A DNA stretch of 64,000 nt from contig NZ_WBJR01000003.1 of the NCBI RefSeq assembly GCF_009296185.1, forward strand, positions 62,001-126,000, read 5' to 3'. Below the pieces are notes generated by a model. That model saw nothing but the letters and a program-made list of their open reading frames with translations, was not told the DNA's origin and made no database searches. The position numbers and the translations under genes were made by a program. The DNA comes from Hydrogenovibrio sp. JE_KL2 (lineage in GTDB: Bacteria > Pseudomonadota > Gammaproteobacteria > Thiomicrospirales > Thiomicrospiraceae). Positions 1-64,000 of the stretch are shown piece by piece. The first letter of the stretch is position 1. Each line of letters opens with the position of its first letter.

Positions 1-1512
1 ATGGAACAGTTGAACCCTCAACAAATGTTTTTCATTGAGTTGATGGAAGATGCACGTGTTGAGTACAAAGCCATTAAAGCTTTCCCGGGTTTGAAAAAAC
101 TTTGGAAAAAAGTCAGTGCCCAAGCCATGGAAGACGGCAAGTTGCATCCTGAATCGACAGCGGGTCGTTTGGAACAATTGGCACTTGCGTTGATGGACCC
201 AAAACATCCGTTTGAAGACGAAGTGTTAAGCGAAATTCGTGAACGCTTCTATGCAGAAGTCGAAGAGCAACAAGACAACGAGAAATGGTCTTGGGACATG
301 GGGATTACGTTATACAACACGTTGAATAAATCTTTAACGCGTTGGGAGTCTCTAACCGAAATCAGCAAGATTCGCTTGGCTTACCGTGACGACAACCGTT
401 TGGTGTGGGCGTCCGACGAGTGGGGCGAAGTTGAAGGGGGCGGTGCGCCGACTGAGACCGTTCGTAAACATGTATCTTTGATGGAGATGATTAACGAAAT
501 CGATTCTGAATTGGTTGATGTTGATCATGATGAAGTTTGGGTGTTAGGTACAGAATTGTATCCTTACGAAGACCACGGTGTTTCTTGGAATGAAATGGAA
601 GGGATTGAACCGATTTCCGATCCGTTCCATTATCCTGAGTGGGATTACCGCGTGCAATTGCACCGTCCAAACTGGGTAACACTTTATGAGCATCGCGCAC
701 GTAAAGGCGATCCTGCGTTGTACGAGCGTATTTTGGACGACAACAAGCAGATAGCGCATCGTATCAAGCAAATCGTCGATAAATTGCAGTCTGTTGGTTT
801 GCAGCGTATCCGTCGCATTGAAGACGGTGACGAGTTGGATTTGAATGCCTGCGTTGAAGCCATTACCGCTTTACGTATGGGGCAGGAGCCTGATCCTCGT
901 ATTACCATGAAAAATGTGATTCGTACCCGTGAAGTATCGGTCATGATTTTGTTGGATTTGTCTGAGTCCACCAATGAAATGGTGCCGGGTTCAGAGAAAA
1001 CCATTATTGAGGTGACGCAAGAGGCGGCTATTTTGGTCTCTCATGCCATCAATGGTATCGGTGACCAGTTTGCGGTACACGGCTTCTCATCCGATGGACG
1101 CCATGACGTGCAGTACACGCGCTTCAAGCAGTTTGACGAACCGTTCAACGCGGACGTTCACGCTAAAATGGCGGGGATGACTGGAGGCTTGTCAACGCGT
1201 ATGGGGGCGGCAATGCGACATGCTGGTGCCTACTTGGACAGACAAACCTCAAAACAGAAGTTGATGTTGGTGATTACCGATGGTGAACCGGCGGATATTG
1301 ATGAAAAAGACAGTCAATATTTGAAGCAGGATGCGAAAAAAGCGGTTGAAGAATTGGCATCACGCGGTATCTATAGTTACTGCTTGACCATTGACCAGTT
1401 TGCCGACAAATATGTTCAGCAGATTTTCGGTGCCAACCGTTTCGCGATTGTAGATAATGTGATGAGACTTCCTGAGAAGTTGCCGACATTGTTTGCGAAT
1501 TTGACATCATAA
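1..1512 (+). CDS. cbbO: CbbO/NorD-family VWA-domain protein, 5'-truncated by the window edge
   Basis: The frame is open from base 1 and ends at TAA. The 503 residues match the C-terminal part of CbbO/NorD proteins, which are normally much longer, so the ATG at base 1 is probably internal and the true start lies outside the window. A von Willebrand A domain occupies about residues 310-500 with a complete MIDAS: D319-x-S321-x-S323 (DLSES), T399 and D427 in TDGEP. In known systems CbbO pairs with the AAA+ protein CbbQ to reactivate inhibited RuBisCO, while NorD serves nitric oxide reductase. CbbO is preferred because the rest of the window suggests an autotroph, but cbbQ and cbbLS are not visible, so NorD is not excluded. 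Confidence 0.75.
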   Translation: MEQLNPQQMFFIELMEDARVEYKAIKAFPGLKKLWKKVSAQAMEDGKLHPESTAGRLEQLALALMDPKHPFEDEVLSEIRERFYAEVEEQQDNEKWSWDMGITLYNTLNKSLTRWESLTEISKIRLAYRDDNRLVWASDEWGEVEGGGAPTETVRKHVSLMEMINEIDSELVDVDHDEVWVLGTELYPYEDHGVSWNEMEGIEPISDPFHYPEWDYRVQLHRPNWVTLYEHRARKGDPALYERILDDNKQIAHRIKQIVDKLQSVGLQRIRRIEDGDELDLNACVEAITALRMGQEPDPRITMKNVIRTREVSVMILLDLSESTNEMVPGSEKTIIEVTQEAAILVSHAINGIGDQFAVHGFSSDGRHDVQYTRFKQFDEPFNADVHAKMAGMTGGLSTRMGAAMRHAGAYLDRQTSKQKLMLVITDGEPADIDEKDSQYLKQDAKKAVEELASRGIYSYCLTIDQFADKYVQQIFGANRFAIVDNVMRLPEKLPTLFANLTS

Positions 1513-1564
1513 CCCTTGTCCTTGCGAGAGCAGGGAAGGACTTCAAAATTTCGGGAATAGAAGT

Positions 1565-2098
1565 ATGAATGCACAAGAGTTTAAAGAAGCGGTCAACGCT
1601 TTGACAGAAGAAGAGCTAACGGCGATTTTGCAGGATGAAGGTTTGATTATCCATCAAGATCAAAGTCTGAAAACAGGTCCTGCTGATGCGGCATTCGTCA
1701 TCTATGAATTAGGCGATGACGGCTTTACACAGGCATCGGAAGTGAAGAACTACTTGTTGGAAAACGCAGAATCTTTAATTGAAACCTACTACAAGTTCAA
1801 CCCTGTTAGTAAAGAATGTTTCAATCGGGAGTTGCAAGGCTTGTTCAATGAACATGGTCAAGACGCGTTTGTGTGCAAGCAAGGAAAAACACCGCAAAAA
1901 GTGATTTTTGTCGAGCAAGGAAACTTGATTGTCGAAGACGAGTCGAGCCCACGCTTTAAGTATGGCATTTATTTGCAGGTTGAAGATGACAGCTCATCCA
2001 TGGTGAAAATCAATAAAGCCAAAAACTGGCTGCAATCCGGTTCCGCCTATGGGGATTACATTAGCACCAATGTCTGTCGTTTCAGTGCAATGGAGTAA
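1565..2098 (+). CDS. Uncharacterised acidic protein downstream of cbbO
   Basis: This 177-residue soluble protein is not recognised. It starts MNAQEFKEAVNALTEEEL and has no signal peptide or membrane segment. It is acidic, with two cysteines in the middle (near KECFNRE and FVCKQG) and one near the end (NVCRFS). It begins 53 nt after the cbbO stop on the same strand, so it is probably co-transcribed. A role linked to carbon fixation can only be inferred from position. The ATG at 1565 follows a short AG-rich stretch (AATAGAAGT). Confidence 0.7.
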   Translation: MNAQEFKEAVNALTEEELTAILQDEGLIIHQDQSLKTGPADAAFVIYELGDDGFTQASEVKNYLLENAESLIETYYKFNPVSKECFNRELQGLFNEHGQDAFVCKQGKTPQKVIFVEQGNLIVEDESSPRFKYGIYLQVEDDSSSMVKINKAKNWLQSGSAYGDYISTNVCRFSAME

Positions 2099-2146
2099 AA
2101 AACTATTACGAAGACCAGATTCTTTGTTAAAAACGGTCTCAGAATG

Positions 2147-2170
2147 CTCATTTACTAGAGTAAACTCCGC
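2147..2170. repeat. Small dispersed hairpin motif, copy A
   Basis: The pattern is CTCATTTAC-N4-GTAAAC-N2-CGC, with TTTAC and GTAAA forming a small hairpin. The same pattern occurs at 8688-8711, and similarity continues on the right (both have a TTGCCT...GAC stretch). Both copies lie in gene-free DNA just after a stop codon. It may be a degenerate REP-like element; function is unknown. Confidence 0.4.
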
Positions 2171-2241
2171 TTCTTCGCCCATTTTTGCCTCGACTCTGTT
2201 CTTCTCATAACGTTTTTAGATAGCAAACATAGAACTTGATG

Positions 2242-2286
2242 CCCCAACCTGGCAGATTTTCAATATAAAAATCTACCAGGTTGGGG
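2242..2286. repeat. Inverted pair of the 19-bp repeat, terminator-like
   Basis: Two copies face each other: CCCCAACCTGGCAGATTTT at 2242-2260 and AAAATCTACCAGGTTGGGG at 2268-2286, with a 7-nt loop. The right arm runs into a T tract (2287-2290), so the pair could end rightward transcripts coming from the cbbO side. It lies 22 nt from the stop of the AraC-type gene on the other strand. Related copies are at 9322, 24028-24147, 24584-24758, 29924, 35318, 41132-41179 and 54019. Confidence 0.9.
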
Positions 2287-2307
2287 TTTTTCACATTTAA
2301 GCCCTTA

Positions 2308-3171
2308 TTAATTCAGGGGCAGATAGACGTCCGTGATTAACTCATGCTCAGGTACTTCCGGGAAGAAGTTCAGATATTCAAAAAAGCACGGGAAGTCTCT
2401 CGGCGTTTCGTTGTTTTCCGCCAGCCAGTTACGATAAAGATAGTAAACTGTTTCATCCATATCGTCATGACTACCGTAGTGGCGAATCTTTACGCATCGA
2501 CCACCGGGAATGGTTTTGTTGACGATGCCATAGCTGTTCGCTGGAATTTCTTCACGAACTTCACCACAAAGATCAAAACGGAATTTTTCCGGTTCGACTA
2601 CGCTAGGATCATCGTAGGCAAGCCCAAAACTTCTACTGTGTGTCACCGGAGAAAGTCCGGTTTCTTTACGCCAGGCAATAAATTGGCTGACGGATTCGTT
2701 TAATTTTTCGTGCGGTCCTCTGTGCTCGAAAACCGCGATTTTTAACTCGGGAAAGGCAATGATTTCTGCTTCCATGGTTATTTGACCTCTTGTCGGTTTA
2801 AATTGGTAGTTTGTGTGCCAATCAGACCACATAGGCGTTCGTCGGAATTCAGTCGGCGATAAGCCGAAGCTCCTTTTGAATGCTCGGCTAAAGCTTTCAT
2901 GGCTATCGTATCCTGCGGACAGGGCGATATCGGTGATGCGGGTATCCTGATGAAATACCAATTGATATGAGGCGCGTTTAAGCCTAAGCAATTGGATAAA
3001 CTTGAATACATTCACACCGACGCTATTCGAAAACTGGCGATGAAAATGGTATTTGGAAAAATGCGCAACGTCACTGAGCTGTTCAACGGTAAGCGTTTCA
3101 TCCAGATGTTCATATATGTAATTGCAAACACGTTGAATGCTTTGCTCGTAGCGTTTATTTTTCATAATCAA
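2308..3171 (-). CDS. AraC-family regulator with GyrI-like ligand-binding domain
   Basis: This 287-residue protein has an N-terminal AraC/XylS double helix-turn-helix (about residues 8-110; the typical second half is seen in DIALSAGYDSHESFSRAFKR and the following FGLSPTEFRR). A C-terminal GyrI-like/effector-binding domain follows (about 130-287, starting MEAEIIAFPELKIAVFEHRG). The arrangement is that of the Rob/SbmC-like group, in which small molecules are sensed by the C-terminal domain. The gene stands alone, divergent from the HDOD gene at 3370, with about 200 nt between starts. Its target cannot be read from the sequence. A second ATG at codon 3 (MKNKRYEQS) is an equally possible start. 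Confidence 0.88.
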   Translation of the reverse strand: MIMKNKRYEQSIQRVCNYIYEHLDETLTVEQLSDVAHFSKYHFHRQFSNSVGVNVFKFIQLLRLKRASYQLVFHQDTRITDIALSAGYDSHESFSRAFKRSFGLSPTEFRRTPMWSDWHTNYQFKPTRGQITMEAEIIAFPELKIAVFEHRGPHEKLNESVSQFIAWRKETGLSPVTHSRSFGLAYDDPSVVEPEKFRFDLCGEVREEIPANSYGIVNKTIPGGRCVKIRHYGSHDDMDETVYYLYRNWLAENNETPRDFPCFFEYLNFFPEVPEHELITDVYLPLN

Positions 3172-3231
3172 TAACCAAACCTATGTTCTTTTCGGTACAG
3201 AGGTATTATGTTTTTTTGAATTTGCAAAAAC

Positions 3232-3260
3232 TTGACCGTAATTGCGAAATCTCATATTTA
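3232..3260 (+). promoter_or_regulatory. Candidate sigma70 promoter for the first HDOD gene
   Basis: TTGACC at 3232-3237 and TATTTA at 3255-3260 are separated by 17 nt, in the divergent region between the AraC-type and HDOD genes. The predicted start near 3267 leaves a leader of about 100 nt before the ATG at 3370. Confidence 0.5.
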
Positions 3261-3369
3261 CAAAAATATAAAACAGTTTATTATTGCGCATGCAGTGTCG
3301 CGAAGGGATATTTGTTCCCATGTATAAAGACTATACGACTATCACTCAAGGAATAGAGAGGACGATTTG

Positions 3370-4185
3370 ATGGAGCAAAGGCTTCGAAAAGCGATTGATG
3401 TCATTAAAGGGGTAAAAATCCCGGATTTGCCAAAAGAAATCATGGAATTAGATACGGAGCTTGCCTGTAAGTTTCCAAATAATCAAAAAGTCGCCGACAT
3501 CATAGAAAGCAATACCAAGCTTTCTGGAGAAGTACTGAGATTGGTGAACTCTCCCGTCATGAAGTTGAAATCTCCGGTGACCTCTATTCGTGAAGCAGTA
3601 GACCGTCTTGGGTATGATAACCTGAAAAACTTGGTTATCGCTGCCGCCATTAAAAATATGTTCGACAAACCTCAGGTGCAAGAAATCGTCGAGCATTCGA
3701 CAGATACCGCCTTTTGTTGTGCAGAGTTGTCTGAACACATTGCAGATGTCTCGCGTGATGAAGCCTATTTGCTTGGGCTTTTCCACAACGGTGGCTGTTT
3801 GATGTTGGCGACCAAAGATCCGGAAAACTACCTTAAGGTCTTCTCTCATTTAAACACTCACCCAGTGAGCGGTGTGCATAAAGAATACGAGCTTTATGAT
3901 ACCTATCACATGGATGTCGGTTTGTTGCTGGGTCAAAAGTGGAAGTTGCCGATTGAGATGCTGAACGTCATTTTGAATCATCACGATGATGCAGAGCATT
4001 CCAACGACAAATTACGGGCTATGACATCTATGATTAAAGTCGCGAACATCATCGTGAATGAGGTGTCTTACGGCTCTTATATGACAGAAGAAGCCTATAC
4101 CTACTTGGATCGCGCTTGTGAAGACTTGATGATTGATAAAGAATCGGTCAATGCCGTACGCAGAGCCTTGGTGGCATTCGCATAA
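3370..4185 (+). CDS. HDOD-domain signalling protein (first of a tandem pair)
   Basis: This 271-residue protein consists almost entirely of an HDOD domain, a non-catalytic relative of the HD phosphohydrolases used as a signalling or scaffolding module. Family features visible are ESNTKLSGEVLRLVNSP, the REAVDRLGYDNLKNLVIA segment, LLGLFHNGGCLML and QKWKLPIEMLNVILNHH. The ATG at 3370 is chosen over the upstream TTG at 3367 because it matches the start of the paralogue at 4267 (MEQRLR) and follows an AAGGAATAGAGAGG stretch. The paralogue lies 81 nt downstream. Partners and outputs are unknown. Confidence 0.9.
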   Translation: MEQRLRKAIDVIKGVKIPDLPKEIMELDTELACKFPNNQKVADIIESNTKLSGEVLRLVNSPVMKLKSPVTSIREAVDRLGYDNLKNLVIAAAIKNMFDKPQVQEIVEHSTDTAFCCAELSEHIADVSRDEAYLLGLFHNGGCLMLATKDPENYLKVFSHLNTHPVSGVHKEYELYDTYHMDVGLLLGQKWKLPIEMLNVILNHHDDAEHSNDKLRAMTSMIKVANIIVNEVSYGSYMTEEAYTYLDRACEDLMIDKESVNAVRRALVAFA

Positions 4186-4241
4186 TATTTAGCATTTTTG
4201 CAAAAAAACCGTTTTATAAGCTACGTAATGGAACTAAAATA

Positions 4242-4266
4242 AGCCTGAATATTATCAGGCTTTTTT
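4242..4266 (+). terminator. Rho-independent terminator ending at the start codon of the next gene
   Basis: AGCCTGA (4242-4248), a 6-nt loop and TCAGGCT (4255-4261) are followed by a run of T. The T run ends directly at the ATG at 4267. The AGG in the 3' arm (4257-4259) is the only plausible Shine-Dalgarno sequence for that ATG, so forming the hairpin should both end transcription and hide the ribosome site. Confidence 0.8.
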
Positions 4267-5085
4267 ATGGAACAAAGATTAAGACAGGCGGTTCAGGCGA
4301 TAAAAGGAATTAAAATTCCGGACCTGCCGAAGGAAATCATGGAACTGGACGAGGAAATGTCTAGAAAGTTCCCGAACAACCAAACCATTACCCGCATCAT
4401 CGAGAGCAATACCAAGCTCTCCGGCGAAGTATTGCGTATCGCCAACTCACCTGTCATGAAGTTGAGAAGCCCGGTGAAATCCATTCGCGAAGCGGTGGAT
4501 GCATTGGGTTATGACAACCTCAAAAATCTGGTGATTTCCGCAGCATTGCAAAACCTTTTTGACAACCCGCAGATTCAAGAAATTATCGAGCATTCTGCCG
4601 ATGTGGCTTTTTGTTGTGCAGAGCTGTCGGAGCATGTGGCGGAAGTAACGAGAGATGAAGCCTATCTGCTAGGCTTGTTTCACAATGGCGGCAGTTTGTT
4701 GTTGGCCATGAAAGACCCGAAAGGCTATTTGAAGACCTTTGCCTACCTCAATACGCATCCGGTTTCTGGTATTGAAAAAGAGATGAGTCTATACCAGACC
4801 AATCACATGGATGTCGGCTTGTTGTTGGGGCAAAAGTGGAAGTTGTCTGTTGATATGCTGAATGCTATTTTGCTGCATCACAGTGCGGAACTGAATCACC
4901 CGAATGATCGACTTCGTGGCATGGCTTCTATGTTGAAGATTGCGAATGTGATTGTCAGCGAGGTGTCTTTTGGCTCGTATATGACAGAGGAAGCCAATCG
5001 TTACTTGGAAGCGGCACGTGAAGATTTGATGATCTCAAAAGAAGCTGTCAATGAAGTGCGTCGCTCGTTGATTGCTTTTGCCTAA
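4267..5085 (+). CDS. HDOD-domain signalling protein (second of a tandem pair)
   Basis: This 272-residue HDOD protein is collinear with its left neighbour over the whole length, with roughly 70% identity by eye, including the ESNTKLSGEVLR, GYDNLKNLVI, LLGLFHNGG and MDVGLLLGQKWKL blocks. The pair clearly arose by tandem duplication. Expression may be unusual because an intrinsic terminator ends at its start codon and no free Shine-Dalgarno sequence exists outside that hairpin. A third HDOD protein, fused to an EAL domain, is encoded at 19815. Confidence 0.88.
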   Translation: MEQRLRQAVQAIKGIKIPDLPKEIMELDEEMSRKFPNNQTITRIIESNTKLSGEVLRIANSPVMKLRSPVKSIREAVDALGYDNLKNLVISAALQNLFDNPQIQEIIEHSADVAFCCAELSEHVAEVTRDEAYLLGLFHNGGSLLLAMKDPKGYLKTFAYLNTHPVSGIEKEMSLYQTNHMDVGLLLGQKWKLSVDMLNAILLHHSAELNHPNDRLRGMASMLKIANVIVSEVSFGSYMTEEANRYLEAAREDLMISKEAVNEVRRSLIAFA

Positions 5086-5097
5086 TAGGAGAGTGTT

Positions 5098-5127
5098 GCC
5101 AATGATGAGGTTTCACCTAGCATTGGC
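5098..5127. terminator. Hairpin between convergent HDOD and aminotransferase genes
   Basis: GCCAATG (5098-5104) pairs with CATTGGC (5121-5127), and an inner AGGT-TTC-ACCT stem closes the loop. It overlaps the stop codon of the aminotransferase gene. There is no T run, so it is at best a weak or Rho-assisted end signal. Confidence 0.4.
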
Positions 5128-6312
5128 GATAAACGACTGAATTTTCCTGACAGCCTCCAGCAGCTCGTTATCGTCCGTTGTATAAGCGATGCGAACATGT
5201 TGCTGAGAACGATACTCTCCAAAGTCTTTGCCGGGCGTGACTACCACGCCGGTATGGAGCATTAATGTCTGGCAAAACGTTTCAGCATCGTCCGTTAATT
5301 CTGATACATCCCAATACAAGTAGAAAGCTCCTTCAGGTTTGCAGGGAATCTTAAATCCCGCTGACGTCATGGCATCATACAGTCGGTTGCGACGTTGTTC
5401 GAAAACCTGCCTGCGTTCTTCAAGTTGCGCCAAGGCATCGGATTCCAACACCCGCAAAGCGCCATATTGGGAGGGAGTGGGTGCGGCAAGGTACAAGTTC
5501 TGGGCTAATTTATCCAAGGTGGGCACCAAAAATTCCGGTGCAACAATCCAACCCAGACGCCATCCTGTCATGCCGAAAAACTTCGAAAACGAATTAATCA
5601 CCACCACATTGTCCGGCAAGTTTGCGTTGGCAAGTATCGTTTCCGCTTGTCTTTCATAGACCAGCCCCTGATAAATTTCATCAACAATCAAATAGGCATC
5701 TTGTTCAGCAAGGAAATGCGCCATCGCAAGCAGTTCGGGCTGTTCGATTAAGGTTCCTGTCGGATTCGAGGGTGAGGCGACCATCACTGCTTTAATGCCT
5801 TTTTGCCAATGCTGTTCGATCAACTTGGCGGTCAATTGAAAACCGGTGTCAGCTTCCACCGGAACACTGAGGATTTCCCCATGTAGAAGGTTGACGAACT
5901 CGCGGTTGCAGGGGTAAGTCGGGTCGCACATCATTACTTTGTCATTTGGATTCAGCAGCGCGGTTAGCAACAGATGCAAAGCGCCGGATGCTCCTGGAGT
6001 CAGCACAATTCGTTGTGCGGCAACATCCGCATGGTAAAAATCATGATAGAAACTGGAAAGTTTCTCACGCAATGCCGGTAAGCCTAATGTTGGGGTGTAG
6101 TGAGTGTTGCCATGATTAATGGCGTTCGTTACCGCTTGATGAACGCAATCCAAAGAAGGAAAGTCCGGCTCGCCGATTTCAAGGTGAATCATTTCACGCC
6201 CTTCGGCTTCAAGTGCTTTTGCTTCGCCAAGCAGTTTCATGACGTGAAAAGGCTCGACCGCGCTGGAGACCTTGCTAATAGGGAAAGGGAATTTGTTGTG
6301 CATGTTGCTCAA
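5113..6312 (-). CDS. Class I/II pyridoxal-phosphate aminotransferase
   Basis: This 399-residue fold-type I aminotransferase shows HLEIGEPDFPS near the start, YTPTLGLPALREKL, the GASGALHLLLTALLNP cofactor-phosphate segment, ASPSNPTGT, DEIYQGLVY and the PLP-lysine segment NSFSKFFGMTGWRLGW (Lys near residue 242). The C-terminal RIAYTTDD carries the substrate-carboxylate arginine. It belongs to the aspartate/aromatic aminotransferase-like group, but the amino-donor specificity cannot be read from sequence. It is monocistronic and convergent with the second HDOD gene. Confidence 0.9.
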   Translation of the reverse strand: MSNMHNKFPFPISKVSSAVEPFHVMKLLGEAKALEAEGREMIHLEIGEPDFPSLDCVHQAVTNAINHGNTHYTPTLGLPALREKLSSFYHDFYHADVAAQRIVLTPGASGALHLLLTALLNPNDKVMMCDPTYPCNREFVNLLHGEILSVPVEADTGFQLTAKLIEQHWQKGIKAVMVASPSNPTGTLIEQPELLAMAHFLAEQDAYLIVDEIYQGLVYERQAETILANANLPDNVVVINSFSKFFGMTGWRLGWIVAPEFLVPTLDKLAQNLYLAAPTPSQYGALRVLESDALAQLEERRQVFEQRRNRLYDAMTSAGFKIPCKPEGAFYLYWDVSELTDDAETFCQTLMLHTGVVVTPGKDFGEYRSQQHVRIAYTTDDNELLEAVRKIQSFIANAR

Positions 6313-6478
6313 TGTTCGTCACTCTTAGGAAGTTTGCTGAATTATAACAGCAGGCGGTTCCGGCGCGGAAAAACCCAAAATGAAATGCCGAGTAAGCAAT
6401 GGTAAAATAACTCTTATTGATGGCTCAAAGGTAAGCAAAGCTGTTTGAGACCGAAAGAAAGTAACCAGGGAGAGAGTC

Positions 6479-6964
6479 ATGCCTTCTTTTGATATTGTTT
6501 CTGAATTAGATAAACACGAATTAACCAATGCGATTGATCAAGCCAATAAAGAAGTAACGACGCGTTATGACTTTAAAGGCACGGATTCAGTGTTCGAGGT
6601 AAACGGGACAACCGTCACCATGAAAACAGAATCTGAATTTCAGTTGAACCAGATGTATAACATCTTGGTTGAAAAGGCGAATCGCCGTGGAATTGATATT
6701 AAATGCATGGAAGTCAAAGATCCTGATATTCAACTAAAGAGCGCTAAGCAAGTGGTTGATATGAAAGAAGGCATTGATGCGGCCTTGGCGAAGAAAATCA
6801 TCAAGAAGATCAAAGACTCCAAAATCAAAGTTCAGGCAGCTAACCAAGGGGACAGCATTCGTGTCACCGGTAAAAAGCGTGACGATCTTCAAGAAGTGAT
6901 GCAAATGCTTAGAACGCAAGAAGACATCGAGCTGCCACTACAGTTCAATAATTTCAGAGATTGA
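6479..6964 (+). CDS. yajQ: YajQ family cyclic di-GMP/nucleotide-binding protein
   Basis: This 161-residue protein matches the YajQ family over its full length: MPSFDIVSELDKHELTNA, TRYDFKGTDS, and the C-terminal IRVTGKKRDDLQEVMQMLR with QFNNFRD at the end. YajQ proteins are two-domain ferredoxin-fold proteins; homologues in Xanthomonas and Pseudomonas bind cyclic di-GMP and act with a LysR regulator. A good Shine-Dalgarno (GGGAGAGAG) precedes the ATG. Several other genes here (HDOD, EAL-HDOD) also hint at second-messenger signalling, though no direct link is visible. Confidence 0.93.
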   Translation: MPSFDIVSELDKHELTNAIDQANKEVTTRYDFKGTDSVFEVNGTTVTMKTESEFQLNQMYNILVEKANRRGIDIKCMEVKDPDIQLKSAKQVVDMKEGIDAALAKKIIKKIKDSKIKVQAANQGDSIRVTGKKRDDLQEVMQMLRTQEDIELPLQFNNFRD

Positions 6965-7018
6965 TTTAGAAAAATAGCCTTGAGAGTGTTTCGCAAAGTT
7001 ATTTTATATGCCTTATTT

Positions 7019-7594
7019 TTAAGGTTTTCGCACGCTGACCGCGTTAGGTGAGTCAATCATTTGCAAGACTTCAGGCGCTACCATGCTTCTGACGCTTGCC
7101 AAACTATCATCCAGCCACAACATAAACTGTCTGATTTCTTCAGTGCTGACGGTTTCGTTAATGAACGTAATCGAAGCTTGAACCTGGCCTGCCTTATTGT
7201 GGTCTATCATTGAGAATTTAGCGAAATTCAGCTTACGGTTAAGGACGGTGGTCATCGCCTGAAGTTCTGGTGAATGGCGGTATTCAGGCTTGATTCTCAC
7301 TACGCGGTTGACGACGATTCGGCTCAAACCGCCTTGGACTATTTTCGGTTCCATAATGAAGGTTTGTTGATCGTAGAATACGATAAACTGGGTGTCGTTG
7401 ACCTTTTTGGTTTCATAACCTTCGTCAAGCAAGGTGTTGACAATAATGTCGGTAGCTTGCTTATTGTCCTTTTCATGAAGGACAATTATTTTTCCTGATG
7501 GAGAACTGGGGGTGCTGCTACAAGCACTTAAGCCTGACAGAATAATGATTGCCAAAATGGATTGGAAACTGCGTTTGGTTAAGTTAAAGGGCAT
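7019..7594 (-). CDS. Putative lipoprotein of unknown function
   Basis: The 191-residue product starts with a lipoprotein signal peptide: KR, a hydrophobic stretch and the lipobox LSAC (LSGLSACSS), giving a lipid-modified Cys near residue 27. The start at 7594 is chosen over the longer frame because it gives a standard signal peptide and has AAGGA about 8 nt upstream. The mature part has a KIIVLHEKDNKQATDIIVNTLLDEGYETKKV segment and a second conserved-looking block, but no family was recognised. It is a single gene between yajQ and argB, transcribed leftward. Confidence 0.75.
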   Translation of the reverse strand: MPFNLTKRSFQSILAIIILSGLSACSSTPSSPSGKIIVLHEKDNKQATDIIVNTLLDEGYETKKVNDTQFIVFYDQQTFIMEPKIVQGGLSRIVVNRVVRIKPEYRHSPELQAMTTVLNRKLNFAKFSMIDHNKAGQVQASITFINETVSTEEIRQFMLWLDDSLASVRSMVAPEVLQMIDSPNAVSVRKP

Positions 7595-7694
7595 AGTGTC
7601 ATTCCTTCGAGATAGCATTTTTTGATGCGTCGATTGTAAAGGTTTCTTGCCTAGGAATCTATGAACCATTGTGAATTGGTGCTAGGTTCCTTAA

Positions 7695-8648
<954 letters not shown>

Positions 8649-8657
8649 GCGCTGTCT

Positions 8658-8739
8658 AATTTGCGCTAATTCGTCGTTAAGAAAAGACTCATTTACCATT
8701 GTAAACGTCGCCTTTTCTTGCCTAGACTTAGCGCAAATT
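8658..8739. repeat. Long nested inverted repeat downstream of argB
   Basis: Perfect 12-nt arms AATTTGCGCTAA (8658-8669) and TTAGCGCAAATT (8728-8739) enclose a second pair, AAGAAAAG/CTTTTCTT, and a third, TTTAC/GTAAA, around a 4-nt loop. The core (8688-8711) shares its pattern with copy A at 2147-2170. No T run follows, so it is not a classical terminator. A further imperfect hairpin (about 8840-8871, CAAGCC..GAGCT/AGCTCGGCTTG) lies in the same 279-nt gene-free stretch. Confidence 0.6.
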
Positions 8740-8927
8740 ATCTCAGCTTGGTTGTGATGTTGAGATTTTTACGCTGTCTCTTTTTCCCGGTTTCTGCGTT
8801 ATGGCTCGACTCGTTTATTGTTATCAACTTCGTCAAGCCAAGCCTTGAGCTCGGAAAATAGCTCGGCTTGTTCAAGTCTGTTATTTAAAAGCCTTATTCT
8901 TTTATTCCACTCTCTATTGGATACCTT

Positions 8928-9692
8928 TTGGAAAGTTTAGCCAGCCAATTCATTCTTTTTATCATTTCGTTTATTGCGAATCTGTTTTCGGCATTGGCGG
9001 GTGGCGGTGCCGGGTTATTACAACTTCCTGCGTTACTATTTCTTGGATTGCCGTTTTCCATTGCATTAGCGACCCATAAGGTTGCCAGTGTGTTTCTGGG
9101 CATTGGCGCGACTGCACGCCACGTCAAATCTGCCAGTCTGAATGGGACATTCGTGCTGGTCATCCTTGCCTTTGGCTTGCCGGGGGTTTGGTTGGGGGCA
9201 AATATCATTTTGCATATCGAAGACCGTTATGCTCAGCTGGCGCTCGGAATTTTGACCTTAGGTTTGGGCGTTTATTCTTGGCGAAAGCCGGAGTTGGGAC
9301 AAACGCTTAATTTGAGCCATCAAAATCTGCCAGGTTGGGGGGTCGGTGGTTTGGTATTGTTTTTTATCGGCGCACTGAATGGTTCTCTGACCTCTGGAAC
9401 AGGTTTGTTCGTTACCCTTTGGTTGGTGCGTTGGTTCGGTTTGGACTATAAGTTGGCGGTAGCTTATACGCTGATTTTGGTGGGGTTGTTCTGGAATGGC
9501 ACTGGCGCTTTGGCGCTAGGTTTGCAGGGACAAATCGAGTGGGGGTGGTTGCCGGCATTGATTGTTGGTTCACTACTGGGCGGTTACCTTGGCGCGCACT
9601 TGGCAATCGTAAAAGGCAACCGACTGGTGAAGCGCAGCTTTGAAATCATGACCGTACTGGTCGGGCTGGCGTTGATTGCGAAATCTTTCTAG
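8928..9692 (+). CDS. TauE/SafE family sulfite/organosulfonate-type membrane permease
   Basis: This 254-residue protein has about seven to eight membrane segments and the TauE/SafE hallmarks: SALAGGGAGLLQLPALL near the start, a conserved THKVASV, and a second half-repeat GALNGSLTSGTGLFVTLWLV. The family moves anions such as sulfite, sulfoacetate or related compounds; the substrate here is unknown. The called start is a TTG with weak upstream signals, so the N-terminus is uncertain. A copy of the 19-bp repeat is embedded at 9322-9340, where it encodes part of QNLPGWG. Confidence 0.85.
   Translation: MESLASQFILFIISFIANLFSALAGGGAGLLQLPALLFLGLPFSIALATHKVASVFLGIGATARHVKSASLNGTFVLVILAFGLPGVWLGANIILHIEDRYAQLALGILTLGLGVYSWRKPELGQTLNLSHQNLPGWGVGGLVLFFIGALNGSLTSGTGLFVTLWLVRWFGLDYKLAVAYTLILVGLFWNGTGALALGLQGQIEWGWLPALIVGSLLGGYLGAHLAIVKGNRLVKRSFEIMTVLVGLALIAKSF
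9322..9340 (+). repeat. Single intragenic copy of the 19-bp repeat
   Basis: AAAATCTGCCAGGTTGGGG lies inside the TauE/SafE gene and is translated in that frame as part of NLPGWG. Unlike the intergenic copies it has no inverted partner. Confidence 0.9.
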
Positions 9693-9715
9693 TTGAAACG
9701 CTGAGAATCCACTTT

Positions 9716-10297
9716 TCAATAAGCGCCGGAGGTTTGCTGAGCCGGTTCGTTTTCAACGGCTTTCGGTTTGTGTTCTTTATGTGTTTTGATGTCTTTCGGG
9801 CGGATAAATTGCACCAGCTTGCCGGAACCTGCACTTAGGTTTTCCCAACTATTTGGCAGAATGAAATGCGCTAAAGAACCTGTTGGGAAAAGTCTAGTTT
9901 CGCAATCGTCACAATGGTTTTCATGTTCCAGGTACTGAGCCAGTTCTTCCAATCCCGGGTTGTGGCCGACAATCATGACACGTTCGTAGTGGGTTGGAAT
10001 TTGCGCCAGGGTTTCAATCAGTTGTGCTTGAGTCGCGAGATACAGATCATCCAGCGTTAGGTGCGGGCAGGTGTCTTTGCTGAACTTGAGGCGTTTGAAG
10101 GTTTGTTGCGCACGTTGGGCAGGTGAAACTAGGGTATAGGTTGGAATGAGGTTTTTGTCTTGCAGCCACTGTCCCAGTCGACCAGCCGCCTTTTTTCCTT
10201 TTTCCGATAAGGGTCGATCAATATCTTCCAAATCTTCTTTCCAGTCAGATTTGGCATGGCGAACCAATAATAGTTCGCGCAACCGATGTTCACTCAT
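9716..10297 (-). CDS. sixA: SixA-type histidine phosphatase
   Basis: This 193-residue histidine-phosphatase (phosphoglycerate mutase superfamily) protein has the catalytic RHAKSDW motif near residue 13, [22 protein letters not shown] and the second catalytic histidine in [12 protein letters not shown]. SixA in E. coli removes phosphate from phosphohistidine on phosphotransfer domains. The C-terminal 40 residues are a low-complexity tail not seen in short SixA proteins. The start overlaps the pyrE stop by 4 nt, so the two form an operon. The substrate is inferred from the family only. Confidence 0.88.
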
Positions 10298-10935
10298 TGC
10301 ATGATTCCATATTGAGAACGGTAGTCGGTCATGGCTTCCAGGTAATGGCTCATATCCGGTTTGGTCGCCAAATAATCAATCAAATCGTTCATATTGATAA
10401 TGCTGTATACGGGAATGCCGTAATCACGTTCAACTTCCTGAATGGCAGAGAGTTCGCCTTGCCCTTTTTCCATGCGATCCAATGCGACGATAACCCCTGC
10501 CGGCTTAGCACCTTGCGCCTGAATTAGATCCATTGATTCACGGATAGCAGTTCCGGCCGTGATGACATCATCGATAATCAAAATCTTGCCTGCCAATGCA
10601 TGACCGACAATATTGCCGCCTTCACCATGGTCTTTGGCTTCCTTACGGTTGAAAGCGTAAGGCTTATCAATGCCTTGTTTTTCTGCAAGGGCAACGCTGG
10701 TAGTGGCTGCTAGCGGAATGCCTTTATAGGCAGGGCCAAACAATACGTCAAAGTCTGCGCCTTTGTCTGCAATAGTTGCCGCATACGCTTGAGACAGTTG
10801 TGCTAGTTGTTGCCCAGTGTTAAACAGGCCTGCATTGAAGAAGTAAGGGCTTTTGCGACCGGATTTCAGCGTAAATTCGCCAAGTTTCAGTACGCCGGTT
10901 GCCATAATGAAATCGATAAATTGGGTTTTATTCAT
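10294..10935 (-). CDS. pyrE: Orotate phosphoribosyltransferase
   Basis: PyrE joins orotate to PRPP to give OMP in pyrimidine synthesis. The 213 residues carry the family N-terminus ([23 protein letters not shown]), [11 protein letters not shown] and the PRPP-binding motif [18 protein letters not shown]. Length and ends match the gammaproteobacterial enzyme. It is the first gene of a two-gene operon with sixA. Another pyrimidine gene (dihydroorotase) lies at 18267 but is not linked in an operon. Confidence 0.97.
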
Positions 10936-11089
10936 GAATTTTTAGAAAGGTTAGTTGGTTAACAAAATGTTTTGTCGTGATTTGATTAAAAGAAGATAAG
11001 AAACAATGTTACTCGGGCTATCAAATTTATCAAGCAATTTCTTTGTGCTTTGCCTTAACGGAACAGAAAAATGATGTTTGAGAGGGAGT

Positions 11090-11105
11090 TGGCATAAATG
11101 ATGCA
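11090..11105 (+). promoter_or_regulatory. Candidate sigma54 promoter
   Basis: TGGCATAAATGATGCA has the sigma54 -24 GG (11091-11092) and -12 GC (11103-11104) with the required 10 nt between them, and keeps TGGCA and TGCA. The inferred start, about 11116, lies about 105 nt before the gene at 11221. No activator gene is next to it, so this is a pattern match only. Confidence 0.4.
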
Positions 11106-11220
11106 TGTAGATTTTCAAAATAGATTGCATAACAACAAACTGTCAGAAAAATGACGTTCCTTTTGACGTTTTCATCAAACCGAATGCATTCAGATAGTTT
11201 TTCGACAAGGGAAAAGACCA

Positions 11221-11712
11221 ATGGCTATTGATTTGAGAAGAATTGAACCTCTAGGATCTAAAAGCGTTTTACTAGAACAGGCACTTCGTCGTCATAAGGG
11301 GTCGAAGGACATGGATAGCGATATTGATATGTCGGATATGGTAACGCCGGATTACCAGTGGTTGAATGAAGACAAGACTGCATTGAAAAACCTTGTGGCA
11401 CAAATGGATGCTTCAATCGGGCAGCTATCTAAGCAAATGCGTGATCTGGAAAATGAAAGCGAAAAAGTGCGCTTGAAGATGGATAAAGAACAACAACTGC
11501 TTTTCAAGCAAATCCGTACTTTGAACAACCTGCTAAAAAACCAAGTCACCGTGTTTTCGTCAGTTGAGCGTCAGATGGAAGAAATTGACCTGAAATCCAA
11601 CAATACCTTGTCTCAAGTTGGAATCGGTTTGGTGTCCGGTCTGATCGGCGCGGTGACCATCTTGGTGTCAGCCCCTTGGATGACATTGTTGATGGAACAC
11701 CTTCGCGGTTAA
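11221..11712 (+). CDS. Coiled-coil protein with C-terminal membrane anchor, function unknown
   Basis: This 163-residue protein has a soluble N-terminal region, a long coiled coil (about residues 50-120, rich in L, K, E and Q: SIGQLSKQMRDLENESEKVR) and one hydrophobic segment near the end (VGIGLVSGLIGAVTILVSAPWM). It would be held in the membrane by its C-terminus with the coiled coil in the cytoplasm. No family was recognised. It is flanked by pyrE (divergent) and mtfA (convergent, 4 nt apart) and may have its own sigma54-type promoter. Confidence 0.75.
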   Translation: MAIDLRRIEPLGSKSVLLEQALRRHKGSKDMDSDIDMSDMVTPDYQWLNEDKTALKNLVAQMDASIGQLSKQMRDLENESEKVRLKMDKEQQLLFKQIRTLNNLLKNQVTVFSSVERQMEEIDLKSNNTLSQVGIGLVSGLIGAVTILVSAPWMTLLMEHLRG

Positions 11713-11716
11713 GTGA

Positions 11717-12526
11717 CTAGACACCCCTTAGAAAATCTTGATTGTAAAACAAACTCAATTGTCGATATACCGCCGGAAAAACCTTGTTCAAATGCTCCGG
11801 CGCTTCAAAAAAATATTCAGTGCAAACGGCAAAAAATTCCGCGGGGTTGGTCGCCGCGTAAGGGTTGATTGCCGGTTTACGTCTTTTGGAAATCTGTCGG
11901 TTTAACTGGTTGTATGCCGTTTCAAACGCGTCATACCAATCTTTCGAATTCATATTGTGATGCAGTGGTGGATAGCCGTTGATGTCACCGTTAAGCATAT
12001 CCATCTTATGCGCCAGTTCATGTAACAACACCTGATTCGCTTGCGGTCTGAGCGGGTGAGGTGCATCACTGTTCCAGTTGATGATAACCGGGCCTTGGTA
12101 AAAGGTTTCTCCTGCTTCAATGGCATCGGTTGGTGTTTCCACTCCGAGTAAGCCGCCGAGTATCGGTTGGACTTGGTTGTGATGTGCTCGATAGGCATAA
12201 GGGTAAACGACGATTTCATGCCAATTACCAATCCAGTCGAACGACAGGTCTTGTTCTGCATCCATTAACCCGAAAAGCATGATTGCCGTTTGTGTGGCAA
12301 TGATAATCCGCATGTGATCGGTTACCTGAAAACCTCTGGCAGCGGAAATCCGTTTTTTTCTGAGAATGCGGGATGCCAGGATGCGAAGCTGGGTTTTCTG
12401 ATGTGGGGTATAACGCGACAATAAAGGCATTTCTGCTTCGATTTCCTGCCAGAGCGCCGCAGGGATTTTGTAGCTTTGCAAACCATGTCGAATGTAGGCG
12501 CGTTTTGCTTTCTGCAACCAGTTCAT
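11717..12526 (-). CDS. mtfA: MtfA-type M90 zinc peptidase
   Basis: The 269-residue product matches MtfA (about 265 residues in E. coli), a cytoplasmic zinc aminopeptidase that also binds the glucose-PTS repressor Mlc there. The zinc motif HELAHKMD is at residues 169-176, with H169, E170 and H173. The start at 12526 (MNWLQKAKRAY) is chosen because the longer upstream extension is hydrophobic junk that overlaps the divergent gene's promoter region. Whether a Mlc homologue exists here cannot be seen. Confidence 0.9.
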   Translation of the reverse strand: MNWLQKAKRAYIRHGLQSYKIPAALWQEIEAEMPLLSRYTPHQKTQLRILASRILRKKRISAARGFQVTDHMRIIIATQTAIMLFGLMDAEQDLSFDWIGNWHEIVVYPYAYRAHHNQVQPILGGLLGVETPTDAIEAGETFYQGPVIINWNSDAPHPLRPQANQVLLHELAHKMDMLNGDINGYPPLHHNMNSKDWYDAFETAYNQLNRQISKRRKPAINPYAATNPAEFFAVCTEYFFEAPEHLNKVFPAVYRQLSLFYNQDFLRGV

Positions 12527-12629
12527 AGAGTTCACTTTTAAAAAAAGAAAGTTTATAGTGTGTTTAAAATCGCCATTGTAATGGTTGATCAGGATATGTT
12601 TACCCAAGAGATTACTTAGGATACCCGTT

Positions 12630-13730
12630 ATGCAGTTTAAAGTGATAGAAAATCGCAATATGACCGCACAGGATAATGAAAAGGATGTGTATTTCATCCG
12701 CCTAACCTACGAAGAGCCTGTGAATTATGATGCGGGTGACTGGTTGTTGGTTGAGTCGCAAAATAGACCCGACCTGGTAGATTTTGTATTGCAATTACTC
12801 GACTTGAGCGGCGATAAAATGGTTGAGGTACGTCGAGTCGGCGAACGAACTGTGCGAGACGCCTTGCGGGAAAACTATGAACTCACGCAACTGAACCCTG
12901 CCATTCTCAATCGCATTCAACGTGAATATGGATTGGATCAATGGGCCGACCGAGACGCGATGATGGCTTATGCCGATGGACGTGATATTGTCGACCTGTT
13001 GCGAGCCTTTCCACAGCTTCAGTCACTGGGAACCGAGTTTTGTAAGATGTTGTCGCCATTGTCTCCACGTTATTATTCGATTGCCTCTTCTCAGAAGTCG
13101 GCGGCGGCACAATCTTATGGTGGTCATATGGTGGATTTGGTATACAAGAAAATCGCCTATCACAAAGAAGGGCGTGATCGCCTTGGCGTTGCGACCTGTC
13201 AATTGAGCGACCTGAAAGTAGGAGACGTGATCGAAGGTGACTTTTGCGCCAACAAAGTTTTCAAGTTACCGGAAGATTTGGCGCACAATCAACAGCCGCT
13301 CATTATGGTCGGCGCTGGGACAGGCATTGCACCCTATATCGGGTTTATGGAAGAAATTGCCTATGAGCATCCGCAGCATTTTGCCAAAACCTGGTTGTTC
13401 TTTGGTGAGACGCGTGAGGAAACCTGTTTCTTGTGTCAGGACCAACTGCAATCGTGGGAAGCACAAGGCTTCCATCTATTGACGGCATTTTCCCGCGACC
13501 AAGCCGAAAAAGTGTATGTACAGGATTTGCTCTGGCAACATCGTGAGGCGGTTTGGGCGCAATTGGAAGCGGGCGGCATTTTCTATCTCTGTGGCGACAA
13601 GACCAAGATGGCGAAAGATGTCGAACAGACCATGAAAAGAATTCTGGTGGAAGTCGGGAAAATCGAAGACCCGGATTTGGTTTGGAAAGAGTGGCGTCGA
13701 GCCAGAAAAGTACAATCAGACGTTTACTAG
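12630..13730 (+). CDS. Stand-alone FAD/NAD(P)H reductase module of the CysJ/diflavin-reductase type
   Basis: The 366 residues correspond to the C-terminal part of sulfite reductase flavoprotein and other diflavin reductases: an FAD domain with the inserted helical connecting region, then RYYSIASSQ (the FAD-binding RxYS motif), MVGAGTGIAPYIGFMEE and FLCQDQLQSW, and a C-terminal CGDKTKMAKDVEQTM. The flavodoxin (FMN) domain is absent. ATG 12630 is chosen with TTAGGA about 10 nt upstream; the longer frame adds a poor N-terminus. Its electron acceptor is unknown; a separate flavodoxin or ferredoxin could be its partner. Confidence 0.85.
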   Translation: MQFKVIENRNMTAQDNEKDVYFIRLTYEEPVNYDAGDWLLVESQNRPDLVDFVLQLLDLSGDKMVEVRRVGERTVRDALRENYELTQLNPAILNRIQREYGLDQWADRDAMMAYADGRDIVDLLRAFPQLQSLGTEFCKMLSPLSPRYYSIASSQKSAAAQSYGGHMVDLVYKKIAYHKEGRDRLGVATCQLSDLKVGDVIEGDFCANKVFKLPEDLAHNQQPLIMVGAGTGIAPYIGFMEEIAYEHPQHFAKTWLFFGETREETCFLCQDQLQSWEAQGFHLLTAFSRDQAEKVYVQDLLWQHREAVWAQLEAGGIFYLCGDKTKMAKDVEQTMKRILVEVGKIEDPDLVWKEWRRARKVQSDVY

Positions 13731-13750
13731 GCGTTTAAATCAAGACTCGA

Positions 13751-15331
13751 TTACTCGAAGGTTAAATTGAAGTTCATCGCCTTCAGGCGCTCGGCTTCTA
13801 TTTCCAAATCCAGCCGAGTCAAAGGGTGTTCGGCTAACCAGCCAGCTTCAAAAAACAGTTTCAAATCCGTTCCGTTTTCAATCTGCAAGCGGATTTTGGA
13901 GGCTTCCATATTGGAAACATCCATATCGCGACCACGGTGAATTCGCACAGCGAGTCGCAGTAGTACGGTGAGGTAAACCAAGCTTTCATTGTGCGGGGCG
14001 GTCAACGCCTCAAAAGGTTCTCTGGAGAATTTACCGCGGTGGTTCAGCATCATGGCCGCCAACATCGATTTTTCTTGTTGTGTGAAGCCCGCCATTTCCG
14101 AGTTTTCAATCAAGTAGGCCGAATGGTGGCGGTAGCGTTTATAACTGATTGCCATGCCGGCTTCATGTAGTTGTGCGGCCCATTTCAACAACTTCGGATA
14201 ATTGTAGCTGTCCTTGTCCAGTTTCCATTTCTCATGTACTTCCTGGAAAAAGCTCAAAGCGGTATAAGCAACGCGTTGCGCTTGAGCGGTATCGATTTTT
14301 AGCCAGTTTTGCATGTTGGCGACACTGGTTTCACGAACATCGGCCTCATATAGTCGCCCCAGGGTGTCGAAGATCAAGCCTTCACGTAGTGCGTTGGCGG
14401 AAACCTGCATCTTGTTGATGCTCAGTTCTTGGAAGGTGGCGATTAATATTGCCAATCCGCCGGCCAATACCGGTACACGTTCGTTTTTCAAGCCCTTCAA
14501 TCCGGCATAAATCGCCTGGGAGATGGAACCGTGTGTTTCCAGATAAGACTTGAGTTTCAACATGCCTTCTAGTGTGATGTCATCATCGGACCAGCCATTT
14601 TCTTGCAGTAGCGCGCCAATCGCCTTGATGGTACCTGAGGCGCCGATAGCTGTGTTCCAGCCAAGTCTTGTCAAGTTCATGTGGTGTGGGCGCAAAATAA
14701 TTCGGCAGGCGTTGATGGCATTCACCATATCGCGCTCGGTGATTTCATCGCCTTTGAAATAACGCTGAGTGATGCTGACACAACCCATTTCAGTACTGGT
14801 GAGGTGGCGTTGTTCAAAGCCGACACCAATGATGTACTCGGTACTGCCGCCGCCGATGTCCATGACAAGGCGTTGCTCGTCGCTACTCGGCAAGCCGTGG
14901 CTGACGCCAAGATAAATTAAACGCGCCTCTTCTTGCCCGGCGATGATTTGGATTTCATGCCCAAGCGCTTCTTTGGCTTGACGTAAGAATTCTTTACTGT
15001 TGCGGGCGTTGCGCAAGGTGTTGGTGCCAACGGCACGGACATGCTCTTCCGGGAAGCCTTTCAGCAGTTGCCCGAATCGTTCCAAACAAGAGATGGCGCC
15101 GTCAAAAGACACTTCATCCAGATAGCCGTTTTCATCCAAGCCAGCACGTAATCTGACCATCTCCTTATGCTTGTCGACAACTTGCATTTGTCCGTCAATA
15201 TCTCTGGCGATAATCATGTGAAAGCTGTTGGAGCCTAGATCAATCGCAGCATAAAGTTGTGCGTCTGAGGTGTCGTCTTTATCTGGTGAAGATAGCGTGG
15301 AATCGACGAGACTTTGCATGAGATTTTGCAT
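13751..15331 (-). CDS. ppx: Exopolyphosphatase (Ppx/GppA family)
   Basis: The 526-residue protein has the actin-like ATPase fold of Ppx/GppA: AAIDLGSNSFHMIIA near residue 35, RAVGTNTLRNARN, VMDIGGGSTEYIIG, and a C-terminal HD-like domain (about 330-526, with HEAGMAISYKRYRHHSAYLI). Ppx releases phosphate from polyphosphate ends; GppA acts on pppGpp. Ppx is favoured because ppk lies directly upstream on the same strand and because of the length. Confidence 0.93.
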   Translation of the reverse strand: MQNLMQSLVDSTLSSPDKDDTSDAQLYAAIDLGSNSFHMIIARDIDGQMQVVDKHKEMVRLRAGLDENGYLDEVSFDGAISCLERFGQLLKGFPEEHVRAVGTNTLRNARNSKEFLRQAKEALGHEIQIIAGQEEARLIYLGVSHGLPSSDEQRLVMDIGGGSTEYIIGVGFEQRHLTSTEMGCVSITQRYFKGDEITERDMVNAINACRIILRPHHMNLTRLGWNTAIGASGTIKAIGALLQENGWSDDDITLEGMLKLKSYLETHGSISQAIYAGLKGLKNERVPVLAGGLAILIATFQELSINKMQVSANALREGLIFDTLGRLYEADVRETSVANMQNWLKIDTAQAQRVAYTALSFFQEVHEKWKLDKDSYNYPKLLKWAAQLHEAGMAISYKRYRHHSAYLIENSEMAGFTQQEKSMLAAMMLNHRGKFSREPFEALTAPHNESLVYLTVLLRLAVRIHRGRDMDVSNMEASKIRLQIENGTDLKLFFEAGWLAEHPLTRLDLEIEAERLKAMNFNLTFE

Positions 15332-15395
15332 GAAATAAGGGTGCTTCTGGGTAAAAATGCTATTTTACGACTTTTTGATGGCAGGTGTTGAGGAA

Positions 15396-15423
15396 AGCAC
15401 TCCCGAAATGCTTCGGAAGTGCT
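15396..15423. other. Hairpin between ppk and ppx
   Basis: AGCACT...CCGAA and TTCGG...AGTGCT form an 11-bp stem with one mismatch around a 4-nt loop, just after the ppk stop. Read leftward it is followed by TTTCC, a weak T tract. It could lower ppx transcription relative to ppk or stabilise the ppk message. Confidence 0.5.
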
Positions 15424-15432
15424 ACATGAGCC

Positions 15433-17565
15433 TTAGTCTTTGTCGATGTATTTATCCATCAACCATTGTTGTGCGGAGAAAGCGATTTCATCATCAGTTC
15501 TTTCTTTATGGAGATAGCTGCCGTCTGGTTGTAGTATCCAAGCACCGACATTGTCTTCCAGATAGACCGCCAAACCTTCGGTATAAACCTGTTGGAAATT
15601 GTCTTTGTCCAGAATCGGAAAACAGGTTTCCACACGAGATAATAGATTGCGTCGCATCCAGTCGGCACTCGAACAGTAAAGTTCTGGAGAGCCTTGAGTA
15701 TTCTCAAAATAATAAATACGGTGATGCTCTAAGAAGCGTCCGACAATCCCCGTTACCGTAATGTTTTCCGACATATTCGGAACACCCGGTCTCAAACTAC
15801 AGATACCACGGACAATCAGGTCGATTTTGACACCGGCATTTGAGGCATCGTAAAGCGCATCGATAATGGTTTTCTCTTCCAAGCCGTTCATTTTGGCGAT
15901 GATTCGAGCTGGCAACCCTTGGCGAGCATTTTCCGCTTCACGTTCAATGCGCTCAAGCATGCCTGAGTGTAACGTGAATGGTGATTGCAAGATGGTTTCA
16001 AGATTCTTGGTGTCGCCCAAGCTGGTCAACTGTTGGAAAATCTTCGCGACATCGTTACACAATCTTGGATTCGCGGTAAACAAGCCGAAGTCCGTGTAGA
16101 AACGTGAAGTGATGTGATGATAGTTCCCTGTTCCCAAGTGGACGTATTGGCGTAACTTGTGGTCTTCACGGCGGACGATATAAATCATTTTAGCGTGGGT
16201 TTTGTAGCCGACTACGCCATAAACCACGTTGACACCGGCATCTTGCAGGCGGTTAGCCTGCAAGATGTTGTTATCTTCATCAAAGCGCGCACGCAACTCG
16301 ACAACGGCGGTGACTTCTTTACCGGCACGAGCAGCTTTTTCCAAAGCATCGATGATGGCGGATTTCTCACCGGTACGATATAGCGTCATGCGAATCGCCA
16401 AAACGTTCGGGTCCTTTGCCGCTTCATACAGGAAGTCGATAACCGGCGCGAAAGAATCATACGGATGATGGAGTAACACGTCTTTACGTGCGATGCGTTC
16501 AAACATCGACTCGGATTCTTTTTTACGATTAAATAGCTTGAACCCGCCTTTCTTGTTCGACTGATTGGTTTTCGCCATGCTTGGAGAAAATGGATCGAAC
16601 AATAGGTCAGGGCGGTTTGCTAAATCCGGTACCGAGTTCAAACGAATCAAGTTAACCGGACCATCAACCATATAGAGTTGGTCCTCAGACATATTGAACT
16701 GATCTAGCAGGAACTGGTACATGTTTTTCGGACATTGGTCAGAAACCTCTAAGCGAATCGCTCCGCCATAATCACGGCTATACAGCTCGCCTTGCAAGGC
16801 GCTCATGATATCGTCGATTTCTTCTTCATCAATAAACAGGTTGGTGTTACGCGTCAAGCGGAACTGGTGACACCCGGTGACCGTCATGCCTGGAAATAAA
16901 TTCGATACGTTGGAGTGCAGTATCGAAGATAGGAAAACAAAGTCATTCTCGCCATCTGTCGCTTCCGGTGGCAATTTGATAATACGCGGCAAAGAGCGCG
17001 GTACCTGAACGATCGCCAAACCATTGGTACGACCGAAGGCGTCTTTTCCTTCCAGTGAAACGATGAAATTCAAACTCTTGTTTAGCAAGCGGGGGAATGG
17101 ATGCGATGGATCCAACCCCATTGGGCTCAATACCGGTTGCATTGAGCTTAAGAAGTACTCACGAACCCATTCTTTCTGTTGTTCGTTCCATTGGCGTCTA
17201 CGCAGGAAACGAATGTTCTCCTTTTCCAGTTCAGGAATCAGGATGTGGTTCAACGTGTTGTATTGATCGTAAACGATTTCTTTTGCCACTTCCGACAGAG
17301 TTGCAATGGCCTGAGATGGCACTTGACCATCTGGCTTAGTGCGTGCGGCGGCATCGGTCGAAATCTCATACAAACTCGCCATGCGGACTTCAAAGAATTC
17401 GTCCATATTGCTGCTGGAGATACACAAAAATTTCAGGCGTTCCAGAATCGGAATATCAGGGTTTTTGGCTTGTGCCAGAACGCGTCGATTGAATTCTAGA
17501 AGACTTCTTTCTCGGTTGATATATGGGGTATATTCCGGTGCTGTTTCTTGAACATCACTTTGCAT
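15433..17565 (-). CDS. ppk: Polyphosphate kinase 1
   Basis: Ppk1 makes polyphosphate from ATP reversibly. The 710-residue length is normal. The N domain begins with YINRERSLLEFNRRVLAQA, and the catalytic domains contain VVELRARFDEDNN, the autophosphorylated histidine in GYKTHAKMIYIVRRED (about residue 456), HLGTGNYH and the second histidine in EHHRIYYF. It lies upstream of ppx on the same strand with a 101-nt gap and a hairpin between them, an arrangement common in gammaproteobacteria. No convincing Pho box was seen upstream. Confidence 0.97.
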   Translation of the reverse strand: MQSDVQETAPEYTPYINRERSLLEFNRRVLAQAKNPDIPILERLKFLCISSSNMDEFFEVRMASLYEISTDAAARTKPDGQVPSQAIATLSEVAKEIVYDQYNTLNHILIPELEKENIRFLRRRQWNEQQKEWVREYFLSSMQPVLSPMGLDPSHPFPRLLNKSLNFIVSLEGKDAFGRTNGLAIVQVPRSLPRIIKLPPEATDGENDFVFLSSILHSNVSNLFPGMTVTGCHQFRLTRNTNLFIDEEEIDDIMSALQGELYSRDYGGAIRLEVSDQCPKNMYQFLLDQFNMSEDQLYMVDGPVNLIRLNSVPDLANRPDLLFDPFSPSMAKTNQSNKKGGFKLFNRKKESESMFERIARKDVLLHHPYDSFAPVIDFLYEAAKDPNVLAIRMTLYRTGEKSAIIDALEKAARAGKEVTAVVELRARFDEDNNILQANRLQDAGVNVVYGVVGYKTHAKMIYIVRREDHKLRQYVHLGTGNYHHITSRFYTDFGLFTANPRLCNDVAKIFQQLTSLGDTKNLETILQSPFTLHSGMLERIEREAENARQGLPARIIAKMNGLEEKTIIDALYDASNAGVKIDLIVRGICSLRPGVPNMSENITVTGIVGRFLEHHRIYYFENTQGSPELYCSSADWMRRNLLSRVETCFPILDKDNFQQVYTEGLAVYLEDNVGAWILQPDGSYLHKERTDDEIAFSAQQWLMDKYIDKD

Positions 17566-17724
17566 AAAATTTCCTTGTTAGAACTTGCCTATTGAGTGTA
17601 TCCGCCTTGTTTCACCGTGACACTATCCTTTAATTTGGACAGGTTTTTGTCTATTGCTGACGGGAGAAAATTATCTCCTTATTTTAGCGCCAGTCGGTGT
17701 TGCTTTAAATAAAAATCGTAGCAG

Positions 17725-17748
17725 TTGGCAGGAAGCATAGCCTGCCAA
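17725..17748. other. Perfect 8-bp hairpin downstream of yidD
   Basis: TTGGCAGG (17725-17732) and CCTGCCAA (17741-17748) flank an 8-nt loop, 22 nt past the yidD stop. No T run follows in the leftward direction, so it is a structure of unknown role and possibly a Rho-dependent end. Confidence 0.4.
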
Positions 17749-17770
17749 AATGACAGGTGTATGACAACAT

Positions 17771-18073
17771 TTATTCGGGTTTAGTGGGTTTGTCTGTCGG
17801 CTCGTGTTTTGGGTCGTGATTGTGCCCACAATGACAGCCATTCTCTGGAACCGGATCAATACCGCCTTCATTGCCTGGATGGCAACGACTGACGCGTTTC
17901 ACCCCAAGCCATAGCCCACAAAATACACCATGTTTTTCAATGGCTTCAATCGTGTAATGAGAGCAGCTTGGGTAAAAACGGCATCTCGGGCCCAGTAATG
18001 GACTGATAAACCATTGATAGAATTTTATTGGCAATATGAAAGGCCACTTGATTAGCCGTTTGAGGGTTTCCAT
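17771..18073 (-). CDS. yidD: YidD membrane-protein insertion efficiency factor
   Basis: The 100-residue protein has the YidD core: [43 protein letters not shown] and a downstream [20 protein letters not shown] with the conserved cysteines. YidD helps insertase YidC place proteins in the inner membrane. Its C-terminus is His/Cys-rich ([14 protein letters not shown]). It is normally encoded within rpmH-rnpA-yidD-yidC; here it lies alone between ppk and dihydroorotase, so the gene has moved from its usual place. Confidence 0.95.
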
Positions 18074-18266
18074 TGATAAATCAACTATGTCGAATGTTTG
18101 AATGAAGTCATTCTATCAATCATAGAATATTTATAGGTTTCTGTACAGTTTGCTCGGTGAAGAGTTATCGAAAAGCACAACAGAAAGCGGTAGAATACCA
18201 AGCCCATATACTGTAAAAAAAACTGGCCGCAAACATGCAAAAGATAATGCTACAAAGGAGAACAGG

Positions 18267-19598
18267 ATGAGCCGTATTTTAATCACCCAGGCAACAATCG
18301 TAAACGAAGGTCAAATATTCGAAGCCGATGTCCTGTTAGCAAATGGCGTTATCGAGAAAATTGGCTCTCAGTTGGATGTTGAAGCCGATCAGGTGATTGA
18401 TGCCGCAGGCATGCACCTTCTGCCGGGGTTTATTGATGACCAAGTGCATTTTCGTGATCCAGGGGTGACTTATAAAGGCTCTATTGCAACGGAATCCAAA
18501 GCGGCATTGGCAGGGGGGACAACCTCTTTCATGGATATGCCAAACGTGAAGCCTTCGACGACGACTATTGAGCATCTGGAAGCCAAGTATCAACATGCTT
18601 CAGAGGTGTCTTGGTTGAACTACTCTTTTTATCTAGGAGCCACCAACGATAATATCGAAGAAGTGAAAGCGTTGGACCCGACCGGTTCTTGCGGTGTCAA
18701 AATCTTTATGGGGGCTTCTACGGGAAATATGCTGGTGGATCGTGAACAGGCGCTGACCGATATCTTCACACACAGCCCGACATTGATCACCACGCACTGC
18801 GAAGATACACCGATGATTAAGGAGCAAGAAGCGATTTATCGTGAAAAATACGGTGAAGACGTGCCGATGATTTACCACCCGGATATCCGTTGTCGTGAAG
18901 CTTGCTATAAGTCTTCTTCTTTTGCTGTCGATTTGGCGAAAAAGACGGGTGCCGATTTGCACGTGTTGCACCTGACTACCGCCGAAGAAATGGCGCTGTT
19001 TGAGCCAGGCCCGGTTGAAGGCAAGAAAATCACTGCCGAAGCCTGTGTGCATCACCTATGGTTCAGTGATGCAGATTACGAAACCAAAGGCAGCTTGATT
19101 AAGTGTAACCCAGCGGTGAAAAAAGCTTCTGATCGTGATGCGATTCGCCAAGCGGTTCGTGAAGGGCGCATAGATATTATTGCCACAGACCATGCGCCGC
19201 ATACTTGGGATGAGAAGCAAAGCACTTATTTTGATGCGCCAGCCGGTTTGCCTCAAGTTCAACAGTCGTTGTCGGCATTGTTGGATTTGGTGCATCAAGG
19301 GGTGTTTGATTTGCCGATGGTGGTACAAAAAATCGCGCACAACGTGGCCATTCGTTATCAAATCGACAACCGTGGTTTTATCCGTGAAGGGTATGCGGCG
19401 GATTTAGTGTTGGTTGATATGAACAAACCGCATGTCGATAGACGTGAAGATGTCCTTTATAAATGCGGTTGGTCGCCGTGGGAAGGGCATGAGTTCAAAT
19501 CATCAGTCATCGGCACCATTGTCAATGGTGAACTGAAGTATTATCAAGGCGAGTTTGCCGACTTTACACCAGGTCAAAGATTGCGCTTCAATCGTTAA
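18267..19598 (+). CDS. pyrC: Dihydroorotase (class I, zinc amidohydrolase)
   Basis: This enzyme closes carbamoyl aspartate to dihydroorotate in pyrimidine synthesis. The 443-residue protein has the amidohydrolase metal motif in DDQVHFRDPG (HFR, near residue 58), GGTTSFMDMPN, the metal-binding histidines in ITTHCED and LHVLHLTTAEE, and DHAPH near residue 310. The start at 18267 (MSRILITQA) is preferred to the longer frame because AAAGGAG lies 6 nt upstream. It is not next to the other pyr genes, and an allantoinase or hydantoinase-like activity is less likely but not excluded. Confidence 0.9.
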   Translation: MSRILITQATIVNEGQIFEADVLLANGVIEKIGSQLDVEADQVIDAAGMHLLPGFIDDQVHFRDPGVTYKGSIATESKAALAGGTTSFMDMPNVKPSTTTIEHLEAKYQHASEVSWLNYSFYLGATNDNIEEVKALDPTGSCGVKIFMGASTGNMLVDREQALTDIFTHSPTLITTHCEDTPMIKEQEAIYREKYGEDVPMIYHPDIRCREACYKSSSFAVDLAKKTGADLHVLHLTTAEEMALFEPGPVEGKKITAEACVHHLWFSDADYETKGSLIKCNPAVKKASDRDAIRQAVREGRIDIIATDHAPHTWDEKQSTYFDAPAGLPQVQQSLSALLDLVHQGVFDLPMVVQKIAHNVAIRYQIDNRGFIREGYAADLVLVDMNKPHVDRREDVLYKCGWSPWEGHEFKSSVIGTIVNGELKYYQGEFADFTPGQRLRFNR

Positions 19599-19814
19599 GG
19601 GTGAGTCGGGCTTAAACCTGCATATTTGATTAAGCAAGTAGCAGATTTTCGGTAAAAACTATTTTCCTGATAAAAACTTGGGTATTTTTACGGGGCTTTG
19701 CTTGCTTTCCATGGGTGGGAGCGGTAAAGTTTCGACTAAATAACCACGCAATTCTCACGCTTGAATCCGCTGGGTTTGGCGAGAGTCTCAACATCAAAGA
19801 TGACAGGAAAATTT

Positions 19815-21014
19815 ATGTCTGAAGTATTTATTGGACGCCAACCGATTTTAGACAGAAATATGGATGTTTTTGCCTATGAGTTGCAGTTTCACATGGGGCT
19901 AAACCCAAGTCAAAAAACCATTGCAGCCACAGAAGAACTTTTGAGAAAAACCGAAACGGAAATCGGTTTTCAGACCATTATCGGCAAGCATGCTGCCATG
20001 ATGGCACTCCCTAAGGAATTAATCAATTCCGACCATCTTCCCGTATTCGACAAAGGTGAGACGCTCGTTTTGGAAATTCCAAATGATGTGACTCGTGATG
20101 TTGAAGTTCTGAAAAAACTGAAAGAGCTAAAGTTGTCAGGATCATCAATTGCACTTCATGACTACATGGATGACGACTCAAGCCTGAAGCTTGCAAGCAT
20201 CAGTGACTTCGTTAAAATCAATAATGAAGCCCATACCGAAATCAAACTCAAGCAGATGATTCAAGACTTGCATGAAAAAGGCATTAAAGTCATTGCTGAG
20301 AGAGTTGAAACAGAAGAAATGTTCCGCTATTTGAAAAACCTCGGATTCGACTATTTTCAAGGTCATTTTTTCACCAACCCGGTGATTATCAATGGTGAAA
20401 AACTAACCGGTAATAAACTAAACCTGTTGCAGTTGATGGCGAAAATCAATGATCCTTTGACCGACTATCATCAGTTGGCGGAGATTTTGAGTCAAGATGT
20501 GGCGCTAAGCCATAAGTTGCTGATTGCTGTTAATAACCCAATGACAATGATTCCTGTCCGAGTGGAATCCATTTCGGATGCGTTGAAATACATGGGGTTG
20601 AAGCGCCTGAAATTTTGGGTCAATATGTTATTGCTGGCAGATATGGGAGATGCGCCTCAGGAGCTGTTGGTGAATTCTTTGATCCGTGCCAGATTCTGCG
20701 AGCTATTGGCTGAAAAATCGGGACACAATTCCGAAAAAGAAAGTTATTTCTTGGTTGGGTTGTTTTCATCATTGGGGGCGTTCTTCCGTACACCGATTCA
20801 ACGTGTTGTCGACGAAATGCCTTTGACGGAGAGTATCAAATTGGCATTGGTTGATAAACGAGGGTTGATGGGTAAGGCGTTGGAAGTGCTCCACAACTTA
20901 GAATGCACCAGTGACAAATACGCTGACTTAAATTATGAAAACTTAGGTATTACCGAAATCGGTAATATCTACCTGAACTCTTCCGCTTGGGCACAACAAG
21001 CAATTGCCCATTAA
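19815..21014 (+). CDS. EAL-HDOD two-domain signalling protein
   Basis: The 399-residue protein joins an N-terminal EAL-like domain (about residues 1-200; FIGRQPILDRNMDVFAYELQF) to a C-terminal HDOD domain (about 205-399; LMAKINDPLTDYHQLAEILSQDVALSHKLL, SISDALKYMGLKRLKFWV). The usual catalytic EAL signature is replaced by YELQF, so cyclic-di-GMP hydrolysis is unlikely and the protein probably binds or senses instead, as in the YuxH/CdgJ group. Start 19815 (MSEVFIGRQ) has AGGA about 8 nt upstream. Two further HDOD genes are at 3370 and 4267. Confidence 0.9.
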   Translation: MSEVFIGRQPILDRNMDVFAYELQFHMGLNPSQKTIAATEELLRKTETEIGFQTIIGKHAAMMALPKELINSDHLPVFDKGETLVLEIPNDVTRDVEVLKKLKELKLSGSSIALHDYMDDDSSLKLASISDFVKINNEAHTEIKLKQMIQDLHEKGIKVIAERVETEEMFRYLKNLGFDYFQGHFFTNPVIINGEKLTGNKLNLLQLMAKINDPLTDYHQLAEILSQDVALSHKLLIAVNNPMTMIPVRVESISDALKYMGLKRLKFWVNMLLLADMGDAPQELLVNSLIRARFCELLAEKSGHNSEKESYFLVGLFSSLGAFFRTPIQRVVDEMPLTESIKLALVDKRGLMGKALEVLHNLECTSDKYADLNYENLGITEIGNIYLNSSAWAQQAIAH

Positions 21015-21087
21015 TTTCAAGTGCGTCGCTTACCAAGGTTGGGATACGGCGCATACCTAAAAAACCGCTGACAAAAGGATGTGACTT

Positions 21088-22458
21088 ATGGCTATGAAAT
21101 CAATTAACCCAGCGACGGGCGAAGAGATTGCCGAGTTCGATACCTGGGATCAAGCCACATTGGATGATGTGGTAACACAAGTAGGATACGGCTTTGCCGA
21201 TTGGGCGAAACTCACCACACTAGAAGAACGTTGCCTGTTGCTTAAACGCATGGCAGACGTGTTACGTGACGACCAAGACATTCTTGCCGAGCTCATTACG
21301 TTGGAAATGGGCAAGCTTTATAGCGAAGCGCAAGCCGAAGTCGAAAAATGCGCCATGCTCTGTGACTACTATGCCGAGCACGCGCCGGCGCAGTTGGCGG
21401 ATGAAATTATCGAATCCGGCGCATCGAAAAGTTATGTTGCCTATTTGCCGCTGGGTGTGGTGTTGGGTGTTATGCCTTGGAACTATCCTTTCTGGCAAGT
21501 GTTCCGTTTTGCCGTGCCAGCCGTTACGGTTGGTAATATGGCATTGCTGAAGCATGCTTCAAATGTGCCTCAATGCGCATTGGCAATTCAAGAAGTTTTC
21601 CGTAAAGCCGGTTATCCAGACGGTGTGTTTACCACCTTGATGATTGGTGCAGACAAGGTCGAGTCAGTCATTCGTCATCCTGCGGTGCAAGCGGTTAGCT
21701 TGACCGGGAGTGAACCTGCCGGGCGTAAAGTGGCGGCTGTTGCCGGAGAAGAGCTGAAGAAAACCGTGTTGGAGTTGGGCGGTTCGGATGCATTCATCGT
21801 CATGGATGATGCCCATATCAAAACGGCAGTCGAAGGTGCGGTGAAAGGGCGTTTCCTCAATATGGGACAAAGCTGTATCGCCTCTAAACGGTTCATTGTC
21901 GACTCCATGATTTACGATGATTTTATCGAAGCATTCAAGACGGCGGTAGAAGACAAATTTATTGCCGGCGACCCCATGGATAAGGAAACTACCTTGGCGC
22001 CGATGGCGCGTCAGGATTTGTTGGATGAGTTGCATGGTCAAGTCACGGCATCGGTTGAGCTGGGGGCGGAAATTGTCACCGGCGGTTATCAATTAGATCG
22101 CCCTGGCAGCTACTATGCGCCAACCATTCTGACCAATATCTCCAGTAATATGCCGGCATTCAGTGAAGAGTTCTTCGGACCGGTTGCGATTGTATTGAAA
22201 GCAACCGAACCTGCTCATGCTTTAGGCTTGGCGAATGCGACGGACTTTGGTCTGGGAGGTTCCATCTGGTCTAACGATATTGCAACCGCGGAAACCATGG
22301 CAAGAGGCATGGAGTCAGGTGCGACTTACATTAACAGTATTACCTTCTCCGACCCTAGATTGCCGTTCGGTGGTGTGAAAAACTCCGGCTACGGGCGTGA
22401 GCTTTCCGAGCATGGCATTCGCGAGTTTACTAATATCAAAACCATCTGGATTAAGTAG
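21088..22458 (+). CDS. NAD(P)-dependent aldehyde dehydrogenase (succinate-semialdehyde dehydrogenase-like)
   Basis: The 456 residues form a short aldehyde dehydrogenase of the GabD/SSADH-like group: NPATGEEIAEF at the start, VMPWNYPFWQVFRF, the nucleotide site with VSLTGSEPAGRKVA, the general-base Glu in VLELGGSDAFIV (near residue 229) and the catalytic Cys in GQSCIASKRF (near 262). The C-terminal RLPFGGVKNSGYGRELSEHGI matches. The exact aldehyde substrate is not determined. AAAGGATG lies about 7 nt before the ATG. It is probably monocistronic. Confidence 0.92.
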   Translation: MAMKSINPATGEEIAEFDTWDQATLDDVVTQVGYGFADWAKLTTLEERCLLLKRMADVLRDDQDILAELITLEMGKLYSEAQAEVEKCAMLCDYYAEHAPAQLADEIIESGASKSYVAYLPLGVVLGVMPWNYPFWQVFRFAVPAVTVGNMALLKHASNVPQCALAIQEVFRKAGYPDGVFTTLMIGADKVESVIRHPAVQAVSLTGSEPAGRKVAAVAGEELKKTVLELGGSDAFIVMDDAHIKTAVEGAVKGRFLNMGQSCIASKRFIVDSMIYDDFIEAFKTAVEDKFIAGDPMDKETTLAPMARQDLLDELHGQVTASVELGAEIVTGGYQLDRPGSYYAPTILTNISSNMPAFSEEFFGPVAIVLKATEPAHALGLANATDFGLGGSIWSNDIATAETMARGMESGATYINSITFSDPRLPFGGVKNSGYGRELSEHGIREFTNIKTIWIK

Positions 22459-22541
22459 TCCGCATGGGTTCATCAGTGGGGTCTGATTTTATGATGATTC
22501 CACTTCAATTCTGTTCCACCTACCTTTAAAGGTATTCACGC

Positions 22542-23339
22542 ATGTCCTTATTGTTTAAAACGTTGATAGATCTAAAGAACCCTGCCATTCTCATTCGGTT
22601 GTTCATGCCGTTTTTCATTGGGCTGGTTCTAGTGTCATTACTGGGTTATGGTTTGTTCGGTATTTTTCTCACCAGTGATTTCGTGACTCAAAGTCCTATG
22701 GTTCAAGATTTTGAAACCTGGCATGCCCATGCAGAGCAAACCATTGGCGCCATTCCGGTGATAGGTGGATTGATTCTCTGGTTTATTGGCTTGTCAGTTG
22801 CCGTCATTGCCGGGTTGCTTGGCATTATTTTAGGCAGCTATCTGGTGTTGCTGTTTGCCATGATTATCACCGGATTTATGACCGACTCTTTGGTGAAAAC
22901 CGTTCACAAGAATCATTACAGTCATCTGACTTATGAAGGGCATGGCTCAACGCTTGGCATGATCTGGAAGCTCGTCAAGTTCGGGTTATTGATGATTTTA
23001 TTATTGCTGGTGACCTTTCCAATATTGTTTATCCCGCTCATCAATGTGATTTGGTTCTGGTTGATTGGTTTTGTGTTTTTCCGCTACGCCATCGTGTTGG
23101 ATGTCGGGCAGGTGATTCTACCGGAAGCCGTTTTCGCCAGAGTTAAGCCGATTACGGATTGGCCTTCCACCACACCGATGATGGTGCTTTACGCCACCAG
23201 TGTGTTTCCGGTGATGAGTTTCTTTGCACCGGTATTTGCGGTGATTTTGCTGAGTCACTACTACTTTGAAAAGTTACAGGACGAGCAATGGGTGACGACA
23301 CAAGCGCAAAAGAATGTTGAATCTGACCACTCGTTTTAA
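22542..23339 (+). CDS. EI24-domain (CysZ-like) membrane protein
   Basis: The 265-residue protein has four main hydrophobic segments and the EI24/CysZ-type layout (LLFKTLIDLKNPAILIRLFMP; LVTFPILFIPLINVIWFWLIGFVFFRYAIVLDVG). CysZ imports sulfate in E. coli, but many EI24 proteins have no known role, so the substrate is left open. The last 30 codons reappear as a decayed copy at 23889-23999, beyond the next gene. This shows a past duplication or insertion here. Confidence 0.82.
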   Translation: MSLLFKTLIDLKNPAILIRLFMPFFIGLVLVSLLGYGLFGIFLTSDFVTQSPMVQDFETWHAHAEQTIGAIPVIGGLILWFIGLSVAVIAGLLGIILGSYLVLLFAMIITGFMTDSLVKTVHKNHYSHLTYEGHGSTLGMIWKLVKFGLLMILLLLVTFPILFIPLINVIWFWLIGFVFFRYAIVLDVGQVILPEAVFARVKPITDWPSTTPMMVLYATSVFPVMSFFAPVFAVILLSHYYFEKLQDEQWVTTQAQKNVESDHSF

Positions 23340-23378
23340 GTAAAGCTTGATGCAATTTTAAGATTGGGAGAAGGAAAA

Positions 23379-23849
23379 ATGAAAGTTCGTAAGCTTTTTT
23401 TAGCCGCGCCGTTGCTAATGTTTGCGGCTTTTTCAGTGAATGCCGACATGGCGGATCTCATGTTGCAGCAGAAGATCAAAAAAATTGAGAAAAAACTCAC
23501 TCAGCAGTATCTTCCAAATTGCTCAACACCTAGAAATAAATATGACAAGGTTTATTGTTCAGGAAAGTTGTACTCAATGTTTGATGACGCGCTTAATAAA
23601 AAGTATTCTGAAGCGCAAAAAAGTCTTTCAACAGCGCAAAAGAGTGCATTGAAGAAAGTTCAGCTTAAATGGATAAGAAAGAGGGACGGGCAATGTGCGA
23701 CTGTAACTAACAAGGGGGTGATGATGAATTTGACCTGTGCAAAAGTTAGAACTCTCGAAAGTTATTTTTATTTGGATTTGATCGAAAACAACCCTCAAAA
23801 CTTTAATCAGCTAATGAAAGACTACTCGAAGAGAGCTAGCATGCATTAA
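23379..23849 (+). CDS. Exported DUF1311/LprI-like protein
   Basis: The 156-residue protein starts with a signal peptide (MKVRKLFLAAPLLMFAAFSVNA) and carries a DUF1311/LprI-like domain: C-x-TPRNKYDKVYC, SMFDDALNKKYSEAQKSL, KKVQLKWIRKRDGQC and NLTCAKVRTLESY, with four cysteines that could form two disulfides. Some relatives are lysozyme inhibitors. The start at 23379 has GGAGAAGG upstream. Base composition is visibly more AT-rich than its neighbours, and the gene is bracketed by the 3' end of the EI24 gene and a decayed copy of that end. Acquisition by transfer or duplication-mediated insertion is therefore likely. Confidence 0.8.
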   Translation: MKVRKLFLAAPLLMFAAFSVNADMADLMLQQKIKKIEKKLTQQYLPNCSTPRNKYDKVYCSGKLYSMFDDALNKKYSEAQKSLSTAQKSALKKVQLKWIRKRDGQCATVTNKGVMMNLTCAKVRTLESYFYLDLIENNPQNFNQLMKDYSKRASMH

Positions 23850-23888
23850 TCCTCGGAAAGCTTTTGACTTAGTAAAACGCCTCCTCAA

Positions 23889-23999
23889 AGGGCTTGCAGG
23901 TCGTTGGGGTAGTTTTTCTGAGTCATGCAACTTTGAAAAGTTACAGGACGAACAATAGGTGTCGTCGCAAGAACAGAAGAACGTCGCACCCTGATTTAG
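23889..23999 (+). pseudogene. Decayed duplicate of the 3' end of the EI24 gene
   Basis: This stretch aligns with 23224-23330 of the EI24 gene: the shared run ACTTTGAAAAGTTACAGGAC is intact, and the flanks match at roughly three in four bases. Reading starts like the parent (VGVVFLSH against FAVILLSH), then a 1-nt loss shifts the frame, and the tryptophan codon TGG of the parent has become TAG. It is a relic, not a gene. Confidence 0.85.
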
Positions 24000-24027
24000 A
24001 GTTTTATCAATCAATATACCCAACCAC

Positions 24028-24147
24028 CCGACCTGGTAGATTTTCTCGCCTTACCCCTTCGGGCGGCTCCAGTAAACTTTCTCGCGGCGGCGAGTGCTTT
24101 GTTTCTCGCCTGACTCCTTTGGTTGTTGAAAATCTACCAGGTTGGGG
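24028..24147. mobile_element. Composite repeat element bounded by 19-bp inverted repeats (copy 1)
   Basis: A degenerate left arm (CCGACCTGGTAGATTTT, 24028-24044) and a perfect right arm AAAATCTACCAGGTTGGGG (24129-24147) bracket about 84 nt. The interior has CTCGCC / GGCGAG hairpin modules related to the 36-bp tandem units of the element at 24584. It has no coding capacity. It resembles a short non-autonomous palindromic element and lies right of the EI24 relic. Confidence 0.7.
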
Positions 24148-24296
24148 TTTGTGTGAATTATGACTCAATGAGATAGATGCCATGTCCGACAATTTTTATA
24201 TTGGTATGAAAGTCGTTTTCATAGTGTCTTAAGAATTGTTTATATGGATATAGATTAAACTAATTGTTAATCAATCTAGCTCATTGTGGAAAAAGT

Positions 24297-24572
24297 ATGA
24301 AATATAAATGGTTGAAAATCATGGCCTTGCTTGAAGGGACATCTTTATTGTTGTTATTGTTTATCGCCATGCCGCTGAAATATCAATTCGGCATACCGGA
24401 AGCGGTCAGTTGGGTAGGTAGGGCACACGGCGGTTTGTTTATTGCCTTTAACCTTGTGCTGGTAAGCTACGTTCTGAAAGGACTTTTGTCTGAAATGCAG
24501 GGACTTAAAGGGTTTCTGGCTTCTTTATTACCATTCGGCACTTTTATCTATAAAGCAAAAGTATTGAAATAA
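24297..24572 (+). CDS. DUF3817 small integral membrane protein
   Basis: The 91-residue protein fits the DUF3817 family: LKIMALLEGTSLLLLLFIAMPLKY, the conserved WVGRAHGGLF and a final LPFGTFIYKAKVL, with about three membrane segments. Function is unknown. The start at 24297 has GGAAA upstream; the longer frame adds nothing recognisable. It is bracketed on both sides by composite repeat elements (24028-24147 and 24584-24758). Confidence 0.85.
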   Translation: MKYKWLKIMALLEGTSLLLLLFIAMPLKYQFGIPEAVSWVGRAHGGLFIAFNLVLVSYVLKGLLSEMQGLKGFLASLLPFGTFIYKAKVLK

Positions 24573-24583
24573 CGGTCATTACT

Positions 24584-24758
24584 ACCTGGCAGATTTTTTC
24601 GCCTTACCCTTCGGGCGGCGAGTTCTTCGTTTCTCGCCTTACTCCTTCGGGCGGCGAGTTCTTCGTTTCTCGCCTTACTCCTTCGGGCGGCGAGTTCTTC
24701 GTTTCTCGCCTTACTCCTTCGCGAGTGCTTCAGCTATTGAAAATCTACCAGGTTGGGG
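24584..24758. mobile_element. Composite repeat element with a 36-bp tandem array (copy 2)
   Basis: Ends are ACCTGGCAGATTTT (24584-24597, truncated) and AAAATCTACCAGGTTGGGG (24740-24758). Between them are tandem units starting CGCCTTACTCCTTCGGGCGG: one of 35 bp (24600-24634), two exact of 36 bp (24635-24670, 24671-24706) and a truncated one from 24707. Each unit is itself a CTCGCC/GGCGAG hairpin. There are no spacers, so this is not a CRISPR array. The right end touches the stop codon of the helicase gene on the other strand. Confidence 0.8.
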
Positions 24759-25991
24759 TTATTTCTTCTTAGCGGTCTTTTTGGCTTTTGCCGCTTTTTT
24801 GGCGAGTTTCTTTTTATGCGGTTTCTTGACCGTTTTCTTTGCTTTTCCGGTATTGAATTTAGGTTCAAGTCCTTCGATTTTGTGGACAGGAATCTTGGCT
24901 TGCATGTGGTATTGAATGCGTTCAACTTGCTTCAGGTCGTGCGGTTCCACCAGACTGATGGCAATCCCGACGTTTTGTCCACGACCGGTACGACCAATGC
25001 GGTGAATATAAATATCGCCGCGATGCGGTAGGTCGTAGTTGATGACATGAGTGATGTTGAGCATGTCCAAACCACGGGCAGCAACATCCGTTGCCACTAG
25101 GACTTTGGTTTTGCCTTGTGTGAACTTCTTGGTGATTTCCAAGCGTTTGGCTTGAATCATATCGCCATGAAGCACATCGGCGGAAACGTCTTGCTCCAAC
25201 AACCAAGCTTCCAGTTCAATGGCTCTATCTCTTTTGTTGCAGAAAACCAGCGCACTTTTGCAGCTATCGTCTTCAAGCATGTTTTTCAATAGTGCGCGTT
25301 TATGGTCGCGGTCATCGGCAAAATAAAGTTGTTGCTGTACTTGTTGTGATTGCTGGTTCGGTGCGTCGATTTGTACGATGACGGGATCGTCGAGTATGTC
25401 TTCAGCAAAACGTTCAACGCCAGAGCCGCCTAGCGTTGCCGAGAAACAGGCAGCTTGGAAATCGGTAGGAATCGCTTCCAACAGCGCAAGAACATCTGGG
25501 CCTTGCCCCATATCGAGCATACGGTCGGCTTCGTCGATAATCACCATGTCGATATACGACAGATCAATGAATTCTTTTGACATGATATTGAGCAGACGAC
25601 CAGGCGTGGCGACCAGAATGTCGAGTGGTCCGGTTAGGTTGTCTAGCTGTTTATCGGAAGCGAAACCACCGGTGACGATATTGGAGCGGAATTCACAATG
25701 AGTACCAAGCTGTTTGACGACTTTGTGAATCTGAAAAGCCAGCTCGCGAGTTGGCGCGAGAATCAACGCTCTCGGCAACTTGGACGGGCGTGGCTCATCC
25801 AGTAAAACCTGCAACATCGGTAAAACGAAAGCGGCGGTTTTGCCTGTACCAGTGGCAGCGCCCGCTAGAATATCTTTACGCAAAATGAATTCGGGGATGA
25901 CTTCAGCTTGAACCGGCGTAGGCTTGTGGAAATGCTGCTCTTCAATCGCAGCCAGTAAAACTGGGTCTAGTTCAAGTTCTTCAAATGTCAT
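24759..25991 (-). CDS. DEAD-box ATP-dependent RNA helicase, SrmB-like
   Basis: The 410-residue protein has all core motifs in order: Q motif (FHKPTPVQAEVIP), AGAATGTGKTAAF, APTRELAFQ, VATPGRLLN, DEADRMLDMG, FSATL, VLVATDVAARGLD and HRIGRTGRG. A basic C-terminal tail (about residues 375-410, KKTVKKPHKKKLAKK) probably binds RNA. Order and length resemble SrmB, which assists 50S ribosome assembly, but RhlE-type roles remain possible. Its stop codon is joined to a copy of the 19-bp repeat. Confidence 0.93.
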   Translation of the reverse strand: MTFEELELDPVLLAAIEEQHFHKPTPVQAEVIPEFILRKDILAGAATGTGKTAAFVLPMLQVLLDEPRPSKLPRALILAPTRELAFQIHKVVKQLGTHCEFRSNIVTGGFASDKQLDNLTGPLDILVATPGRLLNIMSKEFIDLSYIDMVIIDEADRMLDMGQGPDVLALLEAIPTDFQAACFSATLGGSGVERFAEDILDDPVIVQIDAPNQQSQQVQQQLYFADDRDHKRALLKNMLEDDSCKSALVFCNKRDRAIELEAWLLEQDVSADVLHGDMIQAKRLEITKKFTQGKTKVLVATDVAARGLDMLNITHVINYDLPHRGDIYIHRIGRTGRGQNVGIAISLVEPHDLKQVERIQYHMQAKIPVHKIEGLEPKFNTGKAKKTVKKPHKKKLAKKAAKAKKTAKKK

Positions 25992-26069
25992 CGGGGAATT
26001 CTTTTATCAATTTAGGTTGTCAGAGAGTCATGACAGGCAGCGCCGGGTAAAGGCGCTGCAAAAGGGCGC

Positions 26070-27455
26070 TTACTGCCCCTTGCCGTCGGTGATGATATTA
26101 TAGCAGGGCACATAATTTTCCGTTCCCAATTTCATGCGGCGTTGGGCGACAAAAGTTTTCAGTAAGTTGTCGATGCGGGTCATGATTTCCGGATCACCAT
26201 GAATCTGGAAAGGCCCTTTCTCTTCAATCTGTTTGATACCATCCGATTTCACATTACCGGCGACGATAGCGGAAAATACCTGACGTAACTCGGCAGCCAG
26301 CTCGTGCGCAGGTTGGTTTCTGTGCAGCTTCAATTTGGCAATGCCTTCATGTGTCGGCTTAAACGGTTTTTGCAGTTCAAACGGAATATAAAGGTTCCAG
26401 TTGTAGAAGTAGGCGTCACTGGTTTCTTTGCGGTGGAAGCGCACATCTTGAATGCCTTTTTTGATGAGTTGCGCTACGCGTGATGGATTATCGTGGATAA
26501 AGGTCAGCTTTTGTCGTGCTTCTTCGCCCAAAGCGTTTTCAATGAACTCTAACACCGCTTCAAAGTAGCCTTTATGGTTACCCGATGAAGTGAGAATAAC
26601 CGGAATCGGCACATCCATGTTTTGAGGATGCAGCAACACGCTGAGGAGATACAGAATTTCTTCCATGGTGCCCGCGCCACCTGGGAAAATAATAATGCCA
26701 TGTCCCAAGCGCATAAAGGCTTCCAGACGTTTTTCGATGTCCGGTAAGATAGCCAGTTCCGTCACGATGGCATTCGGCGCTTCTGCGGCGATAATGCCCG
26801 GTTCGGTTAAGCCAATAAAACGTGCGCCTTTGTGGCGTTGCTTGCCGTGCCCTAACACTGCGCCTTTCATTGGGCCTTTCATCGCGCCTGGACCACAGCC
26901 GGTGCAGATGTCGAAGCGTCTTAACCCCAACTCATAACCGACGTGTTTGGTGTACTTGTACTCTTCGAGACTGATGGAATGCCCGCCCCAGCAGACAACG
27001 ATATTCGGATCACGGTCAATGCACATCAAGTTGGCGTTACGCGCCAGATGAAAAATGGCATTGGTAATCCCAAAGGAGCTTTCCAAGTCAAATTCAGGGT
27101 TGTCGATGATTTCGTTTTTGGCGTAGAGCAGGTCGCGAATCACTGCTGACAGATGCTCTTGTAAACCGATAATCATTTCGCCATCAACAAATGCATTCTC
27201 AGGCGCATTTTCGATTTCGAGTTGAATCCCGCGCCCTTTGACATTGACGTTCACGCGGAAATCCGGGTGTGCTTCTAGTAGAACCAGCCCGTTATCTTCC
27301 TTCGCTCCGGTGTTGAGTACGGCAAGCGCACAACGTCTGAGGAGTTCGTTCAGGCCGTGATCGTTTTCGTCACAAAGCTGGTGCGCCTCTTGGTAAGAGA
27401 GGATTTGCATGTTTTCAACAGGGCGAATTAAGACTTTTTTGATGGCGTTATTCAT
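26070..27455 (-). CDS. ppnN: Pyrimidine/purine nucleotide 5'-monophosphate nucleosidase PpnN
   Basis: PpnN (YgdH) splits nucleoside monophosphates into base and ribose phosphate and is stimulated by (p)ppGpp in E. coli. The 461-residue length is right. The LOG-like catalytic domain has ICTGCGPGAMKGPMKGA and the PGGAGTMEEILYLLS motif (about residues 250-270), flanked by the N-terminal and C-terminal extensions typical of PpnN. It starts 45 nt from the divergent AI-2E-family gene. Confidence 0.95.
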   Translation of the reverse strand: MNNAIKKVLIRPVENMQILSYQEAHQLCDENDHGLNELLRRCALAVLNTGAKEDNGLVLLEAHPDFRVNVNVKGRGIQLEIENAPENAFVDGEMIIGLQEHLSAVIRDLLYAKNEIIDNPEFDLESSFGITNAIFHLARNANLMCIDRDPNIVVCWGGHSISLEEYKYTKHVGYELGLRRFDICTGCGPGAMKGPMKGAVLGHGKQRHKGARFIGLTEPGIIAAEAPNAIVTELAILPDIEKRLEAFMRLGHGIIIFPGGAGTMEEILYLLSVLLHPQNMDVPIPVILTSSGNHKGYFEAVLEFIENALGEEARQKLTFIHDNPSRVAQLIKKGIQDVRFHRKETSDAYFYNWNLYIPFELQKPFKPTHEGIAKLKLHRNQPAHELAAELRQVFSAIVAGNVKSDGIKQIEEKGPFQIHGDPEIMTRIDNLLKTFVAQRRMKLGTENYVPCYNIITDGKGQ

Positions 27456-27499
27456 GATAGATTAATGGCTCTTCTTGTTAAGGCTAGAGTTAAGGTAAC

Positions 27500-28600
27500 A
27501 TGCGCTCACAACAAAGTTTGGCGGAAAGCTTTTTATTCATTCTTCTCATAGTCGCCATCGTTGGATTGTTGTGGCTCTTCTCTCCATTTCTGGAAGCGCT
27601 GTTCTTCGCAATGATTTTAGCAACAGCGACCTATGCAATCTATCAAAAACTATTACTAAAGGTCAATTCCGAAACGACAGCATCCGCGTTGATGAGTGTG
27701 GGGGTTTTTCTGACGGTCATTGCGCCGGTGACTTATCTTCTGTTGGAAGTTGGTTTGCAGGTCGGTCAGGTTTATGGTGAAGCGCAGCATTGGTTGTCGA
27801 TGCAGACGCCGCAAACCTTTGCCGAGATGAACAGAAATCTGGTGAATATCATTCCCATTCCCGAAGATACTCAAGCGCAGTTGATTCAGCAACTTCACGA
27901 TAATGCCGGCAAGATCATCAAGTTCGCTCAGGAAACCATTGTTTTTTTGGTGAGAGGGGTGTTCGGGAGCACGACGTCGTTTTTGACATTTGTTTTGTTG
28001 GCGGTCTTCGCCATGTTCTTCTTTTATCGCGACGGGCACAAAATTGCACAACACCTAAAAGTGCTCTCTCCGCTGGAAAACCACTATGACATGATGATTA
28101 TGTCGCGCTTTTCCAATCTATCGACCATCTTGTTGTTGTCGGTGCTGGGTGTGGCGCTGGTGCAAGGCGTGACCTTTGCGACGGTGGCATGGTTGCTCGG
28201 CCTGCCGGGGCTCTTTTTGGGGATGGCAATCGCCGTTACCTCCTTTATTCCCGTAGTCGGTTCGGCGCTGATCTGGATTCCGGTGGCATCGTTCCTGGTG
28301 TTTCAAGGTCAGTATGTCGAGGCTGGTGCGGTAGTATTTATCGGTGCAGTTATCAATGGCTTTTTGATAGATAACGTTTTACGTCCGATTTTGATCCGCC
28401 GTATTTCCATGACGCTCCATGCCAGTGGCGAAGGCTTAGAGGTCGCCAATCATACGATGATGACTATCTTGTCGACATTTGCCGGGCTGATTCACTTTGG
28501 GATTATCGGGTTGTTTTTCGGTCCGGTTATCGCTGCTTTGGCGATCACTATCTTCGATGTTTACGCATTGAAACATTCCGATTTGTTGGATAGAACGTAA
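27500..28600 (+). CDS. AI-2E family transporter (PerM/TqsA-like)
   Basis: The 366-residue protein has about eight membrane segments and the family layout: LWLFSPFLEALFFAMILATATYAIY near the start, a soluble stretch with EDTQAQLIQQLHDNAGKIIKFAQE, and the C-terminal GLPGLFLGMAIAVTSFIPVVGSALIW and IDNVLRPILI blocks. Members export autoinducer-2, ions or unknown solutes, so no substrate is assigned. It is divergent from ppnN. Confidence 0.9.
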   Translation: MRSQQSLAESFLFILLIVAIVGLLWLFSPFLEALFFAMILATATYAIYQKLLLKVNSETTASALMSVGVFLTVIAPVTYLLLEVGLQVGQVYGEAQHWLSMQTPQTFAEMNRNLVNIIPIPEDTQAQLIQQLHDNAGKIIKFAQETIVFLVRGVFGSTTSFLTFVLLAVFAMFFFYRDGHKIAQHLKVLSPLENHYDMMIMSRFSNLSTILLLSVLGVALVQGVTFATVAWLLGLPGLFLGMAIAVTSFIPVVGSALIWIPVASFLVFQGQYVEAGAVVFIGAVINGFLIDNVLRPILIRRISMTLHASGEGLEVANHTMMTILSTFAGLIHFGIIGLFFGPVIAALAITIFDVYALKHSDLLDRT

Positions 28601-28739
28601 CCCAAAAGAACTCACGGCACCGCGTTGCTCTTTTGATTGAAAAGAGGATAATGGTTTTGAGACTTATTCAAAGTGCGTTAGAAAAAGCTTCTTAGAAAGC
28701 TGTATATCAAAAATTGGAAAACTGTTTGGGAGGATGGTT

Positions 28740-29840
28740 ATGAAACGACGAAGTTTATATTTACCGGTAGTTTTTGTGGCATTGCTAGGGGTAACTGAGC
28801 GCAGTTATGCGGAAAAGGGTGATCCTTATGTGGATGGTTTCAAAGCTTGGTCTCAAGAACTGAAAACGCAAAAATCCCAAGACCAATCTCAAGCGGCGGA
28901 TGCCTATCTTCGTGACATCGCCACCACCGAAGCAAAAGCCGGCTATATCGGTAAAGAGCTGCCTCTGCCTAAAGCGATTAAAGTCAAAGAAGGGGTTTAC
29001 ACCATTGTCGGTAGCCAGATTTGGCACAACCCTTCTAATTTCGGTTTGAACAACAACATTTCTTTCGTGATCTTCAAAGATGGCGTATTCGTTTTCAATG
29101 CCGGTGCGAACCCTGCCATTGCCTATAGTGTGCATCAGCAAATCAAACGTATCACCGACAAACCTGTGAAATGGTTGGCGGTGGAAAACAACCAGGGTCA
29201 TGCCTACTTGGGGGCGAGTTATTGGTGGGATGTCGGTGTGCGTCATCTTTACTCAAGTGCGTTGGCAAACAAACAGTTTGATGAAGCCTTCCCAAGTATC
29301 AAAGCGGAATGGGGTCGTAGAGTGGGCGAAGAGTTGACGCAATCTGCCCGCAATGTCGCCGATAAGTTCACTACTTTTGAAAACAAGCTGGCGGTGGATG
29401 TCGGCGGTGGCGAGAAGTTTATCCTGATGGATTTCGGGCCGGGTCATACGCCTGCGTCGACGAGTGTCTATATTCCAAGCCGCAAGCTGTTGTTTACCGG
29501 TGACTTAGGGTTTAACGAACGTATGCCGGTGATGTTCAACTATACCAACAGTTTTGAGTGGACGAAGTCATTTGAGAACATGATGAACCAAATCCCTCAT
29601 GATGTGACGGTGATTCCGGGGCATGGTACGCCAGCGGATATGGCGACGATCAAACGTCAAACCTACGACTACTTCCGTTATGTGCAGAAGCAGGTACAGA
29701 AGGTGGTGGACAACGGCGGCAATCAGCAAGATGCTGAAGCCATTGACCAGTCTATGTACAAAGACCGCCCGGTGTTTGATCAAGCGGCGAAAAACAATGC
29801 CAGACGCATCTATCAGGAAATCACTGGTGGTGATTTCTAG
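28740..29840 (+). CDS. Exported metallo-beta-lactamase-fold protein with substituted metal motif
   Basis: The 366-residue protein has a signal peptide (KRRSLYLPVVFVALLGVTERSYA) and an MBL fold (IVGSQIWHNPSNFGLNNNISFVIFKDGVFVFNAGANP, later DFGPGHTPASTSVYI, FTGDLGFN and VIPGHGTPAD). It resembles SoxH and quinoprotein-associated hydrolases. The canonical HxHxDH is replaced by NNQGHA at about residues 150-155, while the later H and D ligands remain, so zinc binding is altered or lost. ATG 28740 is preferred to 28734 for correct spacing from GGAGG. A strong terminator follows at 29872. Confidence 0.82.
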   Translation: MKRRSLYLPVVFVALLGVTERSYAEKGDPYVDGFKAWSQELKTQKSQDQSQAADAYLRDIATTEAKAGYIGKELPLPKAIKVKEGVYTIVGSQIWHNPSNFGLNNNISFVIFKDGVFVFNAGANPAIAYSVHQQIKRITDKPVKWLAVENNQGHAYLGASYWWDVGVRHLYSSALANKQFDEAFPSIKAEWGRRVGEELTQSARNVADKFTTFENKLAVDVGGGEKFILMDFGPGHTPASTSVYIPSRKLLFTGDLGFNERMPVMFNYTNSFEWTKSFENMMNQIPHDVTVIPGHGTPADMATIKRQTYDYFRYVQKQVQKVVDNGGNQQDAEAIDQSMYKDRPVFDQAAKNNARRIYQEITGGDF

Positions 29841-29871
29841 ACGTGATTTCTAATCGGATCATCCGGGCATT

Positions 29872-29900
29872 AAAAAGGGCGCTATTTGCGCCCTTTTTTG
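29872..29900. terminator. Strong rho-independent terminator
   Basis: AAAAGGGCGC (29873-29882), loop TATTT and GCGCCCTTTT (29888-29897) followed by further T. The A-rich 5' side makes it usable in both directions, so it can end both the MBL-fold gene and leuA. Confidence 0.9.
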
Positions 29901-29923
29901 TTTGTATTGAGGATAGTTTTCTA

Positions 29924-29942
29924 CCCCAACCTGGCAGATTTT
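29924..29942 (-). repeat. 19-bp repeat overlapping the leuA stop codon
   Basis: CCCCAACCTGGCAGATTTT on the plus strand. The terminal TT belongs to the leuA stop (TAA on the minus strand, 29941-29943). It is a single copy, next to but separate from the terminator at 29872. Confidence 0.9.
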
Positions 29943-31569
29943 ATTGCACAGCGGAAATCAACGCTTGCATCATTGCTGACAGACTGTCTTCCATCATGGC
30001 GACACCAATGCGTTTTTGTCCGCCGACCTGTACATGAATATAGGCTATCGCCTTGGCTTCTTTGCCTTGGTGCATGGCGTGTTCCGCGTAATCCAAGACA
30101 TCGATTTCATTTTGGGTTTTGTTCTGCCAAGCGTTACAAAGCGCACTCAAAGTTCCGTTGCCTACGCCTTGCCAGGTTTCGCCGTTGACTTCCAGGCTAA
30201 GGTGTTCCTTGCCATCCTGTTTATCCAACTTGTAGTGGTTGAACTGGCTATGACTGTCGTCCAAGCGATAATGCTCGATAAAGGCGTCAAACAATACCTT
30301 ATGGCTGACAACGCCATCGGTAGACTCCGCACAGTTTTGAGCGACAGGGGCAAAATCCTGCTGAACCCACTTTGGCAGGTTCAAACCATACTCCTGCTCC
30401 AGTACAAATGCCGCACCCGCTTTACCGGACTGACTGTTGACGCGGATAATCGCTTCATAGTCGCGCTGGATGTCTTTCGGGTCAATCGGCAAGTAAGCCA
30501 CATCCCAAGGTTTGTCATCGTTTTGTACCGCTAAACATTTGCGGATGGCATCCTGATGGCTGCCCGAGTAAGCGGTGTAAACCGCTTGCCCCACCCAAGG
30601 GTGGCGAATGTGCGTTTGGATTTGCGTGACTTCTTCTACCACTTCAATCCAATCGTCCGGGTTGCTGAAGTTCAACTCAGGGTCGATGCCTTCACTGTAA
30701 AAGTTCATTGCCAAGGTGACGACATCCATGTTTCCGGTGCGCTCACCATTACCCAATAGGGTGCCTTCTACGCGATCTGCCCCTGCCAAGATTGCCAGCT
30801 CCGCAGCGGCAACCGCACAACCTCTATCGTTATGAGTATGTACGGAAATAATCGCGGACTCCCGGTTTTGCATGTGGGTGATGAAATACTCGATCTGGTC
30901 GGCAAAGCGGTTAGGAGAGGTGCTTTCCACGGTTGAAGGCAAGTTCAAAATGCACTTGTTCTGTGGGGTGGGTTGCCAGACGTCCATCACCGCTTGGCAA
31001 ACTTCTACCGCAAAGTCGGTTTCGGTTTGCGAGAAGCTTTCCGGCGAGTATTGGAAAACCCAGTTGGTTTCAGGATAACGCTTGGCATAGTCCTGAACCC
31101 AAGTGGCGCCATCGACAGCAATCTGTTTGATTTCGTCTTTGGTTTTACAGAAAACCTTGTCACGTTGCACACGGGACGTGGTGTTGTAAACATGAATCAC
31201 CGCCTGCTTGACACCAGCAAGTGCTTCATAAGTACGTTCGATTAAATGTTCGCGCGCCTGCACCAAAACCTGCACCGTCACATCGTCCGGAATGCGGTTT
31301 TCTTCAATCAAGCGGCGGGTGAAATCGAACTCTAATTGACTGGCTGACGGAAAACCGATTTCAATGGTCTTGAAACCGATAGAAACCAATTTATCCCAAA
31401 GTTTAAGCTTCTGCTCCACGGTCATGGGCTTCGCCAAAGCCTGGTTGCCATCTCTTAGATCGACGCTCACCCAAATCGGCGCCTTGGTAAGACGACGGTT
31501 CGGCCACTGACGATTGGGTAAATCGGGAGTCACCGTTGGGCGATACTTATGGAAGTTCATTGTGTTCAT
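29941..31569 (-). CDS. leuA: 2-isopropylmalate synthase (long LeuA type)
   Basis: LeuA joins acetyl-CoA to 2-oxoisovalerate, the first step of leucine synthesis. The 542-residue protein is of the long type shared with actinobacteria and yeast: [17 protein letters not shown] (metal Asp), [37 protein letters not shown] (metal His pair), [10 protein letters not shown], and a C-terminal leucine-sensing regulatory domain (about 430-542). The ATG at 31569 follows GAGA; a second ATG three codons on is possible. It stands divergent from an Lrp-type regulator, which may control it. Other leu genes are not in the window. Confidence 0.95.
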
Positions 31570-31699
31570 TTATTTTCTCGTTTTTCAGTAAGGTTAATTA
31601 GAGTTCGCAGAGTGATCTTTACGCTTAAAGAGCGCTTTACACGAGATGGGTTCACGTATAAAAATGGTTAAAATCCGCCTGATTTTTGTTTGAAAACTT

Positions 31700-31719
31700 G
31701 CTAATAGCTAGCTATTAGC
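31700..31719. promoter_or_regulatory. Perfect 20-bp palindrome between leuA and the Lrp-type gene
   Basis: GCTAATAGCTAGCTATTAGC is its own reverse complement and lies in the 388-nt divergent region. It is a good candidate operator, most simply for the adjacent regulator. A second, AT-rich inverted repeat, TTAAATTCTAATTTAA (31861-31876), lies nearer to the regulator gene. Confidence 0.5.
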
Positions 31720-31860
31720 TGCGTTTCCCGCCTCAACCAGACAAATTTTTCCTCATTTTTCTTACGCGTCCCACTCGTGCAAATCTCTCTGAAATAAATT
31801 CTAGCAACTTGTCTGTCGGATTAAATTGCAAAGATACGATTAAATCGCTTATATTTAGCA

Positions 31861-31876
31861 TTAAATTCTAATTTAA
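31861..31876. promoter_or_regulatory. AT-rich inverted repeat upstream of the Lrp-type gene
   Basis: TTAAATT-CT-AATTTAA sits about 82 nt before the regulator ATG at 31958, in the kind of AT-rich DNA bound by Lrp/AsnC proteins. Autoregulation is plausible but unproven. Confidence 0.35.
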
Positions 31877-31957
31877 AGTATTTTTTTGAAATTAAATTGT
31901 TTTTAGAGAACTAATGATTAAATACTATTGTTTGGTTTCGGGATGAAGGACAGTTTT

Positions 31958-32425
31958 ATGTTGCAGTTGGATAAGTTTGATAAAGCCATTTTGTCGGCAT
32001 TGCAGGAAAATGGCAGATTGAGCAATCAGGAGTTGGCGGACCAGATAGGTTTGTCGCCCTCGGCTTGTTTGCGTCGGTTCAAGGCGCTGGAAACCAGTGG
32101 ATTGATTGTGGGGTATCGTGCTTTATTGGATGCCAAGAAACTCGGTTTGGATTTAATGGCGCTGGTACACATTTCTGTCGATAAACACACCAAAGAACGG
32201 TTTCAGGGATTTGAAAGTGCCGTGCAGGCGATTCCCAATGTATTGGAGTGCTTATTATTGACCGGGCAGTCTGCCGACTATCAGTTAAAAGTGGTGGTGA
32301 AAGATATGGATGCTTACCAAGATTTGTTGCTCAATCACCTCACGCAAATCGATGGGGTGAGCGGCGTGCATACCAGTTTTGTATTGAGAAAAGTGGTGGA
32401 TAAAACCGCATTGCCGATAGGTTAA
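31958..32425 (+). CDS. Lrp/AsnC-family transcriptional regulator
   Basis: The 155-residue protein has the N-terminal helix-turn-helix (LDKFDKAILSALQENGRLSNQELADQIGLSPSACLRRFKALE) and the C-terminal RAM ligand-binding domain (about 65-155, with LTGQSADYQLKVVVKDMDAYQDLL). The start at 31958 has AAGGA 7 nt upstream; the longer frame begins at a TTG and is less likely. Divergent orientation to leuA suggests control of leucine or branched-chain metabolism, as for Lrp, but the effector is not known. Confidence 0.92.
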   Translation: MLQLDKFDKAILSALQENGRLSNQELADQIGLSPSACLRRFKALETSGLIVGYRALLDAKKLGLDLMALVHISVDKHTKERFQGFESAVQAIPNVLECLLLTGQSADYQLKVVVKDMDAYQDLLLNHLTQIDGVSGVHTSFVLRKVVDKTALPIG

Positions 32426-32450
32426 GAATCTTTAAGTTGCTGGCGAGTTG

Positions 32451-32494
32451 AATTGCCACCATGGTATTTAGAAAAAAAATATGTGGTGGCAATT
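32451..32494. terminator. Inverted repeat between the Lrp-type and HsdR-N genes
   Basis: AATTGCCACCA (32451-32461) and TGGTGGCAATT (32484-32494) are perfect 11-bp arms around a 22-nt loop containing eight A residues. It lies between convergent genes and probably ends transcription, though no strong T tract follows. Confidence 0.5.
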
Positions 32495-32501
32495 TGTATG
32501 A

Positions 32502-33569
32502 TTAGTCATACTCAGATATCGTTTCAGTAATTTTGCTACTGTACTGAAAAATATCATCTAAAGAATCAATAGCAATTTTTGTCTCAACCTTGTTTTTCAT
32601 TAACCCTAGATATTTTTGTTTACCGTTAAAGTGGAATCTGCAAATTGGTTTTCTATTTTTGTCATCTAAAAGTACGCCACAATACGACTTAGTGTCTCTC
32701 ATATAAATGCGATTTGCAGGTACAGCTGTTCGGGCAATTGCCTTGACAATGTTATAGGCTTCGATTTCTTCTTCCGTGGTCACAACTCCATCTTCAGAAT
32801 TAATATTGCTGGAGTTTGTGTCGTTTGTTTCTAAATCATCTTTATCTTGCGACTCGGGATGGGATAGAGCATTTTCAAGTCGCTCATTGATTTTTTCACT
32901 AATAAATTGTTTTCTAGCTTTTTTAACTAACTCCTTGAATTGCTCCATGACTGATTGTGTCAGTCTTCCCGAGTAAACTTGTGAGGCAAAGAATCTTACG
33001 AATTCATCCGAAGGATTTTCTAGTTCTGCATTGAGGATTTTTTTGACTTCATTTGTATATTTAAGGTCGCTGGCGGTATTTAGGATGTTTTCAAGGTCAA
33101 ATGCAGATTTTGAGAATTTTTTCAGCTCTTCAACTTCATGTTTTTCAAATTTACATATGTCAAAAGAAAAGAAAGGTTTGGAGTCCATTTGATTGGCTTT
33201 TTCTAGGTCTGTAAAGAACATATATTCTTGACCGTTAGTTAATACACCAAATCTTGCATCGGAGACAGAGAAATAACGATATAGCTGACTTGCATGGTCA
33301 GGAGATAGTTTGGCGCCGAACTTTTTGCACTCAAAAAGCATGATAATGTCATCATCCTTTTTTACGGCATAGTCAACTTTTTCACCCTTTTTAACACCGT
33401 GGTCTGTAGTAAATTCTGGCACAACCTCGAGGGGATTAAATACGTCATATCCTAAAGCCTGTATGAACGGCATTATCAGTGCGTTCTTGGTCGCTTCTTC
33501 GGTTTGAAGTGTAGAGCCAATCGCATCAATTCGTTTGGTAATTTCTAATATTCTATCGATTAAATCCAT
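32502..33569 (-). CDS. Solitary type I restriction HsdR-N-domain nuclease-like protein
   Basis: The 355-residue protein begins with an HsdR N-terminal-like nuclease domain (about residues 20-150): TKNALIMPFIQALGYDVFNP, then the PD-(D/E)xK site with D66 (KVDYAV), E80 and K82 (LFECKKF), and SQLYRYFSV. The middle is charged and low in complexity (near ESQDKDDLETNDTNSS). The C-terminal 85 residues form a second domain containing RIYMRDTKSYCGVLLDD. There is no helicase, HsdM or HsdS. The DNA is more AT-rich than its surroundings. It may be an orphan defence gene or phage-derived. Confidence 0.8.
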   Translation of the reverse strand: MDLIDRILEITKRIDAIGSTLQTEEATKNALIMPFIQALGYDVFNPLEVVPEFTTDHGVKKGEKVDYAVKKDDDIIMLFECKKFGAKLSPDHASQLYRYFSVSDARFGVLTNGQEYMFFTDLEKANQMDSKPFFSFDICKFEKHEVEELKKFSKSAFDLENILNTASDLKYTNEVKKILNAELENPSDEFVRFFASQVYSGRLTQSVMEQFKELVKKARKQFISEKINERLENALSHPESQDKDDLETNDTNSSNINSEDGVVTTEEEIEAYNIVKAIARTAVPANRIYMRDTKSYCGVLLDDKNRKPICRFHFNGKQKYLGLMKNKVETKIAIDSLDDIFQYSSKITETISEYD

Positions 33570-33666
33570 TGGTAAAACTCCGTATTTTAGTGGAGCTTTG
33601 ATAATATCATGTTGATTTTAAAGATTCTATTTTTGTCTAGCAGATATAAATTAATTTAATTATAAA

Positions 33667-33688
33667 AAAACCCGCTTACGCGGGTTTT
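33667..33688 (-). terminator. Rho-independent terminator downstream of folE2
   Basis: CCCGC-TTAC-GCGGG is flanked by A and T runs. In the leftward direction the GCGGG arm is followed by seven T. It ends folE2 transcription before the HsdR-N gene. Confidence 0.85.
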
Positions 33689-33725
33689 ATCAGATGGAAC
33701 AAAAATTACATTAAAAAAATCTTCA

Positions 33726-34679
33726 CTAATTAACCGAAAGTCTATCCATAAAGTTAGGCTCATCGTCATAACCGCCCGGAATGCCTTTGGTGACAATCGC
33801 CACCGCATCGTGCGGATGCAAGCTTTCTAAGTGGTTGACGCGAATCCAGAAGTCCAAGTATTCGGTTTGTTGGCTGAACTTGTTCTGCAAGCGGCGTGCC
33901 GCGTCTTCACAGAACATCAGGTTACTGGCGTTCAAACGCGCGAATTCTTGTTCGTCTTCACGTTTTACCGTTGATTGCACCGGTGTTTGCACCGCATCTT
34001 CAATCTGGTTGATTAATGCGGAAATCGACAAAGGCGCATCTTCAGCAATCTTGACCTTAACCTGAGCATAAGAGCGCTGGCTGTGCGGCGTGGCGCAGAT
34101 GCCTTCCGGTGTACCCAGCCAAGCAAGCACTTCTTGGTAATCGACTTGATCACCGGAGAATTTTTGCTCAAACGCTTCTTGAATCAGTTGGCGAGACAAG
34201 GCTGCCGAACAGGGGCAAGTGGAGGAGTAGGGTACGCTGATGCTGACTTCGCATTCAAAGTTTCCATCTTTCAGTTCACCGCGCAAAGTGGTTGGATAAT
34301 GTTTCCAGCCTGAATTGTCGGATTTCAATGAACGACGTCTTTCATAGTAGTCGAAACGGAATTCGACAAAAGCGTGGTTGCTCAGTCCTTCGTGGGAGTC
34401 GATAAAGGCTTGCAATAAACCTTTGACATGTTGCGCGGATAACGGCGCTTCGGCTCCTTTTTGATCCAACAGTACATATAGGCGAGACATGTGAATGCCT
34501 TTGCTAAGTGGATCGTCAAGACTGACATAGGCTTGGACTTGTGAGGAAAGTTGGGTTGGTGTGCGTTGCTCGTTTTCGACCAGAATCGGCAGTTCAATGC
34601 CGGACATTCCGACCCAGTTTAGTTTTCCTTGAGGGTTTTCATATGGCTGACAAGCGATATCGGGCATGTTCTTCGTCAT
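33726..34679 (-). CDS. folE2: GTP cyclohydrolase FolE2
   Basis: FolE2 turns GTP into dihydroneopterin triphosphate for folate synthesis and, unlike FolE, does not depend strictly on zinc. The 317-residue protein has the type IB signatures: NWVGMSGIELP, VSVPYSSTCPCSAALSRQLI with the metal-binding Cys, PHSQRSYAQVKV and the C-terminal RVNHLESLHPHDAVA. It follows a COG0523 GTPase on the same strand (203 nt apart). That pairing is often under Zur control in other bacteria, but no convincing Zur box was found. Confidence 0.95.
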   Translation of the reverse strand: MTKNMPDIACQPYENPQGKLNWVGMSGIELPILVENEQRTPTQLSSQVQAYVSLDDPLSKGIHMSRLYVLLDQKGAEAPLSAQHVKGLLQAFIDSHEGLSNHAFVEFRFDYYERRRSLKSDNSGWKHYPTTLRGELKDGNFECEVSISVPYSSTCPCSAALSRQLIQEAFEQKFSGDQVDYQEVLAWLGTPEGICATPHSQRSYAQVKVKIAEDAPLSISALINQIEDAVQTPVQSTVKREDEQEFARLNASNLMFCEDAARRLQNKFSQQTEYLDFWIRVNHLESLHPHDAVAIVTKGIPGGYDDEPNFMDRLSVN

Positions 34680-34882
34680 GCAATTTCCTTCGGCTTTTAT
34701 GAGACCTGATTTGAGTGAGGTCTGTGTTTTTTCAAACAGTTTGTTGTGAGTAAGTCAGCACAAAGGCCTTGTAGGACTAAGTTTGAATCGCCTTCGTCGT
34801 TGAAGTTGAACGATTTTGCTGACAGCAAGCGGTGCATTATATCACTAAAAATAAAATAATTCCTGACTAAAGTGGTCGGGTA

Positions 34883-35953
34883 TTAAATTTGTTGATTCCG
34901 GGTGAAAAGACATTCTGATAACCCGCTTTCCAGCGTGGCAATGTCCTGCTCGTTTAATGCTTGGTTGAAGATAAGTTCGAGCCGACTGTCTTGGCGCCAA
35001 GCAATGTCGGAAAGCTGGGTTTGCTGGTCAATGGTGTTGAGGTGTTGCCATTCATTCCCGGTCTTGATTAAGCCTTTTGCTCGTAGCAGATTTTTGTCCG
35101 CATCGGTGATTAAGCTGTTCAACCATGCCAGAAAATGGGTGCGGTGAAATTGCAGTTGCGGGTCAAATACCCAGCCGATGGTACTGGTGTTGCCAATGCG
35201 CATTTCCGAGCGCGTGCATAAAGGCAGTGTCGAGACAAAAGGTTGTGGGGTGCCAGCGGTTTGCTGGGCGTGTTCTTCCAGCCCGGCGATGAGAAAAAAG
35301 GGCTGTTTTGTTTGCTTAAAATCTACCAGGTTGGGGGTGTCAAGCGAAACGCTGTTTTGCAAAGAAGTGACAATGCAGTTTTCCTTAGGCGGGTAGGTGC
35401 TGTTGAGAACGGACTGCGCCGCTGCCAATTCTGCAGGTGTGGCAAGGTCATTTTTATTGACGATGAGGGTATCGGCAAGTGTGACGATGTCGCGCATAAT
35501 CGCGGACTTTTGCCAGCGCTCCGGCGAGAGTTGGGCGGCGGTGACAACGCCGATAATGCCGGCCATTGAAACAAGGTCTTTGAAAGGAGGCTGTTTCAAT
35601 AGGTCGATAATTTTGGCGGGGTGTCCCAGCCCGGTCGGCTCGATGAGGATGCGGTCAACCTTTTGCGCCAGCAGGGTTGATAATGCCTGTTGATAACCCT
35701 GAAATGCAGTACAGCATAGACAACCACCGGATACTTCAACTAAGGGTGAATTTTCTGAATTTTGGCTGTTTGTAAGTGCGGCGGCATCTATGCCGATTTC
35801 ACCAAAGTCGTTGATGAGCAGTCCCCAAATTTCATTTTGAGGTTTGGAGCCAAGCAGATGCTGGATAAGGGTGGTTTTGCCGTTGCCCAGTAGCCCCGTG
35901 ACAAGATTGACGGGGCACTTGGCGTTGGGAGCCGGTTGGTTAGAGGTCTTCAC
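34883..35953 (-). CDS. COG0523 (CobW/ZNG-like) metallochaperone GTPase
   Basis: The 356-residue GTPase has Walker A LLGNGKTTL at residues 21-29, the metal-binding CxCC in GGCLCC (76-81), EPTGLGHPAKI, and the NKND guanine motif in LIVNKNDLATPAE. A C-terminal CobW_C-type domain follows. Family members deliver zinc or cobalt to target enzymes. Its neighbour folE2 and its class suggest a zinc-starvation role, by inference. Its start overlaps the mqo stop by 14 nt. A copy of the 19-bp repeat at 35318-35336 encodes part of TPNLVDFK. Confidence 0.92.
   Translation of the reverse strand: MKTSNQPAPNAKCPVNLVTGLLGNGKTTLIQHLLGSKPQNEIWGLLINDFGEIGIDAAALTNSQNSENSPLVEVSGGCLCCTAFQGYQQALSTLLAQKVDRILIEPTGLGHPAKIIDLLKQPPFKDLVSMAGIIGVVTAAQLSPERWQKSAIMRDIVTLADTLIVNKNDLATPAELAAAQSVLNSTYPPKENCIVTSLQNSVSLDTPNLVDFKQTKQPFFLIAGLEEHAQQTAGTPQPFVSTLPLCTRSEMRIGNTSTIGWVFDPQLQFHRTHFLAWLNSLITDADKNLLRAKGLIKTGNEWQHLNTIDQQTQLSDIAWRQDSRLELIFNQALNEQDIATLESGLSECLFTRNQQI
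35318..35336 (+). repeat. Single intragenic copy of the 19-bp repeat
   Basis: AAAATCTACCAGGTTGGGG inside the COG0523 GTPase gene, opposite to its coding strand, where the complement encodes PNLVDF. It has no partner arm. Confidence 0.92.
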
Positions 35954-37295
35954 CGTCTAATAGATCGTTAATCAATTGTTCGCGTTTCATTGGGATTTCC
36001 AAACGCTCACAAATGATTTTAGCGTCGCGGTATGCATTGCCTAAACAAGTGGTCGCCCCTGGTGATGGCGTCATGTTAAAGATGATATGGTCATCTTCAG
36101 GCACGATGCTGGCCTCGCCCAGTTTAAGCTCTCTAGTGGTTTTGTCGATAACTTGTGGGCGCACACCGCCGTAGCCATCGGCATAGCAGATGTCGGAGGC
36201 TTTTAAATCCGGTAGGATTTTTTGGGCGTCTTTGACGAATAGGCGTTTGTTCAACCAAGGGACTTCAAACAGGAAGTTTTTCAAAACATAGTTACGAATG
36301 GTGCCGTCGCGCATCAAGTCCCAGAAGACTTTCAGTACTTTGCCATCCAACTTCAAGCTGCGCCAGAAATCCAGATAAGTTCCGCCGGTGTAACGTTCCA
36401 GTTTTGGCAACATTAGAGCCGTTGGTCCTAGGCGGGTTTTGTCTGGCGCGGTCAAATCTGGATCACCATGAGTGGCGGCAAACGGCAGTTTGTCGTTTTG
36501 CATGGTATAGACTTTACCGTTTAGAATTTTTGGTGCGAAGTAGAAGCTACCAGCCATCGGTAGGATAGAAAGATCCATGCCGTGCCCTAACTGGTTGGCA
36601 AGTAACAGGCTGTGTGCACCGGCTGAAACCACCACAAAGCGTGCATTGAACGTACCTTGTGCCGTTTGGCATTCATAGTGGTCGTGTTCCACTTCGACAA
36701 TACGCTCGACTTCTGTGCTCAAGTAAACCTGTACGTCTTTACCGGCTTTACGTGCGCTGTCGATAAACGAGCGAGACAAGTTGCCGTAGTTGACGGCAGA
36801 GTATTCGTCGGTGCAACCGCTTGCCATGATTTTTTCAGGGCGTGGCTTGCCGTCTTTGTAGGCAACCGCTGGCTCGACTTCGGCAATGCGGTCGAAGTCC
36901 CAAAGTTCCATGTAAGGGAAGGCATCTTTGAATTCTTCATGGCGTTTTTCAAGGCGTTCACATTCTTCTTCGCCCACCGCCAAAATCATTTTCGGAAATT
37001 TGAAAAGAAAGTCGTTTTTTTCAACTTGCTTGGCATAATGCACCAGCATATTTGCGGTGTGCTTGACTTGCGTGGCTTTTGCCAGGGTGTAATTGGTTTC
37101 AATATCGCCGCAATGCAAGGTTTGGCTATTGCTGGTTGCATTGGAGTTTAGGGCGGCGATAGCGCCATATTTTTCCAGGATACAGATGCTTTTGACGTCA
37201 GTGTATTTCGCTAAGACGTAGCTCAACGCTGTACCGGTGACTCCACCGCCAACAATAACAACATCAAAATTTCGGGTGCGCATAGACTTATCCAT
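35940..37295 (-). CDS. mqo: Malate:quinone oxidoreductase of the Helicobacter type
   Basis: The 451-residue FAD enzyme matches the epsilonproteobacterial Mqo closely: VVIVGGGVTGTALSYVLAKY (dinucleotide fold), NSQTLHCGDIETNYT, LPMAGSFYFAPKILNGKVYT, KLPFAATHGDPDLT, RLGPTALMLPKLER, IRNYVLKNFLFEVPWLNKRLF and FNMTPSPGATTCLGNA. It oxidises malate to oxaloacetate and passes electrons to quinone, which can replace malate dehydrogenase in the citric acid cycle. The start is 37295 or the second ATG at 37283 (better Shine-Dalgarno, GGATAAG). It leads the operon with the COG0523 gene. Confidence 0.93.
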   Translation of the reverse strand: MDKSMRTRNFDVVIVGGGVTGTALSYVLAKYTDVKSICILEKYGAIAALNSNATSNSQTLHCGDIETNYTLAKATQVKHTANMLVHYAKQVEKNDFLFKFPKMILAVGEEECERLEKRHEEFKDAFPYMELWDFDRIAEVEPAVAYKDGKPRPEKIMASGCTDEYSAVNYGNLSRSFIDSARKAGKDVQVYLSTEVERIVEVEHDHYECQTAQGTFNARFVVVSAGAHSLLLANQLGHGMDLSILPMAGSFYFAPKILNGKVYTMQNDKLPFAATHGDPDLTAPDKTRLGPTALMLPKLERYTGGTYLDFWRSLKLDGKVLKVFWDLMRDGTIRNYVLKNFLFEVPWLNKRLFVKDAQKILPDLKASDICYADGYGGVRPQVIDKTTRELKLGEASIVPEDDHIIFNMTPSPGATTCLGNAYRDAKIICERLEIPMKREQLINDLLDGEDL

Positions 37296-37450
37296 TTCGT
37301 TGAAAAATTCAGAGCCGGGTATTATAAATCGCTTTTATGGAATTAATAAGTATTTTCTAATTTAATTTTTTGAGAGCTGTGCTTCCATCTCGTGGCAAAT
37401 CTCTCTTTCTGTTTTAACGGTTCTATTTTACGACTTTTTGCAGGGCTTTT

Positions 37451-37801
37451 TCATAGATTACACTGCCTTTCCTTTGTCTCATAAGCTTCAAGAGCCAATA
37501 GGTCTTGTTGGCAAGATTCGACGTTGGCAAGCTGTTCTTTGAGTGTCTCTAGGTAGGAGGATGGAAGGAGTGATGTCTCCAATTGGTAATGCATCCAGGT
37601 ACCTTCACGATGAGATTTCACCCAACCTGCGTTTTTCAGGTAAGCCAAATGTCTTGAAATCAAACTTTGACCCGCTTGCATCACTGCCACAAAATCACAA
37701 ACACACAGGTCTTCCCGGTTGAGTAGAAGGTAAAGGATGCGCAGGCGCATCGGCTCACTCAAGGCTTTGAAAAACTGGCTGTAATCTTCAATAGATGTCA
37801 T
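37451..37801 (-). CDS. arsR: ArsR-family metalloid-responsive repressor
   Basis: The 116-residue winged-helix protein has the ArsR arsenite/antimonite site in LCVCDF (C33, C35) at the start of the recognition helix, followed by QAGQSLISRHLAYLKNAGWV. Further cysteines lie near residues 97 and 114. It probably releases the divergent promoter at 37852-37880 when arsenite binds. It is transcribed away from the ars operon. Confidence 0.94.
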   Translation of the reverse strand: MTSIEDYSQFFKALSEPMRLRILYLLLNREDLCVCDFVAVMQAGQSLISRHLAYLKNAGWVKSHREGTWMHYQLETSLLPSSYLETLKEQLANVESCQQDLLALEAYETKERQCNL

Positions 37802-37851
37802 GTTTGACTCCGTATTTGAACATGAAGTTTTTGTGACTTCGCGAATATTTA

Positions 37852-37880
37852 TTGAATATATCCGTATAAACGGATATTAT
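37852..37880 (+). promoter_or_regulatory. ars operon promoter with palindromic operator in the spacer
   Basis: TTGAAT (37852-37857) and TATTAT (37875-37880) are 17 nt apart. The inverted repeat ATATCCG-TATAAA-CGGATAT (37858-37877) fills the spacer and enters the -10 box. This is the layout expected for repression by the adjacent ArsR, with release by metalloid. Confidence 0.75.
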
Positions 37881-37919
37881 GCTTTCATCCTATATTAACT
37901 ATCTTAACAGAGATGAAAG

Positions 37920-38885
37920 ATGTTTGAACAAATTGCCAGTTTTCTAGTGTATCGAGTTTTTGCTATGTCTGCCCATACGCAGGCAGCAGAGGCATTGCAT
38001 TTTTTTATCATGGACTTGCTGAAAATATTTTTCATGCTGGTGGTGATTATTTATGTCATCGGTTTGTTCCGTGCATTTATCTCGACGGAGTGGATTCGCG
38101 ATAAGGTGCAGGGCAAAGCGAAATGGCTGGCGAGAAGCATGGCGATAACATTGGGCAGCGTGACACCGTTTTGTTCTTGTTCTTCGGTGCCTTTATTTGT
38201 CGGGTTTGTGGAAGCGAGAATTCCGATGGGAATCACCTTTGCCTTTCTCATCGCCAGTCCGATGATCAATGAAGTCGCGGTGGTGTTGCTGTGGAGCCTA
38301 CTTGGCTGGCAGGTGACCTTACTTTACGTTGCGGCAGGCTTGGTTGTGGCATACATCGGTTCAGTCGTGTTGGAGTGGTTCAAACCGGAGCGCTGGGTGG
38401 AGTCCTATGTTTGGGAATTGAAAAGTCATGGCTCGGCCGGCAGTGCGATGAACCCGAAAATGTCTTGGCAACAGCGTCACCAGTTTGCGCGTGAAGAAGT
38501 GAAAACCATCGTCGGAAGAATCTGGAAATGGGTGGTTGTCGGGATTGCATTAGGCGCGTTATTTCATGGTTATGTGCCGCAGGAATGGGTAACGACTTAT
38601 TTAAGCGGTAAAGATAATTGGTGGTCAGTGCCTGCGGCGGTGTTGCTAGGCGTTCCACTGTATTCAAATGCAACGGGTGTGGTGCCGATTGTTGAGGCGA
38701 TGTTGAACAAAGGCGTGCCGATTGGTACCAGCTTGGCGCTGATGATGAGTATTGCAGCCTTGTCGTTGCCTGAATTGTTGATTTTGAGAAAAGTGATTCG
38801 CTGGCCTGCATTGGCGGCTTTTGTCGGGGTACTGACGGTGGCGTTTATATTGGTCGGTTATCTGTTTAATTTTGTATTTGGTTAA
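37920..38885 (+). CDS. COG0701 (ArsP/DUF318-like) permease
   Basis: The 321-residue protein has eight or so membrane segments and the COG0701 signature around GSVTPFCSCSSVPLFVGFVEA (paired Cys) and IASPMINEVAVVLL, repeated in the second half as VPLYSNATGVVPIVEAML. ArsP relatives export trivalent organoarsenicals; SO_0444-type members have an unclear substrate. As the first gene of the ars operon it is likely to move arsenic compounds, by inference. A small redox-like protein follows, as is common for this class. Confidence 0.88.
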   Translation: MFEQIASFLVYRVFAMSAHTQAAEALHFFIMDLLKIFFMLVVIIYVIGLFRAFISTEWIRDKVQGKAKWLARSMAITLGSVTPFCSCSSVPLFVGFVEARIPMGITFAFLIASPMINEVAVVLLWSLLGWQVTLLYVAAGLVVAYIGSVVLEWFKPERWVESYVWELKSHGSAGSAMNPKMSWQQRHQFAREEVKTIVGRIWKWVVVGIALGALFHGYVPQEWVTTYLSGKDNWWSVPAAVLLGVPLYSNATGVVPIVEAMLNKGVPIGTSLALMMSIAALSLPELLILRKVIRWPALAAFVGVLTVAFILVGYLFNFVFG

Positions 38886-38918
38886 TTTTGTATTGGTCTT
38901 GAGAGGGTAGGTATAGCA

Positions 38919-39482
38919 ATGAAAGACAATTTGATGGTTCGTATGATGACGTCGATGATTTTGTTTTCAATCATCATGGCGCATGTTTTCGGGCAGGTGA
39001 ACCTATTTGAACTTAACTGGTTGTGGTTAGGTATCTTTGCCGCGGGCATGGGGTTACAAGCCACCTTTACCGGATGGTGCCCAAGCAACTTGGTTGGCAA
39101 GTTGTCTAAAACCGGTGAGTGTTGTCCTAGCGGTAGTTGCGAAACGACTGCGGAGAAAAAAACAGAGTCTTCTTGTTGTTCAGGTGCCGAACAAACGTCC
39201 TGCTGTGATTCAACTGCGGAGAGCGCAACAGACGGGATGGAAATCAAGGTATTGGGAACCGGTTGCGCCAACTGCGACAACACGATCAAACGTATTGAGA
39301 TGGTCGCGAAAGAGATGAACATTGCGGTGAATGTCGTTGCCGTTCATGATGTAGCGAAAATTCTGGAATATGGCGTCATGTCTACGCCTGCGGTGGTAAT
39401 CGCTGAAATGGTGGTGCATTCAGGGAGTGTGCCCTCCAAAGAAAAAATTCAGGAATGGTTTGAGCAAACCCCTCAAGCGTAA
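38919..39482 (+). CDS. DUF2892-like / thioredoxin-like fusion with cysteine-rich linker
   Basis: The 187-residue protein has three parts. Residues 1-60 contain two membrane segments of the DUF2892 type (ILFSIIMAHVF; LGIFAAGMGLQATFTGWCP). Residues 64-105 are a linker with seven cysteines, mostly in pairs (C68, C69, C73, C86, C87, C95, C96). Residues 107-187 are a thioredoxin-like domain of the redox-active disulfide protein 2 type with GTGCANC (C116, C119) and cis-Pro in STPAVV. Position after the permease suggests a membrane-held redox or metalloid-binding partner. The linker is unusual and could bind arsenite. Confidence 0.8.
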   Translation: MKDNLMVRMMTSMILFSIIMAHVFGQVNLFELNWLWLGIFAAGMGLQATFTGWCPSNLVGKLSKTGECCPSGSCETTAEKKTESSCCSGAEQTSCCDSTAESATDGMEIKVLGTGCANCDNTIKRIEMVAKEMNIAVNVVAVHDVAKILEYGVMSTPAVVIAEMVVHSGSVPSKEKIQEWFEQTPQA

Positions 39483-39559
39483 AATTTCATCAGACTTTCA
39501 TATATTCGTCATTTATTGCTGATGGAATGTATAGGTTTTTTCTTGTACCGGAGACCGAG

Positions 39560-40057
39560 ATGTTTAATGTTTTATTTATTTGTACCGCAAATTCAGCGAG
39601 AAGCATTATTGCGGAAGCTTTATTGAACAATGTTTCAAACGGGCGCTTTCAAGCGTTTAGCGCAGGGAGTGCTCCGTTGGGGCATGTTCACCCTAAGACA
39701 CTGGAGGTGTTGAAAGGCGCGGGACTGAGCACGGAAGGACTACGTTCAAAAAGCTGGGATGAATTTTCCGGCTCAGACGCACCGCAAATGGATTTGATTA
39801 TCACCGTATGTGATGCCGCAAAAGGCGAAGTTTGCCCTGTATGGCCAGGGCATCCGGCCACGGCACACTGGGGTATTGAAGATCCTTTGAGAAATGGCAA
39901 TGAGGACATCAGACCTTTCCGTGAGGCTTTGCGTTATTTGGAAAACCGCATTCGCTTGTTTACCGAGCTGCCAATGGAAAAATTGGAACACCTTAAATTG
40001 CAACAACACATGGATGAAGTCGCTGCTTTGCATCATGAAGCCGCATCTTTGAAGTAA
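39560..40057 (+). CDS. arsC: Arsenate reductase, low-molecular-weight phosphatase type
   Basis: The 165-residue enzyme has the CX5R loop CTANSARS (C8 to R14) and two more cysteines, C84 and C92 (ITVCDAAKGEVCP), placed like the relay cysteines of thioredoxin-coupled ArsC. It reduces arsenate to arsenite. The start at 39560 (MFNVLFICT) is chosen because it opens directly into the first beta strand and has GGAG about 6 nt upstream. It lies between the fusion protein gene and gapdh in the ars operon. Confidence 0.93.
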   Translation: MFNVLFICTANSARSIIAEALLNNVSNGRFQAFSAGSAPLGHVHPKTLEVLKGAGLSTEGLRSKSWDEFSGSDAPQMDLIITVCDAAKGEVCPVWPGHPATAHWGIEDPLRNGNEDIRPFREALRYLENRIRLFTELPMEKLEHLKLQQHMDEVAALHHEAASLK

Positions 40058-40088
40058 TCATCCACCTGATTAAGAATAGGAAAATATC

Positions 40089-41108
40089 ATGCAAAAAATA
40101 CGCGTAGCGATCAACGGCTTCGGCCGCATGGGGCGTTTGGCGTTAAGAGAAGCCTTTGATTGGCCTCAGGTTGAGTTTGTGCACATCAATGAGATTGCCA
40201 CTGACGTGGTTGGGTCGGCGCATTTGCTACATTTTGATTCGGCGCACGGGCGCTGGCACCATGAGGTGACGGCCAACCCAGAAGAGCAAACCATGGCGAT
40301 TGAAGAGCAGACAATTTCTTACTCAAGCAACAAAGACATTGCGGATACCGATTGGGCGGCATTGAGTGTGGATGTGGTGATTGAAGCCACTGGTAAATTT
40401 CGCACCAAAGAAGCATTGCAGCCTTATCTTGACCAAGGTGTGAAGCAAATCATCGTTGCCGCGCCAATGAAAGAAGGTATCAAGAATATCGTCATGGGCA
40501 TTAACGATGATGTCTTCGTTGCCGGGCAAGACCCGATTATCACTTCCGCTTCTTGTACCACCAACTGTATCGCGCCGGTCATCAAGGTGATGCATGAAAA
40601 GTTGGGCATCAAGCACGGGATGATTACCACCATGCATGATCGCACCAACACGCAAAAAGTAGTTGATCACGGCCATGCCGATTTGCGTCGTGCCAGAGCT
40701 TCGTTTGAATCTTTGATTCCGACTACCACGGGGTCAGCAAAAGCGATAGGGACGATTTTCCCCGAATTGAACGGGCGATTGAACGGCATTGCGGTGCGTG
40801 TCCCTTTCATGAATGCTTCCCTGACGGATTTGGTGTTGGAAATGGAGCGAGAAACTTCCGTCGAGGAAGTGAATGCCTTGTTGAAAGAAGCTTCTGAAAC
40901 TTATTTGAAAGGCATTCTTGGTTTTGAAGAGCGTCCTTTGGTTTCGGTCGATTTTGAAGGTGAACCTTGTTCTTCGGTGATTGATGCACCATCGACTATG
41001 GTGGTGAACGGCACGCAAGTGAAACTGCTGGCATGGTACGACAATGAAATCGGTTATGTGTTGAGGATGATGGAGCTGGCGGTAAAAGTCGGTCAACTGA
41101 ATCCTTAA
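40089..41108 (+). CDS. ArsJ-associated glyceraldehyde-3-phosphate dehydrogenase
   Basis: The 339-residue enzyme has the NAD-binding [13 protein letters not shown] and the catalytic Cys156 in [11 protein letters not shown], with the downstream [16 protein letters not shown] and WYDNEIGY. It lies directly before arsJ, the known pairing in which GAPDH joins arsenate to glyceraldehyde 3-phosphate, giving 1-arseno-3-phosphoglycerate for export. It is therefore probably the arsenate-dedicated copy, not the central glycolytic enzyme. Confidence 0.92.
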
Positions 41109-41131
41109 GCAAAACCTTACTTACACGACAT

Positions 41132-41179
41132 AAAATCTGCCAGGTTGGGGGGTAGCCATACCCCAACCTGGTAGATTTT
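41132..41179. repeat. Inverted pair of the 19-bp repeat between gapdh and arsJ
   Basis: AAAATCTGCCAGGTTGGGG (41132-41150) and CCCCAACCTGGTAGATTTT (41161-41179) flank a 10-nt loop. Arms end in A4 and T4, so the hairpin could act as a terminator in either direction. It sits inside the ars operon, 17 nt before the arsJ ATG. Read-through would be needed for arsJ unless the hairpin is a weak or conditional stop. Confidence 0.9.
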
Positions 41180-41196
41180 GCACGGCGGAAGGCACT

Positions 41197-42408
41197 ATGA
41201 TGAAACTCTCTTCATTACAGCAATATGGCTTGGTGACTGCCAATTATTGGGCGTTTACCTTGACCGACGGTGCCATCCGCATGCTGGTGCTGCTCTATTT
41301 CAATCAACTCGGTTACTCTCCTTTCGACATTGCCCTGTTGTTCTTGCTGTATGAATTCTTCGGCGTGGTGACAAACTTAATCGGCGGTTGGCTTGGCGCG
41401 AGGCTGGGGCTGAATGTCACCATGAACCTCGGCTTGGTGCTGCAGATTATTGCCCTGATGATGTTGACGGTGGATAGCAGTTATTTGACGGTGGCTTATG
41501 TGATGGCCGCACAGGCTTTGTCCGGTATTGCCAAAGACCTCAACAAAATGTCGGCGAAAAGTTCCATCAAAAGTCTGGCATCAGATGCCAGTGGGCAGCT
41601 CTACTCATGGGTGGCATTGCTAACGGGTTCGAAAAACGCATTGAAAGGCGTTGGGTTCTTTATCGGGGCGGCGTTGCTGGAAGGCATCGGCTTCACCAAT
41701 GCGCTTTATGTGTTGGTCGCCATTATTGTTTTGCCATTGGTGTTTTCCATTTTCTTGTTGGATGCGTCGCTTGGCAAAGCAAAAACCCAATCCAAATTCA
41801 GTGAAATCTTTTCTAAGTCGCAAGCCATCAACTGGTTGTCTGCGGCACGATTCTTTTTGTTTGGTGCAAGAGACATTTGGTTTGTGGTGGCATTGCCGGT
41901 CTTTTTGGAGTCGGTGTTGGGATGGTCGTTCATGGCGGTCGGAACCTTTATGGCGGCTTGGGTAATCGGTTATGGATTTGTACAAGCAATCACGCCCAAA
42001 CTGACAGGCATTAAAAAAGGTAAGGCTGTCGAAGGTGGTGCGAAGCCGACATCCATGACGGCGATGAAACTGGCGGTATTGTTGGCGTTGATTCCAATCG
42101 CGATGGCGCCGTTGCTGTCATGGCATCCGCAAACGGTCATCGTAGTCGGCTTGATGATTTTTGGTATCGTGTTTGCACTCAACTCTGCGGTGCATTCTTA
42201 TCTGATTGTGTCTTTTGCGGATGAAGACGGTGCATCGAAAGATGTCGGTTTTTATTACATGGCAAATGCCGGCGGGCGTTTAATCGGTACGTTATTGTCC
42301 GGTTTGACCTATCAGTTTGCAGGAATGGAAGCGAGTCTAGTGGTCTCTTCTGTGTTTGTTATGTTGGCGGCGGCGTTGGTTTTAAAAGCCAAGCCGCATG
42401 CGCTTTAG
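41197..42408 (+). CDS. arsJ: ArsJ, 1-arseno-3-phosphoglycerate efflux transporter
   Basis: The 403-residue major facilitator protein has the ArsJ N-terminus (QQYGLVTANYWAFTLTDGAIRMLVLLYF), LIGGWLGARLG, and a conserved GIAKDLNKMSAKSSIKSL segment between helices. About 12 membrane segments are present. In the established pathway it exports the unstable arseno-phosphoglycerate made by the neighbouring GAPDH, giving arsenate resistance without reduction. It is the last gene of the ars operon and ends 6 nt from a convergent gene. Confidence 0.94.
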   Translation: MMKLSSLQQYGLVTANYWAFTLTDGAIRMLVLLYFNQLGYSPFDIALLFLLYEFFGVVTNLIGGWLGARLGLNVTMNLGLVLQIIALMMLTVDSSYLTVAYVMAAQALSGIAKDLNKMSAKSSIKSLASDASGQLYSWVALLTGSKNALKGVGFFIGAALLEGIGFTNALYVLVAIIVLPLVFSIFLLDASLGKAKTQSKFSEIFSKSQAINWLSAARFFLFGARDIWFVVALPVFLESVLGWSFMAVGTFMAAWVIGYGFVQAITPKLTGIKKGKAVEGGAKPTSMTAMKLAVLLALIPIAMAPLLSWHPQTVIVVGLMIFGIVFALNSAVHSYLIVSFADEDGASKDVGFYYMANAGGRLIGTLLSGLTYQFAGMEASLVVSSVFVMLAAALVLKAKPHAL

Positions 42409-42414
42409 TCGATG

Positions 42415-42978
42415 TTAGTGATGATGTAAGCTTGAAGGGTCTACAATGGAAATTACCAGTAGAACTAAAACCAACAGGGTATAGAAAATCCCCGCTGCCC
42501 AGGCTACCCAGCTATGGAAGCCACCGACTTCTGTCATGGCATGTAATCGCTCTTCTTCAGTTTCATAACGGTTTTCGATTTGCTGTTTGAGCATGGCATA
42601 ACGTTTGACGATGAAAAACGGTGCAATCCCTCCCAATACAATCATGCAGACAAAGGTGCCGAAAGGAATGAAACTGATAGCGGAGGTGATAAGAAAGGTC
42701 ACTAATGCCGCTAAATAGGTTTTGCGATAAAGCAGGAAAACCCACCCACCAAAGAATCCCCACCAGCTCCAGTGCCACTGCAGGTTGGGGGAGCCCGTGA
42801 CCATCATTTTTTGCAACGCTTTTTGGTAATAAGTCATTTTGGAAGGCTTTTGTACGAAAGCTTCCAGCATGGCTTGTTCGTATTGGTCGTTTGTCTCTGA
42901 GGAGTGGATGAATTCGGCTGACGTTTGACTTTCGTTTGAGGTTTCATTCGACTGCGGTTGATTCGATGTTTCCGTCAT
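42415..42978 (-). CDS. DUF2628-like membrane protein
   Basis: The 187-residue protein has a polar Ser/Thr/Asn/Gln-rich N-terminus (about 40 residues), a WHWSWWGFFGGWVFLLYRKTYL motif typical of DUF2628 proteins, and about four membrane segments, ending SLHHH. The start at 42978 (MTETSNQ) has AGGA about 8 nt upstream. Function is unknown. It is divergent from folM. Confidence 0.8.
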   Translation of the reverse strand: MTETSNQPQSNETSNESQTSAEFIHSSETNDQYEQAMLEAFVQKPSKMTYYQKALQKMMVTGSPNLQWHWSWWGFFGGWVFLLYRKTYLAALVTFLITSAISFIPFGTFVCMIVLGGIAPFFIVKRYAMLKQQIENRYETEEERLHAMTEVGGFHSWVAWAAGIFYTLLVLVLLVISIVDPSSLHHH

Positions 42979-43117
42979 AGTAAGTATCCTGATATGATTA
43001 TTTTTATAGACGAAGCTTACCATATTGCATCAAGTGTGCAAATGCCGAAAAGCGCGAAATGGTAGCGATAATCTCTATCCGTTCGTACAAAAACTTATCA
43101 ATAAAGGAAGCGTGACA

Positions 43118-43840
43118 ATGCTGGAAAGAAAACTGGAAAATGCAATCTTGATTACCGGTGCGGGACAGCGTATCGGGCGTTATTTGGCGCAGCATTTTTT
43201 GGACAAGACCGATTATCCTGTGATCTTTACTTATCGTACCGAACGCGCGGCGGTCGATGAGCTTAAGGCAGCGGGGGCATTTGGTTTTCAGGTCGATTTC
43301 ACGCATCCCCATAGCTTGAAGGATTTTTGCACGGTGCTGGAAGAGGATATCCAAAGTTTACGTGCAGTGATTCACAACGCCTCTTTGTGGGTAAGTGAAC
43401 AGAAGGTTGCCGAGAAAACGGAACTGATGCAGGCGATGTACGATGTGCATGTCAATGCACCTTATCGCTTGAATCAGGTTTGTCTACCTCTGCTTCAGGC
43501 TTGCCATAGTGAACAAAAGGATATCATCGCGTTGTCGGATTGCCGCACTTTGCAGGGGCAGGGCGCTTATGCCGCGTATCTCAGCAGTAAGGCAGCGCTG
43601 GAGTCTTTGATGTTGTCACACGCGCGAGCGTTTGCGCCAGAAGTAAAGGTGAATACTATTGCACCTGGGCTGGTGTGCTTCAATGAGGGTGATTCGGAGG
43701 AATATCAACAACAGCGCCTGTCAGAAAGTGCAGTTCCGAAACCGGCAGGGATGGAATCTATTTGGCAAGCCGTGAATTTTTTGATGAATAGCCCGACATC
43801 GACAGGGTCACGTATCGAAATCGGGCACTTAAAAAGTTAA
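43118..43840 (+). CDS. folM: FolM-like dihydromonapterin/dihydrofolate reductase (SDR)
   Basis: The 240-residue short-chain dehydrogenase has the nucleotide loop ITGAGQRIGRYLAQ, NAS in VIHNASLWV, and the catalytic Tyr-x3-Lys in AAYLSSKAAL. Length and the GQRIG variant fit FolM, which reduces dihydromonapterin and, weakly, dihydrofolate. The ATG at 43118 has AAAGGAAG directly upstream. It overlaps the convergent hemH stop by 4 nt. folE2 in this window supplies the same pterin pathway. Confidence 0.88.
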   Translation: MLERKLENAILITGAGQRIGRYLAQHFLDKTDYPVIFTYRTERAAVDELKAAGAFGFQVDFTHPHSLKDFCTVLEEDIQSLRAVIHNASLWVSEQKVAEKTELMQAMYDVHVNAPYRLNQVCLPLLQACHSEQKDIIALSDCRTLQGQGAYAAYLSSKAALESLMLSHARAFAPEVKVNTIAPGLVCFNEGDSEEYQQQRLSESAVPKPAGMESIWQAVNFLMNSPTSTGSRIEIGHLKS

Positions 43841-44961
43841 CGATTCTTGGTTTGCTGCATTCTCTCAGCATTGGCTTGAACTTTTTGTCTCTCCAACGCA
43901 TCAGCAGCTTGATCCATGCCTTGTCTTTCCGGCCAACCGAGGGTTTGAGTCAGTAGAATGTCTGCCAAGGCATCGGTATGGTCATCTCTGGCATTCAACG
44001 CTGGAATATAACTGAACTGCTCACCGCCAGCTTCCATGAAGTACTCACGGTTTTCCTGATCGATCTCTTCAATCGTCTCCAAGCAATCCGCCGAGAAACC
44101 GGGGCAAATGACCTGAACATGTTTTACACCTTCAGACGGCAGGGATTTCATGGTGGCATCGGTATAGGGTTTGATCCACTCTTCTTTGCCAAACAGCGAT
44201 TGGAAAGTCACTCTATATTCGTCAGAGTTCAACCCTAGCTCTTCCGCAACCAATCTTGATGTGACGTGGCATTCGCAATGATATGGATCGCCACCATCAA
44301 AATAGCGTTGCGGAATACCGTGGTATGACATGACCAGTAAATCAGGTTTTCCATGCTCAGCTTGGTGTTCGCGAATTGAGTTTGCCAAAGCTTTGATATA
44401 GCCGTGGTGACGGTGATACTTAGCAACAAAGCGTAATTCAGGAACCCAGCGCCAAGTCTGTATGGCTGCGGAGACGGCGTCGAAGGTAGAACCGGTTGTG
44501 GCAGCGGCGTACTGTGGGTAAAGCGGTAGCACGACCAGTTTGGTACAACCTTTTGCCGCAAGCGATTCCAGTGCCGAAGCAATGGAGGGATTGCCATAAC
44601 GCATGCCCAGCGCGAACTCGACTCTGCCGCTGAAATGTGGGCGGATTTTATTGGCGATGGCTTCCAATTGCGCGTTACCAATATCCAGTAAAGGAGAACC
44701 TTCGCCATAGTGTCCCCAAACTTCTTGGTAGGCTTCAGCGGACTTCGCAGGGCGCGTGTTTAAAATAATGCCGTTTAAAATCAGTTTCCATAGCCATCTT
44801 GCTGGTGGCGGTTCAACCACGCGTGTATCCATGAGAAATTCTTTCAGATAAGGTTTTAGTGCTTCCTTGGTTGGCGCATCCGGTGTGCCTAGGTTGGTGA
44901 TTAAAATGCCTACTGCTTGGTCATCACCATGTTGGAATTGAATTGGGTTGTGGTAAACCAT
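43837..44961 (-). CDS. hemH: Ferrochelatase
   Basis: HemH inserts iron into protoporphyrin IX, the last step of haem synthesis. The 374-residue protein shows GILITNLGTPDAPT, LVVLPLYPQYAAATTGS, LLVMSYHGIPQRYFDGGDPY (metal-binding His), FQSLFGKEEWIKPY and VICPGFSADCLETIEEI (catalytic Glu). It is monocistronic with about 300 nt to the next gene on the right. Confidence 0.97.
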   Translation of the reverse strand: MVYHNPIQFQHGDDQAVGILITNLGTPDAPTKEALKPYLKEFLMDTRVVEPPPARWLWKLILNGIILNTRPAKSAEAYQEVWGHYGEGSPLLDIGNAQLEAIANKIRPHFSGRVEFALGMRYGNPSIASALESLAAKGCTKLVVLPLYPQYAAATTGSTFDAVSAAIQTWRWVPELRFVAKYHRHHGYIKALANSIREHQAEHGKPDLLVMSYHGIPQRYFDGGDPYHCECHVTSRLVAEELGLNSDEYRVTFQSLFGKEEWIKPYTDATMKSLPSEGVKHVQVICPGFSADCLETIEEIDQENREYFMEAGGEQFSYIPALNARDDHTDALADILLTQTLGWPERQGMDQAADALERQKVQANAERMQQTKNR

Positions 44962-45258
44962 GCTTTATCTGCTCCTGAATTTGATGTTTGGGGACTATCA
45001 TAAGAAAAACTGGCAGCCATTGAAAGCACTTAAGATAAGCAATATTTGGTAAAAAAGCTGTTTTACGTTGATTCCTCAACGCTTTTTTGTTAAAAAGCTA
45101 AGCGGAACAACTGATTTTTCAAAGTCACTTCTGTCAATGCGCCTTTACGGTTATTTTGTGTCGGGCATGTTTTGACTGACTGGATGTATTTCCTCAGAAA
45201 CACCTTCGATCGATTAGGAATTCCAAGCAATATCATTAGTTAAGTAAAAGGAAGAAGC

Positions 45259-45468
45259 ATGTCAGACGTAGTTTCAGGCACTGTTAAGTGGTTTAACGAC
45301 GAAAAGGGATTCGGTTTTATCGAGCAACCAGGTGGGAAAGATGTATTCGTACACTTTTCAGCTATCCAGGGTTCTGGTCGTAAAACGCTTGTTGAAGGTC
45401 AAGCGGTAACAATGCAAGTTGTTGAAGGAGCGAAAGGTCCTCAAGCGGAAAACGTTGTTCCAGCCTAA
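45259..45468 (+). CDS. Cold-shock domain protein
   Basis: The 69-residue protein is a single cold-shock domain: [17 protein letters not shown] contains RNP1 and [12 protein letters not shown]2. Such proteins bind single-stranded nucleic acid and act as RNA chaperones. AAAGGAAGAAGC provides the ribosome site. The 297-nt gene-free stretch before it (44962-45258) would hold a long 5' leader, as is common for cold-inducible csp genes; no clear cold box was identified. A strong terminator follows. Confidence 0.96.
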
Positions 45469-45516
45469 CTCCCTCAGCTGCAATTTGTAGTTTCAAAGCA
45501 TTTCGCTTTGTTGACG

Positions 45517-45545
45517 ACCCCCGGTTCTGCCGGGGGTTGTTGTTT
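45517..45545 (+). terminator. Rho-independent terminator of the cold-shock gene
   Basis: ACCCCCGG (45517-45524), loop TTCTG, CCGGGGGT (45530-45537), then TGTTGTTT. The stem is 8 bp and GC-rich. Confidence 0.9.
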
Positions 45546-45746
45546 CTGGGGGGATGAAAAATGAATCCTTTATGAATTTTGCCTTCTAAACCGCCCAGTG
45601 GCGCTAAAAGCAAAGATAATAAATTTGTTATGACTTAGAATATTATCAAATGCATGATACAGGTATTTTAAAAACAGCTTTTATGAGCAACCTTATTTCT
45701 ATCATTAAGCAATGAGCGAGTTCGGAATTATTCAGGTATTGGGTCT

Positions 45747-46736
45747 ATGGTAAAGCAATTGAAATTGTGGTTTTTTCTGGCGTTGGTGGGTGTTATTGCC
45801 ATTGGCGGCTACTTTTGGTTTCAGTACCGTGACCTGCATCCGTCTACTTCTGATGCCTATTTGTCAGCGAATACCGTTTACTTGAGCCCTCAAGTCGAAG
45901 GACAGGTTTCTAAAGTCTTGGTACAGTCATACCAAAGGGTCCATAAAGGACAGGTGCTGGTGCATATTGATCCAAGCAATTTCTCATTGGCATTGGCGCA
46001 AGCGCAAGCGCAGTTGACTCTGGCAAAAACTCAGGCAATATCGGCAACTGCGGATGAAAGGACTGCACGAGCCCAAGCCAGAGATGCCTTGAATGTTAAG
46101 AATTTTCAAGAAATAGATTACAAGCGCGTCAAGTCGCTCAGCAAGAAAGGGTTGGCTTCTCAGCAACAATCAGACGACAGTCTTTATAAGTTGAAAGAAG
46201 CCACCGCAAAATACGATGCTGCTGAATCAGAAATCAACTCCGCTCAGGCACGCTTGCAACAAGCCGCGGCACAAATCGAAGCGGCTCAGGTTGCCATTAA
46301 CAAAGCCAAACTGAACTTGTCTTATACCGATATCAAAGCACCAACCGATGGTGTTTTGGGAGAAGTGATGGTTCAGCCGGGGCAATATGTTTCTGTTGGC
46401 GAGAAACTTTTCCCGATGGTCGAAAATGATGCGTTTTGGGTTGCGGCAAACTTCAAAGAAACCGATCTGTTACGCATTCATCCAAATCAAAAAGCGGAAT
46501 TGCAACTAGATATGTATCCCGGTCATCGCTTTGAAGGGACGGTCGAATCAATCAGCCCAGCAAGTGGCGTTGCATTTTCCTTAATTCCTTCGCAAAATGC
46601 GACCGGGAATTGGGTAAAAGTGACCCAGCGTTTTCCAGTGCGTGTGCATCTGAATACCGAGAAGCTGAGTGATGAGTGGCTTCAAAAACTTCGTATTGGT
46701 GCCAGTGTCGATGTAACCATAGACACAACGCAATAA
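45747..46736 (+). CDS. emrA: EmrA/HlyD-type membrane fusion protein
   Basis: The 329-residue protein has one N-terminal membrane segment (LWFFLALVGVIAIGGYFWF), the biotinyl-lipoyl half VYLSPQVEGQVSKVLV, a long alpha-helical hairpin (about residues 85-190) and LSYTDIKAPTDGVLGEVMVQPGQYV. It bridges inner and outer membranes for a major facilitator pump. The emrB-like gene begins 16 nt downstream, so the two form an operon. Substrates are not predictable. Confidence 0.9.
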   Translation: MVKQLKLWFFLALVGVIAIGGYFWFQYRDLHPSTSDAYLSANTVYLSPQVEGQVSKVLVQSYQRVHKGQVLVHIDPSNFSLALAQAQAQLTLAKTQAISATADERTARAQARDALNVKNFQEIDYKRVKSLSKKGLASQQQSDDSLYKLKEATAKYDAAESEINSAQARLQQAAAQIEAAQVAINKAKLNLSYTDIKAPTDGVLGEVMVQPGQYVSVGEKLFPMVENDAFWVAANFKETDLLRIHPNQKAELQLDMYPGHRFEGTVESISPASGVAFSLIPSQNATGNWVKVTQRFPVRVHLNTEKLSDEWLQKLRIGASVDVTIDTTQ

Positions 46737-46752
46737 TCACGGACACATCCTT

Positions 46753-48285
46753 ATGAGCAATGCGCAAGCTCAAGTTATGGAAGGGGGCGTTGCCAAGCCC
46801 GGTGTATCGAAAGGTCTGATTTCGATTACGGTCATGTTGACGACCATTATGGTCATCTTGGATATGACCATCGTCAACGTCACGCTGCCCGATATGATGG
46901 GGGCGTTGGGTGCGACCTCCGAACAAATCACTTGGGTCCTGACGAGTTATATCGTTATCGAAGCTATTATGATTCCGGTCACCGGGTTTTTCGTCAGAAT
47001 GTTTGGGCGAAAGCGACTGATGCTGATCAGTATTGTCGGGTTTCTGGTGACTTCAGCCTTGTGTGGGCAGGCCGACAGTTTGGCGGAAATGGTCGTGTTC
47101 CGACTGCTTCAAGGCTTCTTCGGCGCCCCTGTCGTGCCTATGTCTCAATCCATTATGGTTGATACTTTCCCCAAGGAAGAGCGTGGTAAAGCCATGGCGC
47201 TTTGGGGAGTAGGGATTATGATTGCGCCAGTTCTCGGGCCAACTCTTGGCGGCTTTATTACGGAACATCTGAATTGGCGTTGGGTTTTTTATATGAACCT
47301 TCCGGTTGGCATCATTAATGTCGTGATGGTGTGGATGCTACTCCAATTCGAACCTACACATAAAGTGAGTGCTGATTGGTTGGGTGCTCTTTTCATGGCA
47401 CTGGGGATCGGTTCTTTCCAGTTGATGCTGGACAGAGGTAATCAGGAAAACTGGTTTGACTCGTCCTTTATTCTTTTACTGTCGGTGATCAGTTTCTTGG
47501 CGATAATTGCCTTCATATTGCGATCCTGGGGGCGAGAGAACAGTATCGTCAATCTGGCTGTTCTTAAAGACCGGAATCTCGCGACCTCCTGCTTTATGAT
47601 GTTCACCTTCGGTTTGGGACTGTTCGGTACGATTGCCTTGCAGCCGTTGATGTTAGAGGACTTATTCGGCTATAACGCACAGACTGCTGGGCTGGTGATG
47701 GCCCCGAGAGGCATTGCTTCCGCAGTGGGAATGTTCGCCATTTCGCGTTTTATTAATAAAGTGGATCTGCGCTTGATTATCTTGGCAGGTTTTCTATTTG
47801 CTTCCAGCGGTACCTATTTGTTCACGACCGTCAGTTTGGATGCGGCAGAAATTGATTTCATTATTCCGAGTATTGTCCAAGGTTTGGGAATGGGGATGAT
47901 TTTTGTACCCTTATCGACACTGGCCTATGAAACCCTTCCTAAAGCGGAAACCAGTCAGGCGGCGGGCATCTACAATCTCTCAAGAACACTGGGAAGTTCG
48001 GTGGGGATCTCAATTGTGATTACCGTTTTGAATCATGCTGACAGAATGAGTCAACAGGGGCTAAGCGCACATATCGTACCGGAAAATCCAGAGGTAAGCC
48101 GGTGGTTGGCATTGCAAGGTATGAGTTTATCCAACCTGCAACCGGCGGTACAAAAGTTGGCAGATGAATTAAATCGTCAAGCGCTGATGGTAGCTTTTAT
48201 GGATACCTTTTGGGTGGTGATGATGAGCTTTGTGGTGTTGATGCCACTATTGCTCATCATTCGGCGAAATAAAAATGCGGCCTAG
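46753..48285 (+). CDS. emrB: EmrB/DHA2-family multidrug efflux transporter
   Basis: The 510-residue protein has 14 membrane segments and the DHA2 signatures: [45 protein letters not shown] and [27 protein letters not shown] (motif C). It uses proton exchange to expel drugs, probably with the upstream EmrA-like protein and a TolC-type channel. Its stop overlaps the stop of the convergent chemoreceptor gene by 4 nt. Confidence 0.93.
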
Positions 48286-51188
48286 TTCAAATGCTTGGTC
48301 TGTTGGCCGATATTGAACTTTTTCATACTGTCGAGCAATTCATCCGAGGCATGTCGCACTTGTTCAACCGTTGAGAAAGTTTCCTCTACCAACGCCGCAT
48401 TTTGCTGCGTGATGCTATCAATGCTTGATATTGCATTGTTGACCTCGGAAATCCCTTTCGACTGCTCTGCAGACGCCTGAGAAATATCGTTCACGACTTT
48501 TTGCAGTGCTCCGGTTTTCTCCGTTATCTGTTCAAGTTGCTGGTTGACCATGTCGACTTTATTGACACCACTATCTACAGCAATGGCGGTTTTCTCGATG
48601 AGTTGACTGATTTCTTTCGCAGCGTCTGCAGACTTGCCTGCTAGACTTCTAACTTCACCTGCCACAACCGCAAACCCACGGCCATGTTCACCAGCACGTG
48701 CGGCTTCTACCGCAGCGTTCAACGCCAATAGGTTGGTTTGGAAGGAAATGCTATCTATCAAACTGGTGATGCTTTGAATCTGCTCGGAAGCCGTTTTAAT
48801 GTCCGTCATTGCTGTTTGAGTTTCCTGCATGACTTTGTTAGCGTTTTGTAATGCTTTTCCTTGCTCGTTGGCGATGGTGGCAGCTTCTTGGGTAGACTCA
48901 AGGTTTTGGTGTACTTGAGAGGCGGTTTCTTCCATTGCCGCGGACGTTTCTTCCAAGGAAGCGGCTTGCTCTTGGGTACGATCATTCAAAGATTCAGTTC
49001 CAGAGGCAACAGACGCAACCGATGAAGAAACAGATTGTGCGATATTGATGATACCCGAGACGGTTGAACGTAAATCCGTAATCGATTGGTTGATAGCTTG
49101 TTTGGCTTCATCAATAGCGTATTCATATTCATTGTTGATGGGATGAGTAAAGTCACCATCTGCGATACGCTGTGCAGCAGAAACAATATCGGCAAACCCG
49201 GCATTTAAACGAGTCATGGATTCGTTGATGGTGTTGGCGAGTTTTTCAATGTCTCCACGGGCGGAAACCGAAACGGTTTCGTTGAAGTTTCCGCGTCTGG
49301 CCATTTCCATGACACGAGAGATTTCGGCAAAGACACCAGATAGTGTGGACATGGTGCTCAAACAATCATCAATGACGCGGTGATAAGCGCCTTTCAAATT
49401 GTTTTGGTGTTGATTGCCAAAATCACCGTTTTTCAAATCCTGCATGACACTTTCGATTTGTGCAAAGGTCTGTTTTAAGCCTGTAGTTGTGTTGTTAACG
49501 GAATCTTTCAATAAGCCGAAATCGGATTGTAGTGGGTAGGTGATTTGACGCTCAAGTTGACCTTCCTCAATCTCTTTCAATGACATGGAAGTTTCTGAAA
49601 TGGCAAATTGCGTTAGCATGGCTTGCTGGTTGTATGCAGCGCCCATTTGCGCGACTTCGTTTTTACCGTAAGAGTCCAGTCGAAGGAAAAGATCGGATTC
49701 TTTTACCGCTTCGTTAATGGCATTTTTCGATTTTCTCAAAGGTAGGCTAATAAAGAAAATCATGAAACTGACGAAGGCAAATATTGCGATAGCAAGCATT
49801 GTTAAAGAAATCAAAAAGCCCTTTTCAATTGGGGCATAAATTCCCTCAAGTTGTTTATGCATTGTTTCGGCGTCTTCAGAAACAATAGAATAGCCGATGA
49901 CCTTTTTGTTTTGGTTTTCTATCGGGATGGCAGTATGGAGATAGCCGTTATGCAACCAGGTTTGACGCTTGATGAGTTCGGAAATCGGGACATCTTTCAG
50001 TAAATCGATTTGAGCTGCTTCCGACTTTGAAGAGCGTCCTTTATGACCGACGACATAGTGACCGCCGTTTCCGATAGCTTTGTTGTCAGCGTTGCTACCA
50101 ATATTGCCGCCGAGCGACGCTACAAACTCTTTATTGAGAATAGGGGTATAAAGAAGGTTATCTTTCAGCAGTTGGCGGCGAACAGAACCGGTACCTTGGA
50201 TTAATTCTACTGAACCACGGTATCGTCCGTCGACATCAAATACCGGAGTCAGCGAGCGGAACCCAATTCCCTTTTCGCCCAACTCGAAGATGGTTTTTAT
50301 TTTGGGGTTTTGCGTCTGTTGACTAATGTAGTCACGATTGTTTTCATTTATCTCATGTTGATCTTTTCCATGCCAAGAGCGGAAGAAAGAAATCCCTTTG
50401 TCATCGGTGATGTCGATTCTGATGTTTTTAAAGGTTGTGCGCTCTGCAAAGAAAGGCTTCAAGTCGGAGAAATAATTAACCAATGCGGGGACATCTTTGT
50501 TCAATACAGCTGTTCTAACTTCAGGGTTGACTAATAGTCCTGTTACGATAGATTCACCGACATTTTTTTTGCTGATGAATAGATTCTCAATGGTGGTATG
50601 GGTTTTAGTGTTGTAGTCTGCAATGGTTTGACTTTTGACCTTTTCTTTCTGAGTGACTTCATTGAAATACAAAAATGTCACGCTAGCTAGAGCAAAAACC
50701 ACTGAGAAAATCATCATCAATTGGCTCGCTTCAAAACGATATAGCCCCAAGCTATTCATGATGAAATAAGACCAACGTTTGATTAGTTGTCCTTCTTTGA
50801 TTAATAGAGAGCCGTTTGTCAGGTTGTTGTAGATTTTTTCGACTTTTGGTATGTTTTGGACGTCTAGAAGACGTTTAATGGACGTGTAACCTTGGTATTC
50901 GCCGTTCTCGAAAAAGGGTAAACAGCTCATTTCTGTCCAATATTCTTCACCGGATTTCTTAGCTTCGTGCGCATAAAAATAGTAAGGCTTGCCGGAACGC
51001 AATGTTTTGCCCATGTCGTCGATTAAACTATCGGGATACGGTTTGAGAAGGAAGGAAACATGTTGACCGAGAAGTTCATCTTTGCTGTAACCAGTCCACT
51101 TGAGGTAATCCTGGTTCAATTCGGTAATGTTACCTTCAGTATCAACTCTGAGTACCAAACGATAATTTTGATCATCCATTTTATGCAT
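48282..51188 (-). CDS. Methyl-accepting chemotaxis protein with N-terminal PAS and periplasmic Cache-like domain
   Basis: The 968-residue receptor starts with a cytoplasmic PAS domain (about 5-115: [28 protein letters not shown]). A first membrane segment follows (155-175), then a periplasmic sensor region of about 270 residues of the double-Cache type ([21 protein letters not shown]), a second membrane segment (about 455-485), HAMP-like linkers, and the methyl-accepting signalling domain with the hairpin tip [20 protein letters not shown] near residue 830. The PAS domain before the membrane could sense redox state or haem/FAD as in Aer. Ligands are unknown. Confidence 0.93.
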
Positions 51189-51249
51189 GCCTAAACCTCT
51201 CTGTTTTTATCTTTTTTATCTTCTTATATTTATTAAGTTTTATTACGTA

Positions 51250-51278
51250 ATGATGGTTTGCTTTGCTTGGCATGTCAA
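51250..51278 (-). promoter_or_regulatory. Candidate promoter of the chemoreceptor gene
   Basis: Read on the minus strand, TTGACA (51273-51278) and CATCAT (51250-51255) are separated by 17 nt. The -35 is perfect; the -10 matches at four of six positions. It leaves a leader of about 55 nt before the ATG at 51188. Confidence 0.5.
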
Positions 51279-51384
51279 GGCGGAGTCACTTTATGGGGAG
51301 GAATAGAGCCTTTTAATAAAGGGGTGCGTATGAGGATAGGTGCCTGTAGCTGGTGATTCATTTCCATACTGAACTTGAATCTTT

Positions 51385-51390
51385 TATAAT
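51385..51390 (+). promoter_or_regulatory. -10 box of the tRNA-Arg gene
   Basis: TATAAT lies 18 nt before the first base of the tRNA. The -35 region at about 51362 (TTCCAT) is poor, so strength may depend on upstream elements. Confidence 0.5.
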
Positions 51391-51408
51391 AGCTTCGCTT
51401 TTAAACAA

Positions 51409-51485
51409 GCGCCCATAGCTCAGCTGGATAGAGCGTTCCCCTCCGGAGGGAAAGGCCGGGAGTTCGAATCTTCTTGGGCGCGCCA
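51409..51485 (+). tRNA. tRNA-Arg (anticodon CCG)
   Basis: The 77-nt sequence folds as a cloverleaf: acceptor GCGCCCA with TGGGCGC, discriminator G, encoded CCA at the 3' end; anticodon arm TTCCC-CTCCGGA-GGGAA with anticodon CCG; T loop TTCGAAT. The T stem GGGAG/CTTCT uses two G-U pairs, which is unusual but tolerable. It reads CGG codons. Confidence 0.95.
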
Positions 51486-51963
51486 TTTTCCTTCTAGAAT
51501 ACTTTTCGGTTTTATCTATACTTTGGGTTCCGCTTTGGGTTTGTCTAAAAGACACCCTTGAGAGTAATCAATACTGTGGTTCCATTTCCAGTTTTCAATC
51601 AAACATTCCAAAACCTTTGATGTATGGATATCTTGCATGTTGAGGTTAATCCTGAAGTGATTTTGAGATTTAGCCAAAGCAACAAATACATGCCGAATGA
51701 TGATTTGAGTGGTGGCACTATACAAGCGTGCTCTTTGGTGATATCTAGGAACATAAATGGTCCTATGATCTTTTATTAATGCGTTTTGAACCGTACTAGA
51801 GATTCATGCTTATGGATCAGTGAGCCATCAGCTTAATTAAGTGCACTTATTTAAGCTCTAAAGCATTTCCTATCGCTTTTTTGGTGAATATTTTCACTCT
51901 TATTAAGATAATCCTACTACGAGTTTTTGTGGTTTGCTACCCTCTAGGATCAGTGTTTGGATG
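51486..51963. other. Gene-free region downstream of the tRNA with an ORF fragment
   Basis: This AT-rich 478-nt stretch has no recognised gene. On the minus strand an open frame of about 95 codons (stop near 51516, open to about 51805) runs without a proper start codon: it reads ...YVPRYHQRARLYSATTQII..., then RINLNMQDIHTSKV. It matches no family known to me and may be a relic. No integrase, no inverted repeats and no copy of the tRNA 3' end were seen. Confidence 0.4.
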
Positions 51964-53604
51964 TTATTTTTTTATAATAAGATAAACCCCAGTTAGGGCA
52001 ACAATAGCTCTAAACCAGTCTTCGTGTAAAAACGAAGGAAGATCTAAGTTAGTGGTGAAAGCCGCGGCACCAATCAACAGCAATCCTATCCAGCGGCGGT
52101 GCTCTGCTTTGCGCTGTTTTTCCATTTGTTGCTGTACCTTTTCAAGCTTTTCGGCAGTTTGCTGAAAATCGGCATGGGCAAGCTTGCTCAAGCTGGCATG
52201 CAGCAATCCTGGAAGAGCCGGTGCCTGCTCAATCCAGTAGGGAAGGTTGGCTTTGGTGTTCTTGATAAGGCTTTTGAGGCCAACGCGCTCTTGCATCCAA
52301 TCTTCCAAGAAAGGTTTCGCGGTATCCCATAAATCCAGTTCATCGTCTAATTGACGCCCCAGACCTTCAATATTCAGTAGAGTCTTTTGCAGTAATACCA
52401 ACTGTGGTTGTACTTCCATACCAAAGCGTCGAGCAGTCTGAAATAGACGCATCAAGAACAAGCCGAATGAAATTTCTTTTAAAGGTCTGTCCCAGATCGG
52501 TTCGCAGACGGAACGAATGGCGGATTCAAGCTCATTGACACGAGTATCTCTTGGCACCCATTCCGACTCAATGTGCAGTTCGGAAACGCGAAGGTAATCG
52601 CGATTGAAAAATGCCAGAAAGTTCTCTGCTAGATAACGCTGGTCTTCGGGGGTGAGTGTACCCATGATGCCGAAGTCGATAGCCGCATAACGGCCGTCCG
52701 GCAACACGAAGATGTTCCCCGGATGCATATCTGCATGGAAGAAATTGTGTTTGAAAACCTGAGTGAAGAAAATGGTGACGCCTTTGGCGGACAAGTCGGT
52801 CAAGTCGACACCGGCTTCAAGTAGTTTGTCGGTATCAGAAATGCGGATGCCGTAGATACGTTCCATGGTCATGACATGGTCGTTAGTATGTGACCAATAG
52901 ATTTCGGGAACATAAAGTAAGTCGGAGTTTTCGAAGTTACGACGTAATTGGGCTGCGTTGGAGGCTTCACGCATCATGTCGAGTTCATCGAGCAATGTTT
53001 TCTCAAACTCGGCAACCACTTCTGTCGGATGTAGACGTCGCGATTCCTTAATGGCGGCTTCCAGTAGTTGTGCCAGGGAGCGTAAAATCGAGACGTCTTG
53101 TTCAATCACCGGTTTGATGTCAGGGCGCACGACCTTCACAACCACTTCGGTGCCATCCAGTAATGTGGCGGCGTGTACCTGTGCGATAGAGGCAGATGCC
53201 ATCGGCACCGGGTCAAAGCTTGCATAAGCCTCGGCAATAGAGCGCTTTAACCCTTTTTCGATGATTTCAATTGAGTGTTGTTCATCAAAAGGAGGGCAGT
53301 CGTCCTGCAGTTTGCGCAATTCGACGGAAATATCTTCCGGTAGTAGATCCTTACGCGTGGAAAGCGCCTGACCGAATTTAATGAAAATAGGCCCCAACTC
53401 TTCCAAAGCAAGACGAATGCGTTCGCCGCGAGGTGCTTTGGAGCGTGAACGCCAGTTCCACGGCAGGATGCCGTTGATAAGCGTGAACCATTCGTATTTC
53501 GTGTTGGCAAACAGTAAATGGTCTATACGGTAATAGGTTAAGACGCGATTGATTTTAATCAGTCGTTTGAACTGTTTGAAAGGTGTTTTGATAAAAGAAA
53601 GCAT
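51964..53604 (-). CDS. ubiB: UbiB, ubiquinone biosynthesis kinase-like protein
   Basis: The 546-residue ABC1/ADCK-type atypical kinase has the KxGQ motif in FIKFGQALSTRKD, VKVVRPDIKPVIEQD with the lysine of the nucleotide site, and the catalytic-like HADMHPGNIFVL with AIDFGIMGTL. Two hydrophobic segments at the C-terminus (WIGLLLIGAAAFTT; IVALTGVYLIIKK) hold it in the inner membrane. UbiB is needed for coenzyme Q synthesis. It is the last gene of the hslU-DUF971-ubiE-ubiJ-ubiB group. Confidence 0.96.
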   Translation of the reverse strand: MLSFIKTPFKQFKRLIKINRVLTYYRIDHLLFANTKYEWFTLINGILPWNWRSRSKAPRGERIRLALEELGPIFIKFGQALSTRKDLLPEDISVELRKLQDDCPPFDEQHSIEIIEKGLKRSIAEAYASFDPVPMASASIAQVHAATLLDGTEVVVKVVRPDIKPVIEQDVSILRSLAQLLEAAIKESRRLHPTEVVAEFEKTLLDELDMMREASNAAQLRRNFENSDLLYVPEIYWSHTNDHVMTMERIYGIRISDTDKLLEAGVDLTDLSAKGVTIFFTQVFKHNFFHADMHPGNIFVLPDGRYAAIDFGIMGTLTPEDQRYLAENFLAFFNRDYLRVSELHIESEWVPRDTRVNELESAIRSVCEPIWDRPLKEISFGLFLMRLFQTARRFGMEVQPQLVLLQKTLLNIEGLGRQLDDELDLWDTAKPFLEDWMQERVGLKSLIKNTKANLPYWIEQAPALPGLLHASLSKLAHADFQQTAEKLEKVQQQMEKQRKAEHRRWIGLLLIGAAAFTTNLDLPSFLHEDWFRAIVALTGVYLIIKK

Positions 53605-53613
53605 ACGAAAAGT

Positions 53614-54267
53614 TTATTTTGGGGTTGAATGGATTAGCGCATCGACTCTTGCAGACAGAGCGTCAACGTCATCGGCAAGGTCTTCCACTTCCTGATTGAA
53701 GTGACAAACTTGGAGTTTGGTCGGTAGCAGGTTGATTTCAAATTGCAGGTATTCTTTCAGCGTGACGCCAGCTTTCTGCTTTGCCGCTTTGAAGTTTTGC
53801 TTGGTACTGCGTGCAGTTTGGCTGATGTTGAAAGCGATGAAGTCTCCAGTGAAATGGGAAAGTTGTTCTTCCCAGTCGATGTCGATGGTGTAGAGCGCTG
53901 CCAGGAACGCGGAACCAAGAGGGCTTTCTGTTTCTGTGGTACGGCGTAGCCAGTCAACCAAGGTGGTTTTGATATGTGTATCGGCACTGCCCATTAAATG
54001 AGCCTGCACGGTGAAGTGCCCCAACCTGGTAGATTTTTCATCTTTTGCCGCATCCAGTTGGTAAATGATAAAGAAGGTCAATTTCAAGTCGGTGAAAGTC
54101 AGCTGGATCACTTTTTCATCCAGCATTTGAAAGCCGATGCCCTGCATTTCATCCATGGCGACCGATTGGTTCAAGATGGTTTCAAAAATCTTGGCAAGCG
54201 TGGTGGATGTCCATTGCTTGGTCGCATCGATACCTTGTGTGTTGTCTTGCAGGTTTTCCGTGCTCAT
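53614..54267 (-). CDS. ubiJ: UbiJ, SCP2-domain ubiquinone accessory factor
   Basis: The 217-residue protein has an SCP2-like lipid-binding domain (about 10-120, ending VDWLRRTTETESPLGSAF) and a C-terminal coiled coil (VEDLADDVDALSARVDALI). UbiJ holds the late ubiquinone enzymes together. The start at 54267 (MSTENLQ) has GAGG upstream. It lies between ubiE and ubiB in conserved order. A 19-bp repeat at 54019-54037 encodes part of KSTRLGH, a segment not needed in shorter homologues. Confidence 0.88.
   Translation of the reverse strand: MSTENLQDNTQGIDATKQWTSTTLAKIFETILNQSVAMDEMQGIGFQMLDEKVIQLTFTDLKLTFFIIYQLDAAKDEKSTRLGHFTVQAHLMGSADTHIKTTLVDWLRRTTETESPLGSAFLAALYTIDIDWEEQLSHFTGDFIAFNISQTARSTKQNFKAAKQKAGVTLKEYLQFEINLLPTKLQVCHFNQEVEDLADDVDALSARVDALIHSTPK
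54019..54037 (-). repeat. Single intragenic copy of the 19-bp repeat
   Basis: CCCCAACCTGGTAGATTTT on the plus strand, within ubiJ. On the coding strand AAAATCTACCAGGTTGGGG is read as STRLG, a third reading of the same DNA compared with the copies at 9322 and 35318. Confidence 0.92.
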
Positions 54268-54280
54268 GTGTGTGACCTCT

Positions 54281-55048
54281 TCAATATTTCCAGCCGCGAT
54301 GGAGTGCGACAATACCTTCACTCATGTTCAAGTATTCAGCTTTATCGAAGCCGGCATCCAGCATCATTTGTTTTAAGGTTTCCTGGTCAGGATGCATACG
54401 AATGGATTCGGCAAGATATTGGTAACTGGCTTCATCCTTGGCGATCCATTTCCCCATTTTAGGCAGAATATTGAAGGAATAGAAGTCATAAGCTTTCGCC
54501 ATCATCGGTTGTGTGACTTTAGAAAATTCCAATACCATCATTTGCCCACCGGGCTTCAGCACACGGTAGATTTCTGCCAAAGCCTTATCTTTGTTGGTGA
54601 CGTTACGTAGACCGAAAGCCATGGTGACAAGGTCGAAAGTGTTGTCTGGAAAAGTCAGGGCTTCGGCATTGGTGATGGCATATTCGACATTGCCGATAAT
54701 GCCTTCGTTGGTTAAGCGATCACGGCCGACACGCACCATGTTTTCGTTGATGTCTGCCAGCACAACTTTACCGCTTTTACCGACACGTTTTGCAAAGGCT
54801 TTGGTGAGGTCGCCGGTGCCGCCAGCCAAATCTAGAACGGTTTTGCCGGGGCGAATGCCGCTTAGTTCGATGGTATGTTTTTTCCACAGGCGATGGACGC
54901 CGAAAGACATGACATCGTTCATTAAATCATAGTTTTCTGCAACGGAGTCGAACACGCCTTTGACGTGTTTGACCTTTTCCTCAAGAGGCACTTTGCTGAA
55001 GCCGAAATCAATGGTGCGTTCCGATTGAGAGCTGTTAGTGTTGTTCAT
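54281..55048 (-). CDS. ubiE: UbiE C-methyltransferase
   Basis: The 255-residue SAM-dependent methyltransferase methylates demethylubiquinone/menaquinone precursors. Motifs: [69 protein letters not shown] and [17 protein letters not shown]. Length and both ends agree with the family. It is 13 nt upstream of ubiJ. Confidence 0.97.
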
Positions 55049-55069
55049 AAGTTTTGCCTCTAAGTGTTT

Positions 55070-55450
55070 TTACAGCAAGTCTGAAACATGGGTTTCCATG
55101 TCTGGATGCTTATGCCCGGCGGCAAGCAGTTTTTGTAAATAAGTCTGCCAATAGCTATCGTAGTTTTTGCCTAGGTCGTAAAGGGTTTCCCAGCTGTAAA
55201 TACCGGTATCATGCCCATCGTCAAAATGCAGTTTGACGGCATAGTTGCCTACCGGCGTAATGGCGTCGATATTGACGTTTTGTTTGCCGACTTGCAAGAC
55301 TTCCTGCCCCGGGCCATGTCCTGTCACTTCCGCCGACTGCGAATAGACGCGCAAGTATTCGCACGGCAGTTCAAACGTCTCGCCAGTGTTGAAGGTGATG
55401 ACCAACTTGCGAGATTTTTGCTGCAGTTTGATTTCTATCGGCTGATGCAT
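55070..55450 (-). CDS. DUF971 family protein
   Basis: The 126-residue protein is a DUF971 (gamma-butyrobetaine hydroxylase N-terminal-like) protein: IKLQQKSRKLVITFNTGETFELPCEYLRVYSQSAE and VKLHFDDGHDTGIYSWETLYDLGKN. Similar proteins lie between hslU and ubiE in many gammaproteobacteria. Its role is unknown; some relatives are linked to iron-sulfur cluster carriers. Confidence 0.9.
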   Translation of the reverse strand: MHQPIEIKLQQKSRKLVITFNTGETFELPCEYLRVYSQSAEVTGHGPGQEVLQVGKQNVNIDAITPVGNYAVKLHFDDGHDTGIYSWETLYDLGKNYDSYWQTYLQKLLAAGHKHPDMETHVSDLL

Positions 55451-55490
55451 TGGCGCTACTGGTTTCTATTGAGTCGTAATACCGGACATT

Positions 55491-56834
55491 CTATAGGATA
55501 TATTGCGACAAGTCTTGGTCTTGTGCCAAGTCGCCCAAACGCGCTTCAACGAAATCTCGGTCAATCATGATTTGCTGACCATTGTTGTCCGGCGCATTAA
55601 AGGAAACTTCTTCCAATAAATGTTCCATAACGGTATGTAAACGACGCGCACCGATGTTTTCGGTGGTTTCATTCACTTGGAAAGCGATTTCCGCCAAACG
55701 CTGAATGCCGGATTCGGAAAACTCGATGTTCACCCCTTCGGTCTGTAGCAAAGCAATCGCCTGTTTTGTCAGTGCGGCTTTAGGTTCCGTCAGGATGCGG
55801 ACGAAGTCTTCCACTTTCAAAGATTGCAATTCAACGCGAATCGGCAAGCGCCCTTGCAGTTCAGGAATCAAATCGGATGGCTTTGACAAATGGAATGCGC
55901 CGGATGCAATGAACAGAATATGATCTGTTTTCACCATGCCGTATTTTGTAGAAACGGTTGACCCCTCAATCAAAGGTAACAGGTCTCTTTGAACCCCTTC
56001 GCGAGAGACATCACCGCCTGAACCGCTTTCATGACGCTTGGCAACTTTATCAATTTCGTCGATGAAGACGATGCCTTGCTGTTCAACACTTTCTACCGCT
56101 TTGGCTTTAATGTCTTCCAAATCAATCAGGTGTGAAGCCGCTTCTTCGGTAAGGATACGCATGGCTTGTTTAATGGGCAGTTTGCGCTTTTGTTTTTTGC
56201 CTCGGTTCATGCCTTCGAGCATGTCCTGAAGTTGGCTAGTCATTTCTTCCATACCTGGCGCGCCCATGATTTCTACATGAGGAGAGCGGGCTTCCAAGTC
56301 GATTTCTATTTCTTTGTCATTTAGCTCACCTTCGCGCAAACGCTTGCGGAACTTTTGACGGGTTTCTGCCATATTGTCATAGCTTTCAGATTCGTGTCCG
56401 CGAGCTGGGGGCAACAAGGTGTCCAGAATTTGGTTTTCGGCAATGTCGGCAGCTTGGCTTTGAACACATACCATTTCTTGTTCGCGAACCATCTTGACGG
56501 CACTTTCAACCAAGTCTTTGATAATGGAATCCACTTCGCGACCAACATAGCCGACTTCCGTGTATTTGGTTGCTTCAACCTTGATAAAAGGCGCATTCGC
56601 CAGTTTTGCAAGGCGACGAGCGATTTCGGTTTTACCGACACCCGTCGGTCCAATCATCAGGATGTTTTTCGGAGTCACTTCCTGACGAAGCTCTTCCGAA
56701 AGTTGCGAGCGTCTCCAACGATTACGCAATGCGATGGCGACGGATTTCTTGGCATCATTTTGCCCGATAATGTGGTGATCTAACTCATGGACGATTTCTT
56801 TTGGTGTCATCATTTTGCTTGAAGCTTCCTTCAT
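55491..56834 (-). CDS. hslU: HslU, ATPase subunit of the HslVU protease
   Basis: The 447-residue AAA+ unfoldase has [22 protein letters not shown], Walker [18 protein letters not shown], the long intermediate domain (about 110-240), Walker [14 protein letters not shown] and the C-terminal [12 protein letters not shown] that inserts into HslV. Starts at 56813 (MMTPKEI) are possible and match the usual length better. hslV, normally just upstream, is not here: the next gene on that side is a MacB-type permease. Confidence 0.96.
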
Positions 56835-56922
56835 TCATTATCTTGAGGTTGATTTATGCTTAGCCATCGTTGGCAACCGACATCTGTAGACTCAGTTTGC
56901 AGAAGTCATTTAGTTTGGCGTT

Positions 56923-56928
56923 ATTATA
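56923..56928 (-). promoter_or_regulatory. -10 box of the hslU operon
   Basis: On the minus strand TATAAT lies about 90 nt upstream of hslU. No good -35 was found at 16-18 nt. It would serve hslU-DUF971-ubiE-ubiJ-ubiB. Confidence 0.35.
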
Positions 56929-56971
56929 AAGGAAATTGACGGCAAACGGACAGTTGCTGTGATGGTTGAAT

Positions 56972-58192
56972 TTATTCGTGACGCAGAGCGTCTATCGGGT
57001 TCAGCCTTGCCGCATTTCTTGCCGGAAAATAACCGAAAACCACGCCCACCATTGCTGAAAACGCAAAGGCGATACCCATCATGTCGAAGTCAAGTATGTA
57101 GGGCACTGACATGACGTGGCTCAGTCCGGCGGAGGCGAGAATGGCGAGAATGATACCGATAATTCCTCCCAAAGAGGAGAGCACTACGGCCTCAACCAAA
57201 AACTGTAACAACACCTCTCTTTCCAGTGCGCCGATTGCCATACGAATACCAATTTCCCGAGTACGTTCCGTCACCGAAACGAGCATGATGTTCATAATAC
57301 CGATTCCACCCACAATCAAACTAACGGCGGCAACCGCGCCCAACAGCATGGTCATGACTTTGGTACTGCCGGTCAATGCCTTGGTGATTTCACGGGTATC
57401 CAGTACAGAGAAGTCGTTTTTTTCACGGTCGCTCAGGTGACGGCGGTCTCTTAGTAGAAGCGTGATCGCACGGTTGACGACACCGGTATCAATATTCGGT
57501 TTGACCGAGATGCGAATCATTTTGACATCCTGGTCGCCAATCAAACGTCGTTGCACGGTTTTGATGGGCATGACAATGGTGTCGTCCTGATCGTTCCCCA
57601 TCATGGATTGGCCTTTAGAATCAAGCACGCCGATGATATGGCAGGAAAAAGTCTTCAAACGGATATTCTGACCCACGACGGATTCGGGTGAACGAAGGTC
57701 TGGAAACAACTGCTTGATAATGGTTTGTCCAATAATACAGCTGGTTTTGCCAGCCTTGAGTTCCGCATTGGAGAAAAAGCGTCCAGACGACAGCGTCCAG
57801 TTACCGGTGGTGAAATAGTCGTTGTCACTACCCACGACAGTTGTTGTCCAGTTGTTGTTGCCGAACACTGCGGTGACACTGGCGGTGGCTGTCGGCGCGA
57901 CAGCGATGATGGAACTGACATCCTGTTTAATGGCTTTGACGTCATCCATCGTGAAGGCTTTGGCATTGGAGTTGCCTCGTCCCGGGCCAAAGTGTTGTCC
58001 GGGTCTAACCATTAAAAGATTGCTTCCCAAGGTGGAAATCTCTTTAGCGATTTTTGCTGTGGCACCATTACCGACGGTTACCATGGTCACCACCGCCGCA
58101 ACACCGATAATGATGCCGAGCATGGTAAGAATTGAGCGCATCAGGTTGCGGCGGATTTCGCGGATGGCGAGTAAAAAGGCATTCCAAATCAT
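56972..58192 (-). CDS. MacB-type ABC permease
   Basis: The 406-residue protein has the MacB/FtsX plan: an N-terminal membrane segment (SILTMLGIIIGVAAVVTMVTVGNGA), a large periplasmic MacB core domain (about 45-280) and three C-terminal segments including VAAVSLIVGGIGIMNIMLVSVTERTREIGIRMAIGA. It works with the separate ATPase gene, which overlaps its start by 4 nt. Such pumps push substrates through a TolC-type channel by periplasmic movement. Confidence 0.92.
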   Translation of the reverse strand: MIWNAFLLAIREIRRNLMRSILTMLGIIIGVAAVVTMVTVGNGATAKIAKEISTLGSNLLMVRPGQHFGPGRGNSNAKAFTMDDVKAIKQDVSSIIAVAPTATASVTAVFGNNNWTTTVVGSDNDYFTTGNWTLSSGRFFSNAELKAGKTSCIIGQTIIKQLFPDLRSPESVVGQNIRLKTFSCHIIGVLDSKGQSMMGNDQDDTIVMPIKTVQRRLIGDQDVKMIRISVKPNIDTGVVNRAITLLLRDRRHLSDREKNDFSVLDTREITKALTGSTKVMTMLLGAVAAVSLIVGGIGIMNIMLVSVTERTREIGIRMAIGALEREVLLQFLVEAVVLSSLGGIIGIILAILASAGLSHVMSVPYILDFDMMGIAFAFSAMVGVVFGYFPARNAARLNPIDALRHE

Positions 58193-58929
58193 CCGGCGCG
58201 CTCCGATTGTGGCATATCTGTTTCCACCAAACCGTCTACAAAATGAATCAGGCGGGAAGCGTAGGCTGCCATTTCCGATTCATGTGTCACCATGATAACG
58301 GTGATGCCCAACTCCTGATTCAGTTGAGTGAGAAGCTCCATAATCTCTTTGCTGCGTTGGGTGTCCAAGTTTCCTGTTGGTTCATCTGCCAATAGAACTT
58401 TTGGGTGCGTGACGAGTGCTCGGGCAATGGCAACACGCTGTTGTTGCCCACCTGATAGCTCGCTTGGCGCGTGGTTTTCCCAACCATCAAGTCCCACCAA
58501 TGCCAGTGCTTTGCGGGCTTCTTCACGGCGCTCCGCTGTTTTCATGCCTCGATAAAGTAATGGCAACTCGACATTCTCTATAGCGGAAGTCCGTGCTAAC
58601 AGGTTGAAGCCCTGAAACACAAAACCCAAGTAATGGCGGCGCAAAATAGCGCGTTGGTCATGGGTTAAGGTTTCAACGGCGACGCCCTGAAAGTAGTAGT
58701 GTCCAGAAGTTGGGGTGTCAAGGCAGCCGAGAGTATTCATCACCGTGGACTTGCCCGAACCACTGGGACCCATGATGGCAACAAACTCACCTGCGTCAAT
58801 CTGAAAATTCACGCCTTTCAATGCGGTGAAAGCGGAAGCGCCTTGTCCGTAGGTTTTGGTGATGTTTTCAAAGGCGATTAGAGGCGCTTCTTTGCCGGAA
58901 GTCTGCTCTAAAGGTTCGGCGGCTGTCAT
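58189..58929 (-). CDS. MacB/LolD-type ABC ATPase
   Basis: The 246-residue ATPase has Walker [11 protein letters not shown]-loop [21 protein letters not shown], signature [14 protein letters not shown], Walker [13 protein letters not shown] and the switch His in VTHESEMA. It is a separate protein, whereas in E. coli MacB the ATPase and permease are fused. It overlaps both neighbours by 4 nt. Confidence 0.95.
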
Positions 58930-60224
58930 TTTAAGCGTACCTCTGCCCCAATGATGACTTTGTCTCCGGGTTTTAAATCTCCCTCTAGAACTTCAACGCG
59001 ATTGCCGTTGGATTCGCCAGGTTTGATTAGAACCGGTACGGGTTGTTTGTTGACCAGTTTCCAAACGCGTGCATAGCCCTTTTTCACTTTTTCAGCTTTG
59101 ATGTTTAGGCTATGTCGGATGCGGCCTGGCCCCGGCATTAAAGAGTCCATGATGCTGGTCGATTTGGCCTTTGTGGCGTCGCCCAATATTTCAGGTGTAA
59201 AGCGCGTGGCGGCAACGGGAACTGTCAGCACATCGCGCTTTTCCTTGACTAGAATTTCAGCGGTGGCGGTCATGCCAGGGCGTAGTTTCAAGTCAGGGTT
59301 GTTGACTTCCAATAGCGTGGTATAAGTGACAACGCCATCCGTGGTTTGTGCGCCGAAACGTACTTGCTTAATGACGGCAGGGAACAAACGATTCGGGTAA
59401 GCGTCAACGGTAAAAGTCGCTTTTTGACCTGCTTTTACCTGACCAACATCGGCCTCATCGACATCGACTTGCAGTTCCATATTGGTCAGATCTTGAGCGA
59501 GTGTAAACAGCACCGGCGCAGACATGGCAGCGGCAACGGTTTGCCCCGGTTCGATGGAGCGAACCAGTACCACACCATCAATCGGTGAAATGATTTTGGT
59601 TTTGGATAAGTCGGTCAGGTTTTGGTCAAGATTAGCCTGAGCCTGTTCGACTTTTGCGATAGCTGTGTTTTTGGCGGCGATGGCGCGTTTCTCAGCGGCT
59701 TCAGCAGAAATGAAATCCGCCTGAGAAGGTAGTTTGCCGTTGGTGAGTTTACGCACATGTTCCAAGCGTTTAAGTTGCGCATCCGACTCTTCAAGTGTCG
59801 CTTGTGCCTCAATGACACCCGCTTTGGCGACGGCCAAGGCGGCTTTGGTTTGCAATACTTGTGCATTAATCTTGTCGGTATTCAGTTGTGCCAACAGTTG
59901 GCCTTTTTTCACTTGGTCGTTGTAGTCGACAAAAACCTTGTCGATGGTACCGGAAAGTTCACTCCCGACATCTACTTCATTCGTCGGTTGTAGAGTTCCG
60001 GTTGCTGAAACCGTCGCTAGAATATCGGCTTTTTTCACTTCATCGGTTTTGAAAATGGGGGCATTGGCTTGTGCCGGCATCCACCAACGCCAGCCAAGAA
60101 AAAGGACGCCTGCTAATAATAAAACGGGAATCAATACCTTGAGGTAGCGGTGGTGTTTTTTATCGCCCTGTTTGAGTAGTTGTTCAAACTCAGTTTGGGA
60201 GGAGGCTTTGTTGTCTTGATTCAT
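58926..60224 (-). CDS. MacA-type periplasmic adaptor
   Basis: The 432-residue protein has one N-terminal membrane segment (YLKVLIPVLLLAGVLFLGW), the lipoyl half VSATGTLQPTNEVDVGSELSG, a helical hairpin (about 115-200) and KIISPIDGVVLVRSIEPGQTV, then beta-barrel and membrane-proximal domains. A segment after VPVAATRFTPEI (DATKAKSTSIMDSLMPGPGR) is an insertion relative to short MacA proteins. It links the ABC permease to the outer-membrane channel gene upstream. Confidence 0.93.
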   Translation of the reverse strand: MNQDNKASSQTEFEQLLKQGDKKHHRYLKVLIPVLLLAGVLFLGWRWWMPAQANAPIFKTDEVKKADILATVSATGTLQPTNEVDVGSELSGTIDKVFVDYNDQVKKGQLLAQLNTDKINAQVLQTKAALAVAKAGVIEAQATLEESDAQLKRLEHVRKLTNGKLPSQADFISAEAAEKRAIAAKNTAIAKVEQAQANLDQNLTDLSKTKIISPIDGVVLVRSIEPGQTVAAAMSAPVLFTLAQDLTNMELQVDVDEADVGQVKAGQKATFTVDAYPNRLFPAVIKQVRFGAQTTDGVVTYTTLLEVNNPDLKLRPGMTATAEILVKEKRDVLTVPVAATRFTPEILGDATKAKSTSIMDSLMPGPGRIRHSLNIKAEKVKKGYARVWKLVNKQPVPVLIKPGESNGNRVEVLEGDLKPGDKVIIGAEVRLK

Positions 60225-61678
60225 GACGATGTTCCAGTTGATGTGGTTGGTTGCGGTGCTTGAGTGTCCGCATCGTTTACCGTTTTATTCTGTGTTGTTT
60301 GTTGAATCGCCCAGTTGCCGGAAATGGCTTTGGACAAGGTGATCAGTTTTGCCAACTCAGTCGCCTTGGCCTGAATGCTTTGTTGTTTCAGCGTGAGCTG
60401 TGTGCGCTGAGCATTCAAGACATCGGTAAAGCTGGTTTGACCCGCTTGGTATTGCATCAAGGCCAGTTTCTCTTCATTTTTTGAGGCATCCAGGGCTCGG
60501 TTTAACGCTGCATAGCTTTCCCGGCTGTTATAAAGCCCAGCAAGCGCGTTTTCCGTTTCCTGTAGGGCGCTCAACACCGTTTTCTTATAGCTGTACATGG
60601 CCTGTTTTTCTTGCTCGGTTTGGATGTCCACTTGCGCATCCAATGCGCCGCCGTCAAACAAGGTGTGGCTGACTGCCGCGCTTAAAGTGGTGATCAGGGT
60701 GTCAGTGTCCAAGAGTTTTCCTAAGGTTGCGGAAGTCAGTCCCAGAGAACCGCCCAAAGTGAAGGAAGGCCAGCGATTCGCTTTTGCAGAATCTGTTTTG
60801 GACATCGCCACCAACACATTTTGTTCGGCAGCTCTGACATCTGGACGTTGTCTCAAAACCTCAGTTGGAATGGGTAAAAACACCGTTTTTGGAGAGCTGG
60901 GCAGATCGGCGATTTTGGTCAAGCTTGGGGGTAAGTTTTCCGGTGTACGCCCCAACAGGATTGCCAGTTGGTTTTGGGTTTCGAGGATGTTTTGTTTCAG
61001 TGTGGGTACTGATGCGGCAGTTTGCTCGTAGCTGCGTTTTGCTTGCTCGACATCCAGCTCGGTGACCATACCTGCCTGATGTTGCCATTGCGTTAATTGC
61101 AGGGTTTCCAACCAACTTTTCAGAGAAGCCTGTGTGACATTTAATTGTGCCTGATAGCCTCGCAGAGCAACATAATTGGTGGCGACTTCTGCACTTAGGC
61201 TGACCAAAACGTCTGCATAACTGGCTTCGGCAGCTTTGACCTTTGCTTCGGCGGCGGCAAGCGCATGCTGTTGTGTGCCGAAAATGTCAGGTTCCCAACT
61301 GGCATCCAGTACCGCAGAATAGGTATCTGTTGTGGCATCGGTACTTTTCAGATAAGTGCTTTTCGCGCTACCGCCGATGGTCACTTTCGGCAATAACCCT
61401 GCTCTGGCCTGTACTCGGTAAGCTCTGGATTCACGAATGACCGATTCCGCCGACAGAACGTCAGGGTTAGCTTTAATCGCTTCGTTGATCAGTTGGTTGA
61501 GATCCTTGTCATGCAGTTCCTGCCACCAGGGAGTCGCTTGCTTTTGGCTTTGCATTTGAGCGACTTGCTGGCTCCATTGCTTAGGAAAAGTTTGCTTGGG
61601 GAAAGAACGTGTTTCTATCGTGGAGCAGCTCGAAAGGACGGGAACCACTATGACAAAAATTAGCCAAAAATACCGCAT
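60221..61678 (-). CDS. TolC/NodT-family outer membrane efflux lipoprotein
   Basis: The 485-residue protein starts with a lipoprotein signal (YFWLIFVIVVPVLSSC, lipid Cys near residue 18) and has two outer-membrane-efflux repeats with long coiled-coil barrels (IKANPDVLSAESVIRESRAYRVQARAGLLP; TEVLRQRPDVRAAEQNVLVAMSKTD). The C-terminus is a polar tail. It is the first gene of the four-gene operon (channel, adaptor, ATPase, permease), each overlapping the next by 4 nt. The set probably exports a metabolite, peptide or drug. Confidence 0.93.
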   Translation of the reverse strand: MRYFWLIFVIVVPVLSSCSTIETRSFPKQTFPKQWSQQVAQMQSQKQATPWWQELHDKDLNQLINEAIKANPDVLSAESVIRESRAYRVQARAGLLPKVTIGGSAKSTYLKSTDATTDTYSAVLDASWEPDIFGTQQHALAAAEAKVKAAEASYADVLVSLSAEVATNYVALRGYQAQLNVTQASLKSWLETLQLTQWQHQAGMVTELDVEQAKRSYEQTAASVPTLKQNILETQNQLAILLGRTPENLPPSLTKIADLPSSPKTVFLPIPTEVLRQRPDVRAAEQNVLVAMSKTDSAKANRWPSFTLGGSLGLTSATLGKLLDTDTLITTLSAAVSHTLFDGGALDAQVDIQTEQEKQAMYSYKKTVLSALQETENALAGLYNSRESYAALNRALDASKNEEKLALMQYQAGQTSFTDVLNAQRTQLTLKQQSIQAKATELAKLITLSKAISGNWAIQQTTQNKTVNDADTQAPQPTTSTGTSS

Positions 61679-61868
61679 TTAGTTCTCCGTGTGATTTTCA
61701 TTGATACGAATGAAACAGCAAAAGTCTTCGTTTTTTAGGCGATAAAAATAGTAGTTACACCTGTTCAGGCTAGGGTTTAGAGGGTGTTTGGTTTATCATA
61801 AACGAAATCGGCCGAGTGAAGCAGTGTAAAATCTTGGCAATAGTATGAAAGTTTTTAAGAGGACAATT

Positions 61869-62708
61869 ATGGGCGCTAAGCTCCACTTCAGCAAAATGCA
61901 TGGACTTGGAAACGACTTTATGGTGATTGATGCCATTGCTCAGGACGTTTCATTGTCTGCAGAACAAATTCGAGGATGGGCGGATCGACACTTTGGCGTG
62001 GGGTTCGATCAGTTATTATTGGTTGAAGCAACCGATACCGACGGGGTGGATTTTCGTTACCGCATTTTCAATGCGGATGGTTCCGAGGTACAGCAGTGCG
62101 GTAACGGGGCACGTTGTTTTGCGAAGTTTGTGTATGACAAAGGGTTGACCGATAAAACCGAGATTACAGTCGAGACGGCTTCGGGAGTGATTGTGCTTTA
62201 TATCACTGAAAACGGAGAAGTAAGAGTCAACATGGGGGCGCCGAACTTCGCACCCAACAGCTTGCCTTTTGCGGTACCGGGTGAGTCTGATGTCTACCAG
62301 TTGGAAGTAGATGGTGAGTTTTACCAGATCGGTGCAGTCTCTATGGGTAACCCGCATGCGGTTTTGCGTGTCACCGATTTGGGAGCAGCCCCGGTAGCAG
62401 AGTTAGGGGCGAAAATAGAATCCCATGCCCATTTCCCGGAAAGGGTGAATGTCGGTTTTGCGGAGCGCATTGATTCAAACCATATTAAGTTGCGCGTCTA
62501 TGAACGTGGCGCAGCTGAAACGCTTGCTTGCGGGACAGGGGCTTGTGCCGCCATGGTGACTTTGCGTAAGCTGGGAGAAGTGGCCGACGAGGTGAAGGTT
62601 TCTTTAGCGGGTGGTGATTTGACCATCGCCTGGGATGGCGATGCGTCGCATCCTGTTTGGATGACTGGGCCGGCGGTGATGGTGTTTGATGCCGAAATAG
62701 CGTTATAA
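61869..62708 (+). CDS. dapF: Diaminopimelate epimerase
   Basis: DapF interconverts LL- and meso-diaminopimelate for lysine and peptidoglycan synthesis. The 279-residue protein has the paired catalytic cysteines in QQCGNGARC and LACGTGACA and the N-terminal [15 protein letters not shown]. The start at 61869 is chosen over the longer frame for its fit to the family and GAGGA about 6 nt upstream. The DUF484 gene follows 73 nt later, as in many gammaproteobacteria. Confidence 0.97.
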
Positions 62709-62781
62709 GCCGTTTTGGGCTGCTTTTATTAAACTAAAAATTTGAATAATAAAATAGAGTGTGTACTGGGGAGAGGTGTAA

Positions 62782-63453
62782 GTGTCGAGTTTAATCAATG
62801 ATATCCATGCGGAAGATGTGGCGAATTATTTGAATCAAAACCGCCAGTTTTTTCATGTGTTTCCGAATTTGCTGGATGAACTCAGCTTACCTCACCCGAA
62901 GACCGGACAAGAGATCTCTTTGCTGGAACGCCAAGTTTACCAATTGCGTGAGCAGCGCGATCGTTTGCAAGTCGAGATAGCGACCCTAAAAGATATTGCA
63001 GGTGAGAACGGTAAACTACTGCACAATGTCTATACACTGTCCAATGCCTTGTTGTCGGCACAAAGCGAACAGGATGCCGTAGATGTCGTTTATCGAGTGA
63101 TGCAAGAGACTTTTCAGGTAGAGTTTGTCTCCTTAATGTCTTGGGAACTGCCAAACCAAAGCTTGAAAGGTATGAATCAATTAGGCATCAGTCAGCAATG
63201 GGCGGAAACCCTTAAATCAACTTTAAGAGTCGGGCGTCCTGCTTGTGGTTTAGTAGAAAACGAGTGGCAAAAAGGTTTGTTCGCTACCTCTGAAAAAATG
63301 GAATCGGTTTGCGTGATTCCACTTGGTAACCATCGCATTTGGGGCGTGTTGGCGCTGGGAAGCCCGGTTGATCGTTTCAAACCGGACCTTGGGACTTACT
63401 TTTTGGAAGTCATGGGGGAGATGATTACCCAGCGCTTACAGCGTTTGTTTTAA
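62782..63453 (+). CDS. DUF484 family protein
   Basis: The 223-residue protein begins at a GTG with GGGGAGAGG upstream. It has the DUF484 start (DVANYLNQNRQFFHVFPNLLDELSLPHP), a short coiled coil (LLERQVYQLREQRDRLQVEI) and a GAF-like domain (about 80-223). DUF484 genes commonly lie between dapF and xerC; here the next gene is a nitroreductase on the opposite strand, so xerC is displaced. Function is unknown. Confidence 0.92.
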   Translation: MSSLINDIHAEDVANYLNQNRQFFHVFPNLLDELSLPHPKTGQEISLLERQVYQLREQRDRLQVEIATLKDIAGENGKLLHNVYTLSNALLSAQSEQDAVDVVYRVMQETFQVEFVSLMSWELPNQSLKGMNQLGISQQWAETLKSTLRVGRPACGLVENEWQKGLFATSEKMESVCVIPLGNHRIWGVLALGSPVDRFKPDLGTYFLEVMGEMITQRLQRLF

Positions 63454-63455
63454 CG

Positions 63456-64000
63456 CTAATCAAAGAAGCGGGTGAAGTCATTCACCGCTTCGCGCTCTGT
63501 TCGGTAACTGTTGACCGGATGTTCTTTATCTTCATAGCCGAGTGCCATCCCACCCAGTAAGATCATGTCATTGTCATAACCAAGATGCTGCTTGATGATG
63601 GTAGGATACTCTCCCAGAGCGCCTTGTGGACAAGTCGCCAATCCCTTTTCAACTGCCAGTAGCATAATGTTCTGCGCGAACATACCATAGTCGAAATAAG
63701 ATCCAGTTTCCAAGCTGGGGTCCATAAAGAAGAACAAACTCACCGGCGCGTCAAAAGAGCGATAGTTTGCAGCCCATTGTGCAAGTCTTGCAGCTTTGTC
63801 TTCGCGTTCTATCTTTAAGGCGTTATAAAGAGCCACTCCCGTTGTCACACGTCTTTGCTTGAAAGGTGCGACCCAATTTTTCGGATAGTATTGATAGTCC
63901 ATTTGTCCGGTTTCGCCAGCCTCGAATGCCGCCACCATTTTGTTTTGTAGTTGGGTTTTGGTTTCGCCTGAAACCACCGCGACTTGCCATGGTTGGGTAT
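63456..64000 (-). CDS. Nitroreductase-family protein, cut by the right edge
   Basis: The frame stays open to base 64000; the GTG at 63977 is internal, because the residues before it (TQPWQVAVVSGE) match the family's NTQPW start region. The 181 visible residues include YFDYGMFAQNIMLLAVEKGLATCPQGAL and GMALGYEDKEHPVN, the FMN-binding nitroreductase core. It probably reduces nitro or quinone compounds with NAD(P)H. The N-terminus is missing. Confidence 0.9.
   Translation of the reverse strand, partial: TQPWQVAVVSGETKTQLQNKMVAAFEAGETGQMDYQYYPKNWVAPFKQRRVTTGVALYNALKIEREDKAARLAQWAANYRSFDAPVSLFFFMDPSLETGSYFDYGMFAQNIMLLAVEKGLATCPQGALGEYPTIIKQHLGYDNDMILLGGMALGYEDKEHPVNSYRTEREAVNDFTRFFD

Follow-up and report, generated by a model that had tools for sequence, protein, structure and literature searches.

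A membrane-anchored fusion of a cysteine-pair linker with an ArsE-type thioredoxin as a candidate arsenic relay beside ArsP_1 permeases

What might a small protein that joins membrane segments, a cysteine-rich linker and a thioredoxin-like domain do next to a permease in an arsenic resistance operon? The question is raised by a gene of Hydrogenovibrio sp. JE_KL2, which lies in a stretch of 64,000 nucleotides that was analysed as a whole (hereafter called the window). The original prediction for this gene, made from the DNA alone, described a 187-residue join of a DUF2892-type hairpin, a seven-Cys linker with three CC pairs and a CANC domain, and the open reading frame and its positions are exactly as described (Table 1). 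It also proposed that the protein hands arsenite or a thiolated arsenical to the adjoining permease; for a thiolated arsenical as the cargo, we found no evidence in this analysis.

Ten Cys residues are present in the fusion protein, namely C54 in a GWCP motif, seven in the linker, which form three CC pairs plus C74, and C116 and C119 of the CANC motif. The C-terminal domain matches the Pfam entry Thioredoxin_3 (PF13192, residues 107-181, E 3.6e-25) and scores 90.8 bits over residues 108-181 with the NCBIfam model TIGR00412, named 'MTH895/ArsE family thioredoxin-like protein' (cut-off 62). The hallmarks of the ArsE family, CxxC and T-P, are present, and C116, C119, T156 and P157 are invariant in 37/37 aligned relatives. 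With the YgaP-like_TM profile (PF11127), the fusion protein scores 17.9 bits, below the gathering score of 25.3; the profile matches 32/37 aligned relatives at E<=0.01 (best 7.5e-8). Over the 37 sequences, the mean numbers of Lys plus Arg residues are 2.68 at the N-terminus, 0.14 in the loop and 2.00 after helix 2, a charge bias that by rule of thumb predicts an N-in/C-in hairpin. With both of its ends on that side of the membrane, the linker and the thioredoxin domain would therefore be cytoplasmic. A single-sequence AlphaFold model places helices at residues 2-25 and 29-50; because its overall confidence is low (mean pLDDT 50.9, pTM 0.24), only these two N-terminal helices were used. The fusion protein has no match to ArsD in Pfam or NCBIfam, searched to E 1. 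An anti-phage role for the locus was considered and rejected, as PADLOC gave no match.

Table 1. Features of the fusion gene and its operon in the window
Feature	Coordinates	Strand	Description
ArsR/SmtB repressor, divergent	37451-37801	-	PF01022 E 3e-12; NF033788 84.7 bits, cut-off 55
Perfect 8-bp dyad ATATCCGT-4-ACGGATAT	37858-37877	.	inside promoter-like site 37852-37880 (+), before permease
COG0701 / ArsP_1 permease, CSCSS motif	37920-38885	+	PF03773 E 4e-73
Fusion protein gene	38919-39482	+	ORF, 187 aa, ATG start
Two-helix membrane hairpin, residues 1-55, ends in invariant C54-P55	38919-39083	+	YgaP-like_TM / DUF2892 type
Cysteine linker, residues 56-106: C68-C69, C74, C86-C87, C95-C96	39084-39236	+	cytoplasmic by charge rule
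MTH895/ArsE-family thioredoxin-like domain, residues 107-187, C116-A-N-C119, T156-P157	39237-39482	+	
ArsC, low-molecular-weight phosphatase type	39527-40057	+	PF01451 E 1.2e-20; NCBIfam ArsC cut-offs not reached
ArsJ-associated GAPDH	40089-41108	+	NF033735 533.6 bits, cut-off 450
ArsJ, MFS organoarsenical exporter	41197-42408	+	NF033734 580.6 bits, cut-off 400

Upstream of the fusion gene, at a distance of 33 bp, lies the gene of the permease, whose assignment to COG0701 in the original prediction is confirmed by its ArsP_1 score (PF03773, 246.6 bits, gathering score 32.3). Its scores with the NCBIfam models of SO_0444 Cu/Zn efflux (100.3 bits, cut-off 300) and of the equivalog SaoE (120.2 bits, cut-off 325) remain below the cut-offs, as does that of the proteins of the locus with the SaoT equivalog (13.6 bits, cut-off 65). 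Genes for ArsC, GAPDH and ArsJ, the substrate of which is 1-arseno-3-phosphoglycerate, follow the fusion gene. The repressor has an LCVCD motif, which resembles the As(III) site described in ArsR proteins. As for the dyad that precedes the permease gene, it is identical in two other loci, L028 and L035, in the latter of which the surrounding DNA has diverged. Six further loci gave a 7-bp dyad of related sequence (L050), imperfect look-alikes by eye (L044 and L047), a different perfect dyad (L039) and nothing resembling the window dyad (L029 and L041). As a control, the 64-kb window has 4 perfect dyads of the 8-4-8 form. Promoter-like hits in the window barely exceed those in shuffles (8 vs 6.0), and since as a class they occur at about the shuffle frequency, the evidence is the conserved dyad and not the promoter score. 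Judging from this dyad, the site is a probable ArsR operator, and the operon made up of the permease, fusion, ArsC, GAPDH and ArsJ genes is probably under ArsR control. Elsewhere in the window, a CobW-family GTPase gene (PF02492, 34883-35953) lies near an ORF at 33726-34679 whose product looks like a FolE2 GTP cyclohydrolase, a pairing known from zinc-limitation responses.

We searched 93 related genomes, 57 of which gave some match, and took 53 stretches for study. A search for the same fusion beside COG0701 permeases, as the original prediction had proposed, yielded 41 fusions, spread over 40 of 58 genomes that belong to the same family as the bacterium. Hairpin, linker and thioredoxin come in this order in 37 of them, and four fusions, all in one genus, are reversed (thioredoxin-linker-hairpin). 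A permease is encoded upstream on the same strand in 40/41 cases, within 120 bp in 35. The reverse-order loci (L062, L063, L069 and L070) have a Cys-rich linker, a terminal SCC and a permease gene that is upstream but more distant. In five loci, a gene intervenes between permease and fusion. It is an ORF of DUF6428 type in L039 and L040 (gap of 536 bp in L040, whose protein matches PF20001 at E 1.3e-35 and has a CC tail; the ORF of L039 is alike by eye), a hairpin gene on its own in both L047 and L050, and in L058 (768-1727) a gene that looks to us like a cation diffusion facilitator. The sole fusion of the 41 devoid of an adjoining permease, L034:231-830, is adjoined by a divergent ArsR-like gene. 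The arsenic setting that had been predicted is supported by GAPDH and ArsJ genes on the same strand in 26/41 fusion loci, an ArsC gene in 9/41 and, with both strands counted, an ArsR-like gene in 28/41, all of these counts being lower bounds because some stretches stop at contig ends. The C[ST]CS motif is found in 84/84 distinct permeases of more than 250 residues (an earlier total of 108 contained duplicates).

Some genes in the stretches studied appear to be split or shortened, through decay or assembly error, including those of an ArsJ (L031:8505-9742), a permease (L037:5371-6338) and a helical-CC protein (L130:5197-5304; see below for this family). Standalone hairpin proteins with CC tails were also observed (L074:6022-6354, L075:6415-6735, L076:6701-7042 and L077:6703-6963), with no permease or thioredoxin match around them in the stretches examined, and inspection by eye of the ORFs near L074 and L076 led to no recognisable arsenic gene. 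A single hairpin-only match in Mucilaginibacter flavidus, the sole locus that came from a scan of genome contigs, was not used.

Are the linker cysteines selected? The alignment consists of the 37 hairpin-linker-thioredoxin rows, chosen by their hairpin and thioredoxin matches and not by Cys, with the four reverse fusions left out. In addition to the four thioredoxin residues mentioned above, C54 and P55 are invariant, while at least 90% of the rows share C68, C69, C74 and C95. Every linker (37/37), counted between residues 56 and 107 of the window protein and 42-98 residues long, has at least seven Cys residues and at least two CC pairs, the number of pairs ranging from 2 to 9. Shuffling each of the 37 linkers gave 47.0 expected CC pairs, compared with 168 observed, and 336 of the 389 linker Cys residues sit in pairs; the linkers of L031 and L060 are not individually significant (p about 0.1). 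In 16 close pairs of proteins (thioredoxin identity >=75%; the pairs are not independent), identical columns make up 146/155 of the linker Cys (94%, a value that is inflated by the tendency of MAFFT to align Cys but sound in its direction), 479/899 of the other linker positions (53%) and 1015/1232 of the thioredoxin positions. CC dipeptides are rare in the window's 64 picked ORFs, with seven in 19,624 residues, three of which are in the fusion protein. Chance clustering of the cysteines is rejected by the shuffles and the conservation. Expansion of a DNA repeat was considered as the source of the CC pairs and appears less likely, as the Cys codons in the window mix TGT and TGC, and as partner Cys residues are retained although the spacers change. 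At the level of sequence comparison, the strong conservation supports selection on the linker cysteines.

Outside the family, matches were obtained in 170/369 genomes of a class sample that includes four own-family genomes and in 150/398 genomes of a phylum sample that includes at least one. Among the matches listed and in the ORF checks (loci L080-L168), no single-ORF fusion of hairpin and thioredoxin was found outside the bacterium's own family, and the only ones in these samples are from the own-family genomes G000, which is that of the window, and G012. In the members checked outside the family, the thioredoxin stands alone and is mostly about 76-120 residues long by ORF. For the class counts, we used 40 loci from non-family genomes with a thioredoxin match at E<=1e-17 among the matches listed, less G071 (L068, permease-thioredoxin pair with no CC carrier) and G083 (L067, with a helical-CC gene). 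The thioredoxin gene is at most 1.2 kb from an ArsP_1-like permease gene on the same strand in 35/40 of these loci, the exceptions being L133, L134, L144, L155 and L157. The hairpin is encoded by a separate gene between permease and thioredoxin in L067, L124, L127, L138 and L161. Among plasmids, 143 records also match, mostly via the thioredoxin domain, and none of the places among the matches listed (best 30 of 143) covers 80% of the fusion. Six plasmid loci were inspected, from Pseudorhizobium NT-26, Ideonella (where arsA follows), Citrobacter Y19, Cereibacter, Enterobacter and Sulfuricella. The thioredoxin comes directly after the permease in five of them, and in Sulfuricella some 1.8 kb separate it from an upstream permease that belongs to the same ars cluster; the pair is near annotated arsenic genes in 5/6, not clearly so in Citrobacter Y19.

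CC tails were found on other carriers in the same slot. In many genomes, a helical protein of about 97-153 residues with a CC-paired C-terminus (often ..CCTPTxSGQSCC), hereafter called helical-CC, is encoded between permease and thioredoxin; the members at L120, L121, L122, L123, L124, L127, L128, L129, L131, L132, L136, L138, L142 and L148 are about 97-137 residues long. For the three members that were tested, no Pfam or NCBIfam model scored above cut-off. The Pfam CMD profile (PF02627) is touched by 4/18 members, with a best E of 3.3e-4, and the best natural PDB hit, ranked after two designed proteins, is a 4-carboxymuconolactone decarboxylase (E 0.027). The family has matches in 20 of the 369 class genomes, and all 15 strong places (E<1e-29) are inside a permease-thioredoxin block. 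Helical-CC genes also occur in 2/9 phylum loci checked (L166 and L168) and in the own-family genomes G020 and G023 (L064 and L066), which have permease, helical-CC and thioredoxin as separate genes. The thioredoxin itself has a CC tail in L085, L127, L129, L130, L131, L137, L147 and L155, and in Pseudorhizobium banfieldiae NT-26 a rhodanese encoded after the thioredoxin (L080:7228-7722) carries CGC and CC pairs in its terminal tail. We also noted CC pairs in the C-terminal tails of proteins encoded in the same gene clusters at L122:7192-7620, L123:8117-8554 and L126:3613-4053, which we take to resemble ArsI lyases.

A CC carrier, meaning a helical-CC gene or a thioredoxin tail, is present in 18/40 class loci, L124 being included by family membership (its tail combines one CC with one CGC), and 22/40 have neither, in a count that contains L134, whose upstream side is beyond the contig. 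The CC element is therefore not needed by the permease-thioredoxin pair in general. The original prediction had named homologues lacking the cysteines as evidence against it: there are none among the 37 aligned in the bacterium's own family, and elsewhere in the class there are these 22 thioredoxin loci. In the same class loci, CC-rich ORFs number 18/106 near the thioredoxin vs 2/318 far from it, a comparison that favours the near set, since the thinning of ORFs prioritised thioredoxin and helical-CC ORFs, and in which one of the two far hits is the helical-CC gene of the same block (L128).

Arsenic exporters of other classes were sought in these genomes. The window's own genome has no ACR3 and no ArsB match, and arsenite made by ArsC there therefore has, as judged from gene content, neither of these two kinds of exporter. 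Of the 40 genomes with the fusion, 35 lack both ACR3 above cut-off and ArsB. We also considered whether the fusion and ACR3/ArsB exclude each other, which would have argued for arsenite export, and rejected this as not significant (5/40 fusion genomes vs 5/18, p 0.26); hence, only the plain absence in 35/40 is used. A search of 34 own-family genomes, like that of the window's genome, gave no ArsM above cut-off.

We propose, with roughly even odds of being right, that the fusion protein acts as an As(III)-thiol relay, tethered to the membrane, which feeds the adjoining ArsP_1 permease. The hairpin would hold the flexible cytoplasmic linker and the ArsE-type thioredoxin domain at the membrane, where the CC pairs would bind As(III) coming from ArsC or from uptake. 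The CANC domain would keep the CC pairs reduced, join in thiol exchange, or both, and the permease would receive arsenic at its conserved CSCSS site and export it, while GAPDH and ArsJ would remove arsenate in parallel. In favour of this proposal we count the position of the fusion after the permease in 40/41 cases, the conservation of the CC pairs and the ars-type operon. The reverse-order fusions, still Cys-rich and still beside a permease, the separate hairpin and thioredoxin genes that follow a permease elsewhere, and the concentration of CC-rich ORFs at the thioredoxin together with the location of 15/15 helical-CC places inside the block also count for it, as do the C[ST]CS motif in all 84 distinct permeases, the lack of ACR3, ArsB and above-cut-off ArsM matches in the window's genome, the plain absence of ACR3 and ArsB from 35/40 fusion genomes and the conserved dyad at the operon promoter. 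Against it are the 22/40 class loci with neither kind of CC carrier, the finding that fusion genomes do not significantly avoid ACR3/ArsB, L034, which has no permease, the five loci with an intervening gene, and the absence of GAPDH/ArsJ from 15/41 and of ArsC from 32/41 fusion loci, on the same strand in the stretch examined.

The characterised ArsP of C. jejuni does not extrude inorganic arsenite, according to the part of the source available (PMC6205960), which either speaks against arsenite as the cargo or means that the carrier alters the range of the permease. The cargo might be trivalent organoarsenicals such as MAs(III) or reduced roxarsone, as for ArsP and ArsEFG, and not inorganic As(III). 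For ArsP, export of both MAs(III) and trivalent roxarsone is described (same excerpt of PMC6205960), and ArsE and ArsF are given as organoarsenical resistance proteins and ArsG as an efflux transporter in an excerpt of PMC9144182, which links the three to organoarsenicals. We nevertheless regard such a cargo as quite unlikely, since the operon has ArsC and GAPDH/ArsJ for inorganic arsenate and since no ArsM reached the cut-off in the 34 own-family genomes, though MAs(III) might come from the environment. It is a shade less probable still that the thioredoxin domain supplies ArsC with electrons, with the CC pairs as redox relays. Such a role was proposed in 2010 for the 'redox-active disulfide protein 2', reported like ArsP in ars operons, with arsC in 7/8 instances (PMC2963123, as far as its text was available); in the window, arsC comes immediately after the fusion gene, and CANC and T-P are invariant. 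The gene neighbourhoods point to the permease instead, as a same-strand ArsC is found in only 9/41 fusion loci vs 40/41 for the permease, and as the class thioredoxins are at most 1.2 kb from a permease in 35/40 loci.

The linker might also be a thiophilic buffer that ties up As(III), Sb(III) or soft metals close to the membrane, shielding the cell and the permease, with no directed hand-off. The varying number of CC pairs (2 to 9) and the standalone CC-tail hairpins with no permease in the stretch examined (L074, L075, L076 and L077) would suit a buffer; its placement after a permease in all but one of the fusions and the fixed first cluster of C68, C69 and C74 would not, and we consider this explanation improbable, if somewhat less so than the organoarsenical cargo. 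Lastly, permease and fusion might act on a different soft metal (Cu, Zn, Hg or Cd), with the ars genes as mere neighbours. The similarity of the permease, below cut-off, to the SO_0444 Cu/Zn efflux and SaoE models, the 15/41 loci lacking same-strand GAPDH/ArsJ and the presumed cation diffusion facilitator gene between permease and fusion in L058 are consistent with this. We find it the least probable of these explanations in view of the window's divergent arsR and the dyad found at the operon promoter, the ArsR-like gene in 28/41 and GAPDH/ArsJ in 26/41 loci, and the annotated arsenic genes near the pair in 5/6 plasmid loci inspected.

A broader form of the relay proposal can be put forward tentatively, and we think it rather doubtful. 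The COG0701 permeases would be fed by exchangeable CC-tail carriers, mutually unrelated but placed alike in the operon (the DUF2892 hairpin linker, a possibly CMD-like helical protein, DUF6428, rhodanese or a thioredoxin tail), each loading As(III) as a protein-bound dithiolate, and the ArsE thioredoxin would release As(III) to CSCSS. A kind of permease of which the characterised representative does not export inorganic arsenite would thereby be turned into an arsenite exporter. The window protein would be carrier, anchor and thioredoxin merged into one.

How does the fusion compare with known systems? Its C-terminal domain belongs with the MTH895/ArsE family, as it scores above the TIGR00412 cut-off and its nearest solved structure is MTH895 (1ilo); the outsiders checked stand alone, whereas the window protein is fused to a hairpin and a CC linker. 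With its pair of helices and its G-x-CP end, the hairpin resembles YgaP-like_TM / DUF2892 (PF11127). YgaP itself has a rhodanese domain; in the fusion, by contrast, it is a CC linker and a thioredoxin that come after the hairpin. SaoT and SaoE are, by their model names, a similar combination of a small thioredoxin-like (seleno)protein with a related permease, but both models score far below cut-off at the window locus. The substrates of ArsEFG differ from the cargo proposed here, being reportedly roxarsone and nitarsone in the 2019 work of Chen, Zhang and Rosen. Compared by description only, ArsEFG is alike in having an ArsE protein plus an efflux transporter, ArsG (PMC9144182, excerpt). The fusion differs from ArsD in being tethered to the membrane and in its presumed partner, which is ArsP_1 and not ArsA/ArsB. 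The ArsD metallochaperone has paired Cys residues. ArsD carries As(III) to the exporter, as the available part of PMC2963123 states, a function that is only proposed for the fusion protein.

The original prediction had seen in this protein a part outside the standard ArsABCDR scheme. This needs to be narrowed, for the thioredoxin half already has the name ArsE and was reported in ars operons in 2010 (PMC2963123, in the portion available). For the membrane-anchored fusion or the CC linker, no description was found in the literature searched, a coverage that leaves out most subscription journals. Neither the thioredoxin type nor its occurrence in ars operons is new, then, and the new part appears to be the fusion with the CC linker. 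The literature consulted, some of it in excerpt, offers no explanation of how ArsP_1/COG0701 permeases are supplied with substrate or why an ArsE-type thioredoxin accompanies them. The CC tails that recur on unrelated neighbours provide a simple test set. If the linker is a tethered arsenite relay, the fusion protein would correspond to ArsD, but bound to the membrane and serving another family of transporters, and this would account for the removal of arsenite in genomes that have ArsC but neither ACR3 nor ArsB.
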